DNA of 45,466 nt, from positions 1 through 45,466 of the forward strand of contig JAFOHE010000159.1 in assembly GCA_017421975.1 (NCBI GenBank). The letters run 5' to 3'. Positions 1-45,466 of the stretch are shown here, one piece after another. The notes under the pieces were generated by a model. That model made no database searches. It was not told the origin of the DNA and saw only the letters and a program-made list of their open reading frames with translations. This stretch comes from Pseudomonadota bacterium (lineage in GTDB: Bacteria; Myxococcota_A; Bradymonadia; UBA4248). The first letter of the stretch is position 1; every line of letters starts with the position of its first letter. Position numbers and translations under genes: made by a program.

Positions 1-39
1 GACAGATGCTGTTGTAAAACAGCCTTTCTTTCACTCGGC

Positions 40-1110
40 GTGGAAATTGCCGAGATGCCTTTTGAGATTTTGAAAAAAGATTCAGACAAAAAGCAATATC
101 TGGGTATGGCTTTGGTGCAAATTGTGGCCTCGGAAGAACACGATTGGACAGATTACCTCTGTGTTTTGTCTTTTGATCAGGCACTCAGGCTTAAAAGTTT
201 ATTCGATATTTATCATTTATCTGATAAATTACATGTATGGCGAGGCTTGAAAGAATGGCCGCAGTACAGCCTGCTTACCCATTCGACGCCAATGTTTGCT
301 CAGGTAAATGAGGAACTTGATGACGTGCGAATCAACCTAAATCATATTGTCAAGGCGACTGAATTTAAAATAGAAAAGAATCGCTCCAACTTTCAAGCAC
401 AATTGCGTGATGCCTTTGAATTTTTGGAATATGTGTTTGAACTACACTATCGGCAGGATGCTTATAGAATACAAAACATGTTTGAAGCGATTTTAAAACG
501 CGCTCGAACATCGAAGACCCCGCTACTCTTTGATGATTTTGTCGTGGCCATATTTAATGAAGCAACACTTTGTGCAGACGATTTGAAAAAGTGCGAAGAA
601 GCTATTTTTGATAAAATGGCCAAGAAAAATGCAGATTTTTCTTTGAAATATCGAAAGTCTAACGGTATGTCTGATGGTGATCTGTTTATGGCGCAGTTCG
701 AATCTACTTTGGCGCATTATCATGCTTTGATTCCTCCAGAACGCTATGCCCAGAATCGCCTTTATCACGTCGGTGTTTTGACGGATAATAAGAATAAACT
801 GCTTCGCGTAGATGAAATAAATAAAATTATTTTGAATCTACTTTATGATCGTGGCAGTTTGGTCATGGAAGTTCCAGTACTGGATGCACATTCCTCTTTG
901 GAAGATTGTTTTGCAACATGGAGCAGTTTGCTACCAGAGACACTCAATTTGCTCGTCTTTGAACAGTTTGTTGGTTGTGAAGATAAAAAGTATTTTGTCA
1001 TCGTTTCAAATATGTATGCACAACGGATATACGCATTGTTTTCGAAGTATCAGATTTCTCATAAAATGCTTCTTTTTTCAAAAGGGATGCGGAGAATGCC
1101 TGAAGCATAA
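40..1110 (+). CDS. Hypothetical protein, start uncertain
   Basis: I do not recognise this protein. It is about 350 residues, with no signal peptide, membrane segment or cysteine motif that stands out; it is rich in aromatic and charged residues and looks cytosolic and mostly helical. The GTG at 40 has no convincing ribosome site. ATG 55 has a weak GGAA nine bases upstream, and the frame is open to the window edge, so the gene could also begin outside. A second frame is open from base 2 to a stop at 71-73 and might be the tail of an upstream gene. The next gene is convergent, across a short gap with a tandem duplication. Coding status is likely from length alone; function is unknown. Confidence 0.6.
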   Translation: MEIAEMPFEILKKDSDKKQYLGMALVQIVASEEHDWTDYLCVLSFDQALRLKSLFDIYHLSDKLHVWRGLKEWPQYSLLTHSTPMFAQVNEELDDVRINLNHIVKATEFKIEKNRSNFQAQLRDAFEFLEYVFELHYRQDAYRIQNMFEAILKRARTSKTPLLFDDFVVAIFNEATLCADDLKKCEEAIFDKMAKKNADFSLKYRKSNGMSDGDLFMAQFESTLAHYHALIPPERYAQNRLYHVGVLTDNKNKLLRVDEINKIILNLLYDRGSLVMEVPVLDAHSSLEDCFATWSSLLPETLNLLVFEQFVGCEDKKYFVIVSNMYAQRIYALFSKYQISHKMLLFSKGMRRMPEA

Positions 1111-1209
1111 GTCAATGCTTCCAACGCTAAAGATGTCAGTGCGTGAAAGCGACCTTCCAAATATTGCTTATGAAGGTCTATTTCATGCGTGTGAGAGAGT
1201 ATCCTTGCT

Positions 1210-1294
1210 TATGAGAAGTTCTCTTTTACGCGTGCGATAAGGCGTCATTTGGTATGAGAAGTTCTCTTTCACGCGTGCAAGAGGGCGTCATTGG
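1210..1294. repeat. Tandem duplication of about 43 bp
   Basis: Two adjacent copies (1210-1252 and 1253-1294) both begin TATGAGAAGTTCTCTTT and end GGCGTCATT(T)GG. They differ at a few positions. The second copy runs into the stop codon region of the leftward lipoprotein gene ending at 1288. Confidence 0.8.
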
Positions 1295-2151
1295 TGTGGA
1301 GGTGGAAGTGGAATGTCAAAGGCACCGGCTGCACCGACGGCGATTTCATATTTATTAAATGTGATATGCGGGATACCGTTGTTCATATAAAATTCGAAAT
1401 GCGTCAGTGCATCAAATAAATGCCACTCGATGAGGCTTTCCGACGCATTTTCACGTTTAAGATAATCGATGATTGCGGTTTTGACGCGTTGTTTCAGGGT
1501 ATCAAAATCAGACTGATAAATATCTTCGAGTTTTAGCATTTCACCAGTTGCGCGTGAAAATGTGTAATTTTTGTAGCCATAATCCATAACGCCCCCCATG
1601 AACCATGTCATGGACAGACTGATACTGACATAGGTATCGGAAAACGTCATGACTTTTGCCTGGTAAGAGAATTCGTAGGCTTCATCTGTTTCAGAGTTTG
1701 GGTTGTTTAACTGTCGCGCACAGACGTACCCCCAAGCGGACTCGAGATTGGATATTGTAAAAAAGTCATTTTCAACTGCTTGAAGATGTTGATTGATTTT
1801 TTTGAGTGCTTCGGTGTCTTCGCGGAATACAGGGATTTCAAAATAGATGTTGGCGGCTTTATTCCATGTGAGTGTATCGTGTTTTAAGGTGCCCCAGTCT
1901 TGTTGGGTGTGTGTGCTGCGAATGGGGGTGAGCGGTGGTTCCTTGGCATGACAATCGGCATCGGCGATTAATGATGTATTGTCGGTGGACGATGGATTGT
2001 CGCTGTTCGTCGATGGGACGCTGATGTTTGACGTTTCCGATGCTGGAATTGTTTCGTCTGCGTTGGTCTGAGGTGCTTGCGTGGAAGCATGGCAACTATA
2101 TAACCAGGGAATTGTCGCGAACAAGAGTATGAGGAGAACTCTATATTTCAT
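1288..2151 (-). CDS. DUF3298/RsiV-like lipoprotein
   Basis: Predicted lipoprotein of 287 residues. A hydrophobic signal peptide ends in LYSC, giving a lipidated Cys20, followed by a Ser/Thr/Asn-rich linker to about residue 70. The C-terminal two thirds resemble the RsiV/DUF3298 fold: a strand segment around MTWFMGGVMDYGYKNYTF followed by the family-typical TG(E)xLxLxDIY motif and a helix before the final beta segment. DUF3298 proteins are cell-surface proteins; in Bacillus RsiV the domain binds lysozyme, but that specific role is not implied here. A GG-rich start context (AAAGG about ten bases upstream of ATG 2151) supports the start. It is probably monocistronic, downstream of a repeat-containing gap. 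Confidence 0.75.
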   Translation of the reverse strand: MKYRVLLILLFATIPWLYSCHASTQAPQTNADETIPASETSNISVPSTNSDNPSSTDNTSLIADADCHAKEPPLTPIRSTHTQQDWGTLKHDTLTWNKAANIYFEIPVFREDTEALKKINQHLQAVENDFFTISNLESAWGYVCARQLNNPNSETDEAYEFSYQAKVMTFSDTYVSISLSMTWFMGGVMDYGYKNYTFSRATGEMLKLEDIYQSDFDTLKQRVKTAIIDYLKRENASESLIEWHLFDALTHFEFYMNNGIPHITFNKYEIAVGAAGAFDIPLPPPHQ

Positions 2152-2242
2152 AATATTGTGCCTTTAAGGGGAATATGTAAAAAGGTGTTCGGCCACCCAT
2201 GAGAAGTCAGTCACGTTTAAGTGCGTAAACCCCTGGGAGAAC

Positions 2243-2332
2243 GAGGGGGTAGCGGCGTATTTTTATGCAGGGACGTTCCATGGAACGTCCCTGCATAAAA
2301 AATAGCCGCGTAGGGGGAAACTTCCCCCTCAC
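2243..2332. repeat. Composite REP-like element A with bulged hairpin
   Basis: A GAGGGGGTAG flank leads into a long near-perfect hairpin (2251-2309; GCGGC, extra G, TAT, inner arm containing GCAGGGACGTTCC, its complement, ATA, GCCGC). It is followed by CGTAGGGGG and a small GGGGGAA/TTCCCCC hairpin that ends six bases from the stop codon of the leftward gene at 2339. Relative to the top-strand rule (TAT...ATA-C) this copy is in reverse orientation. The same inner arm recurs in the element at 28352-28478. Confidence 0.85.
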
Positions 2333-2338
2333 AAAACC

Positions 2339-4159
2339 TTACCCTTCGTCACCGAATTCCGTCTCTTTGCCGCATTTTGCGAACGTCACGGCCTTCACGT
2401 TTTCATCAGCCTGCGGCGCGTAGGCGACATCGGCTTTGGTTTCCGCCTGGATACATGCGCCTTCGCTGCTCAAGCTGACGCGGTCGAGCGTCACGGCCTG
2501 TTTCTTCTCGTCGTGACGAATGCCGAGTGCGAAATCGTTGCCGACCTTGTCGATCGTGAGGTTGTGAAGCGCGCTCTGACGCATCGTGCCCACGCGCAAA
2601 CCGTTCCAGGTCATGTCGTCTTCGCTCGTCATAACCACAGGCGCTTCCGGCGTACCAGCGATGTTCAGCGCGACCTCATCCTCGAAATCGAGCACGACAT
2701 CGCGGCCCATGACGAACTTCGCACCGGCCGCAATTGTCACATCCATGTTGCGATCTTCCGCCTGACCAATACCGAGGCCAGATGCGATATAGTACGGAAC
2801 TGGCTGTGCACCAATCGTCAGTTCCTTCACGGTGTCATGCGCGAGTCTGGGATCCTCGACGTAGATCATGTTTTCGCCATTGTCCGCAAACGCATTGCCT
2901 GCGCCGAACGTGACGCTGTCGATGGCGTTCATCTTAACGGGATAGTGTTTGCAGTGGCTGATGGTGCTGTTCTCCAGCTTCGTGACCCGTCCTCCGTGCT
3001 CAACGTTGAGGCCGTTGCCATCATCATCCGAGTTCACGCCGTCGATCGTGAGGTGATCAAACTCAGCCGTGCAGGTGTCAGCCACGGTAACAGCACCGCC
3101 CCAGCCTCTGCCATCGGCATTTTTAATCGTGACGTAGGCGGCTTTGAGTGAAGCGTTGTTGTAGAGTTTGAGATTGGCCCAGGGCGACTCGGGATCCGCA
3201 GCTTCAAACACGATGGGCGCCTCCGCCGTGCCATTCATGGCGACCTTGGCGCGGTTGGCAAATTCTATTCTCACGCCGCCCGCGAGCTTAAACTGGGAAC
3301 CCGCTGGAATCGTGTACGACATGCTCTTGTCCGAGTTACTGAAGAGGATATCGTCACTGATGAACCAGGGAATGCTCTGTTTGCTGAACGTCAGCCCGCT
3401 GCCAAAATCGTTGTCGTAGTCGTATTTGAGCGCAATCACGTTATTGCCGTTGTCGCTGTAAACGTTATCCGCGCCCAGCTGGCTCAAAGAAGCCAACTTT
3501 TCGATGGTGAGCGGCACACCCTTGCAGTTTTTAATCGGGTTGTTCTCGAACTTTTTGATGATGCCGCGCGTCCAGATGCCGTTTGTCTGCGAACCGTCGA
3601 GCGTGACGTGATCCATGGCGATGCTGACGCCTTCGTGGATGGTGAGGGCTTCATCCTTATTACCGCCCATGTTTTTGAACGTGACATAACTGAAGGTTTG
3701 CGTCGCGCCTTTGTTTGCCGACTCGTTAAACATGATGCGGCCCATCGGCGCATCGCCGCCGGCACCGATGATGATGGGCTTTTCAGCCGTTCCGATCGCC
3801 TTGAGTGAGCCGCCATCCTGTATGACGATCTCAACGCCCTGTGCTTTTGAGGCGATTTCAACGCCCGGTTCGATCGTCAGCGCGCACGAGATGTACAAAT
3901 CCTCGTTGAGCACGTAGTCAATGCCGGGGCCGCGATCGGCGAGTGTGCAGGTCTCGTTGAAGAAATCACGGCCGAGTTCCAACATGCCGGTTTGGGCAGG
4001 CTGATCCTTGGCATCTACTGTTTTTTGCGCGGCTTCACCTTGCTGAGCGGCAGCCGGTGCCTTTGGATCGGGCGCAGGCTGCGCTTCCGGTTCCTGTGCC
4101 TTTTTGCAACCACACACTAACAGCATCGCAACGCCACACACCAACAGCACTCGTTTCAT
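2339..4159 (-). CDS. Parallel beta-helix lipoprotein
   Basis: A 606-residue predicted surface lipoprotein. The chosen start (ATG 4159) has GGAGG eight bases upstream and gives a signal peptide with lipobox VCGC (Cys18); the longer frame to 4303 would overlap the neighbouring gene and bury this signal. After a Pro/Ala/Gln-rich linker to about residue 60 the protein shows repeated turns such as 'GTAEKPIIIGA', 'GTAEAPIVFEA' and 'GTPEAPVVMTS', alternating with 'xxTIDGVNS/LTIDKVGN' segments. This is the pattern of right-handed parallel beta-helix (pectate-lyase-like) repeats. Such proteins in Myxococcota are usually annotated as right-handed beta-helix repeat or lipoprotein; enzymatic activity cannot be inferred. 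Confidence 0.8.
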   Translation of the reverse strand: MKRVLLVCGVAMLLVCGCKKAQEPEAQPAPDPKAPAAAQQGEAAQKTVDAKDQPAQTGMLELGRDFFNETCTLADRGPGIDYVLNEDLYISCALTIEPGVEIASKAQGVEIVIQDGGSLKAIGTAEKPIIIGAGGDAPMGRIMFNESANKGATQTFSYVTFKNMGGNKDEALTIHEGVSIAMDHVTLDGSQTNGIWTRGIIKKFENNPIKNCKGVPLTIEKLASLSQLGADNVYSDNGNNVIALKYDYDNDFGSGLTFSKQSIPWFISDDILFSNSDKSMSYTIPAGSQFKLAGGVRIEFANRAKVAMNGTAEAPIVFEAADPESPWANLKLYNNASLKAAYVTIKNADGRGWGGAVTVADTCTAEFDHLTIDGVNSDDDGNGLNVEHGGRVTKLENSTISHCKHYPVKMNAIDSVTFGAGNAFADNGENMIYVEDPRLAHDTVKELTIGAQPVPYYIASGLGIGQAEDRNMDVTIAAGAKFVMGRDVVLDFEDEVALNIAGTPEAPVVMTSEDDMTWNGLRVGTMRQSALHNLTIDKVGNDFALGIRHDEKKQAVTLDRVSLSSEGACIQAETKADVAYAPQADENVKAVTFAKCGKETEFGDEG

Positions 4160-4196
4160 GTTTCTAACCTCCGGACCTGTAAAAAAAGAACGCGCA

Positions 4197-4586
4197 TCAA
4201 ATGCGCGATTTTTGAGCGATGGCGCAGATTTCGTCTGCCGTCCATAGACGTCCCTGATCCATGCCCGGACAGGATTTGGCGCAATCGCGCCACGCTGCAG
4301 CATTTCTCAGATTTTGGCGCCAGAATGGAAAGTCGCGGCACTGCGAAGGCCGCACGCCGTACACTATACAACCTTTGTCGTAAAAAACGCAATGGCCATC
4401 CTCAAAGTCGTCGCGCGCCGTGTAGGAATCCTCCCAAGGACGCATGTAGTCGCGCACGATGGCTTCGCGTGTGAGTCCGCGCGTTTTACCCAAAAAGTCC
4501 ACGAGACGTTCAAACTCGGCTTGCGAAAAATAGACAATGCCCGGCTCACCGCAGCAGCACGCGCCCCTATCATTGTTTATCTGCAT
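4197..4586 (-). CDS. YkgJ-family cysteine cluster protein
   Basis: A 129-residue soluble protein with the cysteine pattern of the YkgJ/UPF0153 family (PF03692, putative zinc- or iron-chelating): Cys10-12 near the N terminus, then Cys66, Cys73, Cys83 (within YGVRPSQCRDFPFW, the most characteristic family segment), Cys102 and Cys106. The family probably binds a metal or Fe-S cluster; its role is unknown. It lies upstream of the beta-helix lipoprotein on the same strand with a gap of 37 bases, so the two may be co-transcribed. No strong ribosome site is visible before ATG 4586, so the exact start is uncertain. Family assignment is confident. Confidence 0.82.
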   Translation of the reverse strand: MQINNDRGACCCGEPGIVYFSQAEFERLVDFLGKTRGLTREAIVRDYMRPWEDSYTARDDFEDGHCVFYDKGCIVYGVRPSQCRDFPFWRQNLRNAAAWRDCAKSCPGMDQGRLWTADEICAIAQKSRI

Positions 4587-4656
4587 AACTTACTCATGGT
4601 TTGGCTATCTATAAACGCAAAGCGGAATTGGCCGCAAATTGAACAAAGAGGCTACA

Positions 4657-4935
4657 ATGATGAGTTATGAGGATTTATATGAGCTTGGGTTTGTAGAAGA
4701 TGAGGCGGTCGTTTTGGAGCCAAGAGAGATATTTAATAAAGCTGTGGTAGGTGTTAGCGTTGATGGTCGCCACCTCATTTACGATTATGAGTTTGCCGCA
4801 GAGGCACTCCAAAACGCCAATAGTGAGGGCGACGCCTTTGATTTGCAAGAGGCGATAGAATACTTGGAATTTAACACGCTGCGAGCTCTTGAATATGTGC
4901 CCACTGAGTTCAGGCCAATAGTGGTTCACATGTAG
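4657..4935 (+). CDS. Small acidic hypothetical protein
   Basis: I do not recognise this product of about 92 residues. It is acidic (many Glu/Asp), with no Cys motif, signal or membrane segment, and predicted mixed alpha/beta with a helical second half (EFAAEALQNANSEGDAF). ATG 4657 (or the adjacent ATG 4660) is chosen because AGAGG lies seven bases upstream; a TTG at 4639 in the same frame overlaps that site. It is followed by a weak terminator and a small membrane-protein gene, on the strand opposite to both neighbours' blocks. Short immunity or regulatory proteins look like this, but nothing in the sequence proves such a role. Confidence 0.6.
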   Translation: MMSYEDLYELGFVEDEAVVLEPREIFNKAVVGVSVDGRHLIYDYEFAAEALQNANSEGDAFDLQEAIEYLEFNTLRALEYVPTEFRPIVVHM

Positions 4936-4963
4936 GCTTGGTGCACAAGGCGCCCCAATATCA

Positions 4964-4993
4964 AAAAAAAAAGAGCATAACGTGCGCTTTTAA
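4964..4993 (+). terminator. Possible weak terminator
   Basis: A-rich tract, stem AAAAGAGCA/TGCGCTTTT with one mismatch and loop TAACG, ending in four T residues. It lies 30 bases after the stop of the small acidic gene. Stem is short, so the call is weak. Confidence 0.35.
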
Positions 4994-5018
4994 TGCGCCC
5001 TGCCTCATGGAGTGCCCT

Positions 5019-5381
5019 ATGCTAACACCTGTATTCACAACAATAGTGATCCTCTCATTTATCTTTGTGTTTGGCGTATTGCTGCCAATACTTGACGCCA
5101 TGCCCGCTACTCGCAAATTTGTCTCATACAGATGGATCGTGGTTATGACCTACCTCACCTTGGCTCTTGGTGTGATTTTGGATTTTAGCCATTTGGAGAC
5201 CTCGGTGCGCTCTTTGGTGATAGGCGGATCACTCGCCATTAGTGGCTTATGGCTGCTTATGCGCACTTGGGAAAAAGCCAAATGCTTAGGCTACACAATG
5301 GAGCTGCCACGCATACGCGCCAAAAAAGGCGACCTGAGCGTGGATATTGGCAACGAAAAGCGAGAGCATGGCAATGAGTAG
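5019..5381 (+). CDS. Small two-TM membrane protein
   Basis: A 120-residue unrecognised inner-membrane protein. ATG 5019 is preferred because GGAG (5009-5012) is six bases upstream; ATG 5007 and GTG 4938 are in frame but lack a site. There are two or three hydrophobic segments: residues 4-25 (TIVILSFIFVFGVLLPIL), about 40-58, and 65-85 (VIGGSLAISGLWLLM). A short basic/acidic cytoplasmic tail follows. It is the last gene of a small rightward pair and is followed by a strong terminator. No homologous family is recognised and no function is proposed. Confidence 0.6.
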   Translation: MLTPVFTTIVILSFIFVFGVLLPILDAMPATRKFVSYRWIVVMTYLTLALGVILDFSHLETSVRSLVIGGSLAISGLWLLMRTWEKAKCLGYTMELPRIRAKKGDLSVDIGNEKREHGNE

Positions 5382-5415
5382 CGAACCAACGCTGCCTAAG
5401 CACTAAACCGCCTAT

Positions 5416-5457
5416 GAAAAAAGCCCCATAAAGATCTATACTCTAAGGGGCTTTTTT
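5416..5457. terminator. Rho-independent terminator (bidirectional)
   Basis: AAAAAAGCCCC (5417-5427) pairs with GGGGCTTTTTT (5447-5457) around a 19-base loop. A-tract and T-tract allow use on both strands. It closes the rightward small-gene pair and could also serve the leftward M16 gene. Confidence 0.75.
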
Positions 5458-5583
5458 CGTGTAATAATAGATCGGAATCGCGGATCGTTAGGCGCCGCAA
5501 TTCCTGCACGCTTTTTGTGCTCACAAAGTTTGTGAGTAAACTGAAGCCCTTTATTTGCAATGGTTTCAGCGAATAAGTGGGGT

Positions 5584-5600
5584 TGGGGGAGACTTCCCCC
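5584..5600. repeat. Solo GC hairpin after M16 gene
   Basis: GGGGGagactTCCCCC lies nine bases from the stop of the leftward M16 peptidase gene (5610). It matches the small right-hand hairpin of the composite elements at 2311-2330 and 28357-28376, which also sit immediately after stop codons. No T-tract follows, so it is not a classical terminator. Confidence 0.55.
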
Positions 5601-5609
5601 GCCCAAAAA

Positions 5610-6941
5610 TTAATGTATTGATTCGATAAGCGTACGGACGCTTTCGAGCGTTTTTTCGCCAAGTTCGCCGACGATCGTAACGATATGGGGTCGTGAAGCG
5701 AGGAGTTTTTGGGTAATTTGTTGGACGTCGCGTGGTTCGACTTGTACGAGTCTGTTGCAAAACTGCGCGGGTTCAATGGTCATGCCTTGTGCAATCATGG
5801 AACTTATCCAGGAACAGAGCGAAGAACCGCCGTCAAGGAGAGCGCGGTGTTCCCAGATGACGCGACGTCGGATGCGGTCAAATTCGTCCTGTCCAATGCC
5901 TTTTTGGGCGATTTCTGCGAGTAGGTCATAGACAGCCGAGATGAGTCGGGGCACGCGGCGGTGGCGGCAGGACACTCGAATTTGTAGAAGCGTCGATTCG
6001 TCCGTGACGCTCAGCGTGGCTTCGGCATCATAGACGAGGGCTAATTCTTCGACGAGGCGGCGCGAGAGACGCGATGCCATACCGTCGTCGAGGACGCGTG
6101 CGAGCATGGACAGGGTATAAAACTCGTCTGAACGGACGCCATCACAAAGGTAGCCCATGGAGATTTCACTTTGCGTGGCGCCGTCGTTGCGTTTGTAGAC
6201 GAGGCGAGGTGGCGGGCAGGTATGAGGAAGATCGAGGTTTTTGAGTGCGGAAGCGTATGGTTCGTCAAGGGGATGCATGGTTCGTGGGTGGGTCGTATGA
6301 CGTAAATCCTGAAAGGCGCGTTCAGCATCGGAGAGAAAAGCGTCTTTGTTTGGAATGGGGCCCACGGCGACGAGCGTCATGCGTTCCGCGCAGTAATTGT
6401 CGGCATAGTAGCGCAGGACTTCTTCTTTGGTGATTTTGTCAATATCGTCGGGATTGCCGGCGATCGGGCGTCCTGCAAGGCCATAAAAGGCTTCGACGAG
6501 CATATCTTCTTCGTTGATGAGTTCGCCGGATGCGTCGTAGTCTGCGAGGATTTCTTCGCGGACGATTTCGCGTTCGGCGGCAATGCCTGTGAGACGTGGA
6601 TGGAGAATGGCAGCGCCGAGTAATTGAAGAACGTCAGTCAGTGATTCTGGGGGCGTGACGATTTCAAAACTTGTGACTTCGCGGGCGGTAAAGGCATTGA
6701 AGTCTGCACCGCGTGTTTCAAAAGCTTCGCTGAGTGCGCGTAATGACGGATAAGCGTCTGTGCCGCGGAAGATGAGGTGTTCGAGCATGTGGGCTGTTCC
6801 AGACAGGTTTTCGTCACGGCAGCCTGAACTGACGTTGAGCATCATAAAAATGCGGTGTAAATGGGGACGATCGCATAGAATGACTGTCATGCCATTGCGC
6901 AGCTCAAATGCCGCGGGAGATAGAGATTCCGGAAGTTCCAT
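5610..6941 (-). CDS. M16-family zinc metallopeptidase
   Basis: A 443-residue peptidase of the pitrilysin/insulinase family (M16), close to the 420-450 residues of the small two-domain bacterial enzymes. The inverted zinc motif HxxEH is present as HMLEH (His51, Glu54 catalytic, His55), with the third ligand expected in the EREIVREEI segment (Glu129/130), the usual 75 or so residues downstream. The C-terminal half carries the second, inactive M16 domain (QSEISMGYLCDGVRSDEFYTLSMLARVLDDGMASRL). There is no signal peptide, so it is predicted cytosolic or released without a Sec signal. Start ATG 6941 has GGAG nine bases upstream. Likely role: degradation of short peptides or processing; substrate unknown. 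Monocistronic, divergent from a small membrane-protein gene. Confidence 0.9.
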   Translation of the reverse strand: MELPESLSPAAFELRNGMTVILCDRPHLHRIFMMLNVSSGCRDENLSGTAHMLEHLIFRGTDAYPSLRALSEAFETRGADFNAFTAREVTSFEIVTPPESLTDVLQLLGAAILHPRLTGIAAEREIVREEILADYDASGELINEEDMLVEAFYGLAGRPIAGNPDDIDKITKEEVLRYYADNYCAERMTLVAVGPIPNKDAFLSDAERAFQDLRHTTHPRTMHPLDEPYASALKNLDLPHTCPPPRLVYKRNDGATQSEISMGYLCDGVRSDEFYTLSMLARVLDDGMASRLSRRLVEELALVYDAEATLSVTDESTLLQIRVSCRHRRVPRLISAVYDLLAEIAQKGIGQDEFDRIRRRVIWEHRALLDGGSSLCSWISSMIAQGMTIEPAQFCNRLVQVEPRDVQQITQKLLASRPHIVTIVGELGEKTLESVRTLIESIH

Positions 6942-7106
6942 AGCTTATTGCTCCTTGACGCCGAAAGCACCGGATGACGTGAATCGCCATCCTGTCGGTT
7001 TATCTTACCACATCCCGAATAATTTGACCTTAATCTGCTGCGGCATTAAAGCATTTTGGCGTTTTGATGAACGCATACGATAAGCGCGAGCATGGAGGAT
7101 AGGCGC

Positions 7107-7550
7107 ATGGATGAAAAAATAACGGAAACGGCAGCAAATCAGGCGCAAGCAGGAACGGTTGATCAGCAGGAAAACGCGGCTGGTGATGCGGAGCATGCGA
7201 AAGTGGAGAACGGTTCGGCGACAGATCAGGGGACAAATGAAGCAAAATGTGAAGCCGAATCCGTGACAACAGCAGATAAAAAAGCAGAATTGGAAAATGC
7301 GAAGTCTGAAACGTCTACTTCTGTAGCGGCAAAAGAAACGAAAAGTGCCGAAAAGAAGGCACCGCCCAAACATAAAATCACGATGATTGACATTTTTTTG
7401 GCCGTGACGGGCGTGTTCTTTTTGCTGTGTGCGTTTGGCATGACATGTGCGGATTATCAGGACATTGCGCGTATTGCCGGCCTCATTCTTGTCTTTGTCT
7501 TTGTGTGTGGCGCGATGTATGCGACGCTTCACCTTAGCAAAGTCGGTTGA
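7107..7550 (+). CDS. Membrane protein with acidic Ala/Glu/Lys-rich N terminus
   Basis: Unrecognised 147-residue protein. ATG 7107 is preferred over ATG 7092 because GGAGG (7094-7098) lies eight bases before it. Residues 1-90 are a low-complexity, probably disordered region rich in Ala, Glu, Lys and Thr. Two hydrophobic segments follow: about 98-115 (FLAVTGVFFLLCAFGMTC) and 122-142 (IARIAGLILVFVFVCGAMYA). The disordered part would face the cytoplasm by the positive-inside rule. It is divergent from the M16 gene and convergent with the deacetylase-like operon. Function unknown. Confidence 0.6.
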   Translation: MDEKITETAANQAQAGTVDQQENAAGDAEHAKVENGSATDQGTNEAKCEAESVTTADKKAELENAKSETSTSVAAKETKSAEKKAPPKHKITMIDIFLAVTGVFFLLCAFGMTCADYQDIARIAGLILVFVFVCGAMYATLHLSKVG

Positions 7551-7568
7551 TAGAATGATAGCAGTGGG

Positions 7569-9467
7569 CTAATCATATTGTATAAAAACTTGATGAACGC
7601 CACTGGGAATGGGAAGAAGAAGCTGTATACCGCCTGAGATGACCGATAACGCTTTCGGATCATAGGGTTTTTGATCAATGGTAATCGCATGTACCGAACC
7701 ATGCATGGTTCGGTTTGGGATCGCAAGCGTATATGCTTCGCGCGTTTCCGGCAGATCGAGGGAAACATCGAGCGTGCGTTTATTTTCATGGAACGTCGAT
7801 GCAATTTTGGCTTTTTTTCTTGCGCTGAAATGCTCCATGAAGTTTTGAACGGTCGTCATACGTATGTGTAATTGGCTGGCGAGCTCTGTAGCTTTTGTCC
7901 AGGCTTCGATGGATTGATAATGGGGATGGTCGCGCATTGCATCTGCTGAGAAGTTCAAGACGACGGGCTGGTGATAGCGTTCGACGGAGTCTTTAAGAAG
8001 CTGTGCAGTGACATCCGGTGAAACGGGTGTTTCGTTTGCATCGCTCCAAAGCGTAGGAAATTCGTAGACGGGGAATGGAAGTCCGCCACGATCCATCGGT
8101 AAGAAGGGAAAACCCGAACCGAATAGATAGCCGTATTGCCCGTTATCAGGCATATACGAGAGATCAATTTGACATTTAGCCGCCGTAAGTTTTCGGAATG
8201 TCGTGGTGTAATCGGGATTCCAGTTGGCACCGTACATTTTGCATGCAGTCATGTTGCGTCTGGTACGACTGGAAATCAGTCGTTTTTGATCATCCATGTT
8301 GCGTTCGATCCAGACGGGCGAAAAGAAAGATGGGCCAGCATGACGCCAGGTTTGGGCTACGGGCGGTCGTACCATGAGGACGCCGATATCAAAGCCCTGG
8401 GCGGCAGTCTGCGTGAGCCATGAGGTTGTTGTGTTTTCGGTTGAAACGAATAATGTGGATGTGAGTCCCCGTGTTTGTTCGTCCGAAACGATATATTGGG
8501 CCTGATCACCGGTTTGGTGTACGTCGTGTGTGACGATGAGTGCCGTCTTTTCAGCATTGGGAAAAGGCCACAAAACGGCTTGTGGTGCGATGCGCCAGAT
8601 GGATTGTAAGACATGGCGTTTGAGAATATCGGCATAGGGAATGGTGTTTGTGCCGAGTTTTTCATTAAGGATAAGGGAAGACGGCAAAGGCCGTTTATCC
8701 TCTTCGACAGCGATTTTAAAATCCTCATCAGGTCGTCCCTGTATGAGCGCAGTCAGCGCGCGTCCGAGATCGAAACTGAGGACAAAGACGTGGCCAGCGC
8801 CGTGTGTGAGGTGATAGTGGGCAATGGCACCGTCGAGTTCGAGGAGTAGATCCGAGTGGCCGAGTGTGACGTTATCCAACGTTTCAAGGCGAAGTACCTG
8901 TGTGTCGAGCGGAAAGTTGAGAAGTGCATCTTTGAGGTCGGCTGGAAGCGGTGAATTTGGGGCATCAGTAAAATGGCGTATGGCATTACCTGTCTGTGGT
9001 TTCTGTTTGACTGCCGTCAGATTTGACCATGCAGGATCGGGCATCTCTATGAGCAGTGAAGCGCCTTTCGAGACGGCGGTTTCGATCATGCCAATCTGTG
9101 CGGCGTTCATGAGTGCTGCGGATCTTCGTGGAACGACGATGAGCCGAATAGCATCGAACGCAGCATCACTGAGGTCATCGGTAAGTGCGATAGAGAAGGG
9201 GCCAATTTCCTGTGTGAGGTAATTGTACCAGGCAAAGGAAAAATCGAGGTCTTCGAATTCTTGAGCGACGTGTGTTTCAGCGGGCAAAATGAGGAGCGTC
9301 TCACCGCGTCCGAGTTGCGGTGGCATCATGGCTTGTGCAAGGGCATCTTCAGTCGTCAAGTGAAAGGGATGGCGCGTGATCAATATGCCAAGGGCAATGA
9401 GCGCAAGGATCAGAATGAGGATGATGTCCGTTTTAAAACGGACGGTGAGTGCGGATTCGTTTCTCAT
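7569..9467 (-). CDS. Membrane-anchored deacetylase-like protein (paralogue 1)
   Basis: A 632-residue protein with one N-terminal membrane anchor (about residues 14-31, FKTDIILILILALIALGILI) and a large extracytoplasmic part. The first half resembles a glutamine-amidotransferase-like alpha/beta module (LIVVPRRSAAL...GASLLIEMP). From about residue 300, after WPFPNAEKTALIVTHD, there is a polysaccharide-deacetylase-like (NodB barrel) segment. Asp315 fits the catalytic base of motif 1, but the usual second Asp and the HxxxH zinc motif are not seen, so activity is doubtful. A beta-sandwich-like tail ends the protein. ATG 9467 has AAGGA six bases upstream, overlapping the stop of the preceding gene, indicating translational coupling. 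Together with the next gene it is a tandem paralogous pair in a kinase operon. Confidence 0.65.
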   Translation of the reverse strand: MRNESALTVRFKTDIILILILALIALGILITRHPFHLTTEDALAQAMMPPQLGRGETLLILPAETHVAQEFEDLDFSFAWYNYLTQEIGPFSIALTDDLSDAAFDAIRLIVVPRRSAALMNAAQIGMIETAVSKGASLLIEMPDPAWSNLTAVKQKPQTGNAIRHFTDAPNSPLPADLKDALLNFPLDTQVLRLETLDNVTLGHSDLLLELDGAIAHYHLTHGAGHVFVLSFDLGRALTALIQGRPDEDFKIAVEEDKRPLPSSLILNEKLGTNTIPYADILKRHVLQSIWRIAPQAVLWPFPNAEKTALIVTHDVHQTGDQAQYIVSDEQTRGLTSTLFVSTENTTTSWLTQTAAQGFDIGVLMVRPPVAQTWRHAGPSFFSPVWIERNMDDQKRLISSRTRRNMTACKMYGANWNPDYTTTFRKLTAAKCQIDLSYMPDNGQYGYLFGSGFPFLPMDRGGLPFPVYEFPTLWSDANETPVSPDVTAQLLKDSVERYHQPVVLNFSADAMRDHPHYQSIEAWTKATELASQLHIRMTTVQNFMEHFSARKKAKIASTFHENKRTLDVSLDLPETREAYTLAIPNRTMHGSVHAITIDQKPYDPKALSVISGGIQLLLPIPSGVHQVFIQYD

Positions 9468-9476
9468 GACACATCC

Positions 9477-11399
9477 TTACTCATACACGATATCGATGGC
9501 ATTAAAGCCTTTGGAAAGCGGAACGAGCATGCGTTCAAATCCAAACACGGATACGGGAACGGGCGTTAAACTATCGGATAGCTGAACATCTTCCCTGACT
9601 CTGTGAATTCCCCGACGTGCCTCGACAAATTTCATTTCCCCCAGGCTTGCTGGAACCATCACGGTCATACCGCTTTCAGGGGCAAGGGATTCGATTTTGA
9701 GAACGCGGTTTTTTTTGTTTGATGGCGTAACGCGCGATGTCAATTCGGCATTAAACCTTGCTCGTGTAAAGCGGAAATAGGGCAGTATGCCTGTGACCCA
9801 GTGATGATGATCGCTGGCCATGCGATAAATGTTTTTCCAGACGCGGAAAGTGTCGAGGTTAGGCTTATGTATGAATAAGTCCGCTTCGAGGGTAATGCCG
9901 ATACATGCGTGATCCGTGGCAGCACTTTTTTCCAGGAAGGTTTGAAGTTGCTCAGCATCCGCTTGGGCATTGGGATGCGGAAACGCGATGGGGAACTCCA
10001 TAATATTGAAGATTTTTCCATTGATATCGAGCGGCAGGAACGGCAGTCCCGTCATAAAGGCATATCCAGATTTATCATTGGGTGCGCGATAGGAGGCATC
10101 GGCCTTAAAATCGGCGGCGGCCAATGCTCGGAAGGGGCGTGTGTAGTGTGCATCCCAATGACCGTTGTGTGCTTGCGAACTTAGAAGGTGTTGATTTTCG
10201 CCGAGTCTAGCTTTGAGGTCATCTGTTTGCTCACTCAGTGTCAGACGGCGCCAAACGGGGGAAAATGAAAGTGGACCTAAGGGTGCAATGGCCTGTGCGT
10301 CTTGATTCAGATCGAAGGATAGACCTGGTTCAGTATGGTATTGGCGAAAAGTCTGAAAGCCTTCATTCGTAATTTTTGTGGGTGAAGTGATAAACATGGT
10401 CGAAGTCGCTTTGAATGTGGCTTCGTATTCCGGCATCCATGTTGCGCGATCGCCCATACCACTTTCTTGATGTGTGACGAGGAGTGCGCCCATTTGACCA
10501 TCAAAGAATGGCCAAAGACCGACGACAGGAAAATAACGATCGAGCACGCCGTAGAGCAAAAATCGTTCGATCACATCTGCGAGCGGCGTGTCGTAAGGCA
10601 TGTCGCCAGTTACGGCAAGGTCAGAGGTTTCAAAGGCAGGGGAGTCGTGAAAATCGCGGAGTGAAAAATCGTCGAGTGGACGTCCTTGTTGAAGTGAAGT
10701 CAGAAGCATGCCATAGTTGAATTCGACAGTAATGACGTGTCCAGTCGCATATTTTTTGGCGTAGATGGCCGGAATACCGTCAATCGTCAGATAAGTCGTC
10801 GAATCATCGAGTGGTGCAGCCGATCCAATGATTTGCGTTCGATTGGATAGATCGAGGGAAAAGAGGGCTTTTTGGAGTTCGTCGGGGAGAGCCGTGGCAT
10901 ACGTAATATTTTGGACATTACGCAGTCCACCTTTGCCATCAGCAGAAGCGATCGCACGAAGGGCACCTGCGGGCATTTCCATGACGAGTGTGCCCCCGCG
11001 CTCAAGGTAGTTTCTGAGTTTTGGCACCCATGCGTCATGGGAGGAAGCCGAGTGCGTCAAGATGATGCAACGATATTTGTCGAGTTCGGCTTCGGTAAAT
11101 TGCTCGCTGTCCATCAGTGTAACGGGGCCGATTTCCTGTTGGAGCGTGTTTAACCAGGACAGCGAAAAAGCCATATCCGAAAAGCGGCGCGGTGCATCCT
11201 CGAACAGGTCATAATCGACGACAATCAAAAAATCGCTCGAAGCATCAAGCGTAATCGTTGTTCCAGCGGACAAACGCTCATCCGACTGCCACACCACGGG
11301 ATTTGTACACAAATACAAAAGAATCCCGAACAGAACAATGCTTCCCCACAACCAGAGGCGCGTCAGCCGATCGCGCTTCAATCTTGCACGCACGGACAC
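9477..11399 (-). CDS. Membrane-anchored deacetylase-like protein (paralogue 2)
   Basis: A 640-residue paralogue of its downstream neighbour with the same plan: N-terminal anchor (residues 13-31), amidotransferase-like module with LEDAP.../GGTLVMEMPAG, then the barrel segment beginning WPFFDGQMGALLVTHQ. Shared landmarks include LSFSPVWRR/FFSPVWIER, NGHWDAHYTRPFRALAAA/ANWNPDYTTTFRKLTAA and GLPFLPLD/GFPFLPMD. At the position of the catalytic Asp in paralogue 1 this protein has Gln311, so it is probably non-catalytic. The start is GTG 11399 with GGAG five bases upstream, 12 bases after the kinase stop. The context (kinase then two surface proteins) suggests an envelope-related structural or sensory role; that is inference. 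Confidence 0.65.
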   Translation of the reverse strand: MSVRARLKRDRLTRLWLWGSIVLFGILLYLCTNPVVWQSDERLSAGTTITLDASSDFLIVVDYDLFEDAPRRFSDMAFSLSWLNTLQQEIGPVTLMDSEQFTEAELDKYRCIILTHSASSHDAWVPKLRNYLERGGTLVMEMPAGALRAIASADGKGGLRNVQNITYATALPDELQKALFSLDLSNRTQIIGSAAPLDDSTTYLTIDGIPAIYAKKYATGHVITVEFNYGMLLTSLQQGRPLDDFSLRDFHDSPAFETSDLAVTGDMPYDTPLADVIERFLLYGVLDRYFPVVGLWPFFDGQMGALLVTHQESGMGDRATWMPEYEATFKATSTMFITSPTKITNEGFQTFRQYHTEPGLSFDLNQDAQAIAPLGPLSFSPVWRRLTLSEQTDDLKARLGENQHLLSSQAHNGHWDAHYTRPFRALAAADFKADASYRAPNDKSGYAFMTGLPFLPLDINGKIFNIMEFPIAFPHPNAQADAEQLQTFLEKSAATDHACIGITLEADLFIHKPNLDTFRVWKNIYRMASDHHHWVTGILPYFRFTRARFNAELTSRVTPSNKKNRVLKIESLAPESGMTVMVPASLGEMKFVEARRGIHRVREDVQLSDSLTPVPVSVFGFERMLVPLSKGFNAIDIVYE

Positions 11400-11411
11400 A
11401 GCATCTCCTTG

Positions 11412-13601
11412 TTAGAGAACAACGCGACCGCAGCGTCTGATTTTTCCCTGAATTGCCAGTTTTTCTTGTTTCGATAAGCCAGTGTCATTCACGATCGTTT
11501 TATAGATGGCGCATGCTTTGTTGGTATTGCCGGAACTGAAGAGTTTGTCAGCTTCAGCCAATTTTTTCTTAACGTTGCTTCCGCCGCCGGAAGAAGATTT
11601 TTTGCTACTGCTCGATTTGGAACTCGATGACTTTTTATTTGAACTCGTTCCCGATTTCGTTGTTGAGGCCTTTGACTCGGTTTTTTTGGCGACAGCAGTT
11701 TCAGCAGCTTTGGGCTCGTCTTTTTCCGGCGTGGCATCAGCTTGGGCTTTGTCGTCGGCGTTATCGGGCGCAATGCCATAATAAGCACCGTAAATGGCCG
11801 TATTGTAGATTTCTTTAGAACCGGCCTGAACGACATTATCGACGATGGCTGAAATTTGGAAAGGTGTGAGTTCAACTTCGTCAGATTTGGCAGCCTTGAC
11901 GCCGGAATCGTCTTTTGCGACGGGGGCATCTTTCGTTTCATCCATGTCTTTGTCGTCTTGCTTTGCCGGCGCATCATCTTCTTCTTTTGCTTTTTCCGTC
12001 ACATCTGAAACGACTTTTGGCGTTTTGTCATCGTCTTTAATGTTGAGAATGGCGACAACGAGGATAATGATGATGCAGAAAGTCGTTACGAGCGCGATAA
12101 TGAGGAGGAGAAGCATCTTTTTATGGCGCTTCTCTTCTTCGGATGCGTTCAACGGATGATACGTCATGGGATTTGCCGCAGCCTGGTTCCCATAAGGAAT
12201 CCGGTTGGGAACAGCTGGGGAGACGGAAGGCATCTGGGCGAGCGAGGGACGCGCCGTCATGGCCGGAGGTGCAACGAGCGGGATGTCAGGGAACTCGTCG
12301 TCCGTTGCCGCCTGAATTGCGATCTGTGTCGCGCCTTCTTCCTCATCGACGTCATCAAAGGCACGCTGATCAATCATCGTACATTCGCCTGAATCAGCAA
12401 TGTTTGTCTCAAAATCGAGGTCATCATCACCAAACCCAATCGTAGCCGAATCATCCTCGGTCATGAGTTCCTGCTCTGCTTCGGACATAGGTGATGGCGC
12501 TGCCTGGTCGTGGCCAGTCTCATGCGCGGAAACGGCGCAATTCGTCTCTTCATCTGCATTGAGCATCGGCATTTCATCAGATGCAGGAAGCGCAATGACA
12601 CAGGATTTTTTGGCACCGGCGTCTGTCGATTCTGTCAGGCTGGGAATCACGGTCATTAAAGCTTTTTCAAGCTCATGTCCCGTTTGATAACGGGCTGCGA
12701 CGTCTTTGGATAGTGCCTTAAGACAGATAATCTCAAGCTGTGGATCGACGTAAGCATCCAAGCGCACGCGGGATGGGGGCGTGAGTTGGGTCGTCAAAAT
12801 CGATGAAGCCATATCGACGAGGCTCGCACCTTCAAACGGCAGTTTGCATGTCAACATAAAGTACATGATGCTGCCGAGACTGAAGATATCCGTCGCCGGA
12901 GTAACGGTTTTGCCTAAAACTTGTTCTGGGCTCATAAAGGCCGGCGTACCGCAGATCGTTCCTTCTCGCGTCAGGCCTTCCCCCCCGTCGTCCGTAATCT
13001 TTGCAATACCGAAATCGAGAACTTTGACGAGATCTGTACCATCGGGCTGAGGAATGACTTTGATATTGGCTGGTTTGAGATCCCGGTGAATAATCTTGGC
13101 GTCGTGCGCGGCGCCTAAGGCGCGGGCAACCTGAAGAATAATGTTGGCGATGCGGTGCTGGCTAAATGGAAAATCTCGCACGATGATGTCCGACAAATCC
13201 TCGCCTTCAAGACATTCCATCGCAATGTACGGCGCGTTGAGAACCGTTTTGCCGTAATGAAGAATGCGGATGACATTCGGATGCTGAATACCACTTGCTG
13301 CTTGGGCTTCGCGTTGAAATCGCGTCAAAATAAGACGATTGTCCAGATAATCATGTTTCAGAATCTTGATCGCGACATAGCAGTCGAGCGCTCGGTGACG
13401 CGCTTTATAAACGACGCCCATACTGCCTGTGCCGAGAATCGATTCGACGACAAAGGTGTTATCGATCGTCGTGCCAATATAAGGATCATCGTAATTTGAA
13501 TTTGGGTTTTCCTGCGCCACTTTGACGCCACAATGTGGACAAAAAAGCGCGTTCGGTACGAGGTCTTTGCCACACTTAATACACTTTGTTAACGAAGCCA
13601 T
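11412..13601 (-). CDS. Ser/Thr kinase with N-terminal zinc ribbon and one TM segment
   Basis: A 729-residue Hanks-type kinase. Residues 7-24 form a zinc ribbon (CIKC...CPHC). The kinase domain spans about 50-310: glycine loop GTGSMG (57-62), Lys79, HRDLKPAN with catalytic Asp174, DFG at 196-198, and an activation segment GTICGTPAFMSPEQ. An acidic juxtamembrane region (about 330-490) leads to a membrane segment (495-517). An extracytoplasmic region rich in Lys/Ser/Asp follows, including a Ser/Lys stretch near residue 660. The last 50 residues resemble a TPR (EADKLFSSGNTNKACAIYKTIV). All catalytic residues are present, so it is probably active. It heads an operon with the two deacetylase-like paralogues, which may be its regulatory output or partners. 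Confidence 0.93.
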   Translation of the reverse strand: MASLTKCIKCGKDLVPNALFCPHCGVKVAQENPNSNYDDPYIGTTIDNTFVVESILGTGSMGVVYKARHRALDCYVAIKILKHDYLDNRLILTRFQREAQAASGIQHPNVIRILHYGKTVLNAPYIAMECLEGEDLSDIIVRDFPFSQHRIANIILQVARALGAAHDAKIIHRDLKPANIKVIPQPDGTDLVKVLDFGIAKITDDGGEGLTREGTICGTPAFMSPEQVLGKTVTPATDIFSLGSIMYFMLTCKLPFEGASLVDMASSILTTQLTPPSRVRLDAYVDPQLEIICLKALSKDVAARYQTGHELEKALMTVIPSLTESTDAGAKKSCVIALPASDEMPMLNADEETNCAVSAHETGHDQAAPSPMSEAEQELMTEDDSATIGFGDDDLDFETNIADSGECTMIDQRAFDDVDEEEGATQIAIQAATDDEFPDIPLVAPPAMTARPSLAQMPSVSPAVPNRIPYGNQAAANPMTYHPLNASEEEKRHKKMLLLLIIALVTTFCIIIILVVAILNIKDDDKTPKVVSDVTEKAKEEDDAPAKQDDKDMDETKDAPVAKDDSGVKAAKSDEVELTPFQISAIVDNVVQAGSKEIYNTAIYGAYYGIAPDNADDKAQADATPEKDEPKAAETAVAKKTESKASTTKSGTSSNKKSSSSKSSSSKKSSSGGGSNVKKKLAEADKLFSSGNTNKACAIYKTIVNDTGLSKQEKLAIQGKIRRCGRVVL

Positions 13602-13623
13602 GTTTCCATCCCGTTATAAGCAT

Positions 13624-13648
13624 CTTGGTTTCATCATAAGAAACCAAG
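13624..13648. promoter_or_regulatory. Inverted repeat upstream of zinc-ribbon kinase
   Basis: Perfect 9-bp arms CTTGGTTTC and GAAACCAAG separated by seven bases, 22-47 bases upstream of the kinase start codon. It is a candidate operator or a hairpin in the kinase mRNA leader. There is no T-tract. Confidence 0.45.
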
Positions 13649-13741
13649 AGCCATTTTATTTGGGTTCTATTACAACGATACGTTTCATCTTGCAAGAAAT
13701 CATCAACAGTTTCATGATAAATCATGTGTTTGACGGCTGTG

Positions 13742-13843
13742 GGCTTTGCTATCCGTCCAGAAGGACGGATACGCACGCCAGCGCGGCTATGCTTTGGGCA
13801 TACGCCGCGCTTTCTGCCGCTATGCCTAAGGCATACGCGGCAG
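13742..13843. repeat. Cluster G: three bulged hairpins
   Basis: Three consecutive stem-loops: 13742-13779 (inner TATCCGTCC/GGACGGATA), 13780-13811 (outer AGCGCGGC/GCCGCGCT) and 13814-13843 (CTGCCGC, TATGCC, TAA loop, GGCATA, C, GCGGCAG). Each has TAT on the left arm and ATA followed by an unpaired C on the right arm. The outer and inner stems differ in sequence among the three. Confidence 0.85.
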
Positions 13844-13924
13844 TTCTTTGGATGTCATGGGACGCATGGACCAACGCAATGCTCAATGGCCGTGTGCTCA
13901 ATTCAACTGCTTTATGGGGGCGTT

Positions 13925-14266
13925 ATGGCGACCATCAATGTGTATGAACAATATTTTGGGGCTTCGGCGTGTTTTTATGGTGTCGAAAGACGGGGCGTGC
14001 GCGTGGCACTCATTGCCGAGTCGGGCGGCGGGGAGATTCGCTACGTTCTGGCAATCAGCTTTTTTCCGCACAGGACTGACGATGATTTTGCCATTGCTTA
14101 CGACGCCTATTTTGAGAAGACGCTCTATCAGGCTAAGGGACGCCGTTCTAAAAAACGAGAAGCGGCTTTTCTCGAACAACTTCGTTCTGAAGCAGACATT
14201 TTGGCTGCTGAACAGTCGGCTAGTATTGACTGGATGCTTCCTTTGATCGAGCCAAGATATGGTTAA
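13925..14266 (+). CDS. Hypothetical protein
   Basis: Unrecognised 113-residue protein. The start at ATG 13925 follows a G-run (GGGGG) about five bases upstream; the same frame extends upstream to 13724, but that part merely reads through the hairpin cluster and is Cys/Arg/Pro-rich in a non-protein-like way. The product begins MATINVYEQYFGASACFYG, has a short basic patch (KGRRSKKREA) and ends IEPRYG; it seems soluble. It is convergent with the GH57 gene across an AT-rich gap. No function is proposed. Confidence 0.55.
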   Translation: MATINVYEQYFGASACFYGVERRGVRVALIAESGGGEIRYVLAISFFPHRTDDDFAIAYDAYFEKTLYQAKGRRSKKREAAFLEQLRSEADILAAEQSASIDWMLPLIEPRYG

Positions 14267-14431
14267 CTGTTGTCCCCCAAATATAATGTTATCATAAAAT
14301 AAAATTATGTCATAAATTTAATCTAAAAATCGCTGCATGATGATAAAAATATTATAACGATTTATCAAAATATTGAATATTAAAGATATAAAATAATATT
14401 TTATCTCATTTGATTCACTAGGCGGTCTGGC

Positions 14432-14465
14432 GTTATTGTTTTGGATACGTTATTATTTTGGATAC
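14432..14465. repeat. 17-bp tandem repeat
   Basis: GTTATTGTTTTGGATAC is directly followed by GTTATTATTTTGGATAC, one mismatch. It lies at the end of the AT-rich stretch. Confidence 0.75.
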
Positions 14466-14658
14466 CAATCATGAAATGCTCTTTCTTAAATCATTTCACA
14501 GAATTGGGCAATGCCTGATTTTGAGGTATGCCTTTCGGGGTTTCTGAGGGCACATGATAGATGCGCAAACCACAGATATTGTATGTGTAAATTTTGTATT
14601 TTAGAATCATAAACGCAATTTATGATAGAAACCGCTGTGATGGAAAGCAGATGTAAGA

Positions 14659-14736
14659 GGCCGCCGTATTGAGCCGCCGCAGGCGGTGAGAAGGCGGCTA
14701 GGCCATGCGTATTGCCCGAAGGGCGATAGCGTGGCC
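14659..14736. repeat. Element F: GC hairpin plus bulged hairpin
   Basis: A CCGCCgcaGGCGG hairpin (14673-14685) precedes GGCCATGC, G, TAT, TGCCC, GAA loop, GGGCG, ATA, GCGTGGCC (14701-14736). The latter obeys the bulged rule in reverse orientation, with two positions where G-T pairs replace standard pairs. Confidence 0.75.
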
Positions 14737-14750
14737 CACAAAAAGTCACA

Positions 14751-14781
14751 AAAAAGCCCAACGCTTTTGGCATTGGGCTTT
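14751..14781 (-). terminator. Rho-independent terminator of the GH57 gene
   Basis: Read on the minus strand: AAAGCCCAA, 11-base loop, TTGGGCTTTTTT. It begins five bases after the stop of the GH57 gene. Confidence 0.8.
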
Positions 14782-14785
14782 GATA

Positions 14786-16414
14786 TTATTTTGAAATATA
14801 GACGGCACCCGCATTCGGTTCATGATTGACGGGAGCGTAGGCGTGATAGTCGATTTCCTGGAAGATGGAATCTTTCCATTCGAGTTCAGCGATCCACTCG
14901 GGTTCGAGGCGATTTTCAACGATTTGCTGATAGATGCCATTGAATCTGGAGATATGGTCGCGTGTGCGTTTTTCGGCGTATTCGACGCTTGTATTGGTCG
15001 TAATGATGAAGGCCCAGTCGGAGGCTTGCGCGAGGAGAAGTTCGCGGGCGGCCTGATTGAGGGCGCGTTTGAGGAGGCCATCGGCGTCGGGGAAACGGCG
15101 CGTGAGTTCGACCATGTGTTCTTCGGCGCAGTGCAGGTGCGGATAGATCCAATCGTTGCCATCATTGAGCCAGACTTCGAAGAAACCGTTTGCACCCCAG
15201 CTTGAGAGGCAAGGCGTGACTTCCTGGTGGACAGTTTCGATTTCGAGGTATTCGCTCGGCGTGATCATCTGGATCTCATCCTGATCGCAAGCCGATTTGC
15301 GCATGAGCATCTCGAGGAACTGCGGGCCTTCGTACCACCAGTGTCCGTAGAGCTCGGCATCGTAAGGCGCAGTGATATGGGGCGTTGTGCCGAGGACTTC
15401 TTTGAGGTAACGGCATTGCGCCTGGCGGTTGAAGAGGAAGTTACCGGCGTGCTCGGCGGCGCGGTCGGCAGCCCAACGCGGTACGTAAGGTTCTTTGCGG
15501 TCGAGCGGGAGTTTTCCGGTGATGCGATGGAATTTGAGGCCTGTATTCCGGCGGATGCCATCGGAATGGAGATAAGGTTTGACTTCGGCATAAGGAAGGT
15601 CATAGCCGAGATCTCGGTAAAATTCACGGTAATCGGGGTGTCCAGGATAACCGATTTCAGCGCTCCAAACCTGTCTGGAGCTTTCGAGGTCGCGCGCGAA
15701 GGCTGCGACACCGCTTGATGTGACGACAGGACGGAATGTGCCATAGCGTGCCGGAGGATTGGACTGCGTGAGGCCGTGAGACTCAAGGATGAAGAAATGG
15801 ATGTTATTTTCGGCGAGAATGGCATCAATGCCAGGTACAAAAGCACATTCAGGCAACCAGATACCGCGAGGTGCACGTCCAAAATGTTTTTTGTAGTTCG
15901 CAACGGCGATGCTGATCTGGGCGCGTCTCGCTTCGTCAGTGGCCATGAGCGGGAGGAAGCCGTGTGTGGCACCGCATGTGATGATTTCGAGGGAACCTTC
16001 ATCCTGGAACTGTTTGAAAACAGGGACGATCTGACGATGCCATTCTTCATTGAAGAGGCGCTTTGTTTCACTGAGCTCATACGCGGCACTGGCAGCGGCA
16101 TCGTGGAAAGGCGTGCCCTGTTTTGCGATTTTTTGTTTTTGTGCGAGTTCTTCGAGTTTGTCGAGGTGTCTCGCGTAGCGTTCCTGAAGGAGTGGATCGG
16201 AGAGCATTTCGCAGAGCGGTGGCGTCATGCTCATGGTAAGTCTCCAACGGATGTTGTCATCCGTGAGGCGACGCATCATTCTCAAGAGAGGGATATAAGT
16301 TTCTGTCATGGCTTCAAACAGCCAGTCTTCCTCGAGAAAATCGGGATATTCCGGATGTCTGATAAACGGCAGGTGGGCATGCAGGACAATGCTGAGGTAT
16401 CCTTGTAAACTCAT
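14786..16414 (-). CDS. GH57 1,4-alpha-glucan branching enzyme (DUF1957)
   Basis: A 542-residue cytosolic enzyme of glycoside hydrolase family 57, branching-enzyme type, that would cut an alpha-1,4-glucan and re-attach it by an alpha-1,6 bond during glycogen synthesis. The N-terminal LHAHLPFIRHPE (His11/His13 region) is characteristic. The nucleophile Glu189 lies in GIWLPECAF, and the acid/base Asp352 in TAPYDAELYGHWWYEG. The C-terminal helical part (about 400-525) includes ELLLAQASDWAFIITTNTSVEYA, typical of the DUF1957-containing members such as TK1436 and TTHA1902. Length is normal. ATG 16414 has AAGGA nine bases upstream. It follows a DUF4912 gene 158 bases upstream on the same strand, a pairing common in this group. 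Confidence 0.92.
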   Translation of the reverse strand: MSLQGYLSIVLHAHLPFIRHPEYPDFLEEDWLFEAMTETYIPLLRMMRRLTDDNIRWRLTMSMTPPLCEMLSDPLLQERYARHLDKLEELAQKQKIAKQGTPFHDAAASAAYELSETKRLFNEEWHRQIVPVFKQFQDEGSLEIITCGATHGFLPLMATDEARRAQISIAVANYKKHFGRAPRGIWLPECAFVPGIDAILAENNIHFFILESHGLTQSNPPARYGTFRPVVTSSGVAAFARDLESSRQVWSAEIGYPGHPDYREFYRDLGYDLPYAEVKPYLHSDGIRRNTGLKFHRITGKLPLDRKEPYVPRWAADRAAEHAGNFLFNRQAQCRYLKEVLGTTPHITAPYDAELYGHWWYEGPQFLEMLMRKSACDQDEIQMITPSEYLEIETVHQEVTPCLSSWGANGFFEVWLNDGNDWIYPHLHCAEEHMVELTRRFPDADGLLKRALNQAARELLLAQASDWAFIITTNTSVEYAEKRTRDHISRFNGIYQQIVENRLEPEWIAELEWKDSIFQEIDYHAYAPVNHEPNAGAVYISK

Positions 16415-16572
16415 AAGATGTTATCCTTCAATATTTGTTCGGAATAGGGGGCGCCGGTCAAGGGTACAAAGAACGAAAAACGAGTGTTCAGAAGTGTACG
16501 GCGTGAGCCCGTTAAAGGTATTGTGGCATTTCATTGAAAAGCGACAATCAGGTTAGGGCCTCGCGTCATAGA

Positions 16573-17601
16573 CTAACGTTTGTGTGGCGTGAGATTGGAA
16601 GAACCGATGAAGATATCGGACGAACCGGGGGCACGCAGGGGGCCGAACCAGGAAGACGGCGCATGTCCGGGGACGAGGTCACTGGGTGCAGAAGCGAGCA
16701 TGGCTTCGATACCGCCACCAGCGATGGCATCCATCTGAGCGCGGTGCGCTTCGAGCGCGGGCGCATAATCGGGTGCATGACCGGGTGAAGGTGCCTCGTA
16801 AACGACTGTATTGTTCTGAACATCGACCCATCGTTCTTCGATCTTGTGTTTCGACTGTTCGAGGATTTTGATGGTTGATTCGAGTTTCATGCCGACCGTG
16901 CCGTCGCCTTGAACCATTTCAAGCGTGACGCGCGAAGCGAGCATCGTAGGAATATGAAAATAACCGCGACCGCTTCTTCGATGGGTCGTCGTGAAGGACT
17001 GAAGGATATTGTTTTGCGCATCAAATGCCGTAAGCCTCCAGCCATGAGCACTTTCGACTTCGCTGTTCCAGTAAACATAGAGCGTGCCTGGATCGCGGAT
17101 GAGGGCAAACAAATGCGTCCCTGGAATGAACTCGGGCAGAATGGCACCGTGGTCGATGAAGACACTGCCTGGTTCACGCAATTCTTCGACGGGGGCTTCA
17201 GCAGTTTTGTCTTTATCTTTATCTTTGTCTTTGTCTTTGGCGGCTTTTTTTATGGGCTTGCCATCGGCATCCAAGGTGACTTCCTCGTCATCCACTTCCT
17301 CGTCATCCGACGCTTTGTCAGCTTTGTCTTTGAGTGAAGCTTTTGCTTTGACAGCATCTACGGTATCTGCGTCGGCTTTTACGGCGACTTTGGCAGCTTT
17401 TGTGTCTGTTTCTTTTGTAACACTCTTGACTGCTTTGACATCATCTTTGGTCGCAGAATCGGCTTCTTTTTTGACGTCCTTGATGGCAGCCGTTGTGGTT
17501 GCAGTATCTTTGTTTGTCGTTACGGCCGCTTTGACAGTGGCAGTCTTGGCTATGCTGTTGTCTTTGTTCACGGTCTGTGAATTATGCTTTTTATTTTCCA
17601 C
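16573..17601 (-). CDS. DUF4912 domain protein with charged N terminus
   Basis: A 342-residue protein whose residues 1-140 are low complexity (Lys, Ala, Thr, Asp; a KDKDKDKDKDK run at 122-132) and probably disordered. Residues about 145-255 fit DUF4912 (HLFALIRDPGTLYVYWNSE, with the conserved YVYW), a beta-rich domain of unknown function. The tail is Pro/Gly/Ala-rich. The start is GTG 17601, preceded by AGGAGA. Genes with this domain often lie beside GH57 glucan branching enzymes; a role in carbohydrate handling is inferred from that, not seen. It lies between the motor cluster and the GH57 gene and may share an mRNA with the latter. Confidence 0.82.
   Translation of the reverse strand: MENKKHNSQTVNKDNSIAKTATVKAAVTTNKDTATTTAAIKDVKKEADSATKDDVKAVKSVTKETDTKAAKVAVKADADTVDAVKAKASLKDKADKASDDEEVDDEEVTLDADGKPIKKAAKDKDKDKDKDKTAEAPVEELREPGSVFIDHGAILPEFIPGTHLFALIRDPGTLYVYWNSEVESAHGWRLTAFDAQNNILQSFTTTHRRSGRGYFHIPTMLASRVTLEMVQGDGTVGMKLESTIKILEQSKHKIEERWVDVQNNTVVYEAPSPGHAPDYAPALEAHRAQMDAIAGGGIEAMLASAPSDLVPGHAPSSWFGPLRAPGSSDIFIGSSNLTPHKR
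17206..17239. repeat. Hexanucleotide run encoding Lys-Asp repeats
   Basis: Repeated TCTTTG/TCTTTA units on the plus strand encode the KDKDKDKDK stretch of the DUF4912 protein. Such runs can vary in length by slippage; a change of one unit keeps the frame. Confidence 0.7.
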
Positions 17602-17965
17602 CTTAATTATCTCCTTCCACCGCGCTGAATTGTTTAATGTAACGCCTTATGGCGATTATCTTGTACCACAACTGGCGATACCTTAGAAACAAAATCAGAG
17701 TTTGGATGATGGTTGTTTATTAAATATAGATGTCGGATTTACACCTACATGTCGTCTGCGGGACTACATTAACATATTCCGACGATTGCGCAAGAAAAAA
17801 AGGCAGTAAAGTGAAGAGCGATTATGTGGGTCGTAAGCTTTTGAAATGTCACGCTATGTGCTTCGTGGCAATGGACAGTTGCATACATGATAAGGCGTGA
17901 TGTGGTGGGGGATAAATAAAAAAGGCAGCGTAGGAAGCTGCCTTTTTGGAATTGCGAAGTGTGCT
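17602..17965. other. Intergenic region upstream of DUF4912 gene
   Basis: 364 bases. It contains the terminator of the motor cluster at 17918-17948 and, presumably, the promoter of the DUF4912-GH57 unit. I see no other gene or repeat. Confidence 0.5.
17918..17948 (-). terminator. Rho-independent terminator of the motor cluster
   Basis: GGCAGC, seven-base loop, GCTGCC with T-runs on both sides (TTTTTTATTTAT on the minus strand), starting 18 bases after the stop of the TonB-like gene. It could work in both directions. Confidence 0.78.
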
Positions 17966-19321
17966 TTAGTTGAAGATCCAAGTTTTTTTGAAAATCATGG
18001 GTGCTTTGAGTGTGCCGAATTTCCAACTCATGATACGTTGACGCACACAACTGAACATTTCACCGCCGATTTGATCTTCGACTTTTTCAACCTTCATGAC
18101 GGAGCCATCTTTACCGACGGCGATGGTGAGCACGAAACGACCTGGTGTTTTGCCCTGAGCGTTGATCACGCGGTTATAGCAATTATTGATATCATTTTTC
18201 TTCTTTTTGAAGACGCCTTCGATCGCTTCTTTGCTTCCGGCGGGCGCGGAAGCGGTAAACTCGCTCGTATCCTTGACAGTGAAAGAGACTTTCTTGCGTT
18301 CGACGGTTTTCTTTGTATCATTGGTGACGACGCGGGGGCCGGAGGAAGCCCCTTGACCGATATTGAGCAGACCATTTCCGTCACCGCCGACAGAAGAAGC
18401 CGCGAGGGAACCTAAGAGGCTACCTGTACCGCCGGCACCGATATCGCTTGCGGAGACATCGGTCATTTCGGCGATGGCGACGCTGCTTCCGAGCATGGCA
18501 CCGAAGTAATCGCTTGAATCACCTTCGATGCCGAGGATTTGAGCTGTAATCATGGCACCAGCTTCGCGGTGGGCATCGGTAATGCTTTCGAGCAACTGAT
18601 CTTTGCTTGCATCGCTGTCGCCGACGTCGACGGAAACTTCATCGACAGTTTCAGTCGCTTCGCCGAAGGGATCTTCAGGCACTTCGGGTTCGGGTTCGGG
18701 TTCTTTTTCGTCCTCGACGTCGATGGACGATCGGATATCCGCTTCTTTGAACCAGTTGGGGACGGCGATCGTCTCGTCATCGCGCGGCCAGTCCTGGACG
18801 AGGACGTAGGTGAGAAAACTGCAGTGCAGAAGAAGTGAGAAAATAAGCGGGAGGAGGAAGCCCAGGGAAATGATATCCGTAAGTTTGAGCTGTTGTCTGT
18901 TGGCAAACAGGAGCGTTCCGGCATCCTCTTTAATGGAAACGAACTGGAAGAGAATGGTAATTTTCCCGAAAATGACTTTACCGCGCGAAGTCGTTCCGAG
19001 TTTTATAATAATTTTGTCGTTGTTAACGTAGAAGCTATGTTTGTCGAGGGATTCGAGGATGAGGTTTTTCCCTTCATCGAGAACGACGCGTCCCTTGGTG
19101 CCCACGGGCACAGAAAGCGTATAGCACCCCGTTGTCACGTCATAGACGAAGACTTCGAAACTTTTCGGGAAGGAATCGGAGGAAACAAAAAAAGTATTTC
19201 CCTGGGATTTTCCGAAGGTGATATTTTGATTTTTATTGACGACACGTTCTTCTAGGACATTTTTCCCGCGGAAAACGCCGATACGGAGTCGCAAATTTTT
19301 ATTAGGCTGACGCGCTGCCAT
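17966..19321 (-). CDS. TonB-like/AgmX-PglI C-terminal protein with FHA-like N terminus
   Basis: A 451-residue single-pass protein that probably transmits motion from the ExbB-ExbD motor to the periplasm. Residues 1-130 look like a small beta-sandwich (NITFGKSQGNTFFVSS, FVYDVTTGCYTLSVPVG), compatible with an FHA-like fold, facing the cytoplasm. A membrane segment spans about 149-175. An acidic, Pro/Glu-rich spacer (EKEPEPEPEVPEDPFGE) follows, then a long Gly/Ser/Ala-rich linker. The final 100 residues match the AgmX/PglI/GltG-type TonB domain (EGVFKKKKNDINNCYNRV, GRFVLTIAVGKDGSV). Myxococcus GltG has this general arrangement. GGGAGG precedes ATG 19321. It is the last gene of the cluster. Whether it serves gliding, uptake or envelope maintenance cannot be told. 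Confidence 0.8.
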   Translation of the reverse strand: MAARQPNKNLRLRIGVFRGKNVLEERVVNKNQNITFGKSQGNTFFVSSDSFPKSFEVFVYDVTTGCYTLSVPVGTKGRVVLDEGKNLILESLDKHSFYVNNDKIIIKLGTTSRGKVIFGKITILFQFVSIKEDAGTLLFANRQQLKLTDIISLGFLLPLIFSLLLHCSFLTYVLVQDWPRDDETIAVPNWFKEADIRSSIDVEDEKEPEPEPEVPEDPFGEATETVDEVSVDVGDSDASKDQLLESITDAHREAGAMITAQILGIEGDSSDYFGAMLGSSVAIAEMTDVSASDIGAGGTGSLLGSLAASSVGGDGNGLLNIGQGASSGPRVVTNDTKKTVERKKVSFTVKDTSEFTASAPAGSKEAIEGVFKKKKNDINNCYNRVINAQGKTPGRFVLTIAVGKDGSVMKVEKVEDQIGGEMFSCVRQRIMSWKFGTLKAPMIFKKTWIFN

Positions 19322-19356
19322 CGCACGAACCTCCCGTTCGTATATTCAGGCAAAAA

Positions 19357-19383
19357 TCGAAAAGCGTGCGTTTCCGCACGCGA
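19357..19383 (-). terminator. Possible intra-operon attenuator
   Basis: GCGTGCG, four-base loop, CGCACGC followed on the minus strand by TTTTCGATTTTT. It lies between the second ExbD gene and the TonB-like gene and may lower expression of the latter. Confidence 0.5.
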
Positions 19384-19410
19384 TTTCGTTTATAAGGACA
19401 CGAACGAAAA

Positions 19411-20007
19411 CTATTGAGGAAGTTCAGGTGCGGAAGCGTAACGACCGCTCTGAGCCATAGGCCCCTGAATGACAGCGAAACGGAATTGTTTGAATTCGGT
19501 TCCGATGGCAGTCTGCATAATTTCGACGAGGAGTCTGTAACTTGTCGATTGGTCGGCGACGATGGCGATATCCCCTTCAAACGTCGAACCGTTTGCCATG
19601 GCGAGCGTTTTCTGGCGTTCAACCTGCTCTCGAAGTGCATTTTCGAGGGGTTCGATGATGAGGCCGGTGTCACCCCCTTTCTTGAAGTTTCCGTTGACGT
19701 GTCCATCCTCAAGTTCGACGATACGATCGCGGACGAGGTAGATACCTTCGCGGTTGACCGTAAGCAGGGTCATATCTTTAGGGAGATTTTCGGCCGTTGA
19801 AATTGGAACGTCCGTTTTTGGAAGGATGACGATCGGTTCTTCACCGTAGCTTTTGAGGAGGAAGACGAGGATGATCGTCATCATGTCCATCATGGAGTTC
19901 ATGGTGAGACCACTTTCTTCCTGTTTGAAAGCTGCTTTTTCTTTACGAGCCTGTTTTATTTTATCCGCTAGGATCTTCTCGATATCTTTATTGTTAGTAT
20001 CTGCCAT
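19411..20007 (-). CDS. ExbD/TolR-family protein with conserved Asp
   Basis: A 198-residue biopolymer transport protein. A charged cytoplasmic N terminus (1-34) precedes one membrane helix (36-55, LTMNSMMDMMTIILVFLLKSY). Asp41 in this helix aligns with the proton-coupling Asp25 of E. coli ExbD. The periplasmic domain (about 60-185) has the ExbD pattern, including EGDIAIVADQSTSYRLLVEIMQTA. The C terminus is Gln/Pro-rich. Together with the ExbB homologue it would form a proton-driven motor stator. It lies 62 bases after the first ExbD and is followed by an attenuator-like hairpin before the TonB-like gene. Confidence 0.87.
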   Translation of the reverse strand: MADTNNKDIEKILADKIKQARKEKAAFKQEESGLTMNSMMDMMTIILVFLLKSYGEEPIVILPKTDVPISTAENLPKDMTLLTVNREGIYLVRDRIVELEDGHVNGNFKKGGDTGLIIEPLENALREQVERQKTLAMANGSTFEGDIAIVADQSTSYRLLVEIMQTAIGTEFKQFRFAVIQGPMAQSGRYASAPELPQ

Positions 20008-20047
20008 TTCCTACGTTTTCCTGATTGCGTTGACTGAGCCATATCGT

Positions 20048-20064
20048 GTTTTGCAAAGCAAAAC
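20048..20064. other. Small hairpin between the two exbD genes
   Basis: GTTTTGCaaaGCAAAAC, a perfect 7-bp stem with a three-base loop, in the short gap between the two ExbD genes. It may be an mRNA-processing or stability element. Confidence 0.4.
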
Positions 20065-20069
20065 AGGCA

Positions 20070-20711
20070 TCAGTTCATTGTGGGGAGACCGAGTACGACG
20101 AGGGGGAACATATCAAGCGGAACTTTTTTCTGTTCGCCATCAATCGTTTCTTCGTGCAGGACTGCGAGTGAATCATTGAGCTCGTCATCAGATTTCATTT
20201 CCTTGCCTTTGGAAGCATTTTCGAAATCGGCGCGGGGAACGAGCTGATAACGGGAAATATCCATAGCTTTGACGAGAACACCATAATTGACGCTGGGATC
20301 GGCGACGATATCGATCTGTTTATGATCAGACCATTCACCTTTTTGCTTGATTCTGAAAAGCTCATTATAGAGCGCCCGCCAGTCATGCTTATCGACGTCG
20401 AGTTCGGCTTTTTCATTTTTGAGGCAGATGGTCGGACCGTCGGAAGCGCAGTTACCCACGGCACTGAGCGTTGTCATACCTTCGACGATGGTGAAGCCCT
20501 GTTTTGAAATGAAAAGCTGAAGACGTTTTGGAGGCTCGCCGTCGCTGGAAGCCGCGCCTGCACTACGTTGGGGCATCGTGACATCAATCACGCAGATGGT
20601 CATGAAGACGACACTGAGCAACATGAGCGGAATCAGGCAGAGAACCATGTTCATAATAGGCGTCAGGTCAAGTGACGGCGCTGGTGCTGGATCGGAAATC
20701 TTTTTTGACAT
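20070..20711 (-). CDS. ExbD/TolR-family protein lacking the usual Asp
   Basis: A 213-residue ExbD/TolR paralogue with one membrane helix (about 17-40, LTPIMNMVLCLIPLMLLSVVF) and a periplasmic domain ending near residue 160 (KQIDIVADPSVNYGVLVKAMDI). At the place of the proton-coupling Asp it has Asn21 (TPIMNM where ExbD has TPFIDV). An Asp occurs a few residues earlier (Asp15 in SLDLTP). It may be a structural partner in a mixed ExbD dimer. ATG 20711 is chosen because GGAGG lies five bases upstream; an in-frame ATG at 20732 would place that site inside the coding region. Gene order ExbB, this gene, second ExbD, TonB-like. Confidence 0.85.
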   Translation of the reverse strand: MSKKISDPAPAPSLDLTPIMNMVLCLIPLMLLSVVFMTICVIDVTMPQRSAGAASSDGEPPKRLQLFISKQGFTIVEGMTTLSAVGNCASDGPTICLKNEKAELDVDKHDWRALYNELFRIKQKGEWSDHKQIDIVADPSVNYGVLVKAMDISRYQLVPRADFENASKGKEMKSDDELNDSLAVLHEETIDGEQKKVPLDMFPLVVLGLPTMN

Positions 20712-20797
20712 GTATTCCTCCTGATCAGCCATCTATGTCAGAACATGAGACGGCTGATAGTTTTCCTATACAAACAGTAATGGATGTTGACGCGTGA

Positions 20798-21430
20798 TTA
20801 CTTGACGCGGCTTGCGAGCATGTTGGCAAGTTTCGTTGAATAGAGGTTGATGTCATCCATGATGTGTTTGACGACGGCGCTGAGGATCGTATGGAAAATA
20901 AGGGTAGGAATAGCAACGATAAGACCGAAGGCCGTTGTATTCATAGCGATAGCAATACCGCGGGAGAGCATTTCCTGACGTTTGTCGGGGGTGGCGCTTT
21001 CGAGGGCGGCGAAGGCGTCGATCAGACCGATGATCGTACCGAGAAGTCCGAGCAGCGTTGCGATGTTGGCGAAGGCTGCCATGATGCCGAGGTTCTTCTG
21101 AATCATCGGGACAACTTCGAGGGTCGCTTCTTCGATCGCGTTCTGGATCTCAAGTTCGTTTTTGTTGGCTCTCGTCAGACCGGCACGGACGATCTGGGCG
21201 ACGGCTGCGTTGCCGGCTGCATTACAGACTTTGATGGCATCTTCGATTTTGTCGCCGAGTACATAACGCTGAACAGCATCCATCAGGTTTTTCGCATTGG
21301 CATTGTACTTGAAAACGAGGAAGACTGTGCGTTCGACTATAAGTGCAAGGCAAATGACGGACATAAAAGCGATGAGCCACATCCAGATACCGCCGTTATT
21401 TAAATCAAATGCACTCTTTAAACCTTCCAT
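20798..21430 (-). CDS. ExbB/TolQ/MotA-family proton channel
   Basis: A 210-residue inner-membrane protein that would form the channel ring around the ExbD pair. It has three membrane segments: about 12-35 (MWLIAFMSVICLALIVERTVFLVF), 103-130 (LGIMAAFANIATLLGLLGTIIGLIDAF) and 150-175 (GIAIAMNTTAFGLIVAIPTLIFHTIL). The ATLLGLLGTIIGLI and AMNTTAFGLIVAIPTL segments are diagnostic for the family. ATG 21430 is preferred because GGAGG lies ten bases upstream, inside the seven-codon extension from ATG 21451. It is the first gene of a four-gene leftward cluster; the promoter must lie in 21431-21640. Confidence 0.92.
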   Translation of the reverse strand: MEGLKSAFDLNNGGIWMWLIAFMSVICLALIVERTVFLVFKYNANAKNLMDAVQRYVLGDKIEDAIKVCNAAGNAAVAQIVRAGLTRANKNELEIQNAIEEATLEVVPMIQKNLGIMAAFANIATLLGLLGTIIGLIDAFAALESATPDKRQEMLSRGIAIAMNTTAFGLIVAIPTLIFHTILSAVVKHIMDDINLYSTKLANMLASRVK

Positions 21431-21630
21431 CTTAAAATTTCCTCCGTTCACAAATGAACAAAATAACTTTCGGCGATTTTCCTGCCGCTAGGCAACCTAT
21501 CTGCCGTCTACGAAACTTTTTTTTCTGCCGAAAAAACGTCACGGCACCACCTGCTTATATCACGCGCTTTGCCCTTCGACAATCATCTTTTTAAGCGGAG
21601 ATCACATCCTTTTGATTTGCAGCGTTTGAA

Positions 21631-21787
21631 GCTGCGGGGCGTTGCGGGGTGTCCCCGCACGAGGGGGTAGCGGCGTATTGGTGCGGCGCTATTTCGCTTT
21701 CGCTCAATACGCGCTCGCGGCGCGGGCTATCTCACTTTGTTCGATACGCCGCGCCAGTAGCCGCGTAGGGGGAAGCCTCCCCCCGCC
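21631..21787. repeat. Composite REP-like element B with nested hairpins
   Basis: Left hairpin GCGGGGTGTCCCCGC, then GAGGGGGTAGCGGCGTATTGG as an outer arm, two inner bulged hairpins (about 21687-21714 and 21719-21754), then CCAGTAGCCGC closing the outer arm, CGTAGGGGG and a GGGGGA/TCCCCC-type hairpin. The outer stem has one unpaired G in reverse orientation; both inner hairpins have TAT...ATA-C. Flanks match elements C and D. Confidence 0.82.
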
Positions 21788-21942
21788 ACTAAAAAAGATC
21801 GACCGCAAAAGCGGGAAGCCGCGTGAAAAGCGGGGCTTCTAAATAGAATATGTATGGCTGAAGGACAAATTTTTGACGCTTCGTTTGTTGCGTTGACTCG
21901 ATTCGACTTTTGGCGAAGAAAAACTGCGGCTCAGGGGAGACA

Positions 21943-21970
21943 AAAAGCCACGGCAAAAGCCGTGGCTTGG
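21943..21970 (-). terminator. Rho-independent terminator of protease gene
   Basis: Minus strand: AAGCCACGGC, TTTT loop, GCCGTGGCTTTTT. It begins ten bases after the protease stop codon. Confidence 0.82.
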
Positions 21971-21979
21971 AAAAAAGGT

Positions 21980-24064
21980 TTATTTAAAATGGGTGGCTTT
22001 GCGGCGTCTGAAAAGCCCCAGCGCGGTAAGACCGGCCAGAAGCCAGCCGGCAAATGAACCCGTGGATGGCGTGTGCGTGGAAGCACTACAGGCGCTTTCG
22101 GAGACGTGGTTGTTGGAAGTGCAGTAGGCACAGCCCGAGCAGTCTGGATCGTTGCAGTCAACGAGGCCGTCGCCGTCATTGTCTGTTTCGTCTGAACATG
22201 CAATGAGCTGTTGCGTGAAGTAGTCGTCCTGGCAATGGGCGGCTTGGATGCAGCTCGGATCGGCACAGTCTGCAAATCCGTTGTTGTCATCATCCTTATT
22301 GTTGTCGCAGATTTCGCTGCCCGTGTTTTCCGGAACATCAGGCTGGGAACCGGCATTGCCGCCGGTTGCCTGACCATCATGATTGCCATCCGAAGCGCCA
22401 CCATCATGAGTGTCGTTACCGGTGGCGGCACAGCGTTCTTCCGCTTTGCATGCGTCGTCGTCGCAGTCGATAAGATTGTTGCCGTCGTTGTCTATGTTGT
22501 CGTCACAGACTTCGTTGGGTTTGAGATTCGGGAGAATGCAGTTGTCGTAAAGGATGGTGCATGTCGAAGAACAGGTTACGTTTCCGCCGGTGTAGAGCGG
22601 ATTCCAGTCGGTGCAGAGCGACCAGCCGTTGCGGAAGTCGTCCTGATCACAGTTCTCGCTGAGATTGGTCACGCCGTCGCCACAATATTCGACGTGGCAA
22701 TCGGAATAATCGATATTGCATGTCGATGAGCAGGAAACATTGCCCGTATGGTACTTCGCGTTCCACTGTTCGCATGTCGTTTTGTTGTCCTTGAAAGTGT
22801 CACCGTCGCATTTTTCGTTGAGATTGGTGATGCCGTCGCCGCAATACTCGATTTTGCAGGCGGCATAATCGATTTTGCAGTCGGCAGTGCAGGTGACGTT
22901 GCCAGAGGTGTATTTTGCATCCCAGGCCGAGCATGTCGTCTTGTTATCTTTGAAAAGTGAGGCATCGCAGATTTCGTCATAGCTTAACACGCCATCACCG
23001 CAGACGGCGGGCGCGCAGTCGGAGTCGGAGGCATCGGCATATCCGTCGCCGTCGTCATCAATGCCATTGTCGCAGATCTCAACATATTGCGTGGCTACCT
23101 CGGGAGCATAGCCGATGATCCAGTCGTAAAAATCCTGAACGGCCGTGGATATGCCATACTCGGCACAAATGCCGTCACCGTAGCTCGTAACGCCTGACAC
23201 GTATTCTGTGCCGCCCATGGTCAAAAATGCCGGTCCGCCGGAATCCCCCTGGCATGGGCCGCCATCGACCTGGCTGTAATAAAGGCTGCCGTAGGGCATG
23301 AGGATATATTCCGTCTCGTCTTCACAGTCATAGTCAGGACTCGGATGGCAGCCGCTGACATAGACGGTGCCCGCTTTGCAGCCTTTCGTGCTGTCCGATT
23401 TGTTGGCCGGCCCGCAGTATTTGGTGACGGAACCTGTGAACTGGAGCTTGGTGCCCATTACGCCCTTTTCGTTGTATCCAAAACCGGAAAAGGTCATGTT
23501 TTGGGCAAGGTCGGCGGAGGAAATTTTGAGCCACTTGGGGTGCGGAAGAATCGGTTTTGCGACGCTCGATGGAATGGGATTTTTGAGTTTGATCAGGGCG
23601 ATATCCGCATCGATGGTGCTGTAATTGTAATCGGAACTCCACCAGTTCGTGCTGAGCTGACGATAGGCAAAGCTGCTGTGGTAGTAAATCTCGCTCGTGC
23701 CTGAAATGGCATAGAGTTTCTTGGACACTGCTGTTTCGTTATTGCCGACGCCGATCTTGATATACTTGTTGGTCGTCGCAGCGCTGACGTTACCGTAATC
23801 ATCGTGGTCGGTAACACAGTGGGCCGCTGTGAGAACCCATTGTGGATGAATGAGCGTTCCCGTGCAAAAGACATAGTCATTATTGGTGTTGTAAAGACCG
23901 ACGACGGCTTTGTGGGCCGTCAATGTGTCGGATGTACCGTTGACCATGGGGTGTTGGGAAACGCGAAGCACTGCCGGAAGAGAGGCGTCTTTTTCGGAAC
24001 ATGCGCTTGTGCCCAGGGCACATACCAAAACAAACGTGAATAAAACTGGTTTCGTGTGATTCAT
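21980..24064 (-). CDS. Secreted trypsin-like protease with Cys-rich and Asp-rich repeats
   Basis: A 694-residue S1 (trypsin-like) protease. The start at ATG 24064 has AGGA nearby; a signal peptide ends near ALGTSAC, with Cys a possible lipidation site. The domain begins at MVNGTSDT (the IVGG position) and has the triad segments LTAAHC, DADIALIKL and CQGDSGGPAF. About residue 330 onward come CDNGIDDDGDG-type metal-binding motifs (four copies) and three DUF4215-like repeats of about 50 residues (CGDGxTNLNEKCD...). The end is a hydrophobic helix followed by RRRK, like C-terminal sorting tails of Myxococcota. It is probably exported and exposed at the surface. A related protease lies on the other side of gyrB. 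Confidence 0.9.
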   Translation of the reverse strand: MNHTKPVLFTFVLVCALGTSACSEKDASLPAVLRVSQHPMVNGTSDTLTAHKAVVGLYNTNNDYVFCTGTLIHPQWVLTAAHCVTDHDDYGNVSAATTNKYIKIGVGNNETAVSKKLYAISGTSEIYYHSSFAYRQLSTNWWSSDYNYSTIDADIALIKLKNPIPSSVAKPILPHPKWLKISSADLAQNMTFSGFGYNEKGVMGTKLQFTGSVTKYCGPANKSDSTKGCKAGTVYVSGCHPSPDYDCEDETEYILMPYGSLYYSQVDGGPCQGDSGGPAFLTMGGTEYVSGVTSYGDGICAEYGISTAVQDFYDWIIGYAPEVATQYVEICDNGIDDDGDGYADASDSDCAPAVCGDGVLSYDEICDASLFKDNKTTCSAWDAKYTSGNVTCTADCKIDYAACKIEYCGDGITNLNEKCDGDTFKDNKTTCEQWNAKYHTGNVSCSSTCNIDYSDCHVEYCGDGVTNLSENCDQDDFRNGWSLCTDWNPLYTGGNVTCSSTCTILYDNCILPNLKPNEVCDDNIDNDGNNLIDCDDDACKAEERCAATGNDTHDGGASDGNHDGQATGGNAGSQPDVPENTGSEICDNNKDDDNNGFADCADPSCIQAAHCQDDYFTQQLIACSDETDNDGDGLVDCNDPDCSGCAYCTSNNHVSESACSASTHTPSTGSFAGWLLAGLTALGLFRRRKATHFK
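22540..23000. repeat. Three approx. 150-bp coding repeats
   Basis: Encodes three tandem DUF4215-like modules of the protease, each starting CGDG(V/I)(L/T) and carrying the TSGNVTCTADC / TGNVSCSSTC / TGGNVTCSSTC pattern. Boundaries are approximate. Confidence 0.65.
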
Positions 24065-26903
<2,839 letters not shown>

Positions 26904-26928
26904 TTCATAACCTTGAGATGAATGGTTG

Positions 26929-26950
26929 GGACGTTTCGACAAACGTCCCT
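26929..26950. repeat. Hairpin GGGACGTTT/AAACGTCCC
   Basis: Perfect 9-bp stem with a four-base loop in the gap between gyrB and the second protease. It shares the GGGACGTT core found in elements A and C. GGAACGTCC follows at 26961-26969. It may terminate or process the gyrB transcript; no T-run follows. Confidence 0.6.
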
Positions 26951-26981
26951 AAATACTGTGGAACGTCCTAGGAGAGGAACT

Positions 26982-28355
26982 ATGGCCCGTCGATTTATTC
27001 TTGTCCTCATCTGTTCTTGTTTCGGATTTTGTGCATGCACGGAAACGGCTGCACCACCAAGTCGTGAGGGTAGGGATTGGGCGACGGCGCAGTATGCCAT
27101 GGTCAATGGTACACCCGATACATCGGAGGCACATCGTGGCGTCGTGGGCTTGTACGCTGTCAAATCCAATTCGACGTGCGCCTATAAGGATGCCCTTTAT
27201 TGTACGGGGACCCTCGTTCACCCCAGTTATGTCGTGGCTGCAGCGCATTGCGTGGCGAAGGAAATCATCTATGGCCAGCGTTATGCAGACAGTACATGCA
27301 ATAAATATACTAAAATAAGCATTGGTGCGACGGAAGCGGAAGCGGCTAAGAATCTTTATGATGCCGAATCCATCGTCTGGCACAGCGATTACAGAGATTA
27401 CGAGAATAAGGCTGAATCGACTTATTCACTTCTCAATGATATTGCTATTATCAAACTTGCTTCTCCTATACCCGAATCGGTTGCCAGGCCGATTCCCGTC
27501 CTGCCGCCATGGCTTGGGCTCTCCGCGTCGAGTGCCGGTGAGACGCTCGATATCGTTGGCTTCGGTTATGATGAACGCGGCAGCTTCGGCACAAAAGCGC
27601 GCTTCTCAACGCCACTCCTGAAGTATTGCGGTCCAAAGGAAGCCAATCGTGAGGTCGGATGCCTGCTCGATGAACGCGTCTTTGTCAACGGTTGTCATCC
27701 TTATCCCACTTACTGCCTCGAAGATGGGTACCAAAAGTACTACGAGACTGTACTCATGCCCACAGGAAGCATTTATTACACGCAGGATGAAGGCGGCCCC
27801 TGTCAGGGCGATTCAGGTGGCCCCGCTTTCGTTACGCTCAATGGAAAGGAATATCTTGCCGGCGTGACGAGCTACGGGGATATGGCGTGCGTGGCTTACG
27901 GCGTGTCAACGGCCGTTCAGGATCACTTTGATTGGCTCGTCAGCCATGCGCCGCAAATCGTCGATATGTACCCCGAGCTCTGTGATAACGGGGTGGACGA
28001 AGACGGCGACACAAAGATTGATTGTGACGATGATACATGTAAAGGCGCTGTGGCCTGTAAAAATAACGACGAAGCTGATGGGGATGATGAAAATGACGCA
28101 TCCTCTGCTGTGCATGGCGGTTCGCAAACGGGCAAGGCTGGAAGATGCAATAATAACATAGATGACAATGGCAATGGCCTCGTCGATTGTGATGACCCGG
28201 AGTGCGCCGATTACGCTGTGTGCAAGAAAAAAGATAAGTCGTCCGATTCTTCGTGTGATGCAACCCTCAAAAATCATGCGCACAATGGGGTAGCCGTATG
28301 CGGATGCTTCGGTCTGATGCTGCTCTTAGGCTTGTTCAGACGAAAACGTGTGTGA
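26982..28355 (+). CDS. Secreted trypsin-like protease (paralogue)
   Basis: A 457-residue S1 protease related to the one at 21980-24064. ATG 26982 is preceded by GGAGAGG; the longer frame to 26922 runs through an intergenic hairpin. The signal peptide region has a Cys-rich end (CSCFGFCAC) that may be a lipobox. Mature start MVNGTPDT; triad segments VAAAHC, NDIAIIKL and CQGDSGGPAF. Two CDNGVDEDGD/CNNNIDDNGNG metal-binding motifs follow, then a Cys-rich hydrophobic tail with RRKRV. It lacks the three Cys-rich DUF4215-like modules of the other copy. The pair flanks gyrB with opposite orientations, suggesting an old duplication. Confidence 0.9.
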   Translation: MARRFILVLICSCFGFCACTETAAPPSREGRDWATAQYAMVNGTPDTSEAHRGVVGLYAVKSNSTCAYKDALYCTGTLVHPSYVVAAAHCVAKEIIYGQRYADSTCNKYTKISIGATEAEAAKNLYDAESIVWHSDYRDYENKAESTYSLLNDIAIIKLASPIPESVARPIPVLPPWLGLSASSAGETLDIVGFGYDERGSFGTKARFSTPLLKYCGPKEANREVGCLLDERVFVNGCHPYPTYCLEDGYQKYYETVLMPTGSIYYTQDEGGPCQGDSGGPAFVTLNGKEYLAGVTSYGDMACVAYGVSTAVQDHFDWLVSHAPQIVDMYPELCDNGVDEDGDTKIDCDDDTCKGAVACKNNDEADGDDENDASSAVHGGSQTGKAGRCNNNIDDNGNGLVDCDDPECADYAVCKKKDKSSDSSCDATLKNHAHNGVAVCGCFGLMLLLGLFRRKRV

Positions 28356-28478
28356 GGGTGGGGGATGTCTCCCCCTACGCGGCTATTTTTTATGCAGGGA
28401 CGTTCCTACGTTTCCATGGAACGTCCCTGCATAAAAAATACGCCGCTACCCCCTCTGCGGGGAAACCCCGCAACGCCC
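28352..28478. repeat. Composite REP-like element C
   Basis: Starts at the protease stop codon. Order: GGGGGA/TCCCCC hairpin, CTACGC, long hairpin GCGGC TATTTTTTATGCAGGG... / ...ATA C GCCGC (28379-28446) with the same inner arm as element A, then CTACCCCCTC and GCGGGG/CCCCGC. Reverse complement matches the left flank of elements B and D. Confidence 0.85.
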
Positions 28479-28610
28479 CACTACAGTTCCTCGCTTTCCG
28501 ATCGGGATTTCCGGTGAAGTACGGTTATGCTTGCTTTTGCTTCATAAGATCTGTAAAATACTTCCCCTTTCATGAGAAAGGACGAAGTGACAGTTTTTGG
28601 AGTTTTGCGT

Positions 28611-29363
28611 ATGAAACAGTATCACATTGCGCTCGATGAGAGCCAGGTTGGGCGTTATGTCCTTCTTCCCGGTAACCCGCAACGCGTCGAAAAAATGGCA
28701 AAGTATCTTGATAATCCCGTCTATGTCGGACAAAATCGAGAATATTGTTGCTGGAATGGAGAGGTTTTGGGCGAAAAAGTGTCGATTCTCTCAACGGGAA
28801 TCGGTGGCCCTTCTGCCGCAATCGCCATGGAAGAACTCGGCCAGATCGGGGCGGACACGTTTATTCGCACAGGCACATGTGGTATGCTTCAACCTGGACA
28901 CGGACGCGGTGAAATCGTCATACCTACCGGAAGTGTTCGTGGCGGTGCCACGGCAAATGCTTATGTGCCCTTGAATTTCCCCGCTGTTGCGCATCACGAG
29001 ATCGTCGCGGATCTCATTGAGGCTGCTAAAAAGCTCCAATATAAGCATAGCGTCGGGATCATTCAGTGCAAAGATGCTTTCTATCTTGAAGATCCTGCTG
29101 TTTTGCCTCGTCAGAAAGACGTCGAGGCCGAATGGGAAGTCTGGCGGCGTGCCGGCGTTGTCGCTTCTGAAATGGAATCCGATACCCTTTTTGTCATCGC
29201 TTCTATTCGCGGTTTCCGTATGGGCACAGTCTTAATGAGCCTCGGCGGTACAGCCGGTGAAACAGAAATGGTCGGTACGTCTAAAGATGAGCTTGATCGT
29301 ATGACGACAACGGCCATCGAAGCGCTCAAAATCCGCATTCTCAAGGACAGAGCATCCAAGTAA
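28611..29363 (+). CDS. udp: Uridine phosphorylase
   Basis: A 250-residue enzyme of the PNP/UDP phosphorylase family 1; E. coli Udp has 253. It splits uridine with phosphate to uracil and ribose-1-phosphate in pyrimidine salvage. Seen: phosphate-site LLPGNPQRV (18-26), TGIGGPSAAIAMEEL, RTGTCGMLQ and the nucleoside-binding SEMESDTLFVIA. ATG 28611 is chosen since GGAG lies eight bases upstream; the reading frame extends to ATG 28572 without a site. It could use a neighbouring substrate such as another nucleoside, but the Udp-like phosphate site and length favour uridine. Convergent with the PP-loop gene. Confidence 0.88.
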   Translation: MKQYHIALDESQVGRYVLLPGNPQRVEKMAKYLDNPVYVGQNREYCCWNGEVLGEKVSILSTGIGGPSAAIAMEELGQIGADTFIRTGTCGMLQPGHGRGEIVIPTGSVRGGATANAYVPLNFPAVAHHEIVADLIEAAKKLQYKHSVGIIQCKDAFYLEDPAVLPRQKDVEAEWEVWRRAGVVASEMESDTLFVIASIRGFRMGTVLMSLGGTAGETEMVGTSKDELDRMTTTAIEALKIRILKDRASK

Positions 29364-29385
29364 GCGCCTTCAATGGATTTGAATC

Positions 29386-29413
29386 GCGCCCTCGTGTGTT
29401 TCACACACGGGGG
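29386..29413. terminator. Hairpin between convergent genes
   Basis: CCCTCGTGTGT, loop TTC, ACACACGGGGG, with one T-G pair. It separates udp from the convergent PP-loop gene. No T-run, so a weak terminator call. Confidence 0.35.
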
Positions 29414-29447
29414 ATGCTTACAGAAATTGCACATTCAAATCATGTTT

Positions 29448-30218
29448 TTAATGCTTCCGGCAAATCCTATTTTTGAGCTTTCTGAGTGCCGGAATGTTAG
29501 CCAGCATCGGGCGTAGCTTGCCGTAAATCAAATAACGTATATATGCTGTCGTCGTGAAACGGTCTCTCAAACCTTCTTCGATCGTATATTGGCAGGGATG
29601 GCAATGACCACAGGGTTTGCCTTGTATCGGCGTATAGCAAAACCAGGTCTTGTTGGACAGAGCTTCTAGACCCATTTGGCGATAGCTTTTTTTCATGTCA
29701 AGTTTTGTCAATTCTGCTAAGGGAAAGCGAAAATGACCAAAGAGCGTATTGACTTCCGGTGACGACGCATCTTTGTCGATGACGTATGTATCTTCGTCAC
29801 AATTCGCATCATGAATGCGTTTGAGGGCACCGTGCTTTTTGATCAGCGCAATGGCTTTGTCGTCTTTGTGAATAGACAGTTCAAGGCCTGGATGGTCGAG
29901 TGCAAATGTGCCAAGCCATTCATATTGGCTGCCCATATAAGTTTGAGATTTCAAATGACGAAAGGCTTCAGACACGGTGACCGCTGTCTTTCTCTCCTCC
30001 ACGCCGATGATTCGAAGCGGAAGAAAAGTGCATTTGGTTTCCAAATTGGCCTGAAGATCTGCTGTGATTTCTTGTATGGCGTGTAGTTCGTTGGGTTCAG
30101 ATGGGCGTTTGTCTGAAAGATAGTAAGGCTGTATGACGACATTCTTTCTGGAAAGTTGGGCGATTCTGAAGGTGGAATCATAACCGCCCGTCCAGAGAAT
30201 TTCGACGATGTCGGGCAT
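29448..30218 (-). CDS. PP-loop ATPase, QueC/ExsB-like
   Basis: A 256-residue adenine-nucleotide alpha-hydrolase (PP-loop) protein. The ATP pyrophosphate loop is TGGYDST (10-16), a variant of SGGxDS. A C-terminal segment CYTPIQGKPCGHCHPCQ has the cysteines that coordinate zinc in QueC (7-cyano-7-deazaguanine synthase). Overall it could act in queuosine/deazapurine synthesis or in a different ATP-driven amidation; the loop change and no clustered queD/queE genes make QueC itself uncertain. ATG 30218 has AAGGA seven bases upstream; an upstream extension to 30308 overlaps the terminator. It follows the 30311 gene on the same strand but behind a terminator. Confidence 0.75.
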   Translation of the reverse strand: MPDIVEILWTGGYDSTFRIAQLSRKNVVIQPYYLSDKRPSEPNELHAIQEITADLQANLETKCTFLPLRIIGVEERKTAVTVSEAFRHLKSQTYMGSQYEWLGTFALDHPGLELSIHKDDKAIALIKKHGALKRIHDANCDEDTYVIDKDASSPEVNTLFGHFRFPLAELTKLDMKKSYRQMGLEALSNKTWFCYTPIQGKPCGHCHPCQYTIEEGLRDRFTTTAYIRYLIYGKLRPMLANIPALRKLKNRICRKH

Positions 30219-30265
30219 GGCGTATCCTTTGATTGAAAGGTGAAAAAGTAAGGGCTTTATGCCAA

Positions 30266-30292
30266 ATAAAAAGGCGTCCGGGTCGGACGCCT
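30266..30292 (-). terminator. Rho-independent terminator
   Basis: Minus strand: GGCGTCC, loop GACCC, GGACGCCTTTTT. It lies 19 bases after the stop of the gene at 30311. Confidence 0.8.
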
Positions 30293-30310
30293 CAAGGAGG
30301 TGTGGCAAAA

Positions 30311-31207
30311 TTAGATGAGATTTCCACCACCTGACGGAATATTCTGCCCGTTGACAACGGGGCCAACAGGAACAAATGGCGGGGCAAACGTCGGAATGTT
30401 GCCTGTGCCCATGACGAGGTTAATCATCTGCGTGCTTACCCAGATGAGGAAACCCGTGGCTGCCGCTGTGGCGATGGCTTCAAAGACAGATTCGTAGACT
30501 TTGTCGTTGCTCTTGTCTTTGAGGCTGCCGGAAAATGCATCAATCATGGCCTTTTTGAGGTTATTGGGTACCGTAATGTCCGTCAGACCGGTGGCAGGAC
30601 AGGCAATAAGTGGCCAGGTCACGTTCGGCATAGGCGGTGCCACAGGACCAGGAAAAGCGGCAAACGCAGGATACCAAGGAAATCCTGTGATCATAACGCT
30701 GTCGATGTAGTTCTTGAGGCATTTGCCGACGCCTTTGCCAACGGCATCACGCCAGTCATTGAAAAATTGACCGCTCGCAAGCTGCAAATGACCTGGATAC
30801 GTCTTGAAAAGATCTTCAAATTTCATCGTCGATGTCAGGCAGCCTTTGCTGCCGACGGCACAGGGACCGTTGACCTTGATGTCCTTAAAATAAAGCGTCG
30901 GGCGCCACAGATTGAACGCATACTGAATGCCGTCAAGCATCGTTCCGATAAAGGTTTTGTAGTTCGATGTGTTGGTGCGGGCAGCATCAAAATGATATTT
31001 GTGCATATCCTGCGTCGCAAAATAGGACATGATACCATCTGCGGCGGGAAATCCCTGACCCCAGTTCGTATCGCCTACACCCTTCTTATAGTTGTCCTGG
31101 GCATCGCTGCCTTGCGGTTTCTTCCAGCTGTCTGCCGGCGGCATCTTGTGTTGGTGGCTTGCAAAGGATAGGTCTGCAAGGATCTTGATGAAACTGACTG
31201 AAGACAT
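30311..31207 (-). CDS. Hypothetical protein, Pro/Gly-rich C terminus
   Basis: Unrecognised 298-residue protein. ATG 31207 has GGAGG seven bases upstream; a four-codon longer start at 31219 includes that site. It has no signal peptide. Motifs: an FPAADGIMSYFATQDMHKYHF region, two or more conserved Cys (near 116 and 123), a PWYPAFAAFPGPVAPPMPNVTWPL segment and a hydrophobic helix (EAIATAAATGFLIWVSTQM) near residue 250. It ends in a proline-rich PTFAPPFVPVGPVVNGQNI tail. The PPFVPVGPV pattern resembles short tails I recall from Myxococcota phage-tail or secretion-associated proteins, but I cannot confirm a family. It is single, between a terminator and a divergent promoter region. Confidence 0.6.
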   Translation of the reverse strand: MSSVSFIKILADLSFASHQHKMPPADSWKKPQGSDAQDNYKKGVGDTNWGQGFPAADGIMSYFATQDMHKYHFDAARTNTSNYKTFIGTMLDGIQYAFNLWRPTLYFKDIKVNGPCAVGSKGCLTSTMKFEDLFKTYPGHLQLASGQFFNDWRDAVGKGVGKCLKNYIDSVMITGFPWYPAFAAFPGPVAPPMPNVTWPLIACPATGLTDITVPNNLKKAMIDAFSGSLKDKSNDKVYESVFEAIATAAATGFLIWVSTQMINLVMGTGNIPTFAPPFVPVGPVVNGQNIPSGGGNLI

Positions 31208-31566
31208 ATCTACCTCCATTGGCTCGTGGAAACAAACTTATCCAACTTTATTTACGCTTGCAAATTCTAAGCCACGTCGCAGTCTAACTTATTCTGATAA
31301 ACGAAAAAAGTTGTTAATCCTTGCATGAGGCTTAGTTTAGATGACTTAGAACGATGCAATGATTCCCTCGCTTCGCCTTTTGTATGGCATGACACATTGA
31401 CAAATCTTCACTTCCTCTGGGGTATTCTGTCCCCAGATTTGTTTCCATTGTACGCGCTTTGACGTTAAAAAAAATAGCTCTTTGACGTATATTTTTGACG
31501 TATAGTATAGTAACGACCTCGATTGTTTGATTATTCCAGCCGTCCACGGCTTAAAGGTTGCGTGAC
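31208..31566. other. Divergent intergenic region
   Basis: About 360 bases between the 30311 gene and the RNase gene. It contains a promoter candidate at 31482-31511 preceded by repeated TTGACGT units. No gene is seen. Confidence 0.5.
31482..31511 (+). promoter_or_regulatory. Candidate sigma-70 promoter for the RNase gene
   Basis: TTGACG (31482-31487) and TATAGT (31506-31511) with an 18-base spacer, about 55 bases before ATG 31567. A second TTGACGTATA copy lies at 31495-31504 and a TTTGACGTTA at 31459-31468, so the promoter overlaps a direct repeat. Confidence 0.45.
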
Positions 31567-33666
31567 ATGACTTCTGCGAACACTCTTGTTGATTCGGCTG
31601 TCGTAGAATTTGCCGATAAGGGAAAATTTCAGCTCGGACTCGTTCTGGCCGTCGATCCCAAAACTTCCAAAGTTCGACTCATCAACCAGCTCAGGCGGGA
31701 AATCGTCCTGCCTCCACGGCAGATCCTCCATGTCATCTCAAATCATGCCGGTATTTCGTCAGACCTGCCGTTGTCCAATATCTCGGATTTGCTGACTTCG
31801 ATTGAGATTCGAGCGCAAAATCTCATTAAAGCCTCTGATATCGAGGAACTTTGGGCACTCAATGAAGGCGAAGACGCCGTTTCTCTCGATATGCTCGTCG
31901 GGTTGCTTTACTCCGATCCCACGCCTTCACAGCGTCTCGCTATGATACGTGCTTTGCGGGCTGACCGCATCTACTTCAAAGAGACGGGGACGGAGGTCTA
32001 TCAGCTCCGCTCGCCCGAAAATGTTGCGGAAATTAAGCGACAGCTCGCCATTCAGGCCGAAAAAGAACACTTCAGAAAAACTTTTGTCGATCAGGCGTGT
32101 GCGTTTCTGGTGATCGCGGATGACGAAGAACGCGCACACGCCGTCGAAATGCGCGATCATGCATGCGATGCCGCATGGAATAATATCGTGGCTTATGCCC
32201 TCTTCGGAAGCGAGGCGAAAGAACATCTCGAAGCCGATACGCTCATCGCGATGATCCAAAAACAGATTAACCGCGGGTTCCCAGGAACGGCGCACCTACG
32301 TGCACGCGCTTTCTTGAGGGAATCAGGCTATTGGGATGAAGACACAAACGTCGCTTTGCTTCGCCATGATGTGCCTGTCAGATTCTCGGATGAAATTGAA
32401 AAGCGCGCGTTCGAACGCTATCGGGCACCTCTGGAGGCACAGGATCGCCTCGATCTGACGCATCTTGAAGTCTTTTCCATTGACGATGCTTCGACGCTCG
32501 ATATCGACGATGCGATATCGATAGAGTCGCTCGATAACGGAAACATGCGGCTCGGCATTCATATCGCCGCTCCGGCTGCCGCCATTCCCTTCGATTCGCT
32601 GCTCGAAAAAGAGGCGCGTGAACGGGGTACGTCGCTTTACTTGCCAGACAGCCGTATCCCCATGCTCCCCCTCATCCTCAGTGAAAATGCGCTAAGCCTT
32701 ATGCCGAATGAACGCCGCGCTGCCATCACCTTCTTTTTTCTCATGGACAAGCAGTACAATGTCCTCGATCGCTCCATCGTGCGAAGCCTTGTCTGCTCAA
32801 AGCACAGGCTGACCTATCGTGCCGCAGAGCAGATGATCGAATTCGGAAATGACGGATTGAGCGATATGTTGCGCATGGTGTTTGAAATAACGGAAGTGTC
32901 TGAAAGCACGCGACATGCCGCCGGCGCCATCGATGTTGATTTGCCCGAAAATAAGGTCGTTTATCGACGTGACGAAGGCAAATACAGCCTTGAACCGATC
33001 GATAACGGCATGATGAGCCGCCAGCTCGTTTCAGAATGTATGATTCAGGCCAATGCTTTCGCTGCTGATTATTGCGTCGAACATGCCATTCCTGCACTCT
33101 TCAGGATTCAGCCTGCGCCATCCAATCTCCCAACAAGCGAAGAACTCGATGCCATGCCGAATGACATGATGCGTGCCCTGAGCCTGCGCCGCTGCATGTT
33201 GCCGGCCGTCTCATCCATGACACCCGGACGTCACGCCGGACTCGGACTTGAGCGCTATATTCAGGCTACGAGCCCGCTTAGGCGTTACGTCGATTTGCTC
33301 GCGCATTACCAGTTTGAAGCCTTTTTGACGACTGGCAGGCCGCTTTTCGATGATGCGCAGTTTGCAACGGCACTATCGAACGTCGAAGGGGCACTGTCTG
33401 CGGCGCGTGCGGCTTCTTCGGAAGCAAATCAATACGCCGTACTCGCTTACTTTCGACAGGAACGCGGGCGCCTCTTTGATGCCATCATCGTGCAGTACAA
33501 TCCCGAAAGGCCGGAGCATCCACATGTCATGCTCATTGACACGCAGACCCGTGCTACGCTTACGCTTCGAAAGCGTCTCCCCGTCGGGACGATTATCAAA
33601 GTCCTTGTCGATCATGCCAATCCTGATGACGGGACGTTGATCGTGAAGTTCGTGTCGGAAGCGTAG
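31567..33666 (+). CDS. RNB-domain exoribonuclease (RNase II/R family)
   Basis: A 699-residue 3'-to-5' exoribonuclease. The catalytic RNB domain begins around residue 300; IDDASTLDIDDAIS (305-318) holds the metal-binding aspartates, and later segments LHIAAPAA, YLPDSRIPMLP and HAGLGLERYIQATSPLRRY are typical. The N-terminal region is divergent, with no clear CSD pair; an S1 domain is suggested near the C terminus (RPEHPHVMLIDTQTRATLTLRKRLPVG) but is weak. ATG 31567 is preferred to TTG 31558: AAAGG at 31551-31555 fits ATG best. Length is close to RNase II/R-like proteins of cyanobacteria and plastids. It might be rnb or rnr; I do not assign either. It degrades mRNA or structured RNA. Confidence 0.88.
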   Translation: MTSANTLVDSAVVEFADKGKFQLGLVLAVDPKTSKVRLINQLRREIVLPPRQILHVISNHAGISSDLPLSNISDLLTSIEIRAQNLIKASDIEELWALNEGEDAVSLDMLVGLLYSDPTPSQRLAMIRALRADRIYFKETGTEVYQLRSPENVAEIKRQLAIQAEKEHFRKTFVDQACAFLVIADDEERAHAVEMRDHACDAAWNNIVAYALFGSEAKEHLEADTLIAMIQKQINRGFPGTAHLRARAFLRESGYWDEDTNVALLRHDVPVRFSDEIEKRAFERYRAPLEAQDRLDLTHLEVFSIDDASTLDIDDAISIESLDNGNMRLGIHIAAPAAAIPFDSLLEKEARERGTSLYLPDSRIPMLPLILSENALSLMPNERRAAITFFFLMDKQYNVLDRSIVRSLVCSKHRLTYRAAEQMIEFGNDGLSDMLRMVFEITEVSESTRHAAGAIDVDLPENKVVYRRDEGKYSLEPIDNGMMSRQLVSECMIQANAFAADYCVEHAIPALFRIQPAPSNLPTSEELDAMPNDMMRALSLRRCMLPAVSSMTPGRHAGLGLERYIQATSPLRRYVDLLAHYQFEAFLTTGRPLFDDAQFATALSNVEGALSAARAASSEANQYAVLAYFRQERGRLFDAIIVQYNPERPEHPHVMLIDTQTRATLTLRKRLPVGTIIKVLVDHANPDDGTLIVKFVSEA

Positions 33667-33690
33667 GTAGAATGAGAAGCAGCGTGGGGC

Positions 33691-33757
33691 AGTGCTATCG
33701 GCTTACAGCCGATACGCACTTGCCAAAGTCGCTATTGCTCGCGCAATACGCGACTTT
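33691..33757. repeat. Element D1: two small bulged hairpins
   Basis: 33691-33720: AGTGC, TAT, CGGCT, loop TAC, AGCCG, ATA, C, GCACT. 33725-33757: AAAGTCGC, TATTGC, loop TCGC, GCAATA, C, GCGACTTT, followed by T's. Apart from TAT/ATA and the unpaired C their sequences differ, and both stems are fully complementary. Confidence 0.85.
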
Positions 33758-33837
33758 TTGGAAACGTGGGGGCTGAAGACACAAATAAGCGCACAGCACG
33801 TCGCATGGCATGTCACGCACAATCGTGATAAGAGATG

Positions 33838-33976
33838 TTCGGGGGCGTTGCGGGGGCTGGCCCCCGCACAAGGGGGTAGCGGCGTATCTTTTTTCAGAAA
33901 AAGCGTTGTAAACGCGTTTTTCTGAAAAAAGATAGCCGCGTAGGGGGCGGTAAGACGCGTCGCACCGCCCCCTCAC
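33838..33976. repeat. Composite REP-like element D2
   Basis: GGGGGCGTTGCGGGGG / CCCCCGC hairpin, AGGGGGTAG, then long hairpin 33878-33940 (GCGGC, extra G, TAT, CTTTTTTCAGAAAAAGCG..., complement, ATA, GCCGC), CGTAGGGGGCGG / CCGCCCCC hairpin. Flanks match elements B and C, the core is different. Confidence 0.85.
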
Positions 33977-34006
33977 ACAAAAAATGATTATTTGGCGGAA
34001 ATCGAG

Positions 34007-35287
34007 ATGAGATATTGGATTGCAGGTTTATGGATCGGGGTTCTGATGAGCATGGCGGCGTGTGATGCGGCCAAAACGACGCCTCTGGACGGCAAGGCAA
34101 ATCAGCTTGCCGTGGGCGTATCGCCGGCGGACATGAAGGAAAGCACAGATGCGACTGTGAATGATGCCGTGGCGGGGCAGGCGCAGGGTAAGGCCGTCGA
34201 TCCGGTTGAAAAGGCTGTCGCTGAAATAGATGCGCTTCTGAATCAGAAAAAATTTCGTGAGGCTTATGCGGCCGTTGTGGCGGCGGAAACGGCGTTCGGC
34301 TCTTGTGCGGCGCTCAGTGCGGCGTTTGACCGCGTGTATGACGCGGATCCCGATTACCAGGCTCGCCCCCGCGAGGTCACCAATGATGAGGTCACGGCTG
34401 TCAAAAAGTTGGGCGGCGGAAGCTCGCTCGTGTACAGATTGATCAAGGATAAAAAAACTTTCGCGGCTTTTAAGCCAAAGCAGATGCGCAAACAGTCGAA
34501 TGACCGCTCCGAAATTGCGGCTTACAGGCTCTGTCCGCTCATGCGGTGCCGCTTTGACATTCCCGTCAATCATCCCGTCTGGTTTACGTATCGCCGTTTC
34601 AGCGGCCTCTATGCAAGAATTCCATCCAATCCTCCAGACGAACTTCGCGAACTTGATCTCGTCAAGGTCGATGGCGTGGATCGCGTCGTCGGAACGCAGA
34701 AAGCATGGGTGGCGGAATATGCTTTTTTCCCAATTGAGATGGAAAATTGGTGGAAACCTTTGTTCGAGGCGCCAAAAGAGTATTTGCTGAAGGCAAAGGC
34801 AGCTGAGATGCTCGATGCACAAGAGCTACAAAAACATCATAATGGCACAAAAATTGCTAATGATCTTGTAACGCATTTTGGGACGCTTACGCAGTATGCG
34901 CTTGCATTACAACTTTCGAATTTGCTTGTCTTTGATTTTTTGGTGAACAATTGGGATCGGTACAGTCAAAAAGAAGAATTCTGGGGTGTGAATTGTCAGT
35001 TTTCACACGGTCGTTTTATGTCCATCGATAACGGTGCGTCCTTTCCACAGACCCCCAATCCCAGACCGGAGCGTCACTTGCATGGCATACGGCGGTTTTC
35101 GCGTCTGACTTACGAAGCCATCGGGGCACTTGAGCACGACAGAACGCTCGAACGCCTTTATCCTGATGCGACTGAGCTGGAAAAGAAACGCTTTGAAACG
35201 TTTTGGAAGCAGAGGGAACGCTATCTTGCGTATGTGGAAGGACTAATATCGGAATATGGAGAGTCGGAAACCTTGTTTTTCGATTGA
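34007..35287 (+). CDS. Lipoprotein with FAM20C/HipA-like kinase fold (candidate)
   Basis: A 426-residue predicted lipoprotein: the signal peptide ends in MAAC (Cys19), with a disordered linker to about 60. Residues 135-420 carry an atypical kinase pattern: a small glycine-rich GGGSSLVYRL (137-146), Lys156 or Lys158 (FKPK) as ATP ligand, Glu169 (SEIAAYRL), then FDFLVNNWDRYS (309-320; Asp317 as catalytic candidate) and SIDNGASF (339-346; Asp341 as metal ligand). This N-x-DR ... DNG order is the hallmark of the FAM20C/secreted-kinase and HipA-like group. It would phosphorylate an extracytoplasmic target; substrate unknown. ATG 34007 gives the lipoprotein signal; no strong ribosome site is visible. 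It lies before the prepilin peptidase gene. Confidence 0.7.
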   Translation: MRYWIAGLWIGVLMSMAACDAAKTTPLDGKANQLAVGVSPADMKESTDATVNDAVAGQAQGKAVDPVEKAVAEIDALLNQKKFREAYAAVVAAETAFGSCAALSAAFDRVYDADPDYQARPREVTNDEVTAVKKLGGGSSLVYRLIKDKKTFAAFKPKQMRKQSNDRSEIAAYRLCPLMRCRFDIPVNHPVWFTYRRFSGLYARIPSNPPDELRELDLVKVDGVDRVVGTQKAWVAEYAFFPIEMENWWKPLFEAPKEYLLKAKAAEMLDAQELQKHHNGTKIANDLVTHFGTLTQYALALQLSNLLVFDFLVNNWDRYSQKEEFWGVNCQFSHGRFMSIDNGASFPQTPNPRPERHLHGIRRFSRLTYEAIGALEHDRTLERLYPDATELEKKRFETFWKQRERYLAYVEGLISEYGESETLFFD

Positions 35288-35301
35288 TCGGCAAGGGCAG
35301 T

Positions 35302-35345
35302 TAAGGATTGTTTGATGCGCAAGCTAAGGATTGTTTGATGCGCAA
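35302..35345. repeat. Tandem duplication of 21 bp
   Basis: TAAGGATTGTTTGATGCGCAA occurs at 35302-35322 and again at 35325-35345, separated by GC. It covers the possible ribosome site region of the prepilin peptidase gene. Confidence 0.85.
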
Positions 35346-36353
35346 ATGGTATTGGTTGATATGATGGAACAGGAATGGGTTGCGAGTCTGACTGGGTGGG
35401 CATATTTTTTTTGCATTGCGTTTGCAGCATGTGTGGGTTCGTTTTCCAACGTTGTGATATGGCGTGTTCCACGTCATGAGTCGATTGTGTCGCCGCCGAG
35501 TGCCTGCCCAAAATGTGGAAATAGGATAAAGTGGTACGACAATGTGCCCATTTTGTCGTGGCTGTGTTTACGCGGAAAATGTCGTCACTGTCATGCGCCA
35601 ATTTCGCCACGTTACATTATTGTCGAGAGCATTGCGGCATGTTTTGGCGGATTGTTGTGTCATCAGGTCGTTGTGCCGCTTCTGCCTTACCTTCTTGAAC
35701 CCAATGTCGCATGGCAGATGATCGTCTTATTTGTGTCGTTGACGCTTTTTGCCATCGGCTGCCTGGCACTGGCACTGATCGATTACGATACGACGGAACT
35801 TCCGCCGGAAATCACGTTACCGATGGCTGGTTTGGGGCTTCTGACAGCATGGCTCATTCCTGAAACAGGGGTCTTTGCGCAGCTTCTCGGAAACATTGAC
35901 TGGATGGATGCTCTTTTAGGTGGGCTGATCGGCGGCGGCATTATCGTTTCGATTATCGGCATTTATTATCTCCTCACGAAAAGAATTGGCATGGGAGGGG
36001 GCGATATTTGGATGATGGCTATGATCGGGGCTTTCCTCGGCTGGGAAGCCTTGCCTTTCGTCTTTCTTGCCTCAAGCCTGCAAGGGGTCATTATCGCCGT
36101 GATCGGTATGGCGATTGGGGCAAAACAAAAAAAAGGCGAAGGGCAGGGGCTTTTCCGAAATGAAGTGTCACGCGAGATGAATGGGGAGACAAATGAGAAT
36201 GGTGAAAATGAGGAAACTGCGGGGAAACTCGCGATCCCTTATGGACCATTTATTGCGCTCGCTGGCGTGGAATACTTGTTCCTCGCGGATATCGTATTGC
36301 CCTGGATGTCAGGAAACGCTCTTTCACCTTGGGGATTGGTGGTGACATTTTAA
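35346..36353 (+). CDS. Prepilin peptidase (type IV prepilin leader peptidase/methylase)
   Basis: A 335-residue polytopic inner-membrane aspartyl protease of the PilD/GspO family that would cleave and N-methylate type IV pilin-like leader sequences. The cytoplasmic zinc site is present (CPKC and CRHC, Cys54/57 and 79/82). The catalytic aspartates are in ALIDYDTTELP (Asp146 or 148) and GMGGGD (Asp220). About eight membrane helices are expected. An acidic, Glu/Asn-rich insert (about 278-305) lies before the last helix. The start is uncertain: ATG 35346 or ATG 35361; a duplicated AAGGA sequence precedes both. It is probably followed by an independent kinase gene; no other pilus genes are in the window. 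Confidence 0.9.
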   Translation: MVLVDMMEQEWVASLTGWAYFFCIAFAACVGSFSNVVIWRVPRHESIVSPPSACPKCGNRIKWYDNVPILSWLCLRGKCRHCHAPISPRYIIVESIAACFGGLLCHQVVVPLLPYLLEPNVAWQMIVLFVSLTLFAIGCLALALIDYDTTELPPEITLPMAGLGLLTAWLIPETGVFAQLLGNIDWMDALLGGLIGGGIIVSIIGIYYLLTKRIGMGGGDIWMMAMIGAFLGWEALPFVFLASSLQGVIIAVIGMAIGAKQKKGEGQGLFRNEVSREMNGETNENGENEETAGKLAIPYGPFIALAGVEYLFLADIVLPWMSGNALSPWGLVVTF

Positions 36354-36481
36354 CTTGAATGGACATAAGCACAAAAGGTTGTGATAGAACCCCCGTCTTT
36401 CGACAGTGGATGAAAGCGTGTTATACTGAAATATAGCCGTACTGAATCACGGCGTTCAGATATGTGTTACAGGATGATTTT

Positions 36482-38413
36482 ATGGAAAGTGGAGTGCAGG
36501 AACAAATAGGAAATACGACGCAGGCTGGGATGGCCAGTATCCATAAGTCGCTCGTAGATAAGCGGGATTCGGCCCAATTTGATATTGGGGAAGTGATCGC
36601 TGATCGTTATAAAATCGTGAAGATCTTGGGCGTGGGTGGCTTTGGTATCGTCTATGAATGTGAGGATTCGCAGCAAAACAAACATATCGCTCTTAAAACG
36701 CTGAAGCATAACATTCCTGATTACACGCGTGCGGCCAAACGCTTTGAACGGGAAATCGCGCTCTCTCAGGAGCTGCAGTCGGAGCATACGGTCAAAGTCT
36801 TTGATGCCGGTGTCGCAGAGAATGACACGCTTTATTTTGCCATGGAACTGCTGACGGGGGAAACGCTCGAAGCATTCATCGAACGGCGTGAGCGTTTCAC
36901 TTTCCTCGAAACTAAAAAACTTGTGCTTCAAATTTTAGACAGCTTGCGCGAAGCCCATCAAAAAGGCGTTGTTCATCGTGACTTGAAACCGTCGAATATT
37001 TCGCTTGAACCCAGAGTAGAGACTTCGGGGGATGATACATATACAAGCCACGACTTTCATGTGCGCGTCCTTGATTTCGGTATCGCCAAAATTATTGATA
37101 CGGAGACTGGTGAGGAAAATGCTGAAAAGTTGACAAAAACTGGGGCGTGGATCGGCTCTCCGGCTTATATGTGCCCGGAACTCCTCAAGGGGGGAGAAGT
37201 CACGCCAGCAGCGGATATTTATGCCGTCGGCCTCATCATGTATGAGATGCTTGTCGCCCATCAGGCCATTTATGGTTCCAGTGCCATCGAGATTGCTGTG
37301 CAGCAGATGAGTGCTGATCCTATCCCCATTGATGATTGGATCATGGAATCCTCTTTTGGGTCGATTATCACAAGGTGTGTCGAAAAAGACCGAGATATGC
37401 GCTATCAGAATGCCAGTTCTCTGTATGATTCGATTGCAGCGCTCGACGATGATGTCCTCAAAAAAGAATATACATCAGCAAAACTTAAGTCTTTTGCTTC
37501 GACAAAGCGACAGCAGACGACGGGAAATGGCAGCATTAACTCTGTTCCGACAACATCCATGACGGCTGTTTCCACAGTCATTTCTGAAGATGAGTTCAGG
37601 CAGCGACGTCTTCAGCAGGGATTGATCTTCGGCATTGCACTTTGCGTTACGCTTATTGTCACAGTGGTCATTGTCAAGATGTATGTCGATAAACGCATCA
37701 ATCTTGAAAATGTGATTACTGGTTTGGCGGAGGAAGAGCCGAACCTTAAGCAGTACCAGAAGGATATCCTTCAAAGTGCTTCTTTGGGGGCACTCATGGG
37801 GGCGCTTGATCCGATGCGCGTGCGTGTGACGATCGTGGCATCACCGGCTGAAACGAAGATTTATCGTGCTTCAGACAATGTTGAGATTGGGGCATCGGGA
37901 AGTGCGTTTGATATCATACGAAGCTTAAGTCAGTGGAATCTTGTTCTGAAAGCGGATGGTTATGAAGATTACAATTTGCCTGTCACGCCGATGCGATTTG
38001 AAACACTGACGGTCACATTAAATCGAAAATTACCGCCCCCGCCGCCGTGGATGAAGGATGGTGGACATGGTGGCCCACCACCTTTGCCGCCCGGGCCGCC
38101 TCAGGAAGTGGATCCCAATGGCCAGAAAATTGATTCGGATTCAGCCTCGCAAACAGATCAGACGGATAAAATGCCTGACGATACGGCATCAGGCAAAACG
38201 ACGACATCTGATAAGTCTACAGGCAAAACAACGACGTCAGGTAAATCTACAGGCAAAACGACGACATCTGGTAAGTCTACAGGCAAAACGACGACGTCTG
38301 GTAAGTCTACAGGCAAAACGACGACATCTGGTAAGTCTACAGGCAAAACGACGACATCTGGGAAGTCATCGACGGGTAAGACAAATTCGAAGAATGTCTA
38401 TTCTGTGGATTAA
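36482..38413 (+). CDS. Ser/Thr protein kinase with PEGA-like domain and tandem C-terminal repeats
   Basis: A 643-residue Hanks-type kinase. ATG 36482 has AGGA upstream. The kinase domain spans about 42-320: LGVGGFG loop (49-55), Lys72, Glu91, HRDLKPSN (Asp167), DFG (198-200), activation SPAYMCPE. One membrane segment lies at about 379-401. An extracytoplasmic PEGA-like domain (VRVTIVASPAETKIYR ... LVLKADGYEDYNLPV, about 450-520) follows, then a Pro-rich segment and five to six copies of SGKSTGKTTT. All catalytic residues are present. It forms a rightward cluster with a response regulator and a WD40-like protein, which may be part of the same signalling route. Confidence 0.93.
   Translation: MESGVQEQIGNTTQAGMASIHKSLVDKRDSAQFDIGEVIADRYKIVKILGVGGFGIVYECEDSQQNKHIALKTLKHNIPDYTRAAKRFEREIALSQELQSEHTVKVFDAGVAENDTLYFAMELLTGETLEAFIERRERFTFLETKKLVLQILDSLREAHQKGVVHRDLKPSNISLEPRVETSGDDTYTSHDFHVRVLDFGIAKIIDTETGEENAEKLTKTGAWIGSPAYMCPELLKGGEVTPAADIYAVGLIMYEMLVAHQAIYGSSAIEIAVQQMSADPIPIDDWIMESSFGSIITRCVEKDRDMRYQNASSLYDSIAALDDDVLKKEYTSAKLKSFASTKRQQTTGNGSINSVPTTSMTAVSTVISEDEFRQRRLQQGLIFGIALCVTLIVTVVIVKMYVDKRINLENVITGLAEEEPNLKQYQKDILQSASLGALMGALDPMRVRVTIVASPAETKIYRASDNVEIGASGSAFDIIRSLSQWNLVLKADGYEDYNLPVTPMRFETLTVTLNRKLPPPPPWMKDGGHGGPPPLPPGPPQEVDPNGQKIDSDSASQTDQTDKMPDDTASGKTTTSDKSTGKTTTSGKSTGKTTTSGKSTGKTTTSGKSTGKTTTSGKSTGKTTTSGKSSTGKTNSKNVYSVD
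38191..38370. repeat. Six 30-bp tandem repeats
   Basis: Units start at 38191, 38221, 38251, 38281, 38311 and 38341, each AGGCAAAACGACGACATCTG plus ten bases, with few substitutions. They encode GKTTTSGKST. Number of copies may differ between strains, always in frame. Confidence 0.9.
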
Positions 38414-38487
38414 CGTGGTGAATCGTTGATAAAATGAAGACAACTGAAAATAAGCTATGCCTACGTTGACAAAGATTTGTGAAAAGT

Positions 38488-38502
38488 GTACATAAAATGT
38501 AC
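38488..38502. promoter_or_regulatory. Palindrome upstream of response regulator
   Basis: GTACAT, AAA, ATGTAC: perfect 6-bp arms, 37 bases before the TTG start. It is a candidate operator, unproven. Confidence 0.35.
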
Positions 38503-38538
38503 GCTTTTGTGCATTATTGTTTTGGTGGGAGAAGGCTT

Positions 38539-38922
38539 TTGAAAACACGAGTTCGTATACTTGCTGTCGATGACGACATGGACGTGTTGCGCAATCTTGC
38601 TCTGATGCTGTCGTTTGAGGATTATCATGTGATGACGGCATCTTCCGGTATGGAAGCCGTGTCTTTGTTGCAGCAGTATCAGTTCGATGCCGTGATTACA
38701 GATCTTCGTATGCCTGTGATTGATGGCATTGAGATCGTTCGTCGTACACAGGCTATGTGCCCAAAAACTGCCATCATTGTAACATCGCGCTATTTTGATG
38801 ATAAAACGATAAATTGGATACACGAAAAAGGTGTGAACTCGCTTCAAAAACCCTACAATGTGCATCAGCTCAGTGCGATGCTTCGAAGTTTTAATCTTGG
38901 GCAATATGAAGAAAGTGTGTAA
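38539..38922 (+). CDS. Single-domain response regulator
   Basis: A 127-residue receiver (REC) protein with no output domain. Asp11-13 (VDDDMD) form the acidic pocket, Asp55 (ITDLRMP) is the phospho-acceptor, Thr82 and Lys104 (QKPY) complete the active site. The start is TTG 38539 with GGAG seven bases upstream; the longer frame from GTG 38479 would add a 20-residue Cys/Phe/His-rich extension not typical of the family. It lies between a Ser/Thr kinase and a WD40-like gene. A palindrome GTACAT-aaa-ATGTAC at 38488-38502 lies upstream. The partner histidine kinase is not in the window. Confidence 0.85.
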   Translation: MKTRVRILAVDDDMDVLRNLALMLSFEDYHVMTASSGMEAVSLLQQYQFDAVITDLRMPVIDGIEIVRRTQAMCPKTAIIVTSRYFDDKTINWIHEKGVNSLQKPYNVHQLSAMLRSFNLGQYEESV

Positions 38923-39039
38923 TAGAAATGCCTTGAGATGTATCCTCACTTTGTTTGGATAGGGAAAGTGTGGTATATTCTCAGCGGCGTTTGCGATTGA
39001 ACGAACGTAGGTCAGATTTGTTTTAAAGGGAGTTGAACC

Positions 39040-40743
39040 GTGGGTGAGCTGCCGCATCGTTTTGTTCCAACAACGAGTAAATTCGTAAGTCCTGTTCGTA
39101 TTGTTGCTCAGACTGGGCATCGTGGTGGAATCGTCGTTTTGGCTTTTTCTCCTTGTCATCGTTATATTGCGGCGTCTGACAGAGACTGTGTCGTCAAAAT
39201 ATGGTGTTTGGAAACGCTTGATGTCATCGGTAGTTATCGTATCGGGTTTGTGGCTGATAGGCTTGTGTGGGAATCTTCTTATGCGCTCACGTGTACACAG
39301 GAAGATAAAATTTATCGCATCCAATTCGAAAACGAGGCAGAGACTGAGGATGATGAACAACATGTGACGCAGGCAACGTATGGCTATATTCCACTTCTGG
39401 ATGCACCAACATGTGCACTTCAAACGAATGGCGTCACGATCACCCGCGGAGAAAATAATTATCATCACGAACTCGAAGGCGTGATGCAAGCCTCAATGGA
39501 TGTCTGTGAGCGGTATGTTATGGCCTGGTCGCCAAAAATGGTTCAGCTCTATGACACATCCTCCGATAATACGCTTGTTTCAATGATGGCGGATGAAAAC
39601 GATGCATGGCGACATATTTATCAAGCAAAATATGGGGAATACATCATCGTCATTTCCGAAAAACAAATATGGCAGTTTGATCCCGTGAAGGGGAAACCTA
39701 ATCGTGTGGCCAATTTTAATGCTCCTATTTCGGCGGATGCTTTCGACGAAATCGCAGGCTTGGCGCTCGGAGATATCAACGGCAATATCGCCATATACAG
39801 TCCAGTTGAACGCAGTATTGTATTCAAAACGCCGCGGTTCGCCCGCTCTTTTGTTGCGCTTCTACCGAGTCCAGAAAAAGCTGGCCTTGTCGCTTTCAGA
39901 GAAGAAAGTGTGACGGCTTTTCTTGGGGCGAGTCAGGAGATTCTTTCCTCTTCTCCGCTCCCTGCTGGACTGACGGCTGCTTGCGCTGGAGCCTGCTATT
40001 CTGAGGCTCTCGTCGCTTGCATCGATGGCTTGATTTATCGCCTTAAACTCAATTCGAACGATATCGTTCGCGTTTGTAAAACAAATAAACTGACAACATG
40101 TATGGCGGCTGCAGGGGATAACCTCGTTTTATACCATGACGATGGATCGCTCTCTTTCTTTGATTCGGCTGTTGAACATCCACTTTCTATACAATGTGAT
40201 TCAACTGTGCGGGCTCTTGCGATCAATGAAACTGCCACGCTCGCTGCCATTGTTTCTGATCATGCGCTCTATCTTTGGGATCTGAGAAAAGATCTGTGTG
40301 TGCGTACGTATGATGTGGATGACGTGGTTGCCGTCTCTTTTGGTAAAGATAAAACCGCTGATTCTGTACTCGTATTCATGGCTGATCATACGATTATGAC
40401 GGGCGGGGCTTCTGTGGAGACGCTTTCTGTTCTGAACCGCTTTGAGGATCCTGCACTAGAATACTCGAAAATTATTTCTGTGGCACCTGCTGCAAAATCG
40501 TTCCTCTTTGTACTTTGTGAAATTGATCATGGGCAATATGCCATTGTCCGTGTTGGGCTCAATTCCGGAAAATCTTCTATTGTATTGCGCGTGTTCGTCG
40601 CTGGCATGCAAATATGGGGCGCTGCTGTCAATGACAATTCGGTGCAGTTGAGGGAAGATGCTACATGTCTCAGAATTGTTCAGGGGTTGACGTCGTTTAG
40701 CGTTCAGGATTGGTCGCGAAGTGAGCCTTTGGCCATCTTCTAA
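39040..40743 (+). CDS. WD40-like beta-propeller protein
   Basis: A 567-residue soluble protein. The first clear WD40 unit is at about residues 27-66 (HRGGIVVLAFSPCHRYIAASDRDCVVKIWCLE); another is at about 390-430 (DSTVRALAINETATLAAIVSDHALYLWDLR). The remainder has degenerate repeats with alternating strands consistent with a seven- or more-bladed propeller. The start is GTG 39040 with AAAGGGAG seven bases upstream. No catalytic motif is visible; such proteins act as scaffolds. It follows the response regulator by 117 bases, and the PEGA kinase is upstream, so it may scaffold this signalling set. The last gene of the rightward block; convergent with pyrH. Confidence 0.75.
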   Translation: MGELPHRFVPTTSKFVSPVRIVAQTGHRGGIVVLAFSPCHRYIAASDRDCVVKIWCLETLDVIGSYRIGFVADRLVWESSYALTCTQEDKIYRIQFENEAETEDDEQHVTQATYGYIPLLDAPTCALQTNGVTITRGENNYHHELEGVMQASMDVCERYVMAWSPKMVQLYDTSSDNTLVSMMADENDAWRHIYQAKYGEYIIVISEKQIWQFDPVKGKPNRVANFNAPISADAFDEIAGLALGDINGNIAIYSPVERSIVFKTPRFARSFVALLPSPEKAGLVAFREESVTAFLGASQEILSSSPLPAGLTAACAGACYSEALVACIDGLIYRLKLNSNDIVRVCKTNKLTTCMAAAGDNLVLYHDDGSLSFFDSAVEHPLSIQCDSTVRALAINETATLAAIVSDHALYLWDLRKDLCVRTYDVDDVVAVSFGKDKTADSVLVFMADHTIMTGGASVETLSVLNRFEDPALEYSKIISVAPAAKSFLFVLCEIDHGQYAIVRVGLNSGKSSIVLRVFVAGMQIWGAAVNDNSVQLREDATCLRIVQGLTSFSVQDWSRSEPLAIF

Positions 40744-40819
40744 TGGGTAAAGCGCCTGAGCGATGATTCCATGTTATAATAATGATCATGCTTTTGTATC
40801 ATAAATGTGAAATTGGGGG

Positions 40820-40922
40820 GCTTGCCTATGTGCTGTAGCACATACGGCAAGCTGGCGCGGCTATTTGCCGTTGGCAAATACGCCGCTTGAGCGCCGCTAT
40901 CGGCTCGCCGATACGCGGCGCT
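40820..40922. repeat. Cluster E: three bulged hairpins
   Basis: 40820-40852: GCTTGCC, TATGTGC, loop TGTA, GCACATA, C, GGCAAGC. 40857-40886: GCGGC, TATTTGCC, loop GTT, GGCAAATA, C, GCCGC. 40890-40922: AGCGCCGC, TATCGGC, loop TC, GCCGATA, C, GCGGCGCT. Three different outer stems and three different inner stems share TAT/ATA-C. Confidence 0.88.
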
Positions 40923-40950
40923 GCTTCTTTAATGCTGATGTAAAAATGCC

Positions 40951-41631
40951 TTAATCCACTAACGTTGATTTCGTATTATCATTTAAAATGGCTTCCAGAT
41001 CCTGAAGCATATTGACGTTGCAAACACGGAGCTTCATGCCGTTTTCACGGCATAAGACCATTGCTGTGAGATCCATGACACCGAGATTTTGATCGATGGC
41101 ATCTTGAAAGGATAGATGTTCATAACGTTTGGCATCTTGATGCTTGCTGGGGTCTTTATCGTAAATACCGTCAACTTTGGTCGCTTTGATAAGAATATCA
41201 CAATTGAGTTCAAGTGCGCGAAGGGCTGCCGCTGAATCCGTTGTAAAATAAGGATTCGATGTACCGCCTGCGACGAGGATAATCGTACCTTCGCCAAGTT
41301 CTCGACGGGCTGCTGGAATATCGTATGGCGTTGCAAGTGAACAAACACTGCTTACAGCGTGTGCTTTATAACCTTGCGCAATAAGATGCTGTTCAAGGGT
41401 CATACAATTAATCACGGTTGCCATCATACCAATTTGGTCTGCTTTGGAGCGGTCTATGCCCTTCGTCGATTTCCCTCGCAAAATATTGCCTCCGCCCGTG
41501 ACAATCGCAAGTTCGTGTTTTTGGGCGATCGTTCCAAGAATGTGTGCAAAATGCTTGAGTGTATCCGCATCAAGTCCGATACCCTGAGCGCCACCAAGAA
41601 CTTCACCGCTAAGTTTGAGCATGATTCGCAT
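40951..41631 (-). CDS. pyrH: UMP kinase (uridylate kinase)
   Basis: A 226-residue amino-acid-kinase-fold enzyme, slightly shorter than the usual 235-245. It converts UMP + ATP to UDP in pyrimidine synthesis; the bacterial hexamer is usually controlled by GTP and UTP. Seen: KLSGE (6-10), TGGGNILRG, DQIGMMATVIN, TTDSAAALRALE, and ATKVDGIYDKDPSKH. AGGAG precedes ATG 41631. It follows the clpX terminator, so it probably has its own promoter in 41632-41678. Next to trigger factor/ClpPX rather than tsf-frr, an unusual neighbourhood. Confidence 0.94.
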   Translation of the reverse strand: MRIMLKLSGEVLGGAQGIGLDADTLKHFAHILGTIAQKHELAIVTGGGNILRGKSTKGIDRSKADQIGMMATVINCMTLEQHLIAQGYKAHAVSSVCSLATPYDIPAARRELGEGTIILVAGGTSNPYFTTDSAAALRALELNCDILIKATKVDGIYDKDPSKHQDAKRYEHLSFQDAIDQNLGVMDLTAMVLCRENGMKLRVCNVNMLQDLEAILNDNTKSTLVD

Positions 41632-41678
41632 GAGATTTCTCCTGATAAAGTACAGATAACCGGTACACCGGAAAGGTA

Positions 41679-41706
41679 AAAAAAAGCCCGGCGTGAACCG
41701 GGCAAT
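41679..41706 (-). terminator. Rho-independent terminator of clpX
   Basis: Minus strand: GCCCGG, loop TTCACG, CCGGGCTTTTTTTT. It follows the clpX stop by about 20 bases. Confidence 0.85.
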
Positions 41707-41726
41707 GTTGGCATCACAATCGAAGA

Positions 41727-43223
41727 TTACTTGTCTTCGGGAGATTTGTCGCCTTTTTTGCTTCCTTTTTTGGCTTTGCCAGAACGCTTGGATTTTTTAG
41801 GCGTATATTCCGTAGATGTCGAGGGCTCTACTTTTGTTGAATCCAAAGCATGACTGTCGAGTTGGTTGGTTGACTCGGAAGAATCAACGGATTTCAAAGA
41901 GGATTCCGAGGAATCTGTTTCCCCAACAGCGGCTTCGGCACAAGGTGAAGGAATCGCTTCAGGAATGCCTGTTTTACTCTTCTCACAGCGATCAAGATAA
42001 TCCATGATACTGGTCAGATCACTATGGCTTTCGACGATCTCTTTGGTGATGACGAGCTTTTTGAGGTTTTCACGCCCAGGACAAGCGTACATGAATGGCA
42101 TCATGATGTTCTCAAGAATACCTCGTAAGCCACGGGCACCAGATTCTCGTTTGACGGCAAGTTCTGCAATGGTGTGGAGAGCTTCATCTGTGAATTCAAG
42201 GTCAACGCCATCTATCTTAAACATCTTTGCATATTGGCGAACCAAGCTGTTTTTGGGCTCCGTTAAAACACGCACAAGAGCTTTTTCATCCAGTGGATTA
42301 AGTGTCGCAACGACAGGAAGGCGCCCTACAAGCTCAGGAATAAGACCGAATTTGAGAAGATCTTCGGGTTCTAGCGCATGATAGAGAGCTGCAACGTCTT
42401 TTTGGTCGTTCTTCTTAATATCAGCATTAAAACCGATGGATGCATTCGCTGTACGAGCATCAATAATATCTTCAAGACCCACAAAAGCACCACCACAAAT
42501 AAAGAGAATATTCGTCGTATCAATACGAATAAACTCCTGTTGCGGATGCTTGCGCCCCCCTTTGGGAGGAACTGCGGCAATCGTGCCTTCGATGAGTTTT
42601 AGCAGCGATTGTTGGACACCCTCTCCGCTGACATCACGCGTGATCGAAACATTAGCACCTTTGCGTGCGAGCTTGTCAACCTCATCTATATAAATGATAC
42701 CACGGCTCGCTCTGTCAATATCACCATCCGCTGCTTGAATCAGATTAAGGACGATGTTTTCAACATCATCGCCAACATATCCTGCTTCTGTAAGACTCGT
42801 CGCGTCAGCAATCGCAAGGGGTACATCAAGGATCTTGGCTAGCGTTTGGGCTAAAAGCGTTTTGCCTGTTCCTGTCGGACCAATGATCAAAATATTGGAT
42901 TTGCCGAGTTCTACGTCATCTTGCGTCTGCTGAGGCGCTGAAATGCGTTTGTAATGGTTGTGCACGGCGACGGAAAGAATCTTTTTCGCTCTGTCCTGAT
43001 CAACGACATAATCACTCAATTTGGCAAATATGTCGCGAGGTTTGGGGATATTTTCAAAGCCTTCTGACTTCTCATCGGTATGAAAATCATGCATGATCTC
43101 ATCATATGATGATTCGACACATTCATTACAAATATAGACATTGGGACCGGCTATGAGCTTTTTGACTTCTGTGCGTTCCTTGTCACAAAAGGAACAGCGC
43201 AAGGCAGGCTGGGGAAAGGACAA
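41727..43223 (-). CDS. clpX: ATP-dependent Clp protease ATP-binding subunit ClpX
   Basis: A 498-residue AAA+ unfoldase that feeds substrates into ClpP. The zinc-binding domain has CSFC/CNEC (Cys10, 13, 32, 35). Walker A GPTGTGKT (115-122), pore GYVG (148-151), Walker B IIYIDE (to Glu181) and the [11 protein letters not shown] sensor region are present. The core ends at about residue 405. A tail of roughly 90 residues rich in Ser, Glu, then Lys/Ser ([18 protein letters not shown]) extends beyond the usual 420-residue length. The start is TTG 43223: AGGAGA is seven bases upstream, and the longer ATG 43271 start falls inside a hairpin. Gene order tig-clpP-clpX is standard. Confidence 0.94.
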
Positions 43224-43259
43224 GTGAAAATCTCCTCTGTTGTTTAATACGCAAAAATG

Positions 43260-43291
43260 ACGAAAAGACACACTGCTTATGCACAGTGTGC
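43260..43291 (-). terminator. Hairpin between clpP and clpX (partial terminator)
   Basis: On the minus strand CACACTG, loop, CAGTGTG is followed by TCTTTTCGTCATTTTT. It may reduce clpX expression relative to clpP. The T-tract is interrupted. Confidence 0.4.
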
Positions 43292-43303
43292 CTATCTGGG
43301 CTA

Positions 43304-43996
43304 TCAGGCATCCGGCGTGATATTCTCGGGATGGCCTTCTTTCGTGCGACGAATAACTTCGTCTATAAGACCATACGCTTTGGCTTCATCGGCACTCATG
43401 ATGTAATCTCGATCCGTATCCTTCTCAATGCGTTCAAGCGATTGACCTGAATGGCGAGCAAGGATATTGTTCAAAACTGTGCGCATACGGACGATCTCTT
43501 TGGCTTGAAGATCTATATCCGTCGCCTGACCACTGATACCACCTGTGATGAGCGGTTGATGAATTAAAACTCGACTGTTCGGAAGCGAATAACGTTTCCC
43601 CTTCGTGCCAGCGCAAAGAAGAACGGCGCCCATGCTCGCTGCCTGACCAATACATATCGTTGATACTGGACAGCGTATGTGCTGCATTGTATCATATATC
43701 GCCATGCCCGCTGTTACACTGCCGCCAGGCGAATTGATATACATCTGAATGTCTTTTTCGGGATTCTCACTCTCAAGAAAAAGAAGCTGGGCAATGATGC
43801 TGTTCGCAACCATGTCGCTGACGGCACTCCCAAGAATAACAATTCGGTCCTTCAAAAGGCGACTGAAAATGTCCCAGGCACGTTCGCCACGGTGTGACTG
43901 CTCTATTACAGTTGGAATTAATGTCATTTCTTCTTCGTCCTCCGAGTCCTCCATTAGACTGAGCTGGAGAACGTCATAGATTTCTGGAATCGGCAT
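43304..43996 (-). CDS. clpP: ATP-dependent Clp protease proteolytic subunit ClpP
   Basis: A 230-residue serine peptidase forming the tetradecameric ClpP chamber. The catalytic residues are Ser121 (GQAASMGA) and His146 (VLIHQPL), with the Asp in the [11 protein letters not shown] segment. The N terminus has an acidic extension of about 23 residues (MEDSEDEEE) before [19 protein letters not shown], where the mature chain of other ClpPs begins; it may be a propeptide. Start ATG 43996 has GGAAG nine bases upstream. It lies between tig (upstream) and clpX (downstream), 80 bases from the latter. Confidence 0.95.
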
Positions 43997-44236
43997 GGTG
44001 TTTTACTTCCAGTGAAAATTAAATTACTAACGCCGCTGGTACGCTTCTAAAAATGATGCGACACAGGTGACACAAATAGCATACTCACATACACCACTCA
44101 CCGCGCCATTCAAAGAAATTTTAGCACCAATTCTTTTATCGGACGACTCTATTCTTCAAATGGACGCTGTGTCGCTGCTGATGCAAAGGCTTTCAGGACT
44201 AAATCAGTGCATTTGCATCCTGTGGGCGGGCCACTT

Positions 44237-45466
44237 TTATTCCTGCGTAATGACTGCGGCTCCTTTCACAAGCTCAAGCGCTCTGTCTCGGGCTACTTGC
44301 TCGGTCACAAAACGACCTGCATTACCGCTCTTCAACCAGTCGCGAATCTTCGATTCATCGACATTGTTAAACCACTTCTTGGCCTCATTGATGCTGTCTT
44401 CTTCTTTGACGTCAATGTGCTCCTCTTTCGCGATCGCATTCAATATAAGCTCATTGTGATAATCCGTACGGTACTCTTCAAGCTCTTCGGGACGGATGTT
44501 GTTCGCAATCCGCGAAAGCATACGGTCATCAACCTGCTGACGAAGCATCTGTTCAATCTGAAGACGAATTGCCTGTACCGCACGCGCTTTGATATAGCCT
44601 TCGGGAAGATCAGTCGGCGTCGCTTCACGAAGCTTCGAAAGAAGACGTTTTACAAGCTCTGAATCCGCTGCTTCCGTCTTGGATTCTTCAAGACGCTTGC
44701 GAATGACGTCTTTCAAACCATCAAGCGTCTCCGCTTCGCCCGTATCAAGCGCAAAAGCATCATCAAGTTCAGGAAGAACACGTACCTTGATTTCGTTGAT
44801 TTCACACGTCACAACGGCATCCGCATCGTCAACTTTCGCTTCAAGATTGATCGTCGATCCAACTTCCGAACCAACCAATGCTTTCTCCATGTCCGCATTG
44901 AAATAGCCTTTGCCAACGGTGATCTGGCGCGTTCCTGCAACACAGAATTTGCTCGCTGCTTCATTCGGGGCGCTCAGTGTTACAAAGGCTACATCGCCTT
45001 CCTGAATCACTTTCCGGTCTTCTACGGGCGTCAATACCGCATGGCGTTCGCGCTTCTTCTCAAGTTCTTCTGCAACTTCTTCGTCCTTCACTTCTACACT
45101 CGGACGACTCACTTCAAGACCCTTGTAGTTCGGGCAGCTAATCGCAGGTTCCGTCTCTGCATCAACCTTGCATACAAAACCACCATCTTCCAATTTCGGC
45201 GTCACAACATCCACTTCACCTACATGAAGAAGATGATCGATCGTCGAAAGCGCTTCCTGTACGGCATCCTGAAGACATTCGCGACGCGCATCTTCCGTAA
45301 GCGATGCTCCCGCTTTCTGACGGATCAGTTTCGCAGGAACTTTGCCAGCTCGGAAACCTGGAAGCCGCGCACTCTTGCGTGCTTTCTCCACAAGAACATC
45401 CTCTACCTTGCGGATCGCTTCACCCGATACCGTAACAACGATTTCTTTGACAACTGAACTTTTCTC
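44237..45466 (-). CDS. tig: Trigger factor, 5' end cut by window
   Basis: Ribosome-bound chaperone with peptidyl-prolyl isomerase domain. The open frame continues to the last base of the window (409 codons plus stop). The visible start, EKSSVVKEIVVTVSGEAI, and the ribosome-binding signature GFRAGKVP show that only about five N-terminal residues are missing. A PPIase domain lies at about 150-245 (EGDVAFVTLSAPNEA...VGKGYFNADMEKALVG). The C-terminal helical arms are at about 250-400. Length about 415, slightly below E. coli (432). It is the first gene of the tig-clpP-clpX block; a 240-base gap precedes clpP and has no recognisable terminator. Confidence 0.95.
   Translation of the reverse strand, partial: EKSSVVKEIVVTVSGEAIRKVEDVLVEKARKSARLPGFRAGKVPAKLIRQKAGASLTEDARRECLQDAVQEALSTIDHLLHVGEVDVVTPKLEDGGFVCKVDAETEPAISCPNYKGLEVSRPSVEVKDEEVAEELEKKRERHAVLTPVEDRKVIQEGDVAFVTLSAPNEAASKFCVAGTRQITVGKGYFNADMEKALVGSEVGSTINLEAKVDDADAVVTCEINEIKVRVLPELDDAFALDTGEAETLDGLKDVIRKRLEESKTEAADSELVKRLLSKLREATPTDLPEGYIKARAVQAIRLQIEQMLRQQVDDRMLSRIANNIRPEELEEYRTDYHNELILNAIAKEEHIDVKEEDSINEAKKWFNNVDESKIRDWLKSGNAGRFVTEQVARDRALELVKGAAVITQE

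Follow-up and report, generated by a model that had tools for sequence, protein, structure and literature searches.

A likely FAM20-related kinase lipoprotein of Myxococcota and its paralogues

HipA and HipT are cytoplasmic toxins, and PI4KII and the PI3-PI4 kinases are cytosolic lipid kinases. The FAM20 family (PF06702) comprises the Golgi casein kinase FAM20C, the xylosylkinase FAM20B and the pseudokinase FAM20A. Published accounts follow it across animal lineages, sponge and mammals included, or call it Metazoa-specific (PMC5865150, PMC7948968, PMC9758233), and it has four conserved disulfides (PMC5865150). Among bacteria, the CotH spore-coat kinases have been described as Fam20C-similar and act on coat proteins (PMC12189002). 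No paper on a bacterial FAM20 was found in a search of open-access text, whose scope did not include the Gradowski 2020 review of bacterial kinase-like families. Here we describe a myxococcal lipoprotein that is probably a lipid-anchored extracytoplasmic kinase of protein-kinase-like fold, its catalytic domain being a distant bacterial relative of animal FAM20. The similarity to FAM20 was discoverable before, since the public Fam20C model of Pfam already accepts some members; what is new here is the family as such, together with its export, the structure of its paralogues and its partners.

The gene lies in the window, i.e., the whole stretch of 45,466 nt that was analyzed, and starts with the ATG at 34007, an in-frame TTG being also present at 33992 (Table 1). 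Its N-terminus, MRYWIAGLWIGVLMSMAAC, is a signal peptide of the lipoprotein type ending at Cys19, with the lipobox at residues 16–19 called by eye, which bears out the lipid anchor predicted in the initial annotation. The AlphaFold model (pLDDT 87.6, pTM 0.84) places a two-lobed domain at residues ~121–426, where the pLDDT is about 97 and mostly 91–99. Apart from Cys19, the lipidation site, the protein has cysteines at positions 100, 176, 181 and 330, and the pair C176/C181 probably forms a disulfide. Long GC-rich and T/A-rich inverted repeats occupy window positions 33834–33990, between the RNase and kinase genes; the T/A-rich palindrome is single-copy in this genome and thus not a repeat family. 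A perfect 23-bp tandem duplication (35302–35345) lies between the kinase and prepilin peptidase genes and overlaps the listed start of the latter.

Table 1. Coordinates of the predicted kinase gene, its sequence features and neighboring genes. Positions are those of the window unless a locus (L) is named.
Feature	Position	Strand	Remarks
RNase II/R-type exoribonuclease	31558..33666	+	conserved upstream neighbor of group A
FAM20-like extracytoplasmic kinase lipoprotein gene, group A paralogue (predicted)	34007..35287	+	426 aa ORF
Lipoprotein signal peptide, residues 1–19, lipobox MAAC with Cys19	34007..34063	+	sequence; equivalents in relatives
Low-complexity linker, residues 20–64	34064..34198	+	model pLDDT <50 up to residue 57
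TPR-like stalk of three helices, residues about 65–113	34199..34345	+	AlphaFold model; TPR matches in some relatives
Glycine-rich loop GGGS, residues 136–139, beta1/beta2	34412..34423	+	GGG invariant in 25 near relatives; model
K156, beta3 lysine of FKP motif	34472..34474	+	K 50/56, R 6/56; strand 150–157
E169, alphaC glutamate in SEIAAYRL	34511..34513	+	kept 53/56; helix 166–178
C176-x4-C181, near-family cysteine pair	34532..34549	+	32/56 each, same rows
Catalytic segment D310-x4-N315-W-D317-R318	34934..34960	+	D310, N315, D317, R318 invariant 56/56
D341-N342, metal-binding DNG (DFG-equivalent) after beta8	35027..35032	+	D341 invariant 56/56
Prepilin peptidase (A24), next gene, same strand	35331..36353	+	adjoins group A in 7/9 genomes of order
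Propeller-like lipoprotein beside group B kinase	L052 6024–7187; L055 164–1423; L056 5607–6764		
Group C operon loci	L035 3973–6735; L036 8992–11754; five others		
Small HATPase_c ORF	L059 1531–2235; L071 8889–9695; about 11 further loci		

Four motifs, read in the initial annotation as those of FAM20C-type and HipA-like kinases, are found in the order given there, at F155-K158, S168-L175, F309-S320 and S339-F346. The single sequence alone is ambiguous; the catalytic motifs are not a chance resemblance, since their residues are invariant or nearly so in 56 relatives (Table 1). W234 is also invariant in the 56-sequence alignment. Of the two lysines proposed for the active site, K156 is the conserved one, K158 showing no conservation among relatives. 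In comparisons of family profiles with PDB sequences, the catalytic segment aligns with FDFLMGNMDRH of FAM20C and, with the 56-member profile, the DNG motif at D341 aligns with LDNGRGFG. By alignment and spacing, D310, seven residues before the catalytic Asp, and R318 match FAM20C D451 and R459, which are reported Raine-syndrome positions (PMC7948968). Active-site placement was taken from the predicted secondary structure, in which N315-D317-R318 directly follow alphaE (296–313) and D341 directly follows beta8 (336–338); in the model, the glycine loop, K156, E169, the catalytic loop and D341 are thereby predicted to take the canonical kinase layout.

Kinship with FAM20 emerged from profiles and models. 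Searched singly, the window protein gave Act-Frag_cataly (0.15) and Fam20C (0.22) as its best Pfam matches, both below cut-off, with 11.6 bits against Fam20C where the curated cut-off is 26.8; it had no match in the PDB, in NCBIfam or to the HipA Pfam models (HipA_C, HipA_2). A profile of 25 near relatives ranked FAM20C first among PDB sequences (3e-6), and the 56-member profile A2 matched FAM20C at 3.6e-16, zebrafish Fam20C at 5e-14, FAM20A at 9e-13, hydra Fam20 at 4e-8 and also FAM20B, while its match to worm Fam20 (5e-13) was collinear over profile positions 20–333, nearly the entire domain. Beyond FAM20, A2 matched nothing in the PDB below 0.3. A second profile, centered on distant members, matched FAM20C at 1.8e-18 over positions 10–285 of 289, with no HipA chain at E<=0.1. 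One myxococcal lipoprotein (L085) reaches FAM20C as a single sequence (1.8e-18) and exceeds the Pfam Fam20C cut-off (3.3e-18, 66.6 bits); at the sequence level it bridges the gap between the window family and FAM20.

The fold comparison agreed, and the different fold that the initial annotation had named as its refutation did not turn up. FAM20 chains were the best 17 PDB matches of the model of the window protein (E 5e-9 to 6e-6, probability 1.00), with a modest TM of 0.38–0.50 for the full length, and the best 28 matches of the model of a distant member (L067, pLDDT 93), with TM up to 0.71. We consider the window protein FAM20-like rather than HipA-like because of these fold ranks and because the profile matches FAM20A, FAM20B and FAM20C and not HipA. 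It is FAM20-like and not a member of FAM20, since it scores below the Pfam cut-off and has none of the four FAM20 disulfides. The two share the kinase-like fold, the collinear Lys, Glu, catalytic Asp and DNG Asp, the DFL-x-x-N-x-DR segment with its salt-bridge Asp and a location outside the cytosol, predicted in our case; they differ in that the window protein is a bacterial lipoprotein with a TPR-like stalk and about 15% identity. CotH was not matched in Pfam or PDB searches of the present family, and it has been described as having no metal motif of the DFG type (PMC12189002), where the present family has an invariant Asp.

Export appears to be a property of nearly the whole family, as predicted by a simple hydrophobicity scan rather than a trained predictor. 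Where the N-terminus is intact, the kinase domain is in almost all loci preceded by a lipobox, a Sec-type signal or one hydrophobic helix, so that its predicted location is consistently extracytoplasmic, in agreement with the initial annotation. In type C and class-level members, the helix is itself preceded by an N-terminal region of cytoplasmic appearance, with a zinc-ribbon in several. The residue after the lipidated Cys differs among relatives, and judged by sequence an anchored periplasmic protein would fit as well as surface exposure.

Homologues were found in all nine genomes of the order, with two to four copies each. In the tree within the order, groups A and B have full support and group C moderate support (86/85), and since each group holds a sister-family member, the duplications predate the order. 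A GTDB-based contig scan with the alignment, a pattern scan whose matches were confirmed by tblastn, yielded 58 loci, with titles including Myxococcota, Deltaproteobacteria, Bradymonadales and 'Proteobacteria'; the same scan with the single window protein found nothing. At 1e-5, the domain was detected in 81 of 284 sampled Myxococcota genomes (29%), with several paralogues per genome, a frequency at odds with the initial annotation's remark that secreted kinases are rare in bacteria. The Pfam Fam20C model matched 27 of the 284 (22 over cut-off) and none of 14 control genomes. Searches of viral contigs gave no match, and those of plasmids one match at chance level (E 0.7).

Each paralogue group has its own neighbors (Table 1). 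The group B gene and the gene of a propeller lipoprotein, BamB/PQQ- or WD40-like, are divergently oriented. This lipoprotein occurs in the six B-containing genomes G001, G002, G004, G006, G007 and G008; G003 and G005 have neither it nor group B, and in G000 the contig stops at the B gene. In seven loci, genes for a lipoprotein (~420 aa) and another exported protein (~500 aa) come after that of the group C kinase, forming a conserved operon; a Pfam search with this pair from L036 gave no match. Of the nine genomes of the order, eight have the group C lipoprotein; the ninth, G000, has neither this lipoprotein nor group C. Since groups A, B and C each lie beside envelope genes, every group probably has an envelope machinery of its own as target or working partner. 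The neighbors' products are at most candidate substrates, their modification having been suggested as possible in the initial annotation. Many distant members have a small histidine-kinase-like ORF, mostly ~30 nt downstream, with HATPase_c and in L071 also a weak HisKA, which points to a connection with a two-component system.

Several further observations concern this locus and its relatives. In two loci (L033 7176–9260 and L041 6882–9122), a single exported protein combines the kinase domain with an FGE-sulfatase (formylglycine-generating-enzyme-like) domain, recognized by a Pfam match in L033 and by sequence likeness in L041. Two genes downstream of the FAM20-like kinase, the window encodes a Ser/Thr kinase whose C-terminus, beyond a transmembrane helix, consists of TTTSGKSTGK repeats encoded by ~6 copies of a 30-bp tandem repeat (38190–38367). 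These Thr/Ser/Lys repeats were considered as a substrate of the FAM20-like kinase; this was unsupported, orthologues and the group A gene being on different contigs in relatives. Elsewhere in the window, two trypsin-like secreted proteases flank gyrB (21980–24103, minus strand, and 26922–28355, plus strand), both ending in a hydrophobic stretch and a basic tail, like the myxobacterial C-terminal sorting signal.

The initial annotation had left the choice between FAM20C-like and HipA-like kinases undecided, and only its FAM20 half stood up to the searches. An exported branch of the bacterial HipA/HipT group would belong to the same superfamily, with FKP and related motifs; HipT (6e-3) follows PI3K (8e-4) among the next fold matches of the window model, and HipA_2 Pfam matches occur in 15 of the 56 relatives (best 4e-6). 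Fam20C is matched by more of them and more strongly (39/56, best 6e-10), all top fold ranks of both models belong to FAM20, the family profile matches none of the HipA chains of the PDB at E<=1, and the family is predicted to be exported, whereas HipA is cytoplasmic; we regard an exported HipA-like kinase as highly improbable. The lipid kinases have the same kinase-like fold and fall below FAM20 throughout, with weak PI3-PI4 kinase Pfam matches in 9 of the 56 relatives; PI4KII is the next fold match of the distant member L067 (1e-6). This speaks for the idea that the family phosphorylates glycans or lipids outside the cytoplasm, in the manner of FAM20B or PI4K, rather than proteins. Envelope glycans and lipids would be abundant acceptors, and among the FAM20 activities of animals that of FAM20B, a xylose kinase, is regarded as ancestral (PMC5865150, PMC7948968). 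The present data do not tell glycan from protein acceptors, and we see this alternative as possible, if rather doubtful.

Whether every member is itself a phosphotransferase is a related question. Some may be pseudokinases, since the alphaC Glu is lost in three group B proteins and K156 is replaced by R in six distant members. The former (L023, L024 and L025, the same genes as L050, L052 and L055) combine E169G with G343D, turning DNG into DND, by two changes on the tree. They could be pseudokinases or have a migrated carboxylate; the coupling also gives a small independent hint of contact between E169 and the DNG loop, two events being few and reversals possible. Together with the several paralogues in each genome and the precedent of FAM20A activating FAM20C (PMC7948968), such members would suit a pseudokinase or a non-phosphotransfer enzyme (a scaffold, or AMPylase-like) that activates another exported kinase. 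The window protein, however, keeps the glycine loop, K156, E169, N315, D317, R318, D341 and N342, as does group A throughout, and for this protein such a role seems unlikely.

For a FAM20-like phosphotransferase, the following course of action can be proposed. After export and lipidation, the kinase domain would face the periplasm or the outside. The glycine loop and the K156-E169 pair would hold a nucleoside triphosphate, with Mg or Mn bound by D341 of the DNG motif and probably by an Asn of the catalytic segment. D317 in NWDR would then orient a hydroxyl of the envelope protein or glycan that accepts the phosphate. ATP is generally considered scarce in extracytoplasmic compartments, which counts against an extracytoplasmic phosphotransferase, and the phosphate donor is the chief difficulty of this mechanism. 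The acceptor may be a protein or a glycan, given that phosphorylation of glycans is regarded as the original activity of FAM20 in animals (PMC5865150).

On a wider scale, we tentatively suggest that extracytoplasmic phosphorylation by FAM20-type kinases with dedicated envelope partners extends across the phylum Myxococcota and that animal FAM20 has a shared or acquired bacterial origin, in which case non-cytosolic phosphorylation would predate animals. With widespread exported FAM20-like kinases and their conserved envelope partners, bacterial phosphorylation outside the cytoplasm would become open to direct test. Such kinases would also pose the question of the source of ATP in the periplasm, and would serve as an outgroup in tracing how the secretory-pathway kinases of animals arose.
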